Assembly (NCBI GenBank): GCA_021324815.1
Contig: JAJPIJ010000053.1
Location: 1-46,707 of the forward strand
DNA length: 46,707 nt
Source: Gammaproteobacteria bacterium
GTDB taxonomy: Bacteria; Pseudomonadota; Gammaproteobacteria; JAJPIJ01
Reading direction: 5' to 3'
Part shown: piece by piece, positions 1-46,707 of the stretch
Numbering within the stretch: position 1 is the first letter of the stretch
Layout: each line of letters begins with the position of its first letter
The notes under the pieces: model-generated
Database searches by the model: none
What the model saw: the letters and a program-made list of their open reading frames with translations, nothing else
What the model was told of the DNA's origin: nothing
Translations under genes and position numbers: made by a program

Positions 1-1155
<1,155 letters not shown>

Positions 1156-1176
1156 TCGGACGACTCGAGAACCACC

Positions 1177-2052
1177 ATGGCGGGCACCAAGGAAATACGG
1201 ACCAAGATCAAGAGCGTGCAGAACACGCGCAAGATCACCAAGGCCATGGAAATGGTCGCCGCCAGCAAGATGCGCAAGGCGCAGGAGCGCATGCGCCATG
1301 CCCGCCCCTATGGCGACAAGATCCGCAACATCGCCGCGCACATGAGCCAGGCCAATCCCGAGTACCGGCACCCGTTCCTGGTGAAGCGGCCGGTGAAAAA
1401 CATCGGGCTGATTCTAGTGACGACCGACAAGGGCCTGTGCGGCGGCCTCAACACCAACATGCTCCGGCTCGTCGCGCAGAAACTGCGCGAATGGGGCGGC
1501 AGTGGTCTCTCCGTGTCCTGCACCGCCATCGGCACCAAGGGCCTGCAATTCCTCCTGCGCGTCGGCGCCAGCGTGGTCTCCCAGGTCACGCAGCTCGGCG
1601 ACAAGCCGCACATGGAGAAGCTCATCGGCGCGGTCAAGGTGCAGCTCGACGCCTACACCGACGGCAAACTCGATGCCGTCTACCTGGCCTATTCCGATTT
1701 CATCAACACCATGAAGCAGGAGCCGAAGATCGAGCAGTTGCTGCCCCTGTCGGCGGAGCGCCTGGCGCAGACCGAGGCGGAAAAGCGCGCCTACAGCTGG
1801 GACTACATCTACGAGCCGGGCGCCAAGGAGGTGGTGGACGAGCTCTTGGTGCGCTATGTCGAGGCGCTGGTGTACCAGGCCGTCGCCGAGAACATGGCCT
1901 CGGAGCAATCGGCGCGCATGGTGGCGATGAAGGCGGCCTCGGATAACGCCAAGAACGTCATCAGTGAATTGCAGTTGATTTACAACAAGACGCGGCAGGC
2001 CGCGATCACCAAGGAGCTGTCGGAAATCGTCGGCGGCGCCGCGGCGGTTTGA
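1177..2052 (+). CDS. atpG: ATP synthase F1 subunit gamma
   Basis: The 291-residue product has the normal length for the gamma subunit, the central rotor shaft coupling proton flow through Fo to catalysis in F1. The N-terminal helix [20 protein letters not shown] and the signature [11 protein letters not shown] are present, as is the C-terminal coiled-coil helix with [19 protein letters not shown]. The ATG at 1177 matches the usual gamma N terminus. The downstream gap to atpD is 192 nt, unusually long for this operon, and is filled by a structured repeat described separately. Confidence 0.97.
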
Positions 2053-2066
2053 TGATTATTGAAGCT

Positions 2067-3669
<1,603 letters not shown>

Positions 3670-3696
3670 CCGGCGTCTGCACAGGTAAAGAATCCA

Positions 3697-4029
3697 ATGG
3701 CCAGTGTCCATGTCGATGTGGTGAGCGCGGAAGAGTCCATCTTCTCCGGCCCGGCGAGGTTCGTGGTGCTGCCGGGCGAGGCCGGCGAACTGGGCATCCT
3801 GCCCCAGCATGCGCCGCTCATCACCCGCATCCGTCCCGGCGCGGTGGAGATCGAGAAGGAGGACGGCGACAAGGAGCTGGTGTTCGTCAAGGGCGGCATC
3901 CTCGAGGTGCAGCCGCATCACGTCACCGTGCTGGCCGACACCGCCATCCGCGGCCATGACCTCGACGAGGCCAAGGCGCTGGAGGCCAGGAAGGCGGCCG
4001 AGGAGTCGCTGCGCACCGCCAAGGACTAG
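3697..4029 (+). CDS. atpC: ATP synthase F1 subunit epsilon, truncated by an in-frame TAG
   Basis: The N-terminal beta-sandwich domain of epsilon is complete: [20 protein letters not shown], then the [15 protein letters not shown] region, and [20 protein letters not shown]. Helix 1 of the C-terminal domain follows to residue 110, where a TAG codon (4027-4029) ends the frame. Reading through it in the same frame gives a further 29 residues to a TGA at 4117-4119, for 140 residues in total, the normal epsilon length. Epsilon connects gamma to the c-ring, and its C-terminal helices inhibit ATP hydrolysis. The truncated product would keep the coupling domain but lose the last inhibitory helix. Confidence 0.9.
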
Positions 4030-4119
4030 CAGGAAATCGCCACCGTGCAGGCCGAGCTGTCGATTCTGGCCGCGCAATTGCAGGCCATACAGCGATTCCG
4101 CAAATACAAACGCGGCTGA
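4030..4119 (+). other. Orphaned 3' segment of atpC after the amber codon
   Basis: This is the in-frame continuation of atpC past the TAG. It encodes QEIATVQAELSILAAQLQAI followed by a basic tail ending in KYKRG, which matches the final helix of the epsilon subunit in character and position. It has no start codon or ribosome site of its own. Preservation of frame and helix character suggests either a very recent nonsense change, a sequencing error, or read-through. Confidence 0.75.
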
Positions 4120-4161
4120 GACTGATCACGGCGGCGGATTCTCCGGCGCCGCGCGCGCGCG

Positions 4162-4167
4162 TACAAT
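4162..4167 (+). promoter_or_regulatory. Possible -10 box for glmU
   Basis: TACAAT lies 63 nt upstream of glmU, just after an alternating CG tract at about 4150-4161. The hexamer 17 bp upstream, TTCTCC, is a poor -35 match, so this is a weak call. It is recorded because the rest of the atpC-glmU gap shows nothing else resembling a promoter. Confidence 0.25.
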
Positions 4168-4230
4168 AAGGGCGATGCCAAGCCATCGTCCTTTCCAACG
4201 GATTGAGTCCATTCGCAACGGCGGTTCCTC

Positions 4231-5607
4231 ATGGGATTGAGCGTCATCATCCTCGCGGCGGGACAGGGCAGGCGCATGCGCTCACGCCTGCCCAAGGCGC
4301 TGCACGCGCTGGCGGGGCGGCCGCTGCTCGAACATGTCTACCACAGCGCCGCGCAACTGCCGCGAGCCCGCATTTACATCGTCCACGGCCACGGCGGCGA
4401 ACGGGTGCGCGAGTCACTCTCCGCGCTCAAGGCGGAATGGATCGAACAGCGGCAGCAGCTCGGGACCGGCCACGCCGTCCGCCAGGTTCTGCCGCAACTC
4501 AAGCCCGGCGACACCATCCTGATCCTGTACGGCGACGTCCCGCTGATCACCGCCCACACCCTGTCGCGGCTGGTGGAGGCCGCTGGCGATCGCGGCGTGG
4601 GCCTGCTGACCGCGACCTTGAATGATCCCTCCGGCTACGGCCGCATCCTGCGCGACGACAAGGGCCGCGTCGCCGGCGTCGTGGAGGAGCAGGACGCCGA
4701 TGAGGCGCAGCGCGCCATCCGCGAAGTGAACACCGGCATGATGGCCTTGCGCTGCGCCGATCTGGCGCGCTGGGTGTCGCAACTCGACAATCGCAACAAC
4801 CAGCGCGAGTACTACCTCACGGACATCATCGCCATGGCGGTGAAGGAGGGCGCGCCGGTGGCGGCCATCCCGCCCGGATCCGTGTATGAGGTCATGGGCG
4901 TCAACGATCGCGCGCAACTGGCGCAACTGGAGCGTTACTACCAGATGGTGCAGGCGCAGCACTTGATGCAGCAGGGCGTCACCATCGTCGATCCGGCGCG
5001 TTTCGATCTACGCGGCGAGCTCGAGGCGGGCGGGGATGTCTTCATCGATATCAACGTCGTGCTGGAGGGGAGGGTGTGTCTGGGCAGCAATGTCCGCATC
5101 GAGGCCAACAACGTCATCCGCGACGCCCGCATCGGCGATGACGCCGTCATCCGGCCGAACTGCGTGATCGACGGCGCGGTCATCGGCCGTGGCGCGCGCG
5201 TCGGCCCGTTTGCGCGGCTGCGACCCGGCGCGGTGCTGGCGGAGGACTCCCGCGTCGGCAATTTCGTGGAGGTGAAGAAATCCCGCATCGGCAGGGGATC
5301 GAAGGTGAATCACCTGAGTTACGTCGGCGACAGCGAGATCGGACGGGATTGCAACGTCGGCGCCGGCACCATCACCTGCAATTACGACGGCGCCAACAAG
5401 CACGAAACCATCATCGGCGATGACGTCTTCATCGGCTCCGGCACGCAACTGGTCGCCCCGGTGAAGGTGGGCGACGGCGCCACCGTGGGCGCGGGCACGA
5501 CGCTCACGCGCGACGCCCCGCCCGGCCAGCTTACGCTGAGCCGCGCGCCGCAGCGGAGCGTGCGGGGCTGGAAGCGCCCCGGGAAGAACAGTGCAAAGAA
5601 AAAGTAA
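4231..5607 (+). CDS. glmU: Bifunctional UDP-N-acetylglucosamine pyrophosphorylase / glucosamine-1-phosphate N-acetyltransferase
   Basis: GlmU makes UDP-GlcNAc for peptidoglycan and lipopolysaccharide. The N-terminal uridyltransferase half starts with the nucleotide-binding signature LAAGQGRRMRSRLPKALHAL and carries YGDVPLI and GTGHAVRQVLP. The C-terminal half is a left-handed beta-helix of hexapeptide repeats (IRPNCVIDGAVIGRGARVGP and on), with NHLSYVGDSEIG and TITCNYDGANKH of the acetyltransferase site. At 458 residues it has normal length. An atpC-glmU arrangement is common in proteobacteria. The last 17 nt overlap the GTG start of the next gene. Confidence 0.96.
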   Translation: MGLSVIILAAGQGRRMRSRLPKALHALAGRPLLEHVYHSAAQLPRARIYIVHGHGGERVRESLSALKAEWIEQRQQLGTGHAVRQVLPQLKPGDTILILYGDVPLITAHTLSRLVEAAGDRGVGLLTATLNDPSGYGRILRDDKGRVAGVVEEQDADEAQRAIREVNTGMMALRCADLARWVSQLDNRNNQREYYLTDIIAMAVKEGAPVAAIPPGSVYEVMGVNDRAQLAQLERYYQMVQAQHLMQQGVTIVDPARFDLRGELEAGGDVFIDINVVLEGRVCLGSNVRIEANNVIRDARIGDDAVIRPNCVIDGAVIGRGARVGPFARLRPGAVLAEDSRVGNFVEVKKSRIGRGSKVNHLSYVGDSEIGRDCNVGAGTITCNYDGANKHETIIGDDVFIGSGTQLVAPVKVGDGATVGAGTTLTRDAPPGQLTLSRAPQRSVRGWKRPGKNSAKKK

Positions 5608-6400
5608 CGAATTACTCGCGGGCTACTGCCAGTTCCGGCCGCGCTTCGGTCGTGTGCGTGAGAATCTGGAAGGCGTCATTCGCGCCCTGCGTCAGGTTCG
5701 CGCCGATCTCATCGTGCTGCCGGAGCTGCCGTTCACCGGCTATCACTTCCGCGACCGCAGCGAGGCGCTGGCGCTGGCCGAGGACCCGCGCGACTCCGAC
5801 ACGGTGGCGGCGCTCGCCCGGCTCTGCAAACGGAAGCGCATGCACCTCGTCACCGGCTTCGCCGAGCGGCGGCGGGACCGTGTGTTCAACAGCGCGCTCC
5901 TGATCGGCCCTCAAGGCCTGCGCCACGTCTATCGCAAGCTGCATCTGTTCAAGGACGAGAAATCCTGCTTCGATCCCGGCGACATCGATCTCTCCGTGCA
6001 GACAGTCAATGACTTCCGGATCGGCATGATGGTCTGCTTCGACTGGGCCTTTCCCGAGGTCGCGCGCACGCTCGCGCTCAAGGGCGCGCAGTTGCTCTGC
6101 CATCCCGCCAACCTGGTGCTGGCCCACTGCCAGCAGGCCATGCTGACGCGCAGCCTGGAGAACGCCGTCTATGCCGTCACCGCCAACCGCACCGGCGCGG
6201 ATCGGCGCCCGCACGGCGTGTTGAGATTCACCGGCGGGAGCCAGATCACGGCGCCCGGCGGGCGGTTGCTGCATCGCGCGCCGGCGGCGCGGGCGAAAAT
6301 CCACGTGACCGCGCTGGACATGAGCGCGGCCGGAAACAAATGGCTGACGCCGCGCAATCATCTGCTCCGCGATCGCCGCCCGGAATTCTATCTCGCTTGA
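5591..6400 (+). CDS. Carbon-nitrogen hydrolase (nitrilase superfamily)
   Basis: The 269-residue product has the full nitrilase-superfamily triad: Glu45 in LPELPFTGY, Lys116 in YRKLHLF, and the nucleophile Cys149 in MMVCFDWAFPE. These enzymes cleave amide or nitrile C-N bonds in the cytoplasm through a thioester intermediate. The substrate cannot be set from sequence; the family ranges from amidases to carbamoylases. The GTG start overlaps glmU by 17 nt, suggesting coupling, and no better in-frame start exists before the conserved GYCQFRPRFG strand. It is not a close duplicate of the second family member at 6906. Confidence 0.85.
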   Translation: MQRKSNELLAGYCQFRPRFGRVRENLEGVIRALRQVRADLIVLPELPFTGYHFRDRSEALALAEDPRDSDTVAALARLCKRKRMHLVTGFAERRRDRVFNSALLIGPQGLRHVYRKLHLFKDEKSCFDPGDIDLSVQTVNDFRIGMMVCFDWAFPEVARTLALKGAQLLCHPANLVLAHCQQAMLTRSLENAVYAVTANRTGADRRPHGVLRFTGGSQITAPGGRLLHRAPAARAKIHVTALDMSAAGNKWLTPRNHLLRDRRPEFYLA

Positions 6401-6415
6401 GCCCCGGGAGTGCCG

Positions 6416-6895
6416 ATGAATTTCACCACGCCGGATTTATATGACGCCCATGAGAAGGACGTGCGCGTGGCCGAGCCGCTGCTCCGCGATTACGGCGGCG
6501 CGGCGAGCTTCCACGGGCCGATCGCCACGGTGAGGGTGTACGAGGACAATTCCCTGGTGCGCGCCGCCCTGGAGGAACCGGGCGCGGGCCGCGTGCTGGT
6601 GGTGGACGGCGGCGGGTCGCTGCGCTGCGCGCTCGTCGGCGATCAGCTCGCGGTGCTGGCGCGGCGGAACGGCTGGGCGGGCCTCATCGTGCACGGCTGC
6701 ATCCGCGACTCCGCGGCGATCGGCGCAATCAACATCGGCGTCAAGGCGCTCAACACCAATCCGAGGAAGAGCGTGAAAAGGGGCGCGGGGGAGCGCAACG
6801 TGCCGGTGACCTTCGCCGGTGTCACCTTCACCCCCGGCGAGCACGTGTACGCCGACGCCGATGGCGTGCTTCTCTGTGCACGCAAACTTTTATAA
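6416..6895 (+). CDS. RraA-like protein (RNase E regulator / oxoacid aldolase family)
   Basis: The RraA fold is clear along the whole length: [19 protein letters not shown], then [20 protein letters not shown], then [12 protein letters not shown], and [20 protein letters not shown]. coli RraA binds and restrains RNase E. Many relatives, particularly those with an R-D pair after the glycine loop as here (CIRD), are annotated as divalent-metal 4-hydroxy-4-methyl-2-oxoglutarate or oxaloacetate-cleaving aldolases. The role is therefore ambiguous. I prefer the ATG at 6416 because GGGAG (6406-6410) sits 5 nt upstream; a GTG at 6410 overlaps that site. Confidence 0.82.
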
Positions 6896-6896
6896 T
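6891..6896 (+). promoter_or_regulatory. Consensus -10 box just upstream of the second hydrolase gene
   Basis: A perfect TATAAT overlaps the TAA stop of the RraA-like gene and ends 9 nt before the ATG at 6906. A transcript started from it would have a leader of only about 3 nt. No convincing -35 hexamer is seen at the right distance, so activity is uncertain. Confidence 0.35.
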
Positions 6897-6905
6897 TGCG
6901 CCGTC

Positions 6906-7739
6906 ATGACCTCCGCATTCAAGGTTGCCTGCGTGCAAAACTGCGCGGGGGACGATCTCGATGAAAATATGGAGCAGGCCACGGCGCTGACGCGCGCGGC
7001 GGCGGAAGCCGGCGCCGCGCTCATCTGTCTGCCGGAGCATTTTTCCCTGCTCGCCCCCAGCGAGGCGCTGCTGTTGAAAAACGCATTTACAGAGAATGAA
7101 CATCCGGCGTTGAAGCATTTCCGCGGACTCGCCGGTGAACTCAAGGTCTGGTTGCTGCTGGGGTCGCTTGCCATCAGACTTCCCGCCGGACGCATGAACA
7201 ATCGTTCCTGTTTGTTGAATGATCAGGGTGACATCGTCGCGCGTTATGACAAACTGCATCTCTTCGACGTGAGCCTCAAGGGGGGTGAGAGCTACCGCGA
7301 GTCGGCCACCGTGCAGGCCGGCGACAGGGCGGTCGTCGCGACCACGCCGTGGGGACTCCTCGGCATGAGCGTTTGCTACGACGTGCGTTTTGCCCATCTC
7401 TACCGTCAACTGGCGCAGGCCGGCGCCGCGTTCCTGTCCATCCCCGCCGCCTTCACGCGCACCACCGGGGAGGCGCACTGGCACACGCTGGTGCGGGCGC
7501 GCGCCATCGAGACGGGAAGTTATGTCTTCGCGCCGGCGCAATGCGGCGTGCGCCGCTGGGGCCGGGCCACCTACGGCCACTCGCTGATCGTGGATCCCTG
7601 GGGCGGGGTCCTGGCCGATGGCGGCGACGAGCCCGGTTTCATCATCGCCGATGTGGATCCGTCCCGCGTCGAGGAAGCCCGCCGCATGATCCCGGCGCTC
7701 ACGCACGATCGGACGCCGCCGCCCGTAGAGCGGCGGTAA
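6906..7739 (+). CDS. Nit1-type carbon-nitrogen hydrolase, probable deaminated glutathione amidase
   Basis: This second nitrilase-superfamily enzyme (277 residues) has the triad in LPEHFS (Glu44), YDKLHLFDV (Lys) and MSVCYDVRF (Cys). The stretches AFTRTTGEAHWHTLVRARAI and SYVFAPAQCG, plus GHSLIVDPWG, are characteristic of the Nit1/NIT-like branch. That branch repairs deaminated glutathione made by side reactions of transaminases; the substrate is inferred from subfamily resemblance. The frame is open further upstream to 6819, but the ATG at 6906 gives the standard N terminus (FKVACVQ). It follows the RraA-like gene by 10 nt. Confidence 0.85.
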   Translation: MTSAFKVACVQNCAGDDLDENMEQATALTRAAAEAGAALICLPEHFSLLAPSEALLLKNAFTENEHPALKHFRGLAGELKVWLLLGSLAIRLPAGRMNNRSCLLNDQGDIVARYDKLHLFDVSLKGGESYRESATVQAGDRAVVATTPWGLLGMSVCYDVRFAHLYRQLAQAGAAFLSIPAAFTRTTGEAHWHTLVRARAIETGSYVFAPAQCGVRRWGRATYGHSLIVDPWGGVLADGGDEPGFIIADVDPSRVEEARRMIPALTHDRTPPPVERR

Positions 7740-7789
7740 GGCGGCGGGAGTTCAGTACGCATTCAGGCGTCCGTGCTAGGATGAAGGCC

Positions 7790-8053
7790 ATGCGCAGGAC
7801 ACTGGCTTTCCTTGCGACGCTGGCAGTTCTATCCTCCGCCACCGCCACCCCGGCGGCGCCGTTGCTGCTCGCCCAGGCGGCGGTCAGCCCGGACGAGGCC
7901 GCCGCCATCGCCGGCAGGAAGACCGGCGGCCGCGTGCTGGGCGTGGAGTGGGGGGAGGGCGCGGGCGGTCCGGTCTACGAAGTCAAGGTGTTGAAAAAAG
8001 ACGGCAGCGTCACCAAGGTGCCGGTGCCGGCGAAGGCGGGAAACAGGAAATAA
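7790..8053 (+). CDS. Small secreted PepSY-like protein
   Basis: This is an 87-residue product with a signal peptide (LAFLATLAVLSSATATPAA) followed by one short PepSY-like unit: SPDEAAAIAGRKTGGRVLGV, then VYEVKVLKKDGSVTKVPV. Small periplasmic PepSY proteins next to a response regulator/sensor kinase pair are thought to modulate the sensor; FeuN with FeuPQ is the known precedent. The ATG at 7790 has AGGA 8 nt upstream; an ATG at 7781 is the alternative. The response regulator starts 3 nt after the stop, so the three genes form one operon. Confidence 0.75.
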   Translation: MRRTLAFLATLAVLSSATATPAAPLLLAQAAVSPDEAAAIAGRKTGGRVLGVEWGEGAGGPVYEVKVLKKDGSVTKVPVPAKAGNRK

Positions 8054-8056
8054 AAA

Positions 8057-8734
8057 ATGCGCGTGTTGTTGATCGAAGACGAGGCGCCGCTGCGCGAGCA
8101 GATCGCCGCCCATCTGCGCGCGCAGGGCTACGCCGTGGACGTGGCCGCCAACGGCAACGACGGCTGTTTCATGGGCACTGAATATCCCGTTGACGTGGCG
8201 GTGGTGGACCTCGGCCTGCCGGACATCGGCGGCATCGAGGTGATCCGCCGCTGGCGCGGGGCCGACCGGAAATTCCCCGTGTTGATCCTGACCGCCCGCG
8301 GCCGCTGGCAGGACAAGGTCGAGGGACTGGAGACCGGCGCGGACGATTATCTCGTCAAGCCGTTCGAGTTCGAGGAACTGACCGCGCGACTGCGCGCGCT
8401 GGTGCGCCGCGCCTCCGGCTGGACCGAATCGGCGCTGACCTGCGGTCCGCTGGTGCTGAACACCGGCGCGCAGCAGTTGCGCGTGAACGGCGCGCAGGTC
8501 GAACTCACCGCCTTCGAGTACAAGGTCATCGAGTACCTCATGATGCACGCCGGCGAGGTGGTGTCCAAGACCACGCTGGCCGAGCACGTCTACGAGGAGG
8601 ACGCCGATCGCGACTCCAACGTGCTGGAGGTCATCATCGGCCGGCTGCGCAAGAAGCTGGACCCCGACAAAACCCTGAATCCCATCGAAACGCTGCGCGG
8701 CCGCGGCTATCTGTTGCGATTGCCGCGCAGCTAG
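8057..8734 (+). CDS. OmpR/PhoB-family response regulator, PhoP-like
   Basis: The receiver domain (about residues 1-115) has the acidic pair E7/D8, phospho-acceptor Asp51 in VVDLGLPD, the switch Thr in LILTARG, and Lys in YLVKPFEF. A winged-helix DNA-binding domain follows, with LTAFEYKVIEYLMMHAGEVV, the recognition helix region NVLEVIIGRLRKKL, and the RGRGYLLRL end. It is a cytoplasmic transcription factor activated by the kinase encoded 15 nt downstream. The target regulon is not visible here; PhoP-like assignment rests on the partner kinase and the PepSY gene. Confidence 0.92.
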   Translation: MRVLLIEDEAPLREQIAAHLRAQGYAVDVAANGNDGCFMGTEYPVDVAVVDLGLPDIGGIEVIRRWRGADRKFPVLILTARGRWQDKVEGLETGADDYLVKPFEFEELTARLRALVRRASGWTESALTCGPLVLNTGAQQLRVNGAQVELTAFEYKVIEYLMMHAGEVVSKTTLAEHVYEEDADRDSNVLEVIIGRLRKKLDPDKTLNPIETLRGRGYLLRLPRS

Positions 8735-8749
8735 GGCGGAGCGGACGCC

Positions 8750-10108
8750 ATGCGTTCGCTGAATGCCCGCCTGCTTTCCGCCGCGACCCTCGTCGTGGCC
8801 GGCTTCCTGAGCCTGACCGGTCTCGCCCTTGATCAGGCCTTTCGCGAAAGCGCACTGACCGCGATGCGCGACCGCCTGCAGACGCAGGTGTACATGCTGT
8901 TGTCCGCCGCCTCCTTTGACAAGCCGGACAAGCGCGTGATGCCGGCGACGCTGCCGGACCCGCGCCTGTCGACACCCGGCTCCGGATTGTACGCGCAACT
9001 GTCGCGGGAGGACGGCACGCTGGTGTGGCGCTCCAGTTCGATGCTGGGCATGGTCCTGGCGCCCGCGCCGATGAGCCAGCCCGGCGTGCCGCTGTTCCAT
9101 GTGGCCGAGTCGGGCGACGGCACTCCGCTGTTTGAGCTCGTCTTCAAGGTGCGGTGGGAGGCGGGCGGGGGCGCGCCGCACAACTACATCGTCCAGGTGG
9201 CGGAAACCACCGCCAGCTACGAGGATCAATTGAGGAGCTTCCGCCGCAGCCTGCGCAGCTGGCTGGCCGCCGGCGCCGCCGTGCTGCTGGTGATGCAGGT
9301 CCTGATCCTGCGCTGGGGTTTGCGTCCGCTGCGCCTGGTGGCCGAGGAGGTGACGCGGGTCGAGCGCGGAAATCAGTCGGAGATCCGCGGCGACTACCCC
9401 GCCGAACTTGGCGGCCTGGTGACCAACCTGAACGCGCTCATCAGGAGCAGCGCGGCGCACCTGGAGCGCTACCGGCGGTCATTGGGCGATCTGGCGCACA
9501 GTTTCAAGACGCCGCTCGCGGTGTTGCGCGGCGCCGCCGGGGGCGACGCCGGACCCGAGGAACTGCGTCAGACGGTGAAGGAGCAGGTGCGCCGGCTGGA
9601 TCACACCGTGGCCTACCAATTGCAGCGCGCCGCGGCCTCCGGCAGGCGCGCGCTGGCCGCGCCGTTCGCGGTCGCGCCGCTGCTGCACAGGGTTCAACAG
9701 TCGCTGGCCAAGGTGTATGCGGGCAAACACCTGCAACTGGATGTCCGCATGGAACGGCCGGTGGAATTCTTCGGCGATGAAGGCGATCTGCTGGAAATCA
9801 TCGGCAACCTCGCCGACAACGCCTGCAAATGGGCGCGGCGGCAGGTGCGGATCACCGCGCGGGCGGGAGGCGACGGCGCCGCCCGGCCGGGCCTGATCAT
9901 CGAGGTGGAGGATGACGGGCCGGGGATACCGCCGCAGGAATGGCAGCGCGTCTTCGAGCGCGGCTACCGCGCCGACACCGCTGTGGAGGGACACGGGATT
10001 GGGCTGGCCATCGTGCGCGATCTGGTCGATGAGGTGTACCACGGCCGGCTGGAGGTGACGGACAGCAAGCTGGGCGGGGCCTGCGTGCGCGCCCACCTTC
10101 GGTTTTGA
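8750..10108 (+). CDS. Sensor histidine kinase, PhoQ-like
   Basis: The 452-residue inner-membrane kinase has a first transmembrane segment at about residues 8-28, a periplasmic sensor region of some 140 residues, and a second segment (AAGAAVLLVMQVLILRWGL). A HAMP-like linker leads to the H-box LGDLAHSFKTPLAVL with phospho-accepting His250. The ATPase domain has the N-box (IIGNLADNACKWA), G1 (EVEDDGPGIP) and G2 (GHGIGLAIVRDL). Its periplasmic stretch holds few acidic clusters, so sensing of divalent cations as in PhoQ should not be assumed. It is cotranscribed with the regulator. Confidence 0.92.
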   Translation: MRSLNARLLSAATLVVAGFLSLTGLALDQAFRESALTAMRDRLQTQVYMLLSAASFDKPDKRVMPATLPDPRLSTPGSGLYAQLSREDGTLVWRSSSMLGMVLAPAPMSQPGVPLFHVAESGDGTPLFELVFKVRWEAGGGAPHNYIVQVAETTASYEDQLRSFRRSLRSWLAAGAAVLLVMQVLILRWGLRPLRLVAEEVTRVERGNQSEIRGDYPAELGGLVTNLNALIRSSAAHLERYRRSLGDLAHSFKTPLAVLRGAAGGDAGPEELRQTVKEQVRRLDHTVAYQLQRAAASGRRALAAPFAVAPLLHRVQQSLAKVYAGKHLQLDVRMERPVEFFGDEGDLLEIIGNLADNACKWARRQVRITARAGGDGAARPGLIIEVEDDGPGIPPQEWQRVFERGYRADTAVEGHGIGLAIVRDLVDEVYHGRLEVTDSKLGGACVRAHLRF

Positions 10109-10180
10109 GCGGGGGCCGTTAAGCGGGCATTCAACTTAGCCGGCGCAGGCTGGCCGTGAATCAAGTCCGGGGGGCCGCAC

Positions 10181-10558
10181 ATGACGCAGCGATGCCGCGC
10201 TTTCGTGCTGGGAATTGTCCTGGCCTCATGCACCGGCGGGGCGCCGGCGGCGCAGTTTCCGCCCTGGCGGACACCCGGGCCGCCTCCGGCGGCGCCTTCA
10301 ACGGGCTGCGATCACGAACGCATGGGCGGCTGGCTGGGCGGCGCGCTGGGCGGCTGGATCGGCGCGCACGTGGGACGACGCCACGCCGGGCATGACCGTG
10401 ACAACGTGCCGGCCGCGGCCTTCGGCGCGGTGTTCGGCTACTGGCTGGGAACGCAAATCGGCCGCGCCATGGATGAGGACGATCCCTTGTGCCCGGACGC
10501 GCGCCCGCCGCGCGGCACGGCAGGCGCCCCCCCGCCTTTTCCAATCATCGGCATCTAG
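10181..10558 (+). CDS. Glycine-zipper putative lipoprotein
   Basis: The 125-residue product begins with a signal peptide ending in a lipobox-like LASC, predicting lipid attachment at that cysteine. A glycine-zipper segment follows (GGWLGGALGGWIGAHVG and AAFGAVFGYWLGTQIG), the pattern of outer-membrane proteins that insert small hydrophobic hairpins (RcpA/SlyB-like, 17 kDa antigen type). Both ends are proline-rich. No precise function can be given. Its TAG stop shares a CTAG palindrome with the stop of the convergent gene. Confidence 0.68.
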   Translation: MTQRCRAFVLGIVLASCTGGAPAAQFPPWRTPGPPPAAPSTGCDHERMGGWLGGALGGWIGAHVGRRHAGHDRDNVPAAAFGAVFGYWLGTQIGRAMDEDDPLCPDARPPRGTAGAPPPFPIIGI

Positions 10559-10911
10559 CGCCGCTTCGAGTTCTCGGCGTCGAGATGGAAGCGGTGCAGC
10601 GCCCGGTGGATGACGGGCGCGAAGATGACGCCGGCGACCATGATCACCGCCAGCCCGCTGTAGATGGCGTAGAACCCGGCGAAGAGTTTCCCCCCTTCCG
10701 TCATCAGTGGCGACAGCGGCCCCATGCCCGAGAGGATCATCGCCGCGTTGACGAACGCGTCCAGCCAGCTCATGCGCTCGAAATGGTGGTAGCCCCACAT
10801 GCCGATGCCCAGCGACAGCGCGACCATGCCCAGCCCGGCCGCCGTGCTGAGCAAAAGACGCCGGGCGAAGGCGGCGCGCGAAAGCAGCGGCTTGTATTTT
10901 TGTTCGAACAT
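10555..10911 (-). CDS. Small membrane protein, degenerate two-TM channel-like
   Basis: This is a 118-residue product with two strongly hydrophobic segments, LLLSTAAGLGMVALSLGIG near residues 19-38 and the later AGFYAIYSGLAVIMVAGVIF. Between them lies a loop (FVNAAMILSGMGPLSPLMTE) resembling the pore helix of two-TM potassium channels but lacking a canonical TVGYG filter. Database entries of this type are often named two-pore-domain-like; channel function is not shown. A 6-bp hairpin (10915-10920 with 10924-10929) lies 3-18 nt upstream of the ATG. The gene converges on the glycine-zipper gene with a 4-nt overlap. Confidence 0.7.
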   Translation of the reverse strand: MFEQKYKPLLSRAAFARRLLLSTAAGLGMVALSLGIGMWGYHHFERMSWLDAFVNAAMILSGMGPLSPLMTEGGKLFAGFYAIYSGLAVIMVAGVIFAPVIHRALHRFHLDAENSKRR

Positions 10912-11021
10912 GATGGCGGGTGACCCGCCTTAAGATGAACGCCGGCCGGCGGGGCGTCAAGGGACGCCCGAGGCGCGCAATCTCGTTGCGTTCCGCGGGG
11001 ATGTCCCGTATCTTGCGCGCC

Positions 11022-11558
11022 ATGAATCGCCGCACCACACACTTTACCCCGCAGTCGTCCTACACCCATGAGGAATTGCTGAATTGCGGCAACGGCCTGT
11101 TGTTCGGGCCGGGCAACGCGCAGTTGCCGCTGCCGCCGCTGCTGATGTTCGACCGCATCACCACCATCAGCGCCGACGGCGGCAGGCACGGCAAGGGCCT
11201 GATCCTGGCGGAGCTGGACGTGCAGTCCAAGCTGTGGTTTTTCGACTGCCATTTCACCGGCGATCCGGTGATGCCCGGATGCCTGGGCCTGGACGCCATG
11301 TGGCAGCTGATCGGCTTTTTCCTGGCCTGGCAGGGCGGGCCGGGACACGGGCGGGCGCTTGGCTGCGGGGAGGTGGAATTCACCGGCCAGGTGACGCCGG
11401 CGAACAAGCTGGTGTCCTACCGCGTGGACATGAAACGCGTGATCCTGCGCAAGCTGGTCATGGGCATCGGCGATGCCACCATGGCCGTCGACGGCCGCGT
11501 GATCTATCGCGGCAGGGATTTGCGCGTCGGATTGTTCACGTCGACCGAGGGGTTCTAG
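11022..11558 (+). CDS. fabA: Bifunctional 3-hydroxydecanoyl-ACP dehydratase/isomerase
   Basis: FabA dehydrates 3-hydroxydecanoyl-ACP and isomerises the product to the cis-3 isomer, the branch point to unsaturated fatty acids. The hot-dog fold signature [20 protein letters not shown] contains the catalytic His77 and Asp91, spaced as in E. coli FabA. PLLMFDRI and [20 protein letters not shown] also match. At 178 residues it is 6 longer than E. coli FabA. No good ribosome site precedes the ATG at 11022; an ATG at 11001 is in frame. The usual partner fabB is not beside it. Confidence 0.95.
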
Positions 11559-11565
11559 CTCAACC

Positions 11566-11702
11566 CTGACTAAGTCCATCCTGGACTTTTCAGAGTGGGG
11601 AAACAAAAAGCGTGATTTTTGTCCCCCTCCGTTTCCCGGTCCCTTGGGAAACGCCGGCACATCCTGTGCGCCGGGACCACAACTTTCGCGGGGGTTTGTC
11701 AG
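11566..11702 (+). repeat. Dispersed multi-hairpin element, copy B
   Basis: It begins 7 nt after the fabA stop, in sense with fabA. Stem 1 is AAGTCCA 11572-11578 with TGGACTT 11582-11588, loop TCC. Stem 2 carries loop GCGTGA (11610-11615) and pairs imperfectly with a two-A bulge. Stem 3 is CGTTTCCC 11630-11637 with GGGAAACG 11646-11653. Stem 4 is GCACA 11657-11661 with TGTGC 11665-11669, loop TCC. The far end overlaps the stop codon of the convergent TPR gene. Confidence 0.85.
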
Positions 11703-12280
11703 ATTGCGCGTTGCGGTAAGTGTACGCGACGGGAATGGCGGAGGCGATCCGCATTCATCCGCGCCGAGGGCATCCAGGGATGCAGCTTGAGCGCGGCTTC
11801 GAACGCGGCCAGCGCCTTGTCCTCCTCGTCCAGCGCCAGGTAACACAACCCGCGGCCGGCCAGCGCGCCGAAATGACGGGGTTCAAGCTTGAGCGTCTGC
11901 TCGATGTCCTGAAGCGAGGCAAGATAGCTGCCCATGTTGTAATAAAGCGTGGCGCGCAGATTCCAGGCCTCGGCGAATTGCGGCGCCTCGTCGATGACCC
12001 TGCCGGCGAGTTCCAGGGCGTGGCTCTCATCGCCCTCCTCCATGGCCTCGGAGGCCTCCACCAGCAGGTTCTGGATGCGCCGGTCCTTGTAGGTGTACCA
12101 GAGCTTCCAGATCTCGTCCTGAATCTGAAGCGCGCTGGACTGATCCGGCGCCGCCTTCAACTGCGCAAACAACGCGGGTAGTTGCGGATCATTCTGATCA
12201 GCCCGCGCCGCGGCGGACGCCAGGGCCAACGCCGAGGCCACGATCGACCAGGACCGCCATTTGTTCCGCGGACAAATCAC
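11699..12280 (-). CDS. Secreted TPR-repeat protein
   Basis: This is a 193-residue product with an N-terminal signal peptide (ending about ASAAARA-DQ) and tandem TPR units visible from about residue 75: [20 protein letters not shown], then [20 protein letters not shown], then [22 protein letters not shown] domains mediate protein contacts; the partner is unknown, and the location should be periplasmic. The GTG start overlaps the hemL stop by 4 nt (GTGA), making it the last gene of the thiD-thiE-hemL operon. A link to thiamine or heme synthesis is not supported beyond position. Confidence 0.82.
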
Positions 12281-13563
12281 GGGCGGAGACTGCGGAAGGC
12301 CGCGCGGGCGGCGGAGAGGGTGTGTTCGATCTCCCGTTCGCCGTGCGCGCTTGAGACAAACCCGGCCTCGAACGCCGAGGGGGCGAGATACACGCCCTGC
12401 GCCAGCATGGCGTGGAAGAAGCGCTTGAAGCGCCCGACATCGCAGTGCATGACATGCGCATGGCGCGTGACCTGCGCCTGGTCGGTGAAGAACAGGCCGA
12501 ACATGCCGGTGACGTGGTTGGCGGTGAGCGGCACGCCCGCCGCGCGCGCCTCGGCGCGCAACCCCTCCGTCAGCCTCGCCGTCGCCGCCGCCAGCCGGTC
12601 GTGGAATCCCGGCTCGGACACCGCCTCCAGGGTGGCAAGGCCGGCGGCCATCGTCACGGGATTGCCGGACAGCGTGCCGGCCTGGTACACCGGACCCAGC
12701 GGCGAGAGTTGCTCCATGATGTCCCGGCGCCCGCCGAAGGCGCCGACCGGCAGCCCGCCGCCGATGATCTTGCCGAGCACCGTGAGGTCGGGGCGGATGC
12801 CGTAGAGCGACTGCGCGCCACCATGAGCCACGCGAAATCCGGTCATGACTTCATCGAAAATCAAAAGCGCGCCGTGGCGATCGCACAATTCCCTGAGGCC
12901 CTGAAGAAAGCCGGGAACGGGAGGGACGCAATTCATGTTGCCGGCCACCGGTTCGACGATGACCGCGGCAACCTGCTCGCCGATGCGGGCGAAGACGTCG
13001 CGCGCCTCATCGGGATCGTTGTAGGTCAGGGTCAGGGTCAGTTCCGCGAGCGGCTTGGGCACGCCGGGCGACGTGGGCACGCCGAAGGTGAGCGCGCCGG
13101 AGCCGGCCTTCACCAGCAGCGAATCGGCGTGGCCGTGATAGCATCCCTCGAACTTGACGATGCGATCCCGCCCCGTGAAGCCGCGCGCCAGGCGGATGGC
13201 GCTCATGGCCGCCTCCGTGCCGGAGCTGACCATGCGCAGGCGCTCGATGGCGGGCATGGCCTCGCAGATTTTCCGCGCCAGCCGGGTTTCGATTGCGGTG
13301 GGCGCGCCGAAGCCCAGGCCCTCGGCGGCGGCGCGCTGCACGGCGGCGATCACCCCGGGGTGGGCATGCCCCAGGATCATGGGTCCCCAGGAGCCGACGT
13401 AGTCAACAAAGCGGCGCCCATCGGCGTCGAACAAATACGCGCCCTCGCCGCGCTGGAAATATACCGGGTCGCCGCCAACGTGGCGGAAGGCGCGCACCGG
13501 CGAGTTCACCCCGCCGGCGATGTAGCGCTGGGCCTCGGCAAACAACGCTTGTGAACGGCTCAT
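12277..13563 (-). CDS. hemL: Glutamate-1-semialdehyde 2,1-aminomutase
   Basis: This PLP enzyme moves the amino group of glutamate-1-semialdehyde to give 5-aminolevulinate, the C5-pathway entry to heme. The 428-residue product starts [20 protein letters not shown], and has [20 protein letters not shown], the PLP-contacting [10 protein letters not shown], and the Schiff-base lysine in [16 protein letters not shown]. The frame is open further upstream, but the ATG at 13563 overlaps the thiE stop in an ATGA and gives the standard N terminus. Heme genes recur nearby (hemJ at 15229). Confidence 0.96.
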
Positions 13564-14213
13564 GCGATCCCCTTCGATGACGGCCGATGGAACAGCGCCC
13601 GATACCGGCGCGCGGCGCCGGCGATGTCCCCGCTTTCGAATATGCCGTGGCTGGCGGCCAGCCAGTGCGCGCCGGCGGCGATCAAGGCCCCGCCATTTTC
13701 GGGCGTGACCCCGCCGATGGCAACCACGGGCAGCGCCGAGGCGGCGCGGGCGAGTCGCAGCAGTTCGATGGCGGCCGTCGCGGCATGGGGCTTGGTGACC
13801 GAGGGAAAGAAGGCGCCCAGGGCGGCGTAATCCGCCCCCGCGGCCGCGGCGGCACGCAGCCGGTCGATGCGGTTGTAACAAGAGACACCGATGATGGCTT
13901 GCGGTCCCAGAATCCGCCGCGCTTCGGCGACGGGCACATCATCCACGCCCAAATGCACGCCCGCGGCGCCAGACGCTAACGCGAGCGCCGGGTCGTCGTT
14001 GATGATCAGTGGCGCGCCGTGCTCCGCGCAGAGCCGCTGCAGACGGCGCGCCTCGGCGAGGGTGGCACGCCCCTTGGCGCGGTACTGCACCATGACCGCG
14101 CCGCCTTCCAGGGCCTGCCTCACCTGGTCGATGAGTGCTTCGGCGCCCGCCGCCGATGCCGGCGTGATGACATACAGCCCGTGTTCCGGGAGGTGCGCGC
14201 GGGCGGGCGTCAC
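13560..14213 (-). CDS. thiE: Thiamine-phosphate synthase
   Basis: ThiE joins the pyrimidine (HMP-PP) and thiazole phosphates to give thiamine phosphate. The TIM-barrel sequence shows [35 protein letters not shown], the phosphate-binding [22 protein letters not shown], and [11 protein letters not shown] place the start at the GTG at 14213, which overlaps the thiD stop by 4 nt (GTGA) and gives 217 residues, the normal size; the frame is open up to 14246. The stop overlaps the hemL start by 4 nt. Confidence 0.94.
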
Positions 14214-14995
14214 GGCGCCCAACCCGCGAAGCGCGAGGGGTGCCACTGGCCGCGGCCGGCCGCCTGCGCGTTTTTCAATGTGTTCCAGGTGTAATCCAGC
14301 GCCCGGCCAACCGCTTCCGGCATATCGGTCCCCCGCGCGAGATGCGCGGCAAGCGCCGAGGCCAGCGTGCAGCCGGAACCGTGATAGACGTGCGGCAATC
14401 GTTCGCAGGCATACGTCCGCGCGCCGCCGCCGTAGAGGGTGTTCAACACCTGCGGGGTGTCCTCGTGGGTGCCGGTGATCAGCACGTGCGGGCAGCCGCG
14501 CTGGCGCAGATGCTCCGCGGCAAGCGCCAGATCCGCCTCGCCGGTCAGCAGCCGCGCCTCCAGGCTGTTGGGGGTGACCACGGTCACATGCGGCAGCAGT
14601 TCGAGGATTGCCACCCGCGTCGCCTCATCGGCGATGACGCGGCCGCCGCCGGAGGCCAGCACGGGATCCAGCACCACGGGCCCGCCGGCGAGCCGGCCCT
14701 TGAGCAGGGTGGCAAGCGCGCCGGCGACCGCCTCGTCGGGTATGAGGCCAATCTTGCAGGCGTGGATGGTGACGTCGGAGAGCAGGCATTCGGCCTGGCG
14801 CAGCAGATCCGCGGGCCGTGACGGCGTCAGGCCGAGAAACCCGCGGCTGTTCTGCGCCGTCAGGGCCGTCACCAGGGTGAAGGCGCGGCAGCCCTGCGCG
14901 CCGATGGCTTCGATGTCGGCCTGGATGCCGGCCCCGCCGCTGGGGTCATGGCCGCCGATGGCGAGTACGTGACGCATGGGATTGGATGCGGACAT
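14210..14995 (-). CDS. thiD: Hydroxymethylpyrimidine/phosphomethylpyrimidine kinase
   Basis: ThiD phosphorylates HMP twice to supply ThiE. The ribokinase-fold signature IGGHDPSGGAGIQADIEAIG is near the N terminus; VVLDPVLASGGGRVI and the anion-hole region HGSGCTLASALAAHLARG are present. Starting at 14995 gives 261 residues (MSASNPMRHVLAIGG); ATG 14977 would also be acceptable. No thiamine (TPP) riboswitch is recognisable in the 50-nt gap to the divergent rubredoxin gene. It heads the coupled thiD-thiE-hemL-TPR operon. Confidence 0.94.
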   Translation of the reverse strand: MSASNPMRHVLAIGGHDPSGGAGIQADIEAIGAQGCRAFTLVTALTAQNSRGFLGLTPSRPADLLRQAECLLSDVTIHACKIGLIPDEAVAGALATLLKGRLAGGPVVLDPVLASGGGRVIADEATRVAILELLPHVTVVTPNSLEARLLTGEADLALAAEHLRQRGCPHVLITGTHEDTPQVLNTLYGGGARTYACERLPHVYHGSGCTLASALAAHLARGTDMPEAVGRALDYTWNTLKNAQAAGRGQWHPSRFAGWAP

Positions 14996-15010
14996 GCGAA
15001 AATTTATGCT
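14982..15010 (+). promoter_or_regulatory. Predicted sigma-70 promoter for rubredoxin
   Basis: TTGGAT (14982-14987) and TATGCT (15005-15010) are separated by 17 bp. Transcription would begin near 15017, leaving a leader of about 30 nt with AAAGGTAG before the rubredoxin ATG. The -35 lies inside the first codons of the divergent thiD. Confidence 0.45.
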
Positions 15011-15045
15011 AAAAAGCAATAATCCGGCGACGAAAGGTAGCATTC

Positions 15046-15216
15046 ATGCCATACAAAAAATACATGTGCATCGTCTGCGGCTTCATTTATGACGAGGCGC
15101 AGGGTTGGCCGCAGGACGGCATCGCGCCGGGAACGCGCTGGGAGGACGTGCCGCCGAACTGGTGCTGTCCGGACTGCGGCGCGCGCAAGGAGGATTTCGA
15201 GATGGTAGAAATTTGA
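15046..15216 (+). CDS. Rubredoxin
   Basis: This is a 56-residue product beginning [17 protein letters not shown], with the second cysteine pair in [17 protein letters not shown]. The two C-x-x-C knuckles ligate a single iron; the extra Cys next to the second knuckle is seen in other rubredoxins. It is a soluble one-electron carrier, often supplying oxidative-stress or alkane-hydroxylase partners, but none is encoded nearby. AAAGG precedes the ATG. It sits divergent to thiD and converges on hemJ with a 12-nt gap. Confidence 0.94.
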
Positions 15217-15228
15217 ACAAATTCAATT

Positions 15229-15654
15229 TCAGAACGGACGCACTTCCACCAGGATCACCACCGCGATCAGAATCAACGCGGGGAATTCGTTGAGCCAGCG
15301 GTAAAAGACGTGGCCATGGCGATTGCGGTCATGCTTGAAATCCAGCAGCAAGATGCCGAGATAAAGGTGATAGAACACCAGCACCGTGACCAGCGCCAGT
15401 TTGAGCTGCATCCAGCCGCTGCGCAGATAGGCCGAGGTGTCGCCGCCCAGCAGCAGCCAGACGCCGAACACGAGGGTCAGCACGCCACCCGGCATCAGGA
15501 TGCCGTTGTACATCCTGCGTTCCATGATCTTGAAGCGCTCGATGCCGGGCGCGTCCCTGCTCATGGCGTGGTAGACGAACAGCCGCGGCAGGTAGAACAA
15601 CCCCGCGAACCAGGTGACCATGAAGATGACGTGGAAGGCTTTGATCCAGGCCAT
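15229..15654 (-). CDS. hemJ: HemJ-type protoporphyrinogen IX oxidase
   Basis: This is a 141-residue polytopic membrane protein of the HemJ (UPF0093) family: WIKAFHVIFMVTWFAGLFYLPRLFVYHA contains the conserved early His of the family, and LLGGDTSAYLRSGWMQLKL and KHDRNRHGHVFYRWLNEFP follow. About four transmembrane segments are apparent. HemJ oxidises protoporphyrinogen IX in bacteria lacking HemG/HemY. It starts 3 nt after the thioredoxin-like gene ends, so the two are probably cotranscribed. Confidence 0.9.
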   Translation of the reverse strand: MAWIKAFHVIFMVTWFAGLFYLPRLFVYHAMSRDAPGIERFKIMERRMYNGILMPGGVLTLVFGVWLLLGGDTSAYLRSGWMQLKLALVTVLVFYHLYLGILLLDFKHDRNRHGHVFYRWLNEFPALILIAVVILVEVRPF

Positions 15655-15656
15655 GG

Positions 15657-16157
15657 TCAGGAACCCAGCCAGGCCCGCACCTGCCGCCGCACGCTGTCGA
15701 TGTCGAGTTCGCCCACCACGTGCTGCACCACGTGGCCGTCGGGCGCGATGAGAAAACTCGTGGGCGTCAGCATCACGTCGCCGAAGCCACGCGCGATCTC
15801 GCCGGAGGTGTCGAGCGCAATGGTGTAGGGAATCGATCTTTCCTTCACCATGCGCAGCACCTGATCGGGCGGGTCGTAGGCCATCGCCACGCCGATGATG
15901 GTGAATCCCTTGGAGCCCAGTTCCTGGTACAAGGCGGCCAGCGCCGGCATTTCCTTGACGCAGCCCGGGCAGCTCGTGGCCCAGAAATTGACCAAGACGG
16001 GCCTGCCTTTGAGCTGCTGGAGGCTGATTTGGCGGCCGTCAATGGCGGGGAAGGTGAGGGTCGGCGCCGCGTCCCATCCCGGCTTGCTGAACCACAGCCA
16101 GCCCACCGCGGCCGCCGCCGTGATGAAGAAGGATATCAGTAGGAAAACGCGTTTCAT
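15657..16157 (-). CDS. TlpA/ResA-like membrane-anchored thioredoxin
   Basis: The 166-residue product has an uncleaved N-terminal anchor (VFLLISFFITAAAAVGWLWF), then a thioredoxin fold with the redox motif CPGC in NFWATSCPGCVKEMPAL and the cis-proline in LTPTSFLIAPDGHVV. Such proteins reduce periplasmic disulfides, typically in cytochrome c maturation. I take the ATG at 16157; the frame extends to 16229 without a plausible signal. It shares a transcript with hemJ, which hints at heme or cytochrome metabolism. Confidence 0.86.
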   Translation of the reverse strand: MKRVFLLISFFITAAAAVGWLWFSKPGWDAAPTLTFPAIDGRQISLQQLKGRPVLVNFWATSCPGCVKEMPALAALYQELGSKGFTIIGVAMAYDPPDQVLRMVKERSIPYTIALDTSGEIARGFGDVMLTPTSFLIAPDGHVVQHVVGELDIDSVRRQVRAWLGS

Positions 16158-16320
16158 GTGAGGGTTAGAGGGTTCCGGCGCCCGGATGCATGATTGGATA
16201 CGGATTGAGTCCTGTGAATTCCAGTCCACCCATTAGTTGTATGAATTGAAGTTACGCGAATTAATTAATATATGAATTTAAGTATAGTTCTTAACTAATT
16301 GCTTTTTAAGATAATTATTG
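16158..16320. other. AT-rich intergenic island
   Basis: The 352-nt gap between the thioredoxin gene and argC is the longest gene-free stretch here. About 16230-16320 is strikingly AT-rich compared with everything around it, with runs such as TTAATTAATATATGAATT. It ends at the -35 of a predicted promoter and may act as an UP element or a site for a nucleoid protein. No ORF with coding character was found. The rest of the gap holds a small-RNA unit and an argC promoter, listed separately. Confidence 0.6.
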
Positions 16321-16349
16321 TTGACATATTCCGCCGCAATTATTAAGCT
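16321..16349 (+). promoter_or_regulatory. Strong predicted sigma-70 promoter for a small RNA
   Basis: A perfect TTGACA (16321-16326) is followed after 17 bp by TAAGCT (16344-16349). The AT-rich tract immediately upstream fits an UP element. The predicted start is near 16356. Confidence 0.6.
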
Positions 16350-16355
16350 AGTCTG

Positions 16356-16429
16356 GTCGTGCCGCAAGACACGACGCCTAATAATAACGATTATTCACAC
16401 CTTGAAAGCGGCTGCGGCCGCTTTTTTTT
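16356..16429 (+). ncRNA. Candidate small RNA, about 75 nt
   Basis: Between a predicted promoter and a strong terminator lies a short non-coding unit. Its 5' end folds as GTCGTG (16356-16361) with CACGAC (16370-16375), loop CCGCAAGA. A small A/U hairpin (AATAA CGA TTATT) follows near 16383-16395, then a single-stranded CACACCTTG, then the terminator stem. No ORF or tRNA-like fold is present. I do not recognise it as a known RNA family. argC has its own promoter after the terminator, so this is not simply the argC leader. Confidence 0.5.
16405..16429 (+). terminator. Intrinsic terminator
   Basis: AAAGCGGC (16405-16412) pairs perfectly with GCCGCTTT (16417-16424) around loop TGCG, followed by a run of eight T (16422-16429). 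This is the clearest intrinsic terminator in the window. Confidence 0.85.
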
Positions 16430-16431
16430 GC

Positions 16432-16459
16432 TTGAGCGAAGAGCAGACGAGGGTATAGT
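16432..16459 (+). promoter_or_regulatory. Predicted promoter for argC
   Basis: TTGAGC (16432-16437) and TATAGT (16454-16459) are spaced by 16 bp, immediately after the terminator. The start would be near 16466, leaving a leader of about 44 nt before the argC ATG. No ARG-box-like palindrome was identified with confidence. Confidence 0.45.
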
Positions 16460-16509
16460 ACGCCACTTTCCATCATTATCGCGCAAGGCGGTCAATTTCA
16501 AAGGTGGCC

Positions 16510-17541
16510 ATGATAAGGGTTGGCATCGTTGGCGGCACGGGCTATACGGGCCTGGAATTGCTGCGCCTTCTGTGCGGCCATCCGGACGTACAATTGCAGG
16601 TGGTGACCTCGCGGCAGGAGGCGGGTGCGGCCGTGGCCGATCTGTTTCCGAGCCTGCGCGGCTGCACCGATCTTCGCTACCTGCCGCCGCAGCGCGCGGA
16701 TTTGAAGGGCTGCGACCTGGTATTTTTCGCCACGCCCAACGGCACGGCCATGACCCAGGTCCCGGACCTGTTGACGGCCGGCGTGCGGGTGATCGACCTG
16801 GCGGCCGATTTCCGGCTGCAGGACAAAAAAGTCTGGGAGCAATGGTATGGCCAGCCGCACGCCTGCCCTGAGCTGCTGGCGGAGGCCGTGTATGGCCTCC
16901 CGGAGGTGAACCGCGAGCGGATCTGCAAAGCGCAACTGGTGGCGAATCCAGGTTGTTACGTCACGGCGGTGACGCTGGGTTTCCTGCCGCTCATCGAAAC
17001 CGGTCTTGTGGATTTGAAGCGCTTGATTGCCGACGCCAAGTCCGGTGTCAGCGGGGCCGGGCGCGGCGTCGCCAGTCACACTCTTTTCTGCGAGGCCGGG
17101 GATAACTTTCATGCCTACGGCGTGCCCGGCCACCGGCACGGGCCGGAAATCAGCCAGAACCTGGCGAGGCTTGCAGGCCAGGCGGTGGAACTGACCTTTG
17201 TCCCGCACCTGGTGCCGATGCTGCGCGGCATCCATGCCACGCTGTACGCCGAACTCAAGAGGAAGGACGCGGACCTGCAGGCCCTGTACCTCCGCCGCTA
17301 CGCCGATGAGCCATTCGTCGACGTCATGCCGCCCGGCTCGCATCCGGAAACCCGCTCGGTGCGTGGCGCCAACGTGTGCCGGATCGCGGTTCACCAGCCG
17401 CAGGGGGGGCGGCGGATCGTGGTGCTGGCGGTCATCGACAATCTGGTCAAGGGCGCGGCGGGGCAGGCCGTGCAGAACATGAACCTGATGTTCGGTCTGC
17501 CGGAAACGCGCGGGCTGGCGGCGCCCGCGCTGGTGCCCTGA
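16510..17541 (+). CDS. argC: N-acetyl-gamma-glutamyl-phosphate reductase
   Basis: ArgC reduces N-acetylglutamyl phosphate with NADPH in arginine synthesis. The Rossmann motif [18 protein letters not shown] opens the protein and the catalytic Cys149 is in [34 protein letters not shown] and [20 protein letters not shown] also match. I choose ATG 16510 (343 residues), with AAAGG 6-10 nt upstream, over the GTG at 16504. It heads a same-strand run through erpA. Confidence 0.96.
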
Positions 17542-17574
17542 CGTTCGCGGGGTGGCGGGCGACGGCGCAAAATT

Positions 17575-18315
17575 ATGAGTAAAAAGCCCCGGCTCATCGT
17601 CCAACACCGGCCCTCCCTCATCAAGCAAGCCGTGGTGGCGGTGCTCGGCGGCATGCTGATCGTGCTGCTGAGCTGGATGGTGCTCGATTACAGCCATTGG
17701 CATTATGTCTATGGCCGGATGAAACTGGGCGAGGTGTATAAAAGCGCCGCGCCGACAGATCTCGCGCCGCGGCTCGACTTGCAGGCGGAAAATGAGACGC
17801 TGCGCGAGCAGATCGCGATACTGGAACGCAGCGCGCAGGTCGACAAACAGGCCGTGCTGGACGTGCAAAGCCACTTCCGCGAATTGCAGGATCAAATTTC
17901 GAAACTCAAGGAGGAACTGGAGTTCTATCGCGGCATCGTGTCGGCCACCAAGCACGGCAGCGGCCTGCGCGTGCAGGGTCTGCAATTGTCCGCGACGGGG
18001 GAGGAGCGGCAATATCACTTCAAGCTGGTGTTAACCAATATGGATAAAGGTGATAAGGTTGCCAGCGGCAAAGTGACCATGAGTGTGGAGGGCCATCTCG
18101 GCGGGGCGACGCAAACGCTGGATTACGCCACCCTCGCCGGGACGGCCGCGGACGGCCTGCCCTTCAGGTTCAAACACTTTCAGCGTCTGGAAGGCACCAT
18201 CCGCGTGCCGCCGGGATTCGATCCGGCGCGCGTGGGTGTCGGCGTGGTGCCGGACGGGGACAGGGACGCGAAGGAAATCAAAAGCTACGAATGGGGCAAG
18301 GTGGTCACTAAGTGA
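17575..18315 (+). CDS. DUF6776-type membrane-anchored coiled-coil protein
   Basis: This is a 246-residue product with one N-terminal transmembrane segment (AVVAVLGGMLIVLLSWMVL, about residues 19-37). A long coiled coil follows (LQAENETLREQIAILERSAQ and on to KLKEELEFYRG, about 68-120), then a compact periplasmic C-terminal domain. The layout and its place between argC and a bactofilin gene match the DUF6776 family. Function is unknown; the neighbourhood of bactofilin and an M23 peptidase suggests a cell-envelope role, which is inference. Confidence 0.78.
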   Translation: MSKKPRLIVQHRPSLIKQAVVAVLGGMLIVLLSWMVLDYSHWHYVYGRMKLGEVYKSAAPTDLAPRLDLQAENETLREQIAILERSAQVDKQAVLDVQSHFRELQDQISKLKEELEFYRGIVSATKHGSGLRVQGLQLSATGEERQYHFKLVLTNMDKGDKVASGKVTMSVEGHLGGATQTLDYATLAGTAADGLPFRFKHFQRLEGTIRVPPGFDPARVGVGVVPDGDRDAKEIKSYEWGKVVTK

Positions 18316-18389
18316 GGCGGTGATAACCGGTTTATCCCGACCTTTCAGGACTTGGAGTCGGAATTACAACCATATCTTGGGAGACGACC

Positions 18390-18818
18390 ATGTGGTGGGG
18401 AAAGCGCAAGAAAAAGAGGCATACACGGATTGAATCGTTGATCGGCCCGCATTCCCAGTTCGTCGGCGATGTCCGCTTCAGCGGCGGATTGCATGTCGAT
18501 GGCCAGCTCAAGGGCAACGTCACGGCGGCGGACGAGGATAGCTCGGTGTTGCAGTTGAGTGATCGCGGCACCATCGAGGGCGACGTCAAGGTGCCTTACG
18601 TGGTGTTGCACGGCACGGTGGTCGGCGACGTGTACGCCCGTGAGCACATCGAACTTGCCGGCAGCGCCCGCGTCGAAGGTAACGTGTACTATAATTTAAT
18701 CGAGATGGCGGTGGGATCGGCGGTGAACGGCCAGCTGGTGCATATCTCGCAGGCGGACAAGGGCGTCCCGGCGGCGGGACACGCGCCGGCGGCGGTCAAA
18801 GCCGGCCCATCATCGTGA
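18390..18818 (+). CDS. Bactofilin
   Basis: This is a 142-residue protein whose core is a right-handed beta-helix of the bactofilin (DUF583) family: [20 protein letters not shown], then [20 protein letters not shown], and [20 protein letters not shown]. Flanking tails are disordered: a basic N terminus (KRKKKRH) and an Ala/Pro-rich C terminus. Bactofilins polymerise without nucleotide into membrane-associated filaments that place cell-wall enzymes. GGGAGA lies just upstream of the ATG. The nearby M23 peptidase (20474) is a plausible client. Confidence 0.92.
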
Positions 18819-18844
18819 AGGCAGAACGCGCAGGAGCGAAATTC

Positions 18845-19198
18845 ATGACCGAGACCGAAACGACGGCGGCAAGCCCGCTGGTGTTCACCGACGCGGCGGC
18901 GGCCAAGGTGCGGCAGCTGATCGACGAGGAGGGCGATCCCTCCTTGATGCTGCGCGTGTTCATCCAGGGCGGCGGCTGTTCCGGCTTCCAGTACGGCTTC
19001 ACCTTCGAGCAGGCGCTGGGGGAGGGTGACACCGTGGTGGAGAAGGGCGGCGTCAAGCTGCTCATCGATCCGATGAGCTATCAATATCTGGCGGGCGCCG
19101 AGATCGATTACAGCGAGGGATTGGAAGGCGCCCAGTTCGTGATCCGCAATCCCAACGCCGCCACCACCTGCGGCTGCGGTTCGTCGTTCTCCGTCTGA
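18845..19198 (+). CDS. erpA: Iron-sulfur cluster insertion protein ErpA
   Basis: This A-type carrier (117 residues) delivers 4Fe-4S clusters, classically to IspG/IspH. The three cluster cysteines are in [17 protein letters not shown] and the C-terminal [11 protein letters not shown]. The AGGAG at 18830-18834 sets the ATG at 18845; the upstream in-frame start at 18815 would add an unconserved stretch. It follows bactofilin by 26 nt and ends where copy C of the dispersed repeat begins. Confidence 0.95.
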
Positions 19199-19304
19199 GA
19201 AACCTCCGCAAAAGGCGGAGGTTCCTCTCTGTACGGGGACGTGGCGGCGGAAACCCCATTTTTTGTTTCCCGGCCCTGAAAAAATCCGGCATGGACTTAT
19301 TTAG
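19199..19304 (-). repeat. Dispersed multi-hairpin element, copy C (shortened)
   Basis: On the minus strand this starts 12 nt after the anmK stop with CTAAATAAGTCC (complement of 19293-19304), like the other copies. Stem 1 is partly decayed, and the region of stems 2 and 3 is fused and shortened by roughly 35 nt: GGGAAACAAAAA is followed directly by GGTTTCC. The TCCC-loop stem is reduced to 3 bp. The last stem is perfect: AACCTCCGC 19201-19209 with GCGGAGGTT 19215-19223. It lies between the convergent erpA and anmK genes. Confidence 0.7.
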
Positions 19305-19316
19305 AGATTTCAAAAG

Positions 19317-20444
19317 TTACGGCGCCGGTTTCGCCGTCCCGCAGTAAATCCCGCCGAGCACCGCGGGCGCGCGCGCGCCGGTGACGGCGGGCAGGTTTCC
19401 CGGCAGTCCCTCCAGGCGCCGATGCGCCAGCCAGGCGCACAGCACGGCCTCGAGGCAGCGCGGATCATAGCCGCGGGCGGCGGTGCTCGCGACCGTCACG
19501 TCCGGGAGGGCGCCGCCCAGGGCGCGCATCAGGGCCGGGTTCAACGCCCCGCCGCCGCAGACCAGAAGCTCGCGCGTGTCAGGCAGGGATTTGCGCACGG
19601 CCCCGGCGATGGTGCGCGTCGTCAGCGCCAGCAGCGTCGCCTGCACGTCGGCGGGCTGCAGCTTCGCGTGCCGTCGCAGGCGCTCCTCCAGCCACGGCAG
19701 GTGAAAGTGTTCGCGGCCGGTGCTTTTCGGCGGCGGCAGCGAAAAGTACGGATCGGCGAGCAGATCCGTGAGCAGCGATTCAACGACTCTGCCGCTGTCC
19801 GCCCACGCGCCGCCCGCGTCCATCGCCACGCCCAGATGGCGCGCCGCCCATTCGTCCATGAGCGCGTTGCCCGGGCCGGTGTCGAAACCGCCGGCGGGCC
19901 GCGCCGGATCGCGGGGTAGCAGCGTGATATTCGCGATGCCGCCGATGTTGGCGACGCAGCGATCCTGATCGTCACGGCGGAACAGCGCGGCGTGCAGGGC
20001 CGGTGCCAGCGGTGCGCCCTGGCCGCCCAGCGCCAGGTCCCGACGGCGGAGATCGGCGATGGTGGTGATGCCGGTGAGCGCCGCGAGGATGTTCGGATCG
20101 CCGGCCTGGACCGTGTGCGGCGGCTGCGCCCGCGGCTGGTGCAACAACGTCTGGCCGTGGCTGCCGATGGCGCGAACTTGATCGGCTCTCACCTTGTGTT
20201 CCGCGAGCAGGTCCATCGCCGCCGCGGCGAACGCGCGGCCCACTTCGATGTCCAGGGCGGCGAATTCCGACAGCGGAAGCCCGCCGCCCCGCCGCCGGGC
20301 CGCGTGCAGGCGCGCGCGCAGCGGCCCGGCATAGGGGGTCTCCCGGTAGGCCAGCAGTTGCACTTCGCCCCCGCTGATGTGGGCCAGTGCGCAATCGACG
20401 GCATCCATGCTGGTGCCGGACATGAGGCCTAGATACAGGGGCAT
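19317..20444 (-). CDS. anmK: Anhydro-N-acetylmuramic acid kinase
   Basis: AnmK hydrolyses and phosphorylates 1,6-anhydroMurNAc to MurNAc-6-phosphate in peptidoglycan recycling. The 375-residue sequence has the ASKHA-fold motifs: LGLMSGTSMDAVDCALAHI, IGSHGQTLLHQP, GITTIADLRRRDLALGGQGAPL, NIGGIANITLLP, FDTGPGNALMD, and LLVCGGGALNP. The aspartate of the DLRRRD segment is the expected catalytic base region. It lies next to a cell-wall peptidase, and a predicted muramidase fusion is encoded at 43115. Confidence 0.95.
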   Translation of the reverse strand: MPLYLGLMSGTSMDAVDCALAHISGGEVQLLAYRETPYAGPLRARLHAARRRGGGLPLSEFAALDIEVGRAFAAAAMDLLAEHKVRADQVRAIGSHGQTLLHQPRAQPPHTVQAGDPNILAALTGITTIADLRRRDLALGGQGAPLAPALHAALFRRDDQDRCVANIGGIANITLLPRDPARPAGGFDTGPGNALMDEWAARHLGVAMDAGGAWADSGRVVESLLTDLLADPYFSLPPPKSTGREHFHLPWLEERLRRHAKLQPADVQATLLALTTRTIAGAVRKSLPDTRELLVCGGGALNPALMRALGGALPDVTVASTAARGYDPRCLEAVLCAWLAHRRLEGLPGNLPAVTGARAPAVLGGIYCGTAKPAP

Positions 20445-20473
20445 GAGGAACTGCGTCGGTCCGGGGGGGATGT

Positions 20474-22069
20474 TCAGCGGGAGACGGGGCTGTCGCCGGC
20501 GGCCATCTTGTCCACGGCCGCTGGCGACTTCATGGTTTCGGCGGTGGTCGTTTGTCGGACGGCGGTGATTTCATCGAGCTGCGCCAGCAGCGGGCGGGTC
20601 TTCTCCTGGAAATCCGCCAGGTGATTGGAGGCGATGGGCGGCGACTTGGGCAGCGTGGCCTTGAGCGGATCGCGGTGTACCCCGTTGACGCGGAATTCGT
20701 AGTGCAGGTGCGGGCCGGTGGCGAGCCCGGTTTGGCCCACGTAACCGATGGTCTGTCCCTGGCGCACGCTGGCGCCGGTCTTGACGCCGTGCGCGTAGCC
20801 GTTGAGGTGTCCGTACACCGTGCTGTAGCTGCCGCCATGCTGGAGCATGATGACGTTGCCGTAGCCGCCCTGCCAGCCGGCGAAGATTACCCTGCCGTCG
20901 CCCGTGGCCTTGACCGGCGTGCCCTTGGGCGCGGCGTAATCCACGCCCTGATGGGCCCGCATCCGGTGCAGGATCGGATGCATGCGCGCGCGGCTGAAAT
21001 AGGACGTGATGCGCGTGAAGGCCACCGGCGTGCGCAGAAAGGCCCGCCGCAGGCCGCGACCGTCCGGCGCGTAATAGGCGGCGCGGCCGTCCTCCTCCTC
21101 GTAACGGACGGCGCGATAGACCCGTCCGTCATTGACGAACTCCGCGGCGAGGATGTTGCCGTCCTTGATCTTCCTGCCGTTCTTGTAAAGCTCCTCGTAC
21201 AGCACCGTGAACCGGTCGCCCTGGCGCAGATCCAGCACGAAATCGATGTCATAGCCGAACACCTCCGCCAGCTGCATGATCAGATTGTCGGAAAGCCCGG
21301 CCTTCTGGCCCGCCTCGAACAGCGAGCTGTCGATGATGCCGGTGACATGCGCCGGATGGACGTCAAGTTCCTCGATGACGATCTCGGCGGTGAAGTGATC
21401 GCCCGCACGCGCGACGTGCAGCGTCTGGCGATGGTCGATGGTGTGCAGCAGTTCCATGAACCGGCCGTCCTCGATCCGGAACCGCAGCTCCTGATCAGGG
21501 CTCAAATGCTTGAGTGCCTCCGTCGCCTTCCCCAGCCGCATGACCTGGTCCAGATCACCGGCGTCCAGATCGAGGCGGTCGAAGATGAGCGCCAGGTTGT
21601 CGCCCTCGCGCACGGTGATGGTCTGCCACTCCGCCTCTTCCTCCTGCCGCGCCGCGTCGGCGTCGGATCCGGCCGGCGGCGGGACCGGGGCCGATTCCTG
21701 ATCAGGCGTGGTGGGGAAAATGACGGTGGCGGCGGGCTGGGGCGGTTGGGGCGGGGTGGAGAGATTCGGCGCCGTCTTGAGCACATTGGGCGGCGGCAGT
21801 GTAAAGACCAGTTTCCCGAACTCATCCGGCGCCGGCGTGGTGGTTGATGACGGTGCTTTTGCCGCCGGGATGCCGGCCGCGGGCGCCGCCGGACCGGACA
21901 GGTTTACGGCGGGCCCGCCAAGTTTGCCGTAGGCCATGCCGGCCAGCAGGATGGAGACGGCGGGGGCGGGGAGGTAAAGCGAGCGGCGGCGTGAGGCGCA
22001 TTCGGCCTCATACTTGCGCCAGTCCAGGCGGATTTTGTAATCGTATTTTATGCGCCGGATGGTGGTCAC
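20474..22069 (-). CDS. M23-family murein DD-endopeptidase, MepM-like
   Basis: The protein has a short basic cytoplasmic N terminus, one transmembrane segment (LPAPAVSILLAGMAYGKLGG), and a Pro/Ala-rich linker. An OapA/LysM-like domain follows (WQTITVREGDNLALIFDRLD), then the middle domain, then a C-terminal LytM/M23 domain. Zinc ligands appear in MRAHQGVDYAAPKGTPV and ATGPHLHYEFRVNGV. Such enzymes cut peptide cross-links so that new wall can be inserted. The frame remains open through the opposite strand of tyrS; I use the GTG at 22069 (531 residues), the only sensible start before the divergent gene. Confidence 0.87.
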   Translation of the reverse strand: MTTIRRIKYDYKIRLDWRKYEAECASRRRSLYLPAPAVSILLAGMAYGKLGGPAVNLSGPAAPAAGIPAAKAPSSTTTPAPDEFGKLVFTLPPPNVLKTAPNLSTPPQPPQPAATVIFPTTPDQESAPVPPPAGSDADAARQEEEAEWQTITVREGDNLALIFDRLDLDAGDLDQVMRLGKATEALKHLSPDQELRFRIEDGRFMELLHTIDHRQTLHVARAGDHFTAEIVIEELDVHPAHVTGIIDSSLFEAGQKAGLSDNLIMQLAEVFGYDIDFVLDLRQGDRFTVLYEELYKNGRKIKDGNILAAEFVNDGRVYRAVRYEEEDGRAAYYAPDGRGLRRAFLRTPVAFTRITSYFSRARMHPILHRMRAHQGVDYAAPKGTPVKATGDGRVIFAGWQGGYGNVIMLQHGGSYSTVYGHLNGYAHGVKTGASVRQGQTIGYVGQTGLATGPHLHYEFRVNGVHRDPLKATLPKSPPIASNHLADFQEKTRPLLAQLDEITAVRQTTTAETMKSPAAVDKMAAGDSPVSR

Positions 22070-22174
22070 GCGCGGCCAGGCCCCGGAATTTGCCGTCAAA
22101 ACAATAGCCTTGAAGCCGCAAGAGGTCAATCTGAAGGGCGGCGAGGGTGTGGTAAGCTGGCCATCGTCTGATGA

Positions 22175-23409
<1,235 letters not shown>

Positions 23410-23444
23410 CTCCAGCCAGTCGCGTGCGCGCCGGAGCAGCCGGT

Positions 23445-24506
23445 TTGCACCAATTGATTTGCCGCCTCGCGGCGCTGGCCGCGGTGGCGGCGTGCTCCGG
23501 CAACTATGCCGATTACTACAATCCGGCCGTGGCGCATGATGGCAGGGACGGATTTCGCAACAACTATCGGGCGGTCGCGCCAAGCGGCTTCTGGAAATGG
23601 CAGTGGGAGCGATGGACTCGCGGCCTGCCCGCACCCGCGCCGCCGGGCGGCTGGAATTTTCCCGTCGTTCACCCCGACGTCGAATTTCTGAGAGGTAATC
23701 ACACCGAAACCACCGTCACCTGGATCGGCCATGCCACCGTGCTGCTGCAACTGGACGGCAAAAACATCCTCACCGACCCGCACTTCGGCAAGCGCGCCTC
23801 GCCACTCTCATTCGCCGGGCCCAAACGCCAGACGCCGGTGCCGCTCAAGCTCACCGAACTGCCGCACGTCGATGTCGTGGTGATCTCGCACAATCACTAC
23901 GATCACCTGGATCGCGGCACCGTACAGAAACTGGCGAGGCAGCCCGGCGGCAGTCCGCGGTTTTACGTGCCGCTGGGGCTCAAGCCCTGGTTCAAAGGCG
24001 CCGGCATCACCGACGTGGTGGAACTCGACTGGTGGGACTCGCGCGCGGAGGGTAATCTGCGGATCTACTGCGTGCCGGTGCAGCACTGGAGCAAGCGCGG
24101 CCTCTTCGACCGCAATCAAACATTGTGGGGCGGCTGGGTGATCGAGGCGCGCGGCGCTCATCCATTTCGGTTCTTCTTCGCGGGCGACACCGGTTATTCA
24201 AGGGATTTCCGCGACATTGGCGGGAAATTCGGCGGCTTCGATCTCGCCGCCCTGCCCATCGGCGCCTACGCGCCCCGGTGGTTCATGAGTCCGCAGCACA
24301 TCGATCCGTCCGAGGCGGTGCGGATTCACAGGGACCTCGGGGCGCGGCGCTCCATCGCCGTGCATTGGGGCACCTTTGTGCTGAGCGATGAGCCGCTTGA
24401 TGAGCCGCCGAAAAAACTGCGCGAGGCGCTCAAGGCCGCCGGCATCCCCGGGGATCAATTCCTGGTGCTGAAGCACGGCGAGACGCTGCGGCTGGCGGGA
24501 CAATAG
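23445..24506 (+). CDS. Metallo-beta-lactamase-fold lipoprotein, NAPE-PLD/RomA-like
   Basis: A short signal ends in a lipobox-like AVAAC, so the protein is probably an outer-membrane-facing lipoprotein. The metal site is clear: TWIGHATVLLQLDGKNILTD, then SHNHYDHLD (HxHxDH), FFAGDTGYSRDF, and AVHWGTF. WKWQWERW and the PQHIDPSEAV stretch match the NAPE-PLD-like branch (predicted phospholipase D-type hydrolases). The substrate is not determined. The TTG at 23445 has GGAG 8 nt upstream and gives a compact signal; GTG 23424 is the alternative. It follows tyrS on the same strand. Confidence 0.82.
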   Translation: MHQLICRLAALAAVAACSGNYADYYNPAVAHDGRDGFRNNYRAVAPSGFWKWQWERWTRGLPAPAPPGGWNFPVVHPDVEFLRGNHTETTVTWIGHATVLLQLDGKNILTDPHFGKRASPLSFAGPKRQTPVPLKLTELPHVDVVVISHNHYDHLDRGTVQKLARQPGGSPRFYVPLGLKPWFKGAGITDVVELDWWDSRAEGNLRIYCVPVQHWSKRGLFDRNQTLWGGWVIEARGAHPFRFFFAGDTGYSRDFRDIGGKFGGFDLAALPIGAYAPRWFMSPQHIDPSEAVRIHRDLGARRSIAVHWGTFVLSDEPLDEPPKKLREALKAAGIPGDQFLVLKHGETLRLAGQ

Positions 24507-24522
24507 CGCCCGCGGCGCGGCA

Positions 24523-25278
24523 TCATTTTCCGCCGAGCCAGCCGCCGACGGCCTGCAACGGCGCGGGACTAGAGACGCCGCTGACCCACGCCGCGAAGCC
24601 GAGGCGATGAGCCTCCCGTCCGGCGTCGGGCAACACGATTTCCGCCACGTAATGATTGCCGTCGCGCCTGAGCGGCATCTGGGTGAGGCCGAGCACCACG
24701 AAGTCATGATGCAGGGTCCGGCCGGCGTTTTCTCCATTCCTGATGTCCGTGCTGAGATCGAATCCCAGCAGCGCGACGCTGATGATCAAATTCGCCGGCA
24801 CCGCGGCGGACGGCTCGAAATTCGCCTTACCGCGACGGCCGTCGCCGAGTTCAATCTGCAATTGCCCGACCGGCCGGCCCGCCTCCAGCTCCAGATCGGG
24901 ATTGCGGAACCAGCCGCGCCATTCACGGCCCTGCACGACGATGCCCGGCGTGTAGACCTGGCTCACGCCGCCGGTTTGCGCGTAGCGATGCTGGCGCTCG
25001 CCGTAGGCGGGCGAGGCGAAGCGATCCTTCCAGCCGAGGTCATCCCAGTAATCGACGTGAAACGCCACCGGCACGATGCTGCGCCACAGCCGCGCGTCCC
25101 GCGTGAAGCCGCTGAGCCATCGATCCGCCGGCGGACAGCTGCTGCAGCCCTCCGAGGTGTAAAGCTCGACCAGTTGCACCTGCGCGGCGGGACTCGCGAA
25201 TTTCATGGGCGCGCCCTGCACCCGGCCGGTTTGCAGCACGGCCAGCATCGACAACAATGCGATCCGCCGGAACGACAT
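24523..25278 (-). CDS. DUF1223 secreted thioredoxin-fold protein
   Basis: This is a 251-residue product with a signal peptide (IALLSMLAVLQTGRVQGA) and the DUF1223 signature VELYTSEGCSSCPPADRWL, which holds a CxxC pair in a thioredoxin-like context. FHVDYWDDLGWKDRFASPAY, YTPGIVVQG and the C-terminal HHDFVVLGL region fit the family. Redox activity is plausible but not established. The ATG at 25278 has an excellent GGAGGAG upstream; the frame remains open to 25311. It converges on the metallo-beta-lactamase-fold gene. Confidence 0.87.
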   Translation of the reverse strand: MSFRRIALLSMLAVLQTGRVQGAPMKFASPAAQVQLVELYTSEGCSSCPPADRWLSGFTRDARLWRSIVPVAFHVDYWDDLGWKDRFASPAYGERQHRYAQTGGVSQVYTPGIVVQGREWRGWFRNPDLELEAGRPVGQLQIELGDGRRGKANFEPSAAVPANLIISVALLGFDLSTDIRNGENAGRTLHHDFVVLGLTQMPLRRDGNHYVAEIVLPDAGREAHRLGFAAWVSGVSSPAPLQAVGGWLGGK

Positions 25279-25347
25279 GACTCCTCCATCCAGTGACACC
25301 CCGCGTTCCACTGGGATGTCGGAAAGCGGCGGAAAGTAACGGATGGC

Positions 25348-25376
25348 TTGACCTTGTGATGGAAGCCCTGTAGTTT
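25348..25376 (+). promoter_or_regulatory. Predicted sigma-70 promoter of the ilv operon
   Basis: TTGACC (25348-25353) and TAGTTT (25371-25376) are 17 bp apart, 44 nt before the ilvI start. The leader is too short for a leader peptide and classical attenuator, so regulation by attenuation is not apparent here. Confidence 0.5.
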
Positions 25377-25420
25377 CTCAATCCTTTGTTTTTCAGGTAC
25401 AAACCGGCGGAGTCAGGGCT

Positions 25421-27151
25421 GTGGGCAAGAAACTGCGGGGGGCGGAGATTTTCGTCCAGGCGCTCAAGGACGAGGGGGTCGAATACATATTCGGCTATCC
25501 GGGCGGCGCCGTTCTCCATATCTATGACGAACTGTTCAAACAGAGCGCGGTCAAGCACATCCTCGTGCGTCACGAGCAGGGGGCGACGCACGCCGCCGAC
25601 GGCTACGCGCGCGCGACCGGCAAGCCCGGCGTCGTGCTGGTGACCTCCGGGCCGGGCGCGACCAACTGCGTCACCGGCATCGCCACCGCCTACATGGATT
25701 CGATCCCGATGGTGGTGTTCACCGGCCAGGTGCCCACGCACCTCATCGGCAACGACGCCTTTCAGGAGGTCGACGCGGTCGGCATCACCCGTCCCTGCGT
25801 CAAGCACAACTTCCTAGTGGAGGACGTGAAGGATCTGGCCGCCACCATCAAGAAGGCGTTCTACCTCGCCACGACGGGCCGGCCCGGTCCGGTGGTGGTG
25901 GACATCCCCAAGGACGTCACCGCGGATTCGACGGAGTACTACTATCCGCAGAACGTCGAGATCCGCTCCTACAAGCCGGTGACCAGGGGCCACCCCGGCC
26001 AGATCCGCAAGGCGGTGCAGCTGCTGCTTTCCGCCCGGCGGCCGATGATCTACACCGGCGGCGGCGTGGTGATCGACAACGCCGCGGCCGAGCTGGCCGA
26101 GTTCGGGCATCTGCTGGGGTTCCCGATCACCAACACGCTGATGGGCTTGGGCGCCTATCCCGCCACCGACAAGCAGTTCGTCGGCATGCTCGGCATGCAC
26201 GGCACCTACGAGGCCAACATGGCCATGCATCACTGCGACGTGCTGCTCGCCGTGGGCGCGCGCTTCGATGACCGCGTCACGGGCGACCTCGCCAAGTTCT
26301 GCCCGGAGGCGAAGATCATCCACGTCGACATCGATCCGTCCTCGATTTCCAAAAACGTGCCGGTGGACGTGCCCATCGTCGGCAGCGCGCGCGAGGTGCT
26401 GCGCGAGATGATCAAGGTGATCAAGGAGGCCAAGTTCAAGCCGATGTCGCGCAAGGGCGATCCGTGGTGGAAGCAGATCGATGAATGGGCGTCGGTGGAC
26501 TGCCTGCGCTACGATCGCAAGAGCAAGGTGATCAAGCCGCAGTACGTCATCGAGGAGCTGTACGCGCTGACCAGGGGCGACGCCTACATCACCTCCGACG
26601 TCGGCCAGCACCAGATGTGGGCGGCGCAGTACTACAAGTTCGATCAGCCGCGCCGCTGGATCAACTCGGGTGGTCTCGGCACGATGGGCTTCGGCCTGCC
26701 GGCGGCGATGGGCGTGCAGCTCGGCTTCCCCAAGGCCACGGTGTGCTGCGTCACCGGCGAGGCCAGCCTGGTGATGTGCATACAGGAGCTGTCGACCTGC
26801 CTGCAATACAACCTGCCGATCAAGATCATCAACCTGAACAACCGCTACATGGGCATGGTGCGGCAGTGGCAGGAGTTTTTCTACGATCGCCGTTACTCGC
26901 ACTCCTACATGGACGCGCTGCCCGATTTCGTGAAGCTGGCGGAGGCCTTCGGCCATGTCGGCATGCGCGTGGAGAAAACCTCCGGCGTGCGCGACGCGCT
27001 CAAGAAGGCGCTGGCGATGAAGAACAAGCTGGTGCTGCTCGACTTCATCACCGACCAGACCGAGAACGTCTATCCCATGATCGCCGCCGGCAAGGGCCAT
27101 CACGAGATGCACCTGGCGCCGGGCTCCGGCACGAACCGGGAGCTGGCCTGA
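25421..27151 (+). CDS. ilvI: Acetolactate synthase large subunit
   Basis: This ThDP/FAD enzyme condenses pyruvate into acetolactate (valine, leucine) or acetohydroxybutyrate (isoleucine). The 576-residue sequence shows FGYPGGAVLHIYDEL, the catalytic glutamate in LVRHEQGATHAADGYARATG, MVVFTGQVPT, and the ThDP-binding GEASLVMCIQELSTC...NLNNRYMGMVRQWQ region (normally GDGS, here GEAS). The start is GTG at 25421. The regulatory subunit follows after 2 nt. In beta/gamma relatives with this gene order it is often named ilvB. Confidence 0.94.
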   Translation: MGKKLRGAEIFVQALKDEGVEYIFGYPGGAVLHIYDELFKQSAVKHILVRHEQGATHAADGYARATGKPGVVLVTSGPGATNCVTGIATAYMDSIPMVVFTGQVPTHLIGNDAFQEVDAVGITRPCVKHNFLVEDVKDLAATIKKAFYLATTGRPGPVVVDIPKDVTADSTEYYYPQNVEIRSYKPVTRGHPGQIRKAVQLLLSARRPMIYTGGGVVIDNAAAELAEFGHLLGFPITNTLMGLGAYPATDKQFVGMLGMHGTYEANMAMHHCDVLLAVGARFDDRVTGDLAKFCPEAKIIHVDIDPSSISKNVPVDVPIVGSAREVLREMIKVIKEAKFKPMSRKGDPWWKQIDEWASVDCLRYDRKSKVIKPQYVIEELYALTRGDAYITSDVGQHQMWAAQYYKFDQPRRWINSGGLGTMGFGLPAAMGVQLGFPKATVCCVTGEASLVMCIQELSTCLQYNLPIKIINLNNRYMGMVRQWQEFFYDRRYSHSYMDALPDFVKLAEAFGHVGMRVEKTSGVRDALKKALAMKNKLVLLDFITDQTENVYPMIAAGKGHHEMHLAPGSGTNRELA

Positions 27152-27153
27152 CC

Positions 27154-27741
27154 ATGCGGCACATCCTCTCCATACTGCTGGAGAACGAGGCCGGCGCGCT
27201 GTCGCGGGTGGCGGGCCTGTTCTCCGCGCGCGCCTTCAACATCGAATCGCTGACGGTGGCGCCGACCGAGGACCCCACGGTGTCGCGCATGACGCTGGTG
27301 ACGAGCGGCTCGGATGAGATCATCGAGCAGATCGTCAAGCAACTGAACAAGCTCATCGACGTCATCAAGCTCATCGACTTGAACGAGGGCGCGCACATCG
27401 AGCGCGAGCTGATGCTGATCAAGGTCATGGCGCGCGACGGCGGGCGCGAGGAGGTGAAACGCATGGCGGAGATTTTCCGCGGCCGCATCATCGACGTGAC
27501 CGACACCACCTACGTCATCGAGCTGACCGGCACGGGCGAGAAACTGGACGCCTTCATCGAGGCGCTGGACAAGTCGCTGATCCTGGAGGTGGTGCGCACC
27601 GGCGTTTCCGGCATCGCCCGCGGCACGCGCGCGCTGAGTCTGCACATCCCCAGCATCACGCGCCCCGCGCCGCCGGCCAGGACCGAGGCCGCGACCGCCA
27701 AGCCCGCGCCCGCGCCGGTGAATCCGGATCATCTTCTTTGA
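27154..27741 (+). CDS. ilvN: Acetolactate synthase regulatory (small) subunit
   Basis: An N-terminal ACT domain (MRHILSILLENEAGALSRVA, then FNIESLTVAPTEDPTVSRMT) confers valine feedback; the second half (LMLIKVMARDGGREEVKRMA and GVSGIARGTRALSL) activates the large subunit. The family is about 163 residues; this one has 195, with an added low-complexity Ala/Pro/Lys tail after SLHIPS. The tail reads cleanly to the stop and shows no sign of a frameshift. It starts 2 nt after ilvI, implying coupled synthesis. Confidence 0.95.
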   Translation: MRHILSILLENEAGALSRVAGLFSARAFNIESLTVAPTEDPTVSRMTLVTSGSDEIIEQIVKQLNKLIDVIKLIDLNEGAHIERELMLIKVMARDGGREEVKRMAEIFRGRIIDVTDTTYVIELTGTGEKLDAFIEALDKSLILEVVRTGVSGIARGTRALSLHIPSITRPAPPARTEAATAKPAPAPVNPDHLL

Positions 27742-27754
27742 TTGCAAAACGTAA

Positions 27755-28789
<1,035 letters not shown>

Positions 28790-28833
28790 ACGAAGCCACT
28801 GCGCCCAGGGCGCTGGCATTCGTTTCAAAAATC

Positions 28834-28943
28834 CGTTCGCCCTGAGGCCTGTCCCGAGGTATCAAGGGGTATCGAAGGGCGAACGCCCGTACAGTAAGAT
28901 TTGGTTGTGCTTCGATACCTCAGCACGAACGGTTTTCGTATTC
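28834..28943. repeat. Two palindromic intergenic repeat units
   Basis: Unit 1 is bounded by CGTTCGCCCT (28834-28843) and its exact complement AGGGCGAACG (28876-28885), enclosing CGAGGTATC and a related GGTATCGAA. Unit 2 (about 28914-28943) is GGTTGTGCTTCGATACCTCAG followed by CACGAAC, a related palindrome in the other orientation. Units with GTTCG...TATCGAAG...CGAAC architecture are widespread REP-like repeats of proteobacteria. They occupy most of the ilvC-pssA gap. Confidence 0.75.
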
Positions 28944-28955
28944 CGAGTCATTGAA

Positions 28956-29771
28956 ATGGGTGATAAGCAGATCGATGCCAGCAAGGCAGCGGCGCCGCGG
29001 CGGCGGGGGATTTACCTGCTGCCGAATCTGTTCACCACGGCGGCGATGTTCTCCGGCTTTTACGCCATAGTTTCCGCCATTCACGAGCGCTTCGAGCCCG
29101 CGGCCATCGCGCTGTTCGTGGCCATGATCCTGGACGGCATGGACGGCCGCATCGCGCGGCTCACCAACACGCAGAGCGACTTCGGCGCGGAATACGACAG
29201 CCTCTCCGACATGGTGTCCTTCGGCCTGGCGCCGGCGCTCGTGGTGTATCTTTGGGCGCTGAGCGCCTTCGGCAAGGCCGGCTGGATGGCGGCGTTCCTC
29301 TACGCCACCATGGCGGCGCTGCGGCTGGCGCGCTTCAACACCCAGGTCGGCATCGCCGACAAGCGTTATTTTCAAGGGCTGCCCAGCCCCGCCGCCGCGG
29401 CGCTGGTGGCGGGCATCGTCTGGGTGGGCGACGACAACGCGCTGCGCGGCAGCGCCATCATGGTCCTTTCATCGTTTGTGCTGACCGTTGCCGCCGCCTT
29501 GCTGATGGTGAGCCGCTTCCGCTATCACAGCTTCAAGGAACTCGATCTGCGCGGGCGCGTGCCGTTTCTCAAGATACTGCTGGTGGTGGGGGTGTTCGTG
29601 TTTCTGTCGCTCAATCCGCCGCTCATGCTGCTCGGGGTTTTCCTGCTGTACGCCGCCTCCGGCCCGGCGCTGACCTTGCTGTCGCTGCGCACGCGCCGCG
29701 CCGCCCGTCGCGCGCAGATGATGGCGGAGCGCGCCGCCGCGTCCCGGAGCTCCGATACCGGGTCAGTATGA
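28956..29771 (+). CDS. pssA: CDP-diacylglycerol--serine O-phosphatidyltransferase
   Basis: PssA makes phosphatidylserine, precursor of phosphatidylethanolamine, in the inner membrane. The CDP-alcohol phosphotransferase motif reads DGMDGRIARL, then an eight-residue spacer, then GAEYDSLSDMVSFG, with all conserved acidic residues. Several transmembrane segments follow. The frame is open upstream to 28770 through the repeat region; ATG 28956 gives 271 residues and a plausible N terminus (MGDKQIDASKAAAPRRRG). An ilvC-pssA-leuA order is common in beta/gamma-proteobacteria. Confidence 0.93.
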   Translation: MGDKQIDASKAAAPRRRGIYLLPNLFTTAAMFSGFYAIVSAIHERFEPAAIALFVAMILDGMDGRIARLTNTQSDFGAEYDSLSDMVSFGLAPALVVYLWALSAFGKAGWMAAFLYATMAALRLARFNTQVGIADKRYFQGLPSPAAAALVAGIVWVGDDNALRGSAIMVLSSFVLTVAAALLMVSRFRYHSFKELDLRGRVPFLKILLVVGVFVFLSLNPPLMLLGVFLLYAASGPALTLLSLRTRRAARRAQMMAERAAASRSSDTGSV

Positions 29772-29773
29772 GG

Positions 29774-29840
29774 TTGTCATTTCGAGCGTAGCGAGAAATC
29801 CAGCCAGATTCCTCGTCGCTCTCGCTCCTCGGAATGACAA
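29774..29840. repeat. Palindromic GTCATTTCGAG-type intergenic repeat
   Basis: TTGTCATTTCGAGCG at the left end matches the inverted right end (complement of CGCTCCTCGGAATGACAA) closely, with TTGTCAT/ATGACAA at the outer ends (29774-29780, 29834-29840). The interior AGCGAGAAATC...GATTCCTCGTCGCT is also roughly self-complementary. This resembles a repeat common in many environmental bacterial genomes. It ends 2 nt before the leuA -35. Confidence 0.75.
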
Positions 29841-29842
29841 AG

Positions 29843-29871
29843 TTGTCAGCGCGCATGACAACCGGTATATT
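29843..29871 (+). promoter_or_regulatory. Predicted leuA promoter with overlapping inverted repeat
   Basis: TTGTCA (29843-29848) and TATATT (29866-29871) are 17 bp apart. The -35 is embedded in a perfect inverted repeat, GTTGTCA (29842-29848) and TGACAAC (29856-29862), a possible operator. Transcription would start near 29878. Confidence 0.5.
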
Positions 29872-29878
29872 TGTCACC

Positions 29879-29965
29879 ATGACGAAGTTTTTCAGCAATT
29901 CAGTCATCTCCGTCTCCCACGGCGGCGCGCTTCGCCGCCTGTGCGGTCTGCTGCTGCCCTTCTAG
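29879..29965 (+). CDS. Possible leucine-rich leader peptide of leuA
   Basis: This is a 28-codon ORF with sequence MTKFFSNSVISVSHG followed by GALRRLCGLLLPF; five of its last eleven residues are Leu, including CTG CTG CTG just before the stop. Position between the leuA promoter and leuA suits a ribosome-stalling leader. Downstream, TGCCCT/AGGGCA (29955-29960, 29964-29969) and CCCT/AGGG (29981-29984, 29989-29992) could form alternative hairpins. The second stem is weak and lacks a U-run, so a classical attenuator is not proven. The ATG is almost at the predicted transcription start. Confidence 0.38.
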   Translation: MTKFFSNSVISVSHGGALRRLCGLLLPF

Positions 29966-30060
29966 GGCAAACTCCTGATTCCCTGGCGAGGGTAAACGCG
30001 CAAAAATCCGGTTCCAACAATAGAGCAGCCGCGCCTGTGGGCGTGGCGGAGTGAGCAGCC

Positions 30061-31614
30061 ATGAGCACGAAACAGAAGTTGTACATTTTTGACACGACCT
30101 TGCGTGACGGCGAGCAGAGCCCCGGCGCGTCCATGACCCGGGACGAGAAGGTGCGCATCGCCAGGGCGCTGGAGCGCATGAAGGTTGACATCATCGAGGC
30201 GGGCTTCCCCATCGCCAGCCCCGGCGACTTCGAGGCGGTCAGGGCCGTCGCCAGCGCCGTGCGCGACAGCACCGTCTGCGGGCTGGCGCGCGCGCTCGAC
30301 CGCGACATCGATCGCGCCGCCGAGGCGTTGAAGTCCGCGCAGCGCGGCCGCATCCACACCTTCAGCGCCACCTCGCCGATCCACATGGCGAAGAAGCTCA
30401 AGATGCAGCCGGAGCAGGTGCTGGAGCAGGCGGTGCACGCCGTCAAGCGCGCGCGCCAGTACACCGACGACGTCGAGTTCTCCGCCGAGGACGCGGTGCG
30501 CTCCGAGATCGATTTTCTCTGCCGCGTGTTCGAGGCCGCCATCAAGGCGGGTGCGCGCACCGTGAACGTGCCGGACACCGTCGGCTACAGCATCCCCTCG
30601 ATGTGGTACGAGCGCGTGCACACGCTCATCGAGCGCGTGCCCAACGCCGACCAGGCGATCTGGTCCACGCACTGCCACAACGACCTCGGCATGGCGGTCG
30701 CCAATTCGCTGGCGGCGGTGCAGGCGGGCGCGCGGCAGGTCGAGTGCACGATCAACGGCCTGGGCGAGCGCGCCGGCAACGCCTCGCTCGAGGAAATCGT
30801 CATGGCGGTCAGGACGCGCCGCGACGTCTTCGATGTCGAAACCGGCATCGACACCACCCAGATTGTGCCGACCTCAAGGCTGGTGTCCAACATCACCGGC
30901 TACGTCGTGCAGCCGAACAAGGCCATCGTCGGCGCCAACGCCTTCGCGCACGAGTCCGGCATCCATCAGGACGGCGTGCTCAAACATCGCGAGACCTACG
31001 AGATCATGCGCGCCGAGGACGTCGGCTGGCACGCCAACCGCATGGTGCTGGGCAAGCACTCCGGCCGCAACGCCTTCCGCGCGCGCCTGTCCGAGCTTGG
31101 CATCGAGTTCAAGCGCGAGGAGGACTTGAACGAGGCCTTCATGCGCTTCAAGGAACTGGCCGACAAGAAGCACGACATCTACGACGAGGACTTGCAGGCG
31201 CTGGTGACGGAGGCCAGCCTTGCGGCCGCGCACGAGCGCGTCAAGCTCGTCTTTCTCAAGGTGCACTCGGAGACCGGCGAGACGCCGCGCGCCGAGATCA
31301 CCCTGTCGGTGGACGGCGAGGAGCGCGACGGTCAGGCCGAGGGCAGCGGGCCGGTGGACGCGACCTTCCGCGCCATCGAGTCGATCATGAACAGCGGCTG
31401 CAACCTGCAACTGTTTTCGGTGAACGCCATCACCACCGGCACGGACGCGCAGGGCGAGGTGACCGTGCGGCTGGACAAGGGCGGGCGCATCGCCAACGGG
31501 CAGGGCGCCGACACCGACATCCTCGTGGCCTCGGCCAAGGCGTATATCAATGCGCTGAACAAGGTGAGCGTTACAGCCGGCCGTACGCATCCCCAGGTCG
31601 CCGACCACATTTAA
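30061..31614 (+). CDS. leuA: 2-isopropylmalate synthase
   Basis: LeuA condenses 2-ketoisovalerate with acetyl-CoA, the first committed step of leucine synthesis. The 517-residue sequence has the DRE-TIM motif [17 protein letters not shown], the metal-binding [34 protein letters not shown], and [15 protein letters not shown]-terminal allosteric domain for leucine feedback (about 395-517) contains [24 protein letters not shown] lies 9-12 nt before the ATG. The upstream precursor genes ilvI, ilvN and ilvC are in the same cluster. Confidence 0.96.
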
Positions 31615-31624
31615 CTCATCACAT

Positions 31625-31649
31625 CCCCTCTCCCCTTGCGGGAGAGGGG
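31625..31649. repeat. CCCCTCTCCC hairpin repeat after leuA
   Basis: CCCCTCTCCC (31625-31634) and GGGAGAGGGG (31640-31649) form a perfect 10-bp stem with a 5-nt loop. The GGGGTGAGGGGG flank is typical of a common intergenic repeat. It lies between the convergent leuA and toxin genes and may end transcription from both, although no U-run follows. Confidence 0.7.
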
Positions 31650-31667
31650 GGCAGGGGTGAGGGGGTG

Positions 31668-31979
31668 CTACGTTTTGTCGCGAGTGGCCAGCCGCCGCCG
31701 GCGGAGCTTGCGCTCCGATCTCATGACATGCGGGATGTAAACGGTGTCACCGGCCCGCCAGTAGAAGATGCGGCAGGGCGGCTCGATAATCTGGCGGTAA
31801 CGCCAGCCCCTCAACTCCCGAGGTTTCGAGCCGCTGTCCGGATGGGCCGCAAGTTGGCTGACGTGTTTGAAGACGCGCCGCACCAAGAGACGTGCGGCAC
31901 CGGGGTTGTCCAACGCGATGGAGTCCGCGATGGCATCAAGGTCGTTCAGGGCGGGTTCGGTCCAGACTATTTGAACCAT
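31668..31979 (-). CDS. RelE/ParE-family toxin
   Basis: This is a 103-residue basic protein with the family core: VQIVWTEPALNDLDAIADSI, ARLLVRRVFKHVSQLAAHPD, SGSKPRELRGWRYRQIIEPP, and CRIFYWRAGDTVYIPHVMRS. RelE members cut mRNA on the ribosome and ParE members block gyrase; the sequence alone does not choose between them, though the helical hairpin looks ParE-like. The start overlaps the antitoxin gene by 13 nt, the standard antitoxin-first order. Confidence 0.86.
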   Translation of the reverse strand: MVQIVWTEPALNDLDAIADSIALDNPGAARLLVRRVFKHVSQLAAHPDSGSKPRELRGWRYRQIIEPPCRIFYWRAGDTVYIPHVMRSERKLRRRRLATRDKT

Positions 31980-32224
31980 CGCGACATGCGCTTCCTTGCC
32001 TGCGCGTGAGACACGACGCGCCCCTCTTCGACGGCGCGTTCGCCCCGGGCGATCCCTTCCAGCAACCTCATGCGACGCTGCATGGATTCGAAGGTTTCCA
32101 AGTCAACCAGGTAAGCCATCGGCAGGCCATGCTGCGTGACGAGCACGGGGTCACGGCTGCTTTCAATCTCGGAAAGTATCTCCGTGGCTTTCCGCTTGAG
32201 GGTGGTGACGAGCTCGGTGCGCAT
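31967..32224 (-). CDS. Phd/YefM-family antitoxin
   Basis: This is an 85-residue product with an N-terminal Phd/YefM DNA-binding domain (TLKRKATEILSEIESSRDPV, then VTQHGLPMAYLVDLETFESM) and a charged C-terminal tail that would wrap the toxin. The ATG at 32224 is fixed: an in-frame stop lies just 9 nt upstream. Such antitoxins repress their own operon; paired 8-bp repeats overlap the predicted promoter. Confidence 0.86.
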   Translation of the reverse strand: MRTELVTTLKRKATEILSEIESSRDPVLVTQHGLPMAYLVDLETFESMQRRMRLLEGIARGERAVEEGRVVSHAQARKRMSRWFK

Positions 32225-32226
32225 AA

Positions 32227-32259
32227 AGTGATACTATAGTGATACATTTTGAACCGCAA
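32227..32259 (-). promoter_or_regulatory. Toxin-antitoxin promoter with direct-repeat operator
   Basis: On the minus strand TTGCGG (complement of 32254-32259) and TAGTAT (complement of 32231-32236) are 17 bp apart. AGTGATAC occurs twice (32227-32234, 32238-32245), 11 bp start to start, about one helical turn, covering the -10. This fits autorepression by the antitoxin. The start codon lies 6 nt after the -10, so the mRNA would be leaderless or nearly so. Confidence 0.55.
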
Positions 32260-32308
32260 GACCGCGACCGAACACGGAAGGAGTAATCCGCCCCCCGGCG
32301 GACTGGAG

Positions 32309-32337
32309 TTGTGCGGGGACGGGGGTGACGGGATAAT
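32309..32337 (+). promoter_or_regulatory. Predicted promoter of the uracil-DNA glycosylase gene
   Basis: TTGTGC (32309-32314) and GATAAT (32332-32337) are 17 bp apart. The ATG at 32344 coincides with the expected start of transcription. Upstream, TCCGCC (32287-32292) and GGCGGA (32297-32302) form a 6-bp hairpin between the divergent genes. Confidence 0.45.
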
Positions 32338-32343
32338 TGGCGC

Positions 32344-34179
32344 ATGGCACTTGACGAACGGCAGCGGGCGTATCTGAAGGAGATGGGGATCGACGTCTGG
32401 GAGCGGCGCGGGCTGCCCACCGCCATTGCCCCCACGCCATCCGCCGCCATGGAGATTGCCGAAACACCCGCCACCGCGTTACTCCTGGAATCCGCGCCGC
32501 AACCCACGCCGATGACCACCCCAACGAATGACGCCGATCACGCCAGCCGTGTCGCAAGAATGGACTGGGACGAGCTGGCGAAGACCGTTTCCGTGTGCAC
32601 GCGCTGCGGGCTGTCTAAAGGCCGCCTGCATACGGTTTTTGGCGTCGGCAGCCGGCAGGCGCAGTGGATGATCATCGGCGAGGCGCCGGGCGCGGAGGAG
32701 GACAAGCAGGGTGAGCCGTTCGTCGGCCGCGCCGGCCAGTTGCTGAACTCGATGCTGGAGGCCATCGGCTTGAAGCGCGAGGAAGTCTATATCTGCAATA
32801 TCTTGAAGTGCCTGAGATATAACACGCCAGTCCAGCTTGCCGATGGTTCGTGGGAGAGGATCGGACGGTTGGTTCGGGCGAGATATGCAGGCGAAGTCAT
32901 GTCCGTGGATCAAAATGGTCGATTAGTACCACGGCGGGTAACCGGCTGGTATGAATCCCCCTTGGGCAGTCGACGGGTTTACCGTTTGACCTACAGCAGC
33001 GCGAAAAATGCAGGCGCCAGCCGCGTGTGCACGCAACTGACCGGGGATCATGAGGTGTTGACCAGACGAGGGTTTGTGTCTGTTGAACAACTAAAGCCTG
33101 ACGATCAGATAGCAACGGGTCATGGGCTCAGCCCACTGGCCTTCGATCTCGTCTGTGGAACGCTCCTTGGCGACGGAACGCTAAATGCCGATAGCTCCTA
33201 TCTGGCATTTGGTCATTCCGATCGGCAGCGGGAATATGCCCTGTTTAAAGCCCGATTTTTGGAGGAACTGGAACCGAAGATTGATGAGCTTGCCGTAGCG
33301 GCCGTGGTGGGGGGTGAGAAGAAGTATCAAACAGTGATGGTGCGGACAATGGCACATCGGGCCCTGCGTCTGTTGCGCAGGGAGTTTTATCCATCCGGGA
33401 AACGCGTGCCCGCATGGATCGCGGAGCGTCTCAACGAACGGATGCTGGCGTTCTGGTTCATGGACGACGGTTACACACGCATACGTCCCACCCGCCAGCC
33501 GCTCGCCGAGATCGCCACTTGTGGTTTTCCGGAAGAAGACCTGTTTATTCTCCTCAAAGCGCTATCTCGTCTTGGTCTGCAAGCAAAAGCACTGCGGGGG
33601 CGGTTGTATTTTGATGTGGCAATGACCAAGGCCTTGTGTGAACGAATCGCACCTTATGTTCCGCCATCCATGCGGTACAAATTACATCCGGAAGTTGCCG
33701 AACAGATTCCCTTCGACCCTGATAAATTCCAGCATGAATCGGTAGAAGTGTTCTATGACAGTGTAGAGATTGAAGACATCACCCATGAACCTCGTACTGA
33801 TACTACATTTTTTTGCATTGACGTTGATGAGACGCATAATTTTGTAACTGCCGGCGGGGTTGTGCACAACTGCCGCCCCCCGAACAACCGCGACCCGAAA
33901 CCGGAGGAGGAGCGCGCCTGCCGCGATTACCTGGAGCGGCAGATCCGCCTGTTGCGGCCGAAGATCATTCTCGCGGTGGGGCGCATCGCCGCGCAGAATC
34001 TTATGAAGGTGGACACGCCCATCGGCAAGATGCGCGGCCGCAAATACGAATATCAGGACCTCGGCATCCCGGTCGTGATCACCTATCACCCGGCCTATCT
34101 GCTGCGCTCGCCGACGGAGAAGCGCAAGGCCTGGCAGGATTTGCTGTACGCGAAGAAGGTGTTTGCGGGTGAGGCATGA
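32344..34179 (+). CDS. Family 4-type uracil-DNA glycosylase precursor containing an intein
   Basis: The extein parts make a 257-residue Fe-S uracil-DNA glycosylase, which removes uracil from DNA in base excision repair. N-extein: CTRCGLS (Cys85, Cys88) and the uracil-pocket motif [21 protein letters not shown]-extein: [17 protein letters not shown] (Cys510, Cys526) and [11 protein letters not shown]. These four cysteines are the expected 4Fe-4S ligands of family 4/5 enzymes. Residues 156-509 are an intein inserted between Lys155 and Cys510. Joining the exteins restores an ordinary [12 protein letters not shown] sequence. The N-terminal 80 residues are a poorly conserved extension. The stop overlaps rimI by 4 nt (ATGA). 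Confidence 0.93.
32809..33870 (+). mobile_element. Intein with LAGLIDADG homing endonuclease (354 residues)
   Basis: Block A begins with Cys156 ([19 protein letters not shown]). Block B has the TxxH motif in LTGDHEVLT (Thr233, His236). The endonuclease motifs are [10 protein letters not shown] (Asp277) and [11 protein letters not shown] (Asp374/375). Block F is [16 protein letters not shown], and block G is VVHN (His508, Asn509) followed by the Cys510 nucleophile. All class 1 splicing residues are present, so splicing should work. By eye the codons are less GC-rich than in the exteins, which suggests acquisition from elsewhere. The intact endonuclease motifs suggest it may still home. Confidence 0.93.
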
Positions 34180-34652
34180 GCGCCGTCCGCGAGAGCGTGC
34201 CCGTCCAATTCCGGCCCATGTCGGAGGCCGATCTGCGCGAAATCCTGGAGATCGAGCGCCAGTCCTATGACTTCCCGTGGTCGGCGGGCATCTTCCGCGA
34301 CTGCCTGCGCGTCGGTTATCCCTGCTGGATATTGGAGGGCAACTGGCGCATTGACGGTTATGGCGTCATGACCGTCGCCATCGGCGAGGCGCACCTGCTC
34401 AATCTCTGCGTGCGGCCTGAGGCGCGGCGCCTCGGTTACGGCCGCGCCATGCTGCATCAGTTGCTGAAGGTCGCCCTTCAACACCACGCCGAGACGGCGT
34501 TCTTGGAAGTGCGCCCGTCCAACGAGGTGGCCCGGGTGCTTTACGCCAGCGAGGGTTTCTGCGAGGTTGGCTATCGCCGCGCTTATTATCCCGCTCATCA
34601 GGGCCGCGAAGACGCCCTCATCCTCGCCAAGCCCCTGCAGATCGATCAGTAG
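34176..34652 (+). CDS. rimI: Ribosomal protein S18-alanine N-acetyltransferase
   Basis: This GNAT-fold acetyltransferase (158 residues) shows the RimI pattern: [20 protein letters not shown], the acetyl-CoA loop [18 protein letters not shown], and [19 protein letters not shown]. It acetylates the N-terminal alanine of S18. Its ATG overlaps the glycosylase stop in an ATGA, so the two are translated together; a tsaB-UDG-rimI or UDG-rimI neighbourhood is common. Convergent with the PEBP gene, their stop codons abut with no gap. Confidence 0.93.
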
Positions 34653-35216
34653 CTAGTGCTGGTAGGTGCCGAGCAGGACGGCCTGTGCCAGGACGTGTCC
34701 CTCCATGGCCTGCTCGACGGCGATCTTCGCGGGCCGGCCGAGATCGGGCAGCACGGTGTCGAGCGCATAGAGCTTGTGGAAATAGCGGTGGCGGCCGATG
34801 GGCGGGCAGGGGCCGCCGTAGCCCGTGCGTTTCCAGTCATTGATGCCCTCTTTCGTGCCCGGCGGCAGTTCCGACGGATTGATGGCTTCCTTCAAGCCGG
34901 TCGCGGTCGGCGGGATGTTATAGAGCACCCAGTGCACCCAGGTCATCTTCGGCGCCGCGGGGTCCGGGGCGTCCGGATCATCGACGATCAGCACCAGGCT
35001 TTTCGCACCCGCCGGCACTTCCGACCAGTTCAACGCCGGCGAAATGTCCTTGCCGTCACAGGTGTAGAGCGGCGGGATCGCGCCGTTGTTCTTGAACGCA
35101 GGTGATTCGATTTTCATGTTCCCCCCCTCCTCTTCGTGCAATGTGACCACCGCCGCTGCCCCTGTCGCGGCAAGCAGCGCCAGCCCACCCAAGCCCGCCA
35201 GTGTGCGTTTGTGCAT
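34653..35216 (-). CDS. YbhB/YbcL-family PEBP (Raf-kinase-inhibitor-like) protein
   Basis: The PEBP fold is clear: YTCDGKDISPALNWSEVPAG, LVLIVDDPDAPDPAAP, WVHWVLYNIP and GYGGPCPPIGRHRYFHKLYA. From the ATG at 35216 the protein has an N-terminal hydrophobic segment resembling a signal peptide or anchor (LAGLGGLALLAATGAAAVV). A second in-frame ATG at 35117 has a very strong ribosome site (AGGAGGGGGGG) and gives the classical cytoplasmic form beginning MKIESPAFKNNG. The ligand and role are unknown, as for most bacterial members. Confidence 0.88.
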   Translation of the reverse strand: MHKRTLAGLGGLALLAATGAAAVVTLHEEEGGNMKIESPAFKNNGAIPPLYTCDGKDISPALNWSEVPAGAKSLVLIVDDPDAPDPAAPKMTWVHWVLYNIPPTATGLKEAINPSELPPGTKEGINDWKRTGYGGPCPPIGRHRYFHKLYALDTVLPDLGRPAKIAVEQAMEGHVLAQAVLLGTYQH

Positions 35217-35319
35217 GTGTCAGTCTGCCCCGTCTTGAATGTCCGGTGGATGAATATAATTTTAGATCAAATCCCGGATATTGCCGGACTGGTTCCGTTA
35301 CCGCGCGGGCCGCCATACA

Positions 35320-36231
35320 ATGACAACGATGGACTTGCCCACTTTAGAGGCCTTCGTCGGCAACACCCCCCTCGTCCGGTTACAGCGCCTGCCGCAGCGC
35401 TGCGGAGTGGACGCCAGCAACGTCATCCTCGCCAAGCTGGAGGGCAACAACCCCGCGGGCTCGGTGAAGGACCGGCCGGCGCTGTCGATGATCAAGCGGG
35501 CGCAGGAGCGGGGCGTCATCAAGCCCGGCGACACGCTGATCGAGGCCACCAGCGGCAACACCGGCATCGCGCTGGCGATGGCGGCGGCGATCATGGGCTA
35601 CCGCATGGTGCTGGTGATGCCGGAGCACCTGTCGCTGGAGCGGCGGCAGACCATGCGCGCCTTCGGCGCCGAGTTCGTGCTGACGCCGGAGAAGGGCGGC
35701 ATGGAGCAGGCGCGCGACATCGCCGAGGCCATGCGCGCCGAGGGCAGGGGCATCATCCTCGATCAGTTCGCCAACCCGGACAATCCGCGCGCGCACTACG
35801 AGGGCACCGGCCCGGAGATCTGGCGCGACACGGACGGCAAAATCACGCATTTTGTCTCCTCCATGGGCACGACCGGCACCATCATGGGCGTGTCGCGCTT
35901 CCTCAAGGAGAAAAATCCCGCCATCCACATCATCGGCTGCCACCCGGCCGAGGGCTCGCAAATCCCCGGCATACGCAAATGGGCGCCGGCCTATCTGCCG
36001 AAGATCTTCGACCGCTCGCGCGTCGATCGCATCGAGGAGATCACGCAGGCCGAGGCGGAGGACATGACCCGCCGGCTGGCGCGCGAGGAGGGCATCTTCG
36101 CCGGCATCTCCTCCGGCGGCGCGACCTCGGTGGCGCTGCGCATCGCGCGCGAGGTCAGAAACGCGGTCATCGTGACCGTCATCTGCGATCGCGGTGATCG
36201 GTATCTCTCCACCGGCGTCTTCCCTGCTTAG
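35320..36231 (+). CDS. cysM: Cysteine synthase B
   Basis: The 303-residue length equals E. coli CysM and the whole sequence aligns with it: GNTPLVRLQRL, the PLP lysine (Lys50) in NNPAGSVKDRPALSMI, EATSGNTGIALAMAAA, SSMGTTGTIMGVSRF, and ICDRGDRYLSTGVF. It makes cysteine from O-acetylserine with sulfide or thiosulfate. ATG 35329 is an alternative start; neither has a good ribosome site. A TACAAT at 35316-35321 and a TATAAT at 35255-35260 are possible -10 boxes. The frame extends upstream to a TTG at 35281. Confidence 0.94.
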   Translation: MTTMDLPTLEAFVGNTPLVRLQRLPQRCGVDASNVILAKLEGNNPAGSVKDRPALSMIKRAQERGVIKPGDTLIEATSGNTGIALAMAAAIMGYRMVLVMPEHLSLERRQTMRAFGAEFVLTPEKGGMEQARDIAEAMRAEGRGIILDQFANPDNPRAHYEGTGPEIWRDTDGKITHFVSSMGTTGTIMGVSRFLKEKNPAIHIIGCHPAEGSQIPGIRKWAPAYLPKIFDRSRVDRIEEITQAEAEDMTRRLAREEGIFAGISSGGATSVALRIAREVRNAVIVTVICDRGDRYLSTGVFPA

Positions 36232-36259
36232 CAGCTTGTTGAAAAATTCCAAAGAGCAT

Positions 36260-36387
36260 CCCCTCTCCCCCCGCGGCGGAGGACCGGGGAGAGGGGGCCA
36301 AGAGTGTGGCCCGACAATGATGGATGCCTGCCTGTCGAAGGGATCCCCATCACCCTCCCCCTCGCCTCCCCCCACAAAGGGGGAGGG
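36260..36387. repeat. Two C/T-rich hairpin repeats after cysM
   Basis: CCCCTCTCCCC (36260-36270) pairs perfectly with GGGGAGAGGGG (36286-36296). A second unit pairs CCCTCCCCC (36353-36361) with GGGGGAGGG (36379-36387). Both belong to the same kind of repeat as 31625-31649. The second unit lies inside the possible N-terminal coding region of the next gene and would encode its Ser/Pro-rich stretch. Confidence 0.7.
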
Positions 36388-38521
36388 ATTCACCCGGCAA
36401 CTGGCCAGATTGCGTTCCGCCCGTCCGCCTTCATTGCTGTTGCTGGCCGTGATCGCGTCGGTATCCGTATCACCCCGCCTATGCGCCATGTCACCGATCG
36501 CCAGCCACGTGGAATTTGAAAAAATCGAGGCTGCCGGCATCAGTGGTGAGGGCGTGATCCTGGACTGGAAGTCGGAAGATGAAGATCATTTGACCTTGCG
36601 CGCCGTGGCGCGCGCGGTGAGTCTGTCGCCCGAGGTGAAGCTTGGGCGGGTCGAACTGACATGTTCCCTGCTGGAATGGGACGCTGCAAACATCCGCTGT
36701 GACCGCGGGATCGTTGAAATTGGCAGCAAGCCCGCCGCACAAACAAGGTTCGCTGTGCATTTTGTTTATGATCTGGAACGTCACCAGCTCGATCTGAATG
36801 TTAATCAGGCGGAGTTCGCCAAGGGGAGGGTGGGCCTGACGTTGAAATACTCACCCCTGAGCTGGCGGGTGGATGGACGCGGCGAACGGCTGGCCGTTTC
36901 GGAACTGCGCAGGTGGCTGCAAAGCGCCGGCGTGTGGCCGCACGGGTACGCCGATGAGGCGGGAACGGTCACTTTCCGAATGACGGCCGCGGGAGACGCC
37001 GGGTCGTTCACCCATGCCGATATCGATCTCAATGCCTCGGACTTTTCCATCACCGGCCGGCATCTCGCCGATCACGCCACGTTCCATGTCACCGCCTCCG
37101 CCGAGCAGCCGGCGCCGGGTGACATCAGGCTGCGGGGGGGCGCCGAACTGACGGCCGGCGCCGTCTATGTCGAATCGGGCCTGACGCTGCAGGATTATCA
37201 TCCCGGCGTTACGCTGGAGGCGGCGGACAAGCCGATCACCGCCGGCTGGGACATGGACTACGCGACGGCGAAAAAGACCTTGCGCGTGCAACGGTTCGAT
37301 CTCAATCAACCCGGCGTGCTCAAGCTCACGGCGAGCGGCGATTTGACGCCGGCCGCACCCGCGGCCGTGCGGCGGCTCACGCTCAGGCTGGACGATGTCG
37401 ACGTGGGCGCGGCCTACGAGCGGCACGTGAAGCCGATGTGCAGCCATATCGCCAGCCTCTGCGGCCTGGAAGCCGAGGGCCGCTTGAGCGGCGGACTGAC
37501 ATGGGGGGAGGACGGCGTCCATGATTTGCACGCGCAATTCCACCACATCTACCTGGACGACGCGCGCCGCCGCTTCCGCCTGTCGGACCTGGACGGCGAC
37601 CTGTGGCTTGCCGGCGGCGCGACCCCCATGACCTCGACGCTGCGATGGAGCAGCGCGTCGCTCTACCGGCTCAATTTCGGCGGTGGGCGCGTGGCCATGA
37701 GTTCGAAGGAGCGGCAGCTTGCCATCACGGAATGGAGCGACGTCAGTGTTCTGGGCGGCACGCTCAAGCTGGATCAATTCGAAATCGCGCGGCTCGGCCA
37801 TCCCGACTTCAGCTTCAAGACCCGCGGCCGGCTCTCGCCCGTCTCGATGCAGGACTTCTGCCAGGCCATGGGCTGGCCGATCTTCCCGGGCCGGCTCTCC
37901 GGCGTGCTGCCGGAGATGATGTACACACACGGCGACCTGTCCGTGCACGGCGATCTGGTGATGAACCTCTTCGGCGGCACCGTGGTGGTGCATGATCTGC
38001 GCGTCACCAGCCTGTTCGGGGACACGCCGGTGCTGACCACGGACGTGGCGGTCGCCAACATCGATCTGGAGCAACTGACCGGCGCATTTTCCTTTGGTAA
38101 GATTGAAGGCAGACTGGAGGGCGGTTTCAAGGATCTGCGGCTCGAAAACTGGTCGCCGGTGTATTTCGAGGCGCGTTTCCAGACTCCGCGGGACGATCAC
38201 TCGCGTCACCGCATCAGCCAGCGGGCCGTCGACAACCTGAGCGCGATCGGCAGCGGCGGGGTCGCGAGTTCGCTGTCGCGCGGGTTTCTGCAGGTGTTCC
38301 AGGATTACTCGTACGATCAGCTGGGGATCGCCTGCCGGTTGTATCATGGTGTCTGCGAGATGGACGGCGTGGCGCCGGCGCCGGATGGCTTTTACATCGT
38401 GACGCGCGGCGGGTTGATGCCGCCGTGGATCGATGTCAAGGGCACCGGCCACGCCATTCCCTGGAGCGATCTGGTTTATGGACTCAAACGCATCGCCAGC
38501 GGCGACATGCAGGTGCAATGA
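36317..38521 (+). CDS. YdbH-like AsmA-family envelope protein
   Basis: This is a large, beta-rich protein with an N-terminal hydrophobic segment (SLLLLAVIASVSVSPRLCA). The C-terminal part (FLQVFQDYSYDQLGIACRLY, then DGFYIVTRGGLMPPWIDVKG) and a downstream YdbL-like gene match the ydbH-ydbL pairing of E. coli. There YdbH is one of the AsmA-like proteins that carry phospholipid to the outer membrane. Identity rests on layout and context, so it is moderate. The start is uncertain: ATG 36317 (734 residues) makes the first ~25 residues out of an intergenic repeat, while TTG 36410 gives a clean signal segment (703 residues). No YnbE-like small ORF was found. Confidence 0.68.
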   Translation: MMDACLSKGSPSPSPSPPPTKGEGFTRQLARLRSARPPSLLLLAVIASVSVSPRLCAMSPIASHVEFEKIEAAGISGEGVILDWKSEDEDHLTLRAVARAVSLSPEVKLGRVELTCSLLEWDAANIRCDRGIVEIGSKPAAQTRFAVHFVYDLERHQLDLNVNQAEFAKGRVGLTLKYSPLSWRVDGRGERLAVSELRRWLQSAGVWPHGYADEAGTVTFRMTAAGDAGSFTHADIDLNASDFSITGRHLADHATFHVTASAEQPAPGDIRLRGGAELTAGAVYVESGLTLQDYHPGVTLEAADKPITAGWDMDYATAKKTLRVQRFDLNQPGVLKLTASGDLTPAAPAAVRRLTLRLDDVDVGAAYERHVKPMCSHIASLCGLEAEGRLSGGLTWGEDGVHDLHAQFHHIYLDDARRRFRLSDLDGDLWLAGGATPMTSTLRWSSASLYRLNFGGGRVAMSSKERQLAITEWSDVSVLGGTLKLDQFEIARLGHPDFSFKTRGRLSPVSMQDFCQAMGWPIFPGRLSGVLPEMMYTHGDLSVHGDLVMNLFGGTVVVHDLRVTSLFGDTPVLTTDVAVANIDLEQLTGAFSFGKIEGRLEGGFKDLRLENWSPVYFEARFQTPRDDHSRHRISQRAVDNLSAIGSGGVASSLSRGFLQVFQDYSYDQLGIACRLYHGVCEMDGVAPAPDGFYIVTRGGLMPPWIDVKGTGHAIPWSDLVYGLKRIASGDMQVQ

Positions 38522-38533
38522 ACGGAATGGAGC

Positions 38534-38599
38534 ACGGGGTTCAGACGGGGTTCAGGCAACCCGCCGCAACCCCGGCAGTCCAACCGGGAGTCCGGGGTT
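38534..38599. repeat. Tandem 11-bp repeat and inverted repeat
   Basis: ACGGGGTTCAG occurs twice in direct tandem (38534-38544, 38545-38555). It is followed by a perfect 8-bp inverted repeat, AACCCCGG (38568-38575) and CCGGGGTT (38592-38599), just before the AGGAG of the next gene. The hairpin could affect translation of the downstream gene. Confidence 0.6.
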
Positions 38600-38618
38600 C
38601 TGGAAAAGGAGTGCAAAC

Positions 38619-39248
38619 ATGCGCAAGATGAAACGGGTGTTGTGGCCGTTGTGGCTGTCGGCGCTGGCCGCCTGTGTCACGGTCAACGTGTATTTTCCCG
38701 CCGCGGCGGTGGAACAGGCGGCGGATCGCATCGTCAAGGAAGTGTACGGCGCCAGGGCCGAACAGCAGAAGCAGCAGGAGGAAAAGAAACAACCGCCGGC
38801 GGGCGACAAGCAATCGGACGCGGCGCCGGCGACGCCCTCCGCTCCATCCCTCGCCGTCCTTCTGGACTGGATGATCGTTCCTGCGCAGGCGCAGGCGCCG
38901 GATATTGACGTCTCCTCGCCCGCCATCAACAAGCTGAAGGGCGCCATGCAGGCGCGTCATCAGCAGCTGGTGCCGTACTACAACAGCGGCGCGGTCGGCA
39001 TGACCAGCAACGGTTTGCTCGCGCTGCGCGATCCCAAGGCGGTGTCGCTCAAGGAGCGTGGCGTGGTGAGCCAGCTGGTGGCCGCGGAAAACGAGGATCG
39101 CAACGCCCTGTACGCGGAAATCTCGCGCGCCAACGGCCATCCGGAATGGGAGCGCGAGGTGCGCACCATCTTCGACCGGCGCTGGGTGGCCAATGCCCCG
39201 GGCGGCTGGTGGTTCCAGAACGCGAACGGCGACTGGGTGCAAAAGTGA
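38619..39248 (+). CDS. DUF1318 (YdbL-like) lipoprotein
   Basis: The 209-residue product has a lipobox LAAC (Cys19) followed by VTVNVYFPAAAVEQAADRIV, typical of DUF1318 lipoproteins. A Gln/Lys-rich charged linker (EQQKQQEEKKQ) leads to the YdbL-like domain: INKLKGAMQARHQQLVPYYN, VSQLVAAENEDRNALYAEIS, and GGWWFQNANGDWVQK. E. coli YdbL works with YdbH and YnbE at the inner-outer membrane junction. AGGAG (38607-38611) sits 7 nt before the ATG. Copy D of the dispersed repeat begins 12 nt after the stop. Confidence 0.85.
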   Translation: MRKMKRVLWPLWLSALAACVTVNVYFPAAAVEQAADRIVKEVYGARAEQQKQQEEKKQPPAGDKQSDAAPATPSAPSLAVLLDWMIVPAQAQAPDIDVSSPAINKLKGAMQARHQQLVPYYNSGAVGMTSNGLLALRDPKAVSLKERGVVSQLVAAENEDRNALYAEISRANGHPEWEREVRTIFDRRWVANAPGGWWFQNANGDWVQK

Positions 39249-39260
39249 CATTAGATGGCC

Positions 39261-39405
39261 CTGAATAAGTCCATCCCCGGATCAAGTCCGGGGCAGGCCC
39301 TGGACTTTTCAGAGCACGGCCGTCGAAAAGCGTGGTTTTCGCCGGCCTTCATTTTCAATGGCCCATGGCCATTGAAAATGGCAGTACATCCCTGTACTGC
39401 GAAAC
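39261..39405 (+). repeat. Dispersed multi-hairpin element, copy D with a nested palindrome
   Basis: Stem 1 is AAGTCCA 39267-39273 with TGGACTT 39301-39307. Its loop is enlarged by about 24 nt containing another palindrome, CCCCGGA 39275-39281 with TCCGGGG 39287-39293. Stem 2 is 12 bp with one mismatch around loop GCGTGG (39330-39335). Stem 3 is a perfect 14-bp pair, 39350-39363 with 39367-39380, loop CAT. Stem 4 is GCAGTACA 39381-39388 with TGTACTGC 39393-39400, loop TCCC. Confidence 0.87.
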
Positions 39406-39450
39406 CATTCTCTAGTTACTGTGCTGAACGTATCGAATAGAATCGCCGCC

Positions 39451-40230
39451 GTGAACGTGCTGGTCTTCGACATCGAAACCGTGCCGGACGTGGAGTCGGC
39501 GCGGCGCATGCGCAACCTGGAGGGCTTGAGCGACGAGGCAATCGCGCATCTCCTCTTTGCGCAACGCCGGCAGGAGTCCGAGGGCCGCTCCGACTTTCTC
39601 AAATACCCGCAGCACCGCGTCGTCGCCATCGCCGCGGCGCTGCGGCGCGACGACAGGCTCAATGTCTGGTCGCTGGGGGACGCCGGCGACTCCGAGGCCG
39701 ACATCATCCGGCGCTTCTTCGAGGGCATTGAGCGCTATACGCCGACGCTGGTGTCCTGGAACGGTGGCGGTTTCGACCTGCCGGTGCTGCACTACCGCGC
39801 GCTGCTGCACGGCATCGCCGCGCCGCGCTACTGGGAGACGGGCGACGACGATCCCGCCTTCCGTTACAACAATTATCTGGGCCGCTTTCACTGGCGCCAC
39901 ACCGATCTGATGGACGTGCTGTCCGGCTATCAACCGCGCGGCACCGCCGCGCTCGACGAGGTCGCGGGCCTGCTGGGTCTTCCCGGCAAGCTGGGCATGG
40001 ACGGCGGCCGGGTGTGGGAGGCCTATCGACAAGGCAGGCTTGCGGAGATCCGCCAGTACTGCGAGACCGATGTGCTCAACACCTATCTTATTTTCCTGCG
40101 CTTCGAACTGATGCGCGGCCGGCTCACCGGCACGGCCCATGCCGCGGAGTGCCGGCGGCTGCGCGACTATCTGCGCGGTGAGAACAAGCCGCACTTCACA
40201 AAATTCCTCGACGCCTGGCCGGCGGCGTGA
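39451..40230 (+). CDS. PolB-like 3'-5' exonuclease (DEDD)
   Basis: This is a 259-residue predicted exonuclease resembling the proofreading domain of family B DNA polymerases, without a polymerase domain. Acidic motifs: LVFDIETVPDV (ExoI), LVSWNGGGFDLPVLHYRAL (ExoII), and YCETDVLNTYL (ExoIII with Tyr). It is probably involved in DNA repair or turnover; the partner is unknown. GTG 39451 starts directly at the conserved strand; GTG 39421 is an in-frame alternative. rlmD starts 8 nt after the stop. Confidence 0.88.
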   Translation: MNVLVFDIETVPDVESARRMRNLEGLSDEAIAHLLFAQRRQESEGRSDFLKYPQHRVVAIAAALRRDDRLNVWSLGDAGDSEADIIRRFFEGIERYTPTLVSWNGGGFDLPVLHYRALLHGIAAPRYWETGDDDPAFRYNNYLGRFHWRHTDLMDVLSGYQPRGTAALDEVAGLLGLPGKLGMDGGRVWEAYRQGRLAEIRQYCETDVLNTYLIFLRFELMRGRLTGTAHAAECRRLRDYLRGENKPHFTKFLDAWPAA

Positions 40231-40237
40231 TCCGGGC

Positions 40238-41596
40238 GTGGGCACCGCGCCGATCATCACGGCTGAAATCGAATCGCTGTCCCACGAGGGGCGCGGCGTC
40301 GCCCGCGTCGGCGGCAAGACGGTGTTCGTCGACAACGCCCTGCCAGGCGAACAGGTGACCCTGCGCCATCTCCGCCGCCGCAAACGCCATGACGAGGCCG
40401 TGGCGGTGGAAATCATCCGGCCCTCCCCGGATCGGGTTGTGCCGCGCTGCCCCTACCACGGCGTGTGCGGCGGTTGCAGGCTCCAGCATCTGCAATCCGG
40501 GGCGCAGGTCGCGCACAAGCAGCGGGTGTTGCTGGAACACCTGAGGCACATCGGCGGGCTGCGACCCGCGCACGTGCTGCCGCCGGTGACCGCCGCGATA
40601 TGGAATTACCGGCGCCGCGCGCGGCTGAGCGTGCGGCACGTGCGCAAAAAAGGCGGCGTGCTGATCGGCTTCCGCGAGAAATCGGGTCATCTCATCGCCG
40701 ACATCAAGAGCTGCGAGGTGCTGGATTCAAGAGTGAGTGTGCTGTTGCCCGCGCTGCGCGAATTGGTGAATACACTGTCGATACGCGCGGACGTGCCGCA
40801 GATTGAAGTCGCCGCCGACGGCCGGAATGTGGCGCTGGTCATCCGGCATCTCGCCGCCTGTGGTGAAAATGATGTCCGGGTATTGCGCGATTTCGCCTCC
40901 GCGCATGGCGTCGCGTTCTATCTGCAATCCGTCGGCCCGGAATCATTGCAGCCGCTGGATCAACCCGTGGCGCTGAAATATCGCCTGCCCGCGAACGATA
41001 TCGAGATCGAATTCCAACCGCTCGACTTCATTCAGACGCATGCCGGCGTCAACGAGGCCGCCGTCGATCTCGTGATCGAGCTGCTGGAACCGCGGGCGGA
41101 GGATGAAATGCTGGAATTGTTCTGCGGGCTGGGCAATTTCACCCTGCCGCTGGCGCGGCGCGTGCGCCGCATCACCGGCGTGGAAGGGGAGGCCGGTCTG
41201 GTGGAACGGGCGCGCGCGAACGCCGCACGCAATCGCATCTCGAACGCCGAATTCATAAAAGCCGATTTGACGAAAGTCCCGCCGGCGGCCGGTAATTACA
41301 CCAAAGTGTTGTTGGATCCGCCGCGTACAGGCGCGCAGGAAACCATCCGGCGGTTGAATTTACAGGCCGTGCAGCGCGTGGTCTACGTGTCCTGCAATCC
41401 CGCGACGCTGGCGCGCGACGCCGCGCTGCTGGTCAATGAACATGGCCTGCGTCTGCAAAGCGCGGGGGTCATGGACATGTTTCCGCACACCGCCCACGTC
41501 GAATCCATCGCCCTTTTCCTCCGCCGAGACGCGGCTGCCCGCGAAGGCGGATATGATCAATGGGGTGATGGAGCAATCTGCCGCGTCGGAACGTAG
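40238..41596 (+). CDS. rlmD: 23S rRNA (uracil-1939-C5)-methyltransferase
   Basis: RlmD methylates U1939 of 23S rRNA using SAM and holds a 4Fe-4S cluster. A TRAM domain leads (SLSHEGRGVARVGGKTVFVD), then the cluster cysteines Cys71, Cys77, Cys80 (CPYHGVCGGCRLQHL) and Cys159 (SCEVLD). The SAM site is ELFCGLGNFTLPLA; the catalytic Cys is in VVYVSCNPATLARD. The GTG at 40238 gives 452 residues. The 3' end overlaps the convergent gene by 40 nt, adding a C-terminal tail beyond the conserved ESIALFLRR. Confidence 0.95.
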   Translation: MGTAPIITAEIESLSHEGRGVARVGGKTVFVDNALPGEQVTLRHLRRRKRHDEAVAVEIIRPSPDRVVPRCPYHGVCGGCRLQHLQSGAQVAHKQRVLLEHLRHIGGLRPAHVLPPVTAAIWNYRRRARLSVRHVRKKGGVLIGFREKSGHLIADIKSCEVLDSRVSVLLPALRELVNTLSIRADVPQIEVAADGRNVALVIRHLAACGENDVRVLRDFASAHGVAFYLQSVGPESLQPLDQPVALKYRLPANDIEIEFQPLDFIQTHAGVNEAAVDLVIELLEPRAEDEMLELFCGLGNFTLPLARRVRRITGVEGEAGLVERARANAARNRISNAEFIKADLTKVPPAAGNYTKVLLDPPRTGAQETIRRLNLQAVQRVVYVSCNPATLARDAALLVNEHGLRLQSAGVMDMFPHTAHVESIALFLRRDAAAREGGYDQWGDGAICRVGT

Positions 41597-43062
41597 GAGA
41601 GGGTTCGAGCCGGCCCGCTGCCGCCGGGTTGTTGATGCTGGTTCCAGAGTTCGATGCCTTTCAAGCCCACGTCGTAATCGTTGCCGGCGTTCCACAGCAG
41701 AAAGTCCGAAACGCCGATGTCATGGCTGGCCAGGATCTGCGTGGTCACGTAATCGGGCCGGTAGCGATCCTTCACCTTGTAATGGAACGCCTGCAGCCAG
41801 GGGCGGATGTGCGCACCGCCCCCGGCCACCAGACGCGAGGTTTTGATCACGCCCTGATAAACGAAAAAGTACGGCTCCCAGGCGGGATAGTTGTGGCCCT
41901 CGAACGGCGGGTAAAAATGCGACGGGTAGAGCATGGGACTGATGACGTCGACGTAGTGGCTGAGCGTCGTCAGCCGCTGGCCGGTGACGTCGATGTCGCG
42001 CTGCTTGCTCCAGGCCATGACGCCGTAGACGTCTATGGAGACCAGCACGCCCCTGGGATGCAGCAGTTCCTCGGCGCGCCTCAGGAAACCGGCGAGGATT
42101 TCGTACTTGGGCGTCGATTGCACGTCGAAGGAATAATCGATGTCGGCCAGATCGCCCTCGGCGGGGAAGCGGATGTAATCGAATTGGATTTCATCGATGC
42201 CCATGTCGGCGACTTCCTCCGCCAGCGCGAGGTTGTAGTCCTGCACCTCGGTGTTGGCGGGGTCCGCCCACACCTGCCTGCCGTGCTGCCTCCACGGCGC
42301 GCCGGATTTCGACTTCAGCGCCAAGCGCGGCTCGTTTTCCGCGAGCTGGCGATCGTAGAACACCACCTGCCTTACGACGACATGGATGCCCTGCGCGTGC
42401 AGCAGGTTGATGAGCTTGGGCAGATCGCGGATGGGGCCGTGCTCGCTGGCGTTGATCTTCCGCGCCAGCGGCACCCGCGACTTGTAGGCCACCACGCCGT
42501 TCATGTCCTTGATATCGATGACCACGGTGTTGATGCCGGCGGGTTTCATCTGCCTGACCAGGGTCAGGACCCGTCGCGTCGCCGCCGAGGTCATGGTGAT
42601 GTAGATGCCGCGGGCGGCGAAATTCCTGCTCTGCGGCACCGTCTGCGCCATCAACGGAATCGTGCGCGGGCCGGGGATGACGATCTCCTTCCCCGGCGCC
42701 AGCCAGGAGCCGGAGAGATTATTCCGTTCACGAATGGCCGCCGTCAGCTCATCCGGCGTGTAATAATCCGTGAAATAAAGGTACTTCTGGGAGAGCCAGC
42801 CGAGCGACTGGCCGCGCTGGACGGTGTGTTTGATCCGCCCATCGTGGTATTCACCGCCCGGCGGCAGATTCCCGCGCAACTGATCCTCCAGGCCGGCGGC
42901 CGGCGCGCCCGCGGCGGTCGCGGAATCCGCGGGGGCCGCCGCCGCAGCCGAAGCCGTTTCGGCCGGCGCGGCGACCGGTTCCTCCGCCGGCACGGTGGCG
43001 ACCATCAGCCAGGAAATGGCGGCGATGGAAGTTATCCGGAGGGGCGTGCGGGAGCGATTCAT
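41557..43062 (-). CDS. LysM plus glycoside-hydrolase-like (DUF4015) secreted protein
   Basis: This is a 501-residue protein with a signal peptide (ISWLMVATVPAEE), an Ala-rich linker, a LysM-like peptidoglycan-binding domain (HTVQRGQSLGWLSQKYLYFT, then SWLAPGKEIVIPG), and a C-terminal TIM-barrel-like DUF4015 domain. The latter shows VVIDIKDMNGVVAYKS, DEIQFDYIRFPAEGD, VSIDVYGVMAW and DVISPMLYPSHFYPPFEGHN. The acidic residues of the FDYIRFP strand suggest glycosidase activity; the substrate is unknown. It is divergent from the muramidase fusion, 52 nt away. Confidence 0.84.
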   Translation of the reverse strand: MNRSRTPLRITSIAAISWLMVATVPAEEPVAAPAETASAAAAAPADSATAAGAPAAGLEDQLRGNLPPGGEYHDGRIKHTVQRGQSLGWLSQKYLYFTDYYTPDELTAAIRERNNLSGSWLAPGKEIVIPGPRTIPLMAQTVPQSRNFAARGIYITMTSAATRRVLTLVRQMKPAGINTVVIDIKDMNGVVAYKSRVPLARKINASEHGPIRDLPKLINLLHAQGIHVVVRQVVFYDRQLAENEPRLALKSKSGAPWRQHGRQVWADPANTEVQDYNLALAEEVADMGIDEIQFDYIRFPAEGDLADIDYSFDVQSTPKYEILAGFLRRAEELLHPRGVLVSIDVYGVMAWSKQRDIDVTGQRLTTLSHYVDVISPMLYPSHFYPPFEGHNYPAWEPYFFVYQGVIKTSRLVAGGGAHIRPWLQAFHYKVKDRYRPDYVTTQILASHDIGVSDFLLWNAGNDYDVGLKGIELWNQHQQPGGSGPARTLSYVPTRQIAPSPH

Positions 43063-43114
43063 TGTTGTGTTAGTGTAATTGCCGATGACGGCCGGAGTCC
43101 ATAATCAGTTGACG

Positions 43115-45427
43115 ATGACGGGGAGGCGGATCCTTTTCTGGGCGCTGATGTGCACGGCGCCGTCAGTTTGCGCACGCGCCCTGCCCGAGGTGGCGCCCGA
43201 CGCGGCGGGCATGGACGCCGCGACCCTCGCCAGGATCGCGCCGCTGGTCGATGAGGGCATCCAGCGCGGCGATTTTCCCGGTGCCGTCATTTTGATCGGC
43301 CGCGGCCACCAGGTTGTTTATTTTCAGGCGTTCGGCCGGCGCGCGATCAGGCCGAGGCCGGCGCCGATGACGCGCGACACGATCTTCGATCTCGCCTCGC
43401 TGACCAAGGTGGTGGCCACGGCGCCCGCGATCATGCAACTGGTGGAGGACGGCCGCCTGAGCCTCGAGGACAAATTGTCGAAATGGGTGCCGCAATGTGA
43501 TCGGCCCGACAAGCGCGCCATCACGCTGCGCAATCTGCTGGCGCACGACTCCGGCCTGCGCTCGGGATTCGAGGAAGCCACGCTGAAGCAGATCCACGGT
43601 TACGCGGACGGCATAAGACTGGCGTGCGAACAGAAGAGCTTCGGCCCGCCCGGCGGGCAATTCCGCTACAGTGATCTCAACTACATCCTGCTGGGCGAGG
43701 TGGTGCGCGCCGCGAGCGGGGAAACGCTGGACGCTTATGCCGGGGAACATCTGTATCGACCGCTGGACATGACCGACACCCTGTTTCATCCGCCGGCGGC
43801 ATTGAAGGATCGCATTGCCGCCGGCGATATGGTGGCGGGGGAGGTGGAGGACGGCGCCGCCTTCCGCATGGGCGGCGTCGCCGGCCACGCCGGCGTGTAC
43901 AGCACCGCCGCTGATCTGGCGCTCTATTGCGCCATGCTGCTGTCGGGCGGCGCCGATGATCGCGGCGTGCGCGTGCTGAGCCCGTTGACGGTCGCCCGCA
44001 TGACCACGCCGGCGACGGATCACGCCGGCGGCGTGCGGGGCCTCGGCTTCGACATCGACACCGCTTATTCCGGCGCGCGCGGCGATTTGTTCCCCTACGG
44101 CTCCTACGGCCACACCGGCTACAGCGGCACCTCGATCTGGCTCGATCCCGGCAGCGGCGTGTTCGTGATTATCCTTACCAACCGCCTGCATCCCGACGGC
44201 CGCGGCGACGTCCGCGATCTGCGCACGCGCGTGGCCACGATTGCCGCCGCCGCCGTCCGCGAGAGTCGCGGCGGGGCGGCGCGAAGCACGGCCCCCATGC
44301 CGGTGCGGGTGGGGATCGACGTGCTCCGCGATCGTGGATTCGAGCCGTTGCGCGGCCGGCGGATTGGATTGCTCACGCAGCGTAATGAGGTGGCCGGCGA
44401 CGGTCGCGCCACGATTGACGTCCTGCGCGCCGCGCCCGATGTCAAAGTTGCCGCCTTGTTCACGCCGGAGCATGGACTGGACGCCGATGCCAATGGCCGC
44501 GTCGATTCCACGAGGGACGCGGAGACCGGCCTGCCGGTGTATTCGCTGTACGGCGCCGACAGGAAGCCGACGGCGGACATGTTGCGCGGCCTCGACGCCG
44601 TGGTCGTCGATTTGCAGGACGCGGGCGCCCAGATCTACACCTACATGACGACCATGGGATACATGCTGGAAGCCGCCGCCGCCCGGCATATCCCCGTGTT
44701 CGTACTGGATCGCCCGAATCCCATCGACGGCGTGGACGTCGAGGGACCGCGGCCGGACGCGGATCAACCCGCCTTCACGCATTATTTCCCCATGACCGTG
44801 CGGCACGGCCTGACCATGGGCGAGCTGGCCGCGCTCTTCAACGCCGAGAAAAAGATCGGCGCGGAGTTGACGGTGATCCCCATGCAGGACTGGCGCCGCG
44901 CGGAGTGGTTCGACGAGACCGGCCTGCCGTGGCGGAATCCGTCGCCCAATCTGCGCTCGTTGACGCAGGCGCTGCTGTACGCGGGCATCGGCGCCATCGA
45001 GGACACCGCCATCTCGGTGGGACGCGGCACCGACGCGCCGTTCGAGCAGATCGGGGCGCCGTGGATCGACGGCGCGCGTCTGGCGCAGGCCCTGAACGCG
45101 AGGGCGCTGCCCGGCGTGCGGTTCTATCCCGTGCAATTCACGCCCGCGGCGGCGCCTTATGCCGGACAAAACTGCCAGGGCGTGCATCTGCTGATCACTG
45201 ATCGCAATCGCTTCCATCCGGTGCGCACGGCGCTGGAGATTGTCGTGGCGCTGCACCAACTGTTCGGCGGCAATTATCAATTGGAAAAATCACCCGCCCT
45301 GCTCGGTTCGAAGCAAATTCTGGAGAAGGTGCTCTCCGGCGACGGCGCCGCGGACATCGCCGCCGGCTGGGAGGCGGACGAACGTGCATGGCTGCAATTG
45401 CGCCGCAAATATCTGCTCTACCCTTGA
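43115..45427 (+). CDS. Secreted serine beta-lactamase-fold / DUF1343 (NamZ-like) fusion
   Basis: After a signal peptide (ILFWALMCTAPSVCA), residues ~20-390 form a serine hydrolase of the class C/AmiE type with SLTK (Ser95, Lys98), YSD (Tyr185) and HTG (near 333). Residues ~395-770 are DUF1343: IGLLTQRNEV, TPEHGLDADANG (Glu452), VVDLQDAGAQIYTYMTTMGY, FVLDRPNPI and VSVGRGTDAPFEQIGAPWI. NamZ (YbbC) proteins of this family release terminal MurNAc from peptidoglycan, and Bacillus AmiE (YbbE) removes the peptide from MurNAc. The fusion would join both steps. ATG 43085 is an alternative start. Confidence 0.88.
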   Translation: MTGRRILFWALMCTAPSVCARALPEVAPDAAGMDAATLARIAPLVDEGIQRGDFPGAVILIGRGHQVVYFQAFGRRAIRPRPAPMTRDTIFDLASLTKVVATAPAIMQLVEDGRLSLEDKLSKWVPQCDRPDKRAITLRNLLAHDSGLRSGFEEATLKQIHGYADGIRLACEQKSFGPPGGQFRYSDLNYILLGEVVRAASGETLDAYAGEHLYRPLDMTDTLFHPPAALKDRIAAGDMVAGEVEDGAAFRMGGVAGHAGVYSTAADLALYCAMLLSGGADDRGVRVLSPLTVARMTTPATDHAGGVRGLGFDIDTAYSGARGDLFPYGSYGHTGYSGTSIWLDPGSGVFVIILTNRLHPDGRGDVRDLRTRVATIAAAAVRESRGGAARSTAPMPVRVGIDVLRDRGFEPLRGRRIGLLTQRNEVAGDGRATIDVLRAAPDVKVAALFTPEHGLDADANGRVDSTRDAETGLPVYSLYGADRKPTADMLRGLDAVVVDLQDAGAQIYTYMTTMGYMLEAAAARHIPVFVLDRPNPIDGVDVEGPRPDADQPAFTHYFPMTVRHGLTMGELAALFNAEKKIGAELTVIPMQDWRRAEWFDETGLPWRNPSPNLRSLTQALLYAGIGAIEDTAISVGRGTDAPFEQIGAPWIDGARLAQALNARALPGVRFYPVQFTPAAAPYAGQNCQGVHLLITDRNRFHPVRTALEIVVALHQLFGGNYQLEKSPALLGSKQILEKVLSGDGAADIAAGWEADERAWLQLRRKYLLYP

Positions 45428-46707
45428 ATCTCTTCGTACGCACGGCGTTGTTGGCGGCGCTGTTTGCGCTTCCGGCTTCCGGCCCGCGGGCGCAGGAGGC
45501 GATACGCATGGGCCTGGGCACCGCGCCGGTGACCCTGCATCCGCTCTACGCGACCGACGCGGTGTCCGAGCGCATCAACCGGCTGTTGTACGAACGACTG
45601 GTCGATTTCGACGATCACTACCGTCCGGTGCCGTCGCTGGCGGACTGGGAGGAGATCGATCCCATGCATTACCGCTTCACCCTGAGGGGCGCGCACCGTT
45701 TCCATGACGGCGCGCCGCTGACCGCCGGGGATGTCCGGGCCACCTATGCCTGGGTGCTGGATGCGGCGCACGCCTCGCCGCGCCGCCAGAGCGTGGGCAT
45801 GATTTCGGAAATGCGGGTGCTGAATGATCGGCAGATCGATTTCATCCTGAGTCACCCCGATCCGCTGTTTCCCGGCCGCCTGACGCTGGGCATAGTCCCC
45901 GCCCATATCCTGTCCGTGGACGCCGGCGGACTGTGCCGCCGGCCGCTGGGCAGCGGGCCGTTGCGCTTCACGGCCTGGCCGGATGAGACGCATCTGATTC
46001 TGGAGCGCGACAGTGACCACGCCCGCGTGGAGTTTCTCACCGTGCCCGACCCCGTGGTGCGGGCGCTGAAGCTCGCGCGCGGGGAACTCGATCTGCTGCA
46101 AGGCGATCTGATGCCGGAGTTGTATCGGTGGCTCCAGCGGCGGCCGCGCATCCGCCTGCAAAGACATGCCGGCGACACGATCGCCTATCTCGGTTTCAAC
46201 ATGACCGATCCCGTCCTGCGCGATCCGCGCGTGCGCTCGGCCATCGCGCTTGCCATAGATCGCGCGTCCATCGTCCGTGAGGTGCTGGACGGCAACGCCC
46301 GGCCGGCCGCCGGCGTGCTGCCGCCGGATCACTGGGCGGGCGCGGGCGACGCCGCGGGCTGGCGTTATGATCCGGCGGCGGCGCGGGCGGCGCTGTCGGC
46401 GGCGGGTTACGGCCCGGCGCGGCCGCTGCGGCTCGTCTACAAGACCTCGAGCGACCCCCTGCGCGTGCGGCTGGCCTCGATCATCCAGCAGCAGTTGCAT
46501 GACGTCGGCATCGACGTTGAACTGCGCAGCAACGACTGGGGCACCTTCTACGACGACATCAAGTCCGGCCGCTTCCAGATGTACGGCCTGTCGTGGGTGG
46601 GGCTGAAACTGCCGGACATCTACCGCTACGCCTTTCATTCGGGATCGGTGCCGCCCGCCGGCGCCAACCGCGGCCGCTACCACAACGACCGGATCGACGC
46701 GCTCATC
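45424..46707 (+). CDS. Peptide ABC transporter substrate-binding protein (3' end missing)
   Basis: The frame is open from a TTG at 45424, overlapping the previous stop as TTGA, to the window end: 428 codons with no stop. A signal peptide (LFVRTALLAALFALPASGPRA-QE) precedes an SBP_bac_5 domain: LHPLYATDAVSERINRLLYE, YRFTLRGAHRFHDGAPLTAG, YLGFNMTDPVLRDPRVRSAI and ALAIDRASIVREVLDGNARP are typical of DppA/OppA/YejA-type periplasmic binders. Its coupling to the muramidase fusion suggests uptake of wall-derived peptides, which is inference. Confidence 0.88.
   Translation, partial: MNLFVRTALLAALFALPASGPRAQEAIRMGLGTAPVTLHPLYATDAVSERINRLLYERLVDFDDHYRPVPSLADWEEIDPMHYRFTLRGAHRFHDGAPLTAGDVRATYAWVLDAAHASPRRQSVGMISEMRVLNDRQIDFILSHPDPLFPGRLTLGIVPAHILSVDAGGLCRRPLGSGPLRFTAWPDETHLILERDSDHARVEFLTVPDPVVRALKLARGELDLLQGDLMPELYRWLQRRPRIRLQRHAGDTIAYLGFNMTDPVLRDPRVRSAIALAIDRASIVREVLDGNARPAAGVLPPDHWAGAGDAAGWRYDPAAARAALSAAGYGPARPLRLVYKTSSDPLRVRLASIIQQQLHDVGIDVELRSNDWGTFYDDIKSGRFQMYGLSWVGLKLPDIYRYAFHSGSVPPAGANRGRYHNDRIDALI

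Follow-up and report, generated by a model that had tools for sequence, protein, structure and literature searches.

A predicted small RNA gene lies upstream of argC

The window, that is, the whole 46.7-kb stretch of gammaproteobacterial DNA analyzed here, contains an intergenic region with a TlpA/Redoxin-like gene on one side and argC on the other. The features in and around this region are given below, where G000 is the genome of the window and G001 another genome of the same genus.

15657–16157, minus strand: divergent TlpA/Redoxin-like thiol-disulfide protein (Pfam PF08534); same neighbour in G001
16230–16320, plus strand: AT-rich upstream regulatory tract, approximately 80% AT over its last 80 bp
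16240–16252 and 16271–16283, plus strand: direct repeat TATGAATTGAAGT / TATGAATTTAAGT within the AT-rich tract, 31 bp apart
16321–16326, plus strand: −35 hexamer TTGACA of the small RNA promoter; TTGAC at the same place in relatives
16344–16349, plus strand: −10 hexamer TAAGCT of the small RNA promoter, after a 17-bp spacer; identical in G000, G001, G014, G166 and G031
16356–16429, plus strand: predicted small RNA of about 74–75 nt, its start placed from the −10 hexamer and its end at the T-run
16356–16375, plus strand: predicted 5′ hairpin, GTCGTG (16356–16361) / CACGAC (16370–16375), with pair-preserving changes among members
16376–16403, plus strand: A-rich, mostly unpaired linker with AAU AAU AAC at 16380–16388 and CACACCUU
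16404–16429, plus strand: intrinsic terminator GAAAGCGGC-UGCG-GCCGCUUUUUUUU, stem-loop at 16404–16425 followed by T8 ending at 16429
16432–16459, plus strand: TTGAGC-16-TATAGT, a separate promoter for argC located past the terminator; ACGAGGGTATAGTACGCCACTTTCCA identical in G001
16510–17541, plus strand: argC, N-acetyl-gamma-glutamyl-phosphate reductase (Pfam PF01118/PF22698)

The argC gene begins with ATG at 16510, preceded by AAAGGTGG. The elements that an initial annotation had read here, namely TTGACA-17-TAAGCT, the GTCGTG/CACGAC hairpin, the GC-rich terminator with T8, and TTGAGC-16-TATAGT, were all found in place. It had also described the AT content as unlike that of the rest of the window, and among 200-bp bins that of 16201–16400 indeed had the minimum GC of 0.35, the next lowest being 0.46. 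When both strands of the window were scanned for a TTGAN-type −35, a 16- to 18-bp spacer, TANNNT, and an intrinsic terminator 35–130 nt further on, exactly one unit was obtained, at 16321–16429 on the plus strand. The RNA from 16353 folded at −24.2 kcal/mol (z = −3.3), and none of 200 shuffles was as stable. The unit sequence occurs as a single copy in its own assembly (2.37 Mb), and searching a plasmid collection with it gave no match. A consensus promoter scan omitted TTGACA-17-TAAGCT because TAAGCT, which matches TATAAT at 3 of 6 bases, is a weak −10 by consensus. TAAGCT is nevertheless credible as a −10, given that five genomes representing three families (G000, G001, G014, G166 and G031) retain the whole promoter.

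The RNA had been said to belong to no recognizable family, and this was borne out by Rfam 15, in which neither the window nor six related loci had a match at the gathering threshold. Permissive Rfam searches of the window and its relatives returned weak sub-threshold matches only. One member, L054, weakly resembled PhrS of Pseudomonas (RF01673; 23.3 bits versus a cut-off of 37), whereas the window RNA did not match this model, which at 212 positions is also much longer. PhrS is an Hfq-type small RNA that is under an FNR-type regulator and includes a small ORF. Locus L125 weakly matched CrcZ (RF01675; 17 bits versus a cut-off of 95). CrcZ is an RpoN-dependent Hfq/Crc decoy of about 400 nt with several AAN repeats, and AAYAAY-type repeats bind the distal face of Hfq; the window RNA, in contrast, carries a single short repeat behind a sigma-70 type promoter. 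No small RNA at argC was found among open-access papers, which cover the literature in part. The best reading is an unrecorded, fast-diverging small RNA family, representing a well-known type of regulator and not a new type of system.

Similar units precede argC in other families

In G001, whose ArgC is 82% identical to that of the window (many other orthologues are 60–72% identical), the unit likewise stands between the TlpA gene and argC. Between the two genomes, the −35, hairpin, terminator, and argC −10 region show few or no differences and the linker sequence CTAATAATAACGATT shows none; a large part of the AT-rich tract and the argC promoter is kept as well, whereas the outer flanks differ. 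The unit was absent at argC in the other genus of the same family (G002 and G003).

A covariance model (R1) was trained on three members (G000, G001 and G031), with position and the −35 hexamer outside the model. It recovered the untrained G014 and G166 upstream of argC at E values of about 3e-5. Over 369 genomes of the class, R1 gave further matches, among them G122, G237, G303, G069, G200 and G142. These six directly precede argC, and on their far side there is in most cases a divergent gene, DUF4126 or TlpA; untrained matches upstream of argC thus totalled eight. TTGAC occurred at the right distance in most of the better matches. In a phylum-wide sample of 299 genomes, R1 reached E ≤ 0.001 only for the genome of the window. 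A pattern match in G004 (L045) lay inside a coding gene and was set aside as chance.

Up to 500 bp upstream of 161 argC copies (gammaproteobacterial orthologues) was then scanned for the promoter and terminator unit. It occurred on the argC strand in 23 of the 161 regions, in 12 families, whereas the reverse strand and 20 rounds of shuffles gave no unit. The promoter spacer was 17 bp in 22 of these 23 members, the −35 lay about 140–290 bp upstream of argC in 22 of 23, and AAGCGGC/GCCGCTT of the terminator was retained in most. A scan of 424 kb of strand at the argC loci in 54 genomes detected six units, every one upstream of argC. The term orphan, used in the initial annotation, therefore did not hold, as similar units precede argC in about 12 families and the G001 copy is near base-for-base; the conservation in relatives that was to be checked is seen in G001, in the R1 matches and in the argC-upstream scan. 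Some of the 23 may be unrelated RNAs at the same spot, so that not all need be orthologous, because the hairpin is weak or absent in some and AAYAAY is missing in six; G123, G248 and G336 have position and architecture in common with the others but not the A-rich repeat.

Pairing of the 5′ hairpin and the AAY run of the linker recur among members

The 5′ domain was more stable than its dinucleotide shuffles, with a mean z of −1.36 over the 23 members and a combined value of −6.5. The gain in stability was strong in G014, G031, G122 and G303 and missing in G343, G136 and G127; the hairpin was weak or absent in these last three and in G186. Hairpin pairing was counted by script because MAFFT misaligned the diverged hairpins. 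Covariation, named beforehand as a check on the first hairpin, was found as pair-preserving changes: in eight genomes whose hairpin is clear, standard pairs filled 62 of 64 pair cells and as many as five pair types occurred at a single position, although the arms had been picked for complementarity and the permutation contrast is inflated accordingly. Within family f67, the second hairpin pair is A-U, G-U or G-C.

The AAY run of the linker averaged 2.5 versus 1.2 in shuffles. At least two consecutive AAY were present in 17 of 23 members, and the AAYAAY repeat was missing in G031, G048, G123, G188, G248 and G336. No seed conserved across families was found. In L008, L017, L103, L133, L146 and L201, CACCACC stands in the linker directly before the terminator and could pair with GGUGGUG-type ribosome-binding sites.

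These data also bear on whether the unit is chance or decaying sequence, promoter-like and terminator-like but giving no functional RNA, for example an insulator between the TlpA gene and argC. Such an origin would fit the divergence outside the terminator and the recurrence of GCGGC-type terminators elsewhere in these genomes. However, the hairpin and linker are conserved between species, the hairpin covaries, the units were as frequent as 23 in 161 when the controls had none, and a position-blind model returned repeatedly to one locus. We regard this explanation as highly improbable.

The unit is unlikely to be an argC attenuator

Amino-acid biosynthesis attenuators and ArgR-controlled argC leaders would likewise have a promoter and a terminator ahead of argC on its strand. 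In that case transcription from TTGACA would run toward argC, with the hairpin and terminator adjusting read-through to arginine or to some other signal; the strand of the unit, the distance of its −35 from argC in 22 of 23 members and the terminator between promoter and gene all agree with this. The window RNA departs from such leaders, however, in several respects. The separate promoter before argC that had been claimed at first is present in the sequence: the promoter-like TTGAGC-16-TATAGT lies past the terminator, with 26 bp unchanged in G001. Neither a leader peptide nor any other ORF conserved among the members was found in the RNA unit. A small ORF from the GTG at 16359 (VPQDTTPNNN..., also open in G001) was rejected as coding, since it has no Shine-Dalgarno sequence and continues across the terminator, and since the frame is closed in most of the other members. 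The predicted folds offered no anti-terminator pairing, and the RNAs showed no better pairing with their own argC leaders than with those from other genomes (mean rank 11.3 of 23). Furthermore, ArgR (PF01316) had no match in the window genome (98% complete), although argC is present.

The unit also persists at loci where argC is missing from the place that it has in the window. The G333 unit (L062) has hemL on one side and DUF6776 on the other, and the G008 unit (L064) precedes DUF6776-bactofilin and an erpA-like gene, so the constant linkage to argC that an attenuator would show is broken at both. Searches for argC found none in G333 (98% complete; at the strict cut-off used, a diverged argC elsewhere is possible) or in G008 (62% complete). 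The RNA thus appears to outlive its neighbour argC. Taken together, the gene's own promoter, the lack of a leader ORF and of cognate pairing, persistence without argC and the lack of ArgR make a leader or attenuator a rather unlikely explanation.

The RNA resembles class II Hfq-dependent small RNAs

We consider a stand-alone small regulatory RNA gene, probably trans-acting and resembling Hfq class II RNAs, the best explanation for the unit. That it could form a self-contained small RNA gene, as first proposed, is supported by its absence from Rfam, its conservation and the pair-preserving changes of its hairpin. A sigma-70 promoter, helped by an activating AT-rich region, would give a 74- to 75-nt transcript consisting of the 5′ hairpin, the A-rich linker with AAY repeats and the intrinsic terminator, and this RNA would work in trans via Hfq in the manner of ChiX or MgrR. 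In this scheme we infer transcription and where it starts, binding to Hfq, pairing and which targets are involved.

ChiX is laid out as a 5′ hairpin, AUAAUAAUAA, and a terminator. Like the window RNA, ChiX (sroB; Escherichia/Salmonella) and MgrR are short, stand-alone RNAs with A-rich AAN/ARN sequence before a U-tailed terminator (PMC7987339); the window RNA differs in its argC locus, in having no Rfam match at threshold, and in that no target-pairing sequence in common with them was recognized. Class II small RNAs use both the distal and the proximal face of Hfq, with an AAN repeat and a U tail as their signature (PMC7987339). In the window RNA, AAU AAU AAC is an AAY/ARN repeat in the RNA body and a candidate distal-face site, and the T8 of the terminator is a candidate proximal-face U tail. 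At the sequence level, the unit also has its own promoter and an intrinsic terminator that delimit a short RNA, and the genome encodes Hfq (PF17209 match, E value 1.1e-28). Action in trans like that of ChiX or MgrR is proposed because the hairpin, A-rich repeat and U-tailed terminator form a class II layout and Hfq is encoded; by this layout the RNA is a candidate class II member.

A stand-alone RNA with no need for Hfq, which would bind another protein such as ProQ or CsrA or serve as a sponge, is less probable, though the likeliest of the alternatives. A hairpin beside a strong terminator would be a fitting target for ProQ as well, some members lack the AAY repeat, and a similar RNA at another locus (L057) carries a GGGAGGA loop. 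The window RNA, however, is without a GGA-loop motif, and its AAN repeat and U tail are the class II Hfq signature (PMC7987339), with AAY enriched over shuffles.

The AT-rich tract probably contributes to promoter control

The AT-rich island proved to be common to the same genus and not general to the RNA family; the initial picture thus stood for the window, of which the island is the most AT-rich bin, and not for the RNAs at large. Some other members have an AT-rich upstream region of different sequence. The 31-bp AAGT spacing of the direct repeat and conserved blocks are kept in G001, and the tract with its repeat is probably an UP element and/or a set of tandem activator sites. An ArgR operator in the tract was considered and rejected: the only site has three mismatches, its TGAAT half-site is not kept in G001, and the genome has no ArgR.

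Other families have their own upstream elements. In f44 and f46 (L008, L017, L103, L133, L146 and L201), a conserved AT-rich element around TAATACTCTAATATNNTGAAAT stands just upstream of TTGAC, and f56 (G058) has a looser version; each of the four f44 genomes searched had exactly one copy of this f44/f46/f56 upstream sequence. In f67 (L054, L056 and L058), the −35/−10 spacer contains a CRP/FNR-type palindrome, TGTGA-N6-TCACA or a variant differing by one base, which suggests that the promoter of the f67 RNA may be under a CRP/FNR-type regulator.

Wider occurrence and second loci

The catalogue of broadly conserved small RNAs is poor beyond the enterobacteria and Pseudomonas, owing to the rapid sequence divergence of these RNAs. 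Here, fixed gene order combined with a promoter-terminator scan revealed a candidate in about 12 families, with a host range that includes the methanotroph-lineage genome USCg_Taylor (L076, the same as G031); synteny plus a unit scan with a reverse-strand control is a simple recipe for finding further small RNAs. The candidate regulator lies beside arginine and iron-sulfur (erpA-like) genes. Tentatively, and with somewhat less confidence than in a stand-alone RNA at this locus, the members might descend from an ancient, hitherto unrecorded gammaproteobacterial small RNA held in a fixed position at argC-DUF6776-bactofilin-erpA, one that is an Hfq-dependent regulator in wide use, diverges too fast to be visible to homology search, outlasts argC and has its pairing region rewired in each lineage.

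Promoter-terminator patterns were also observed at other loci. Directly upstream of rho in an acidobacterial MAG (L077:1356–1469, minus strand), such a pattern is probably an unrelated rho leader. In f65 (L051, L055 and L057, at about 1501–1604), a similar RNA unit with promoter, hairpin, A-rich stretch and terminator occupies a second locus, where each copy adjoins a gene for a ClC chloride channel and those of L051 and L057 have argA on the far side. The hairpin loop of this second-locus RNA in L055 and L057 is GGGAGGA, a possible CsrA/RsmA site.
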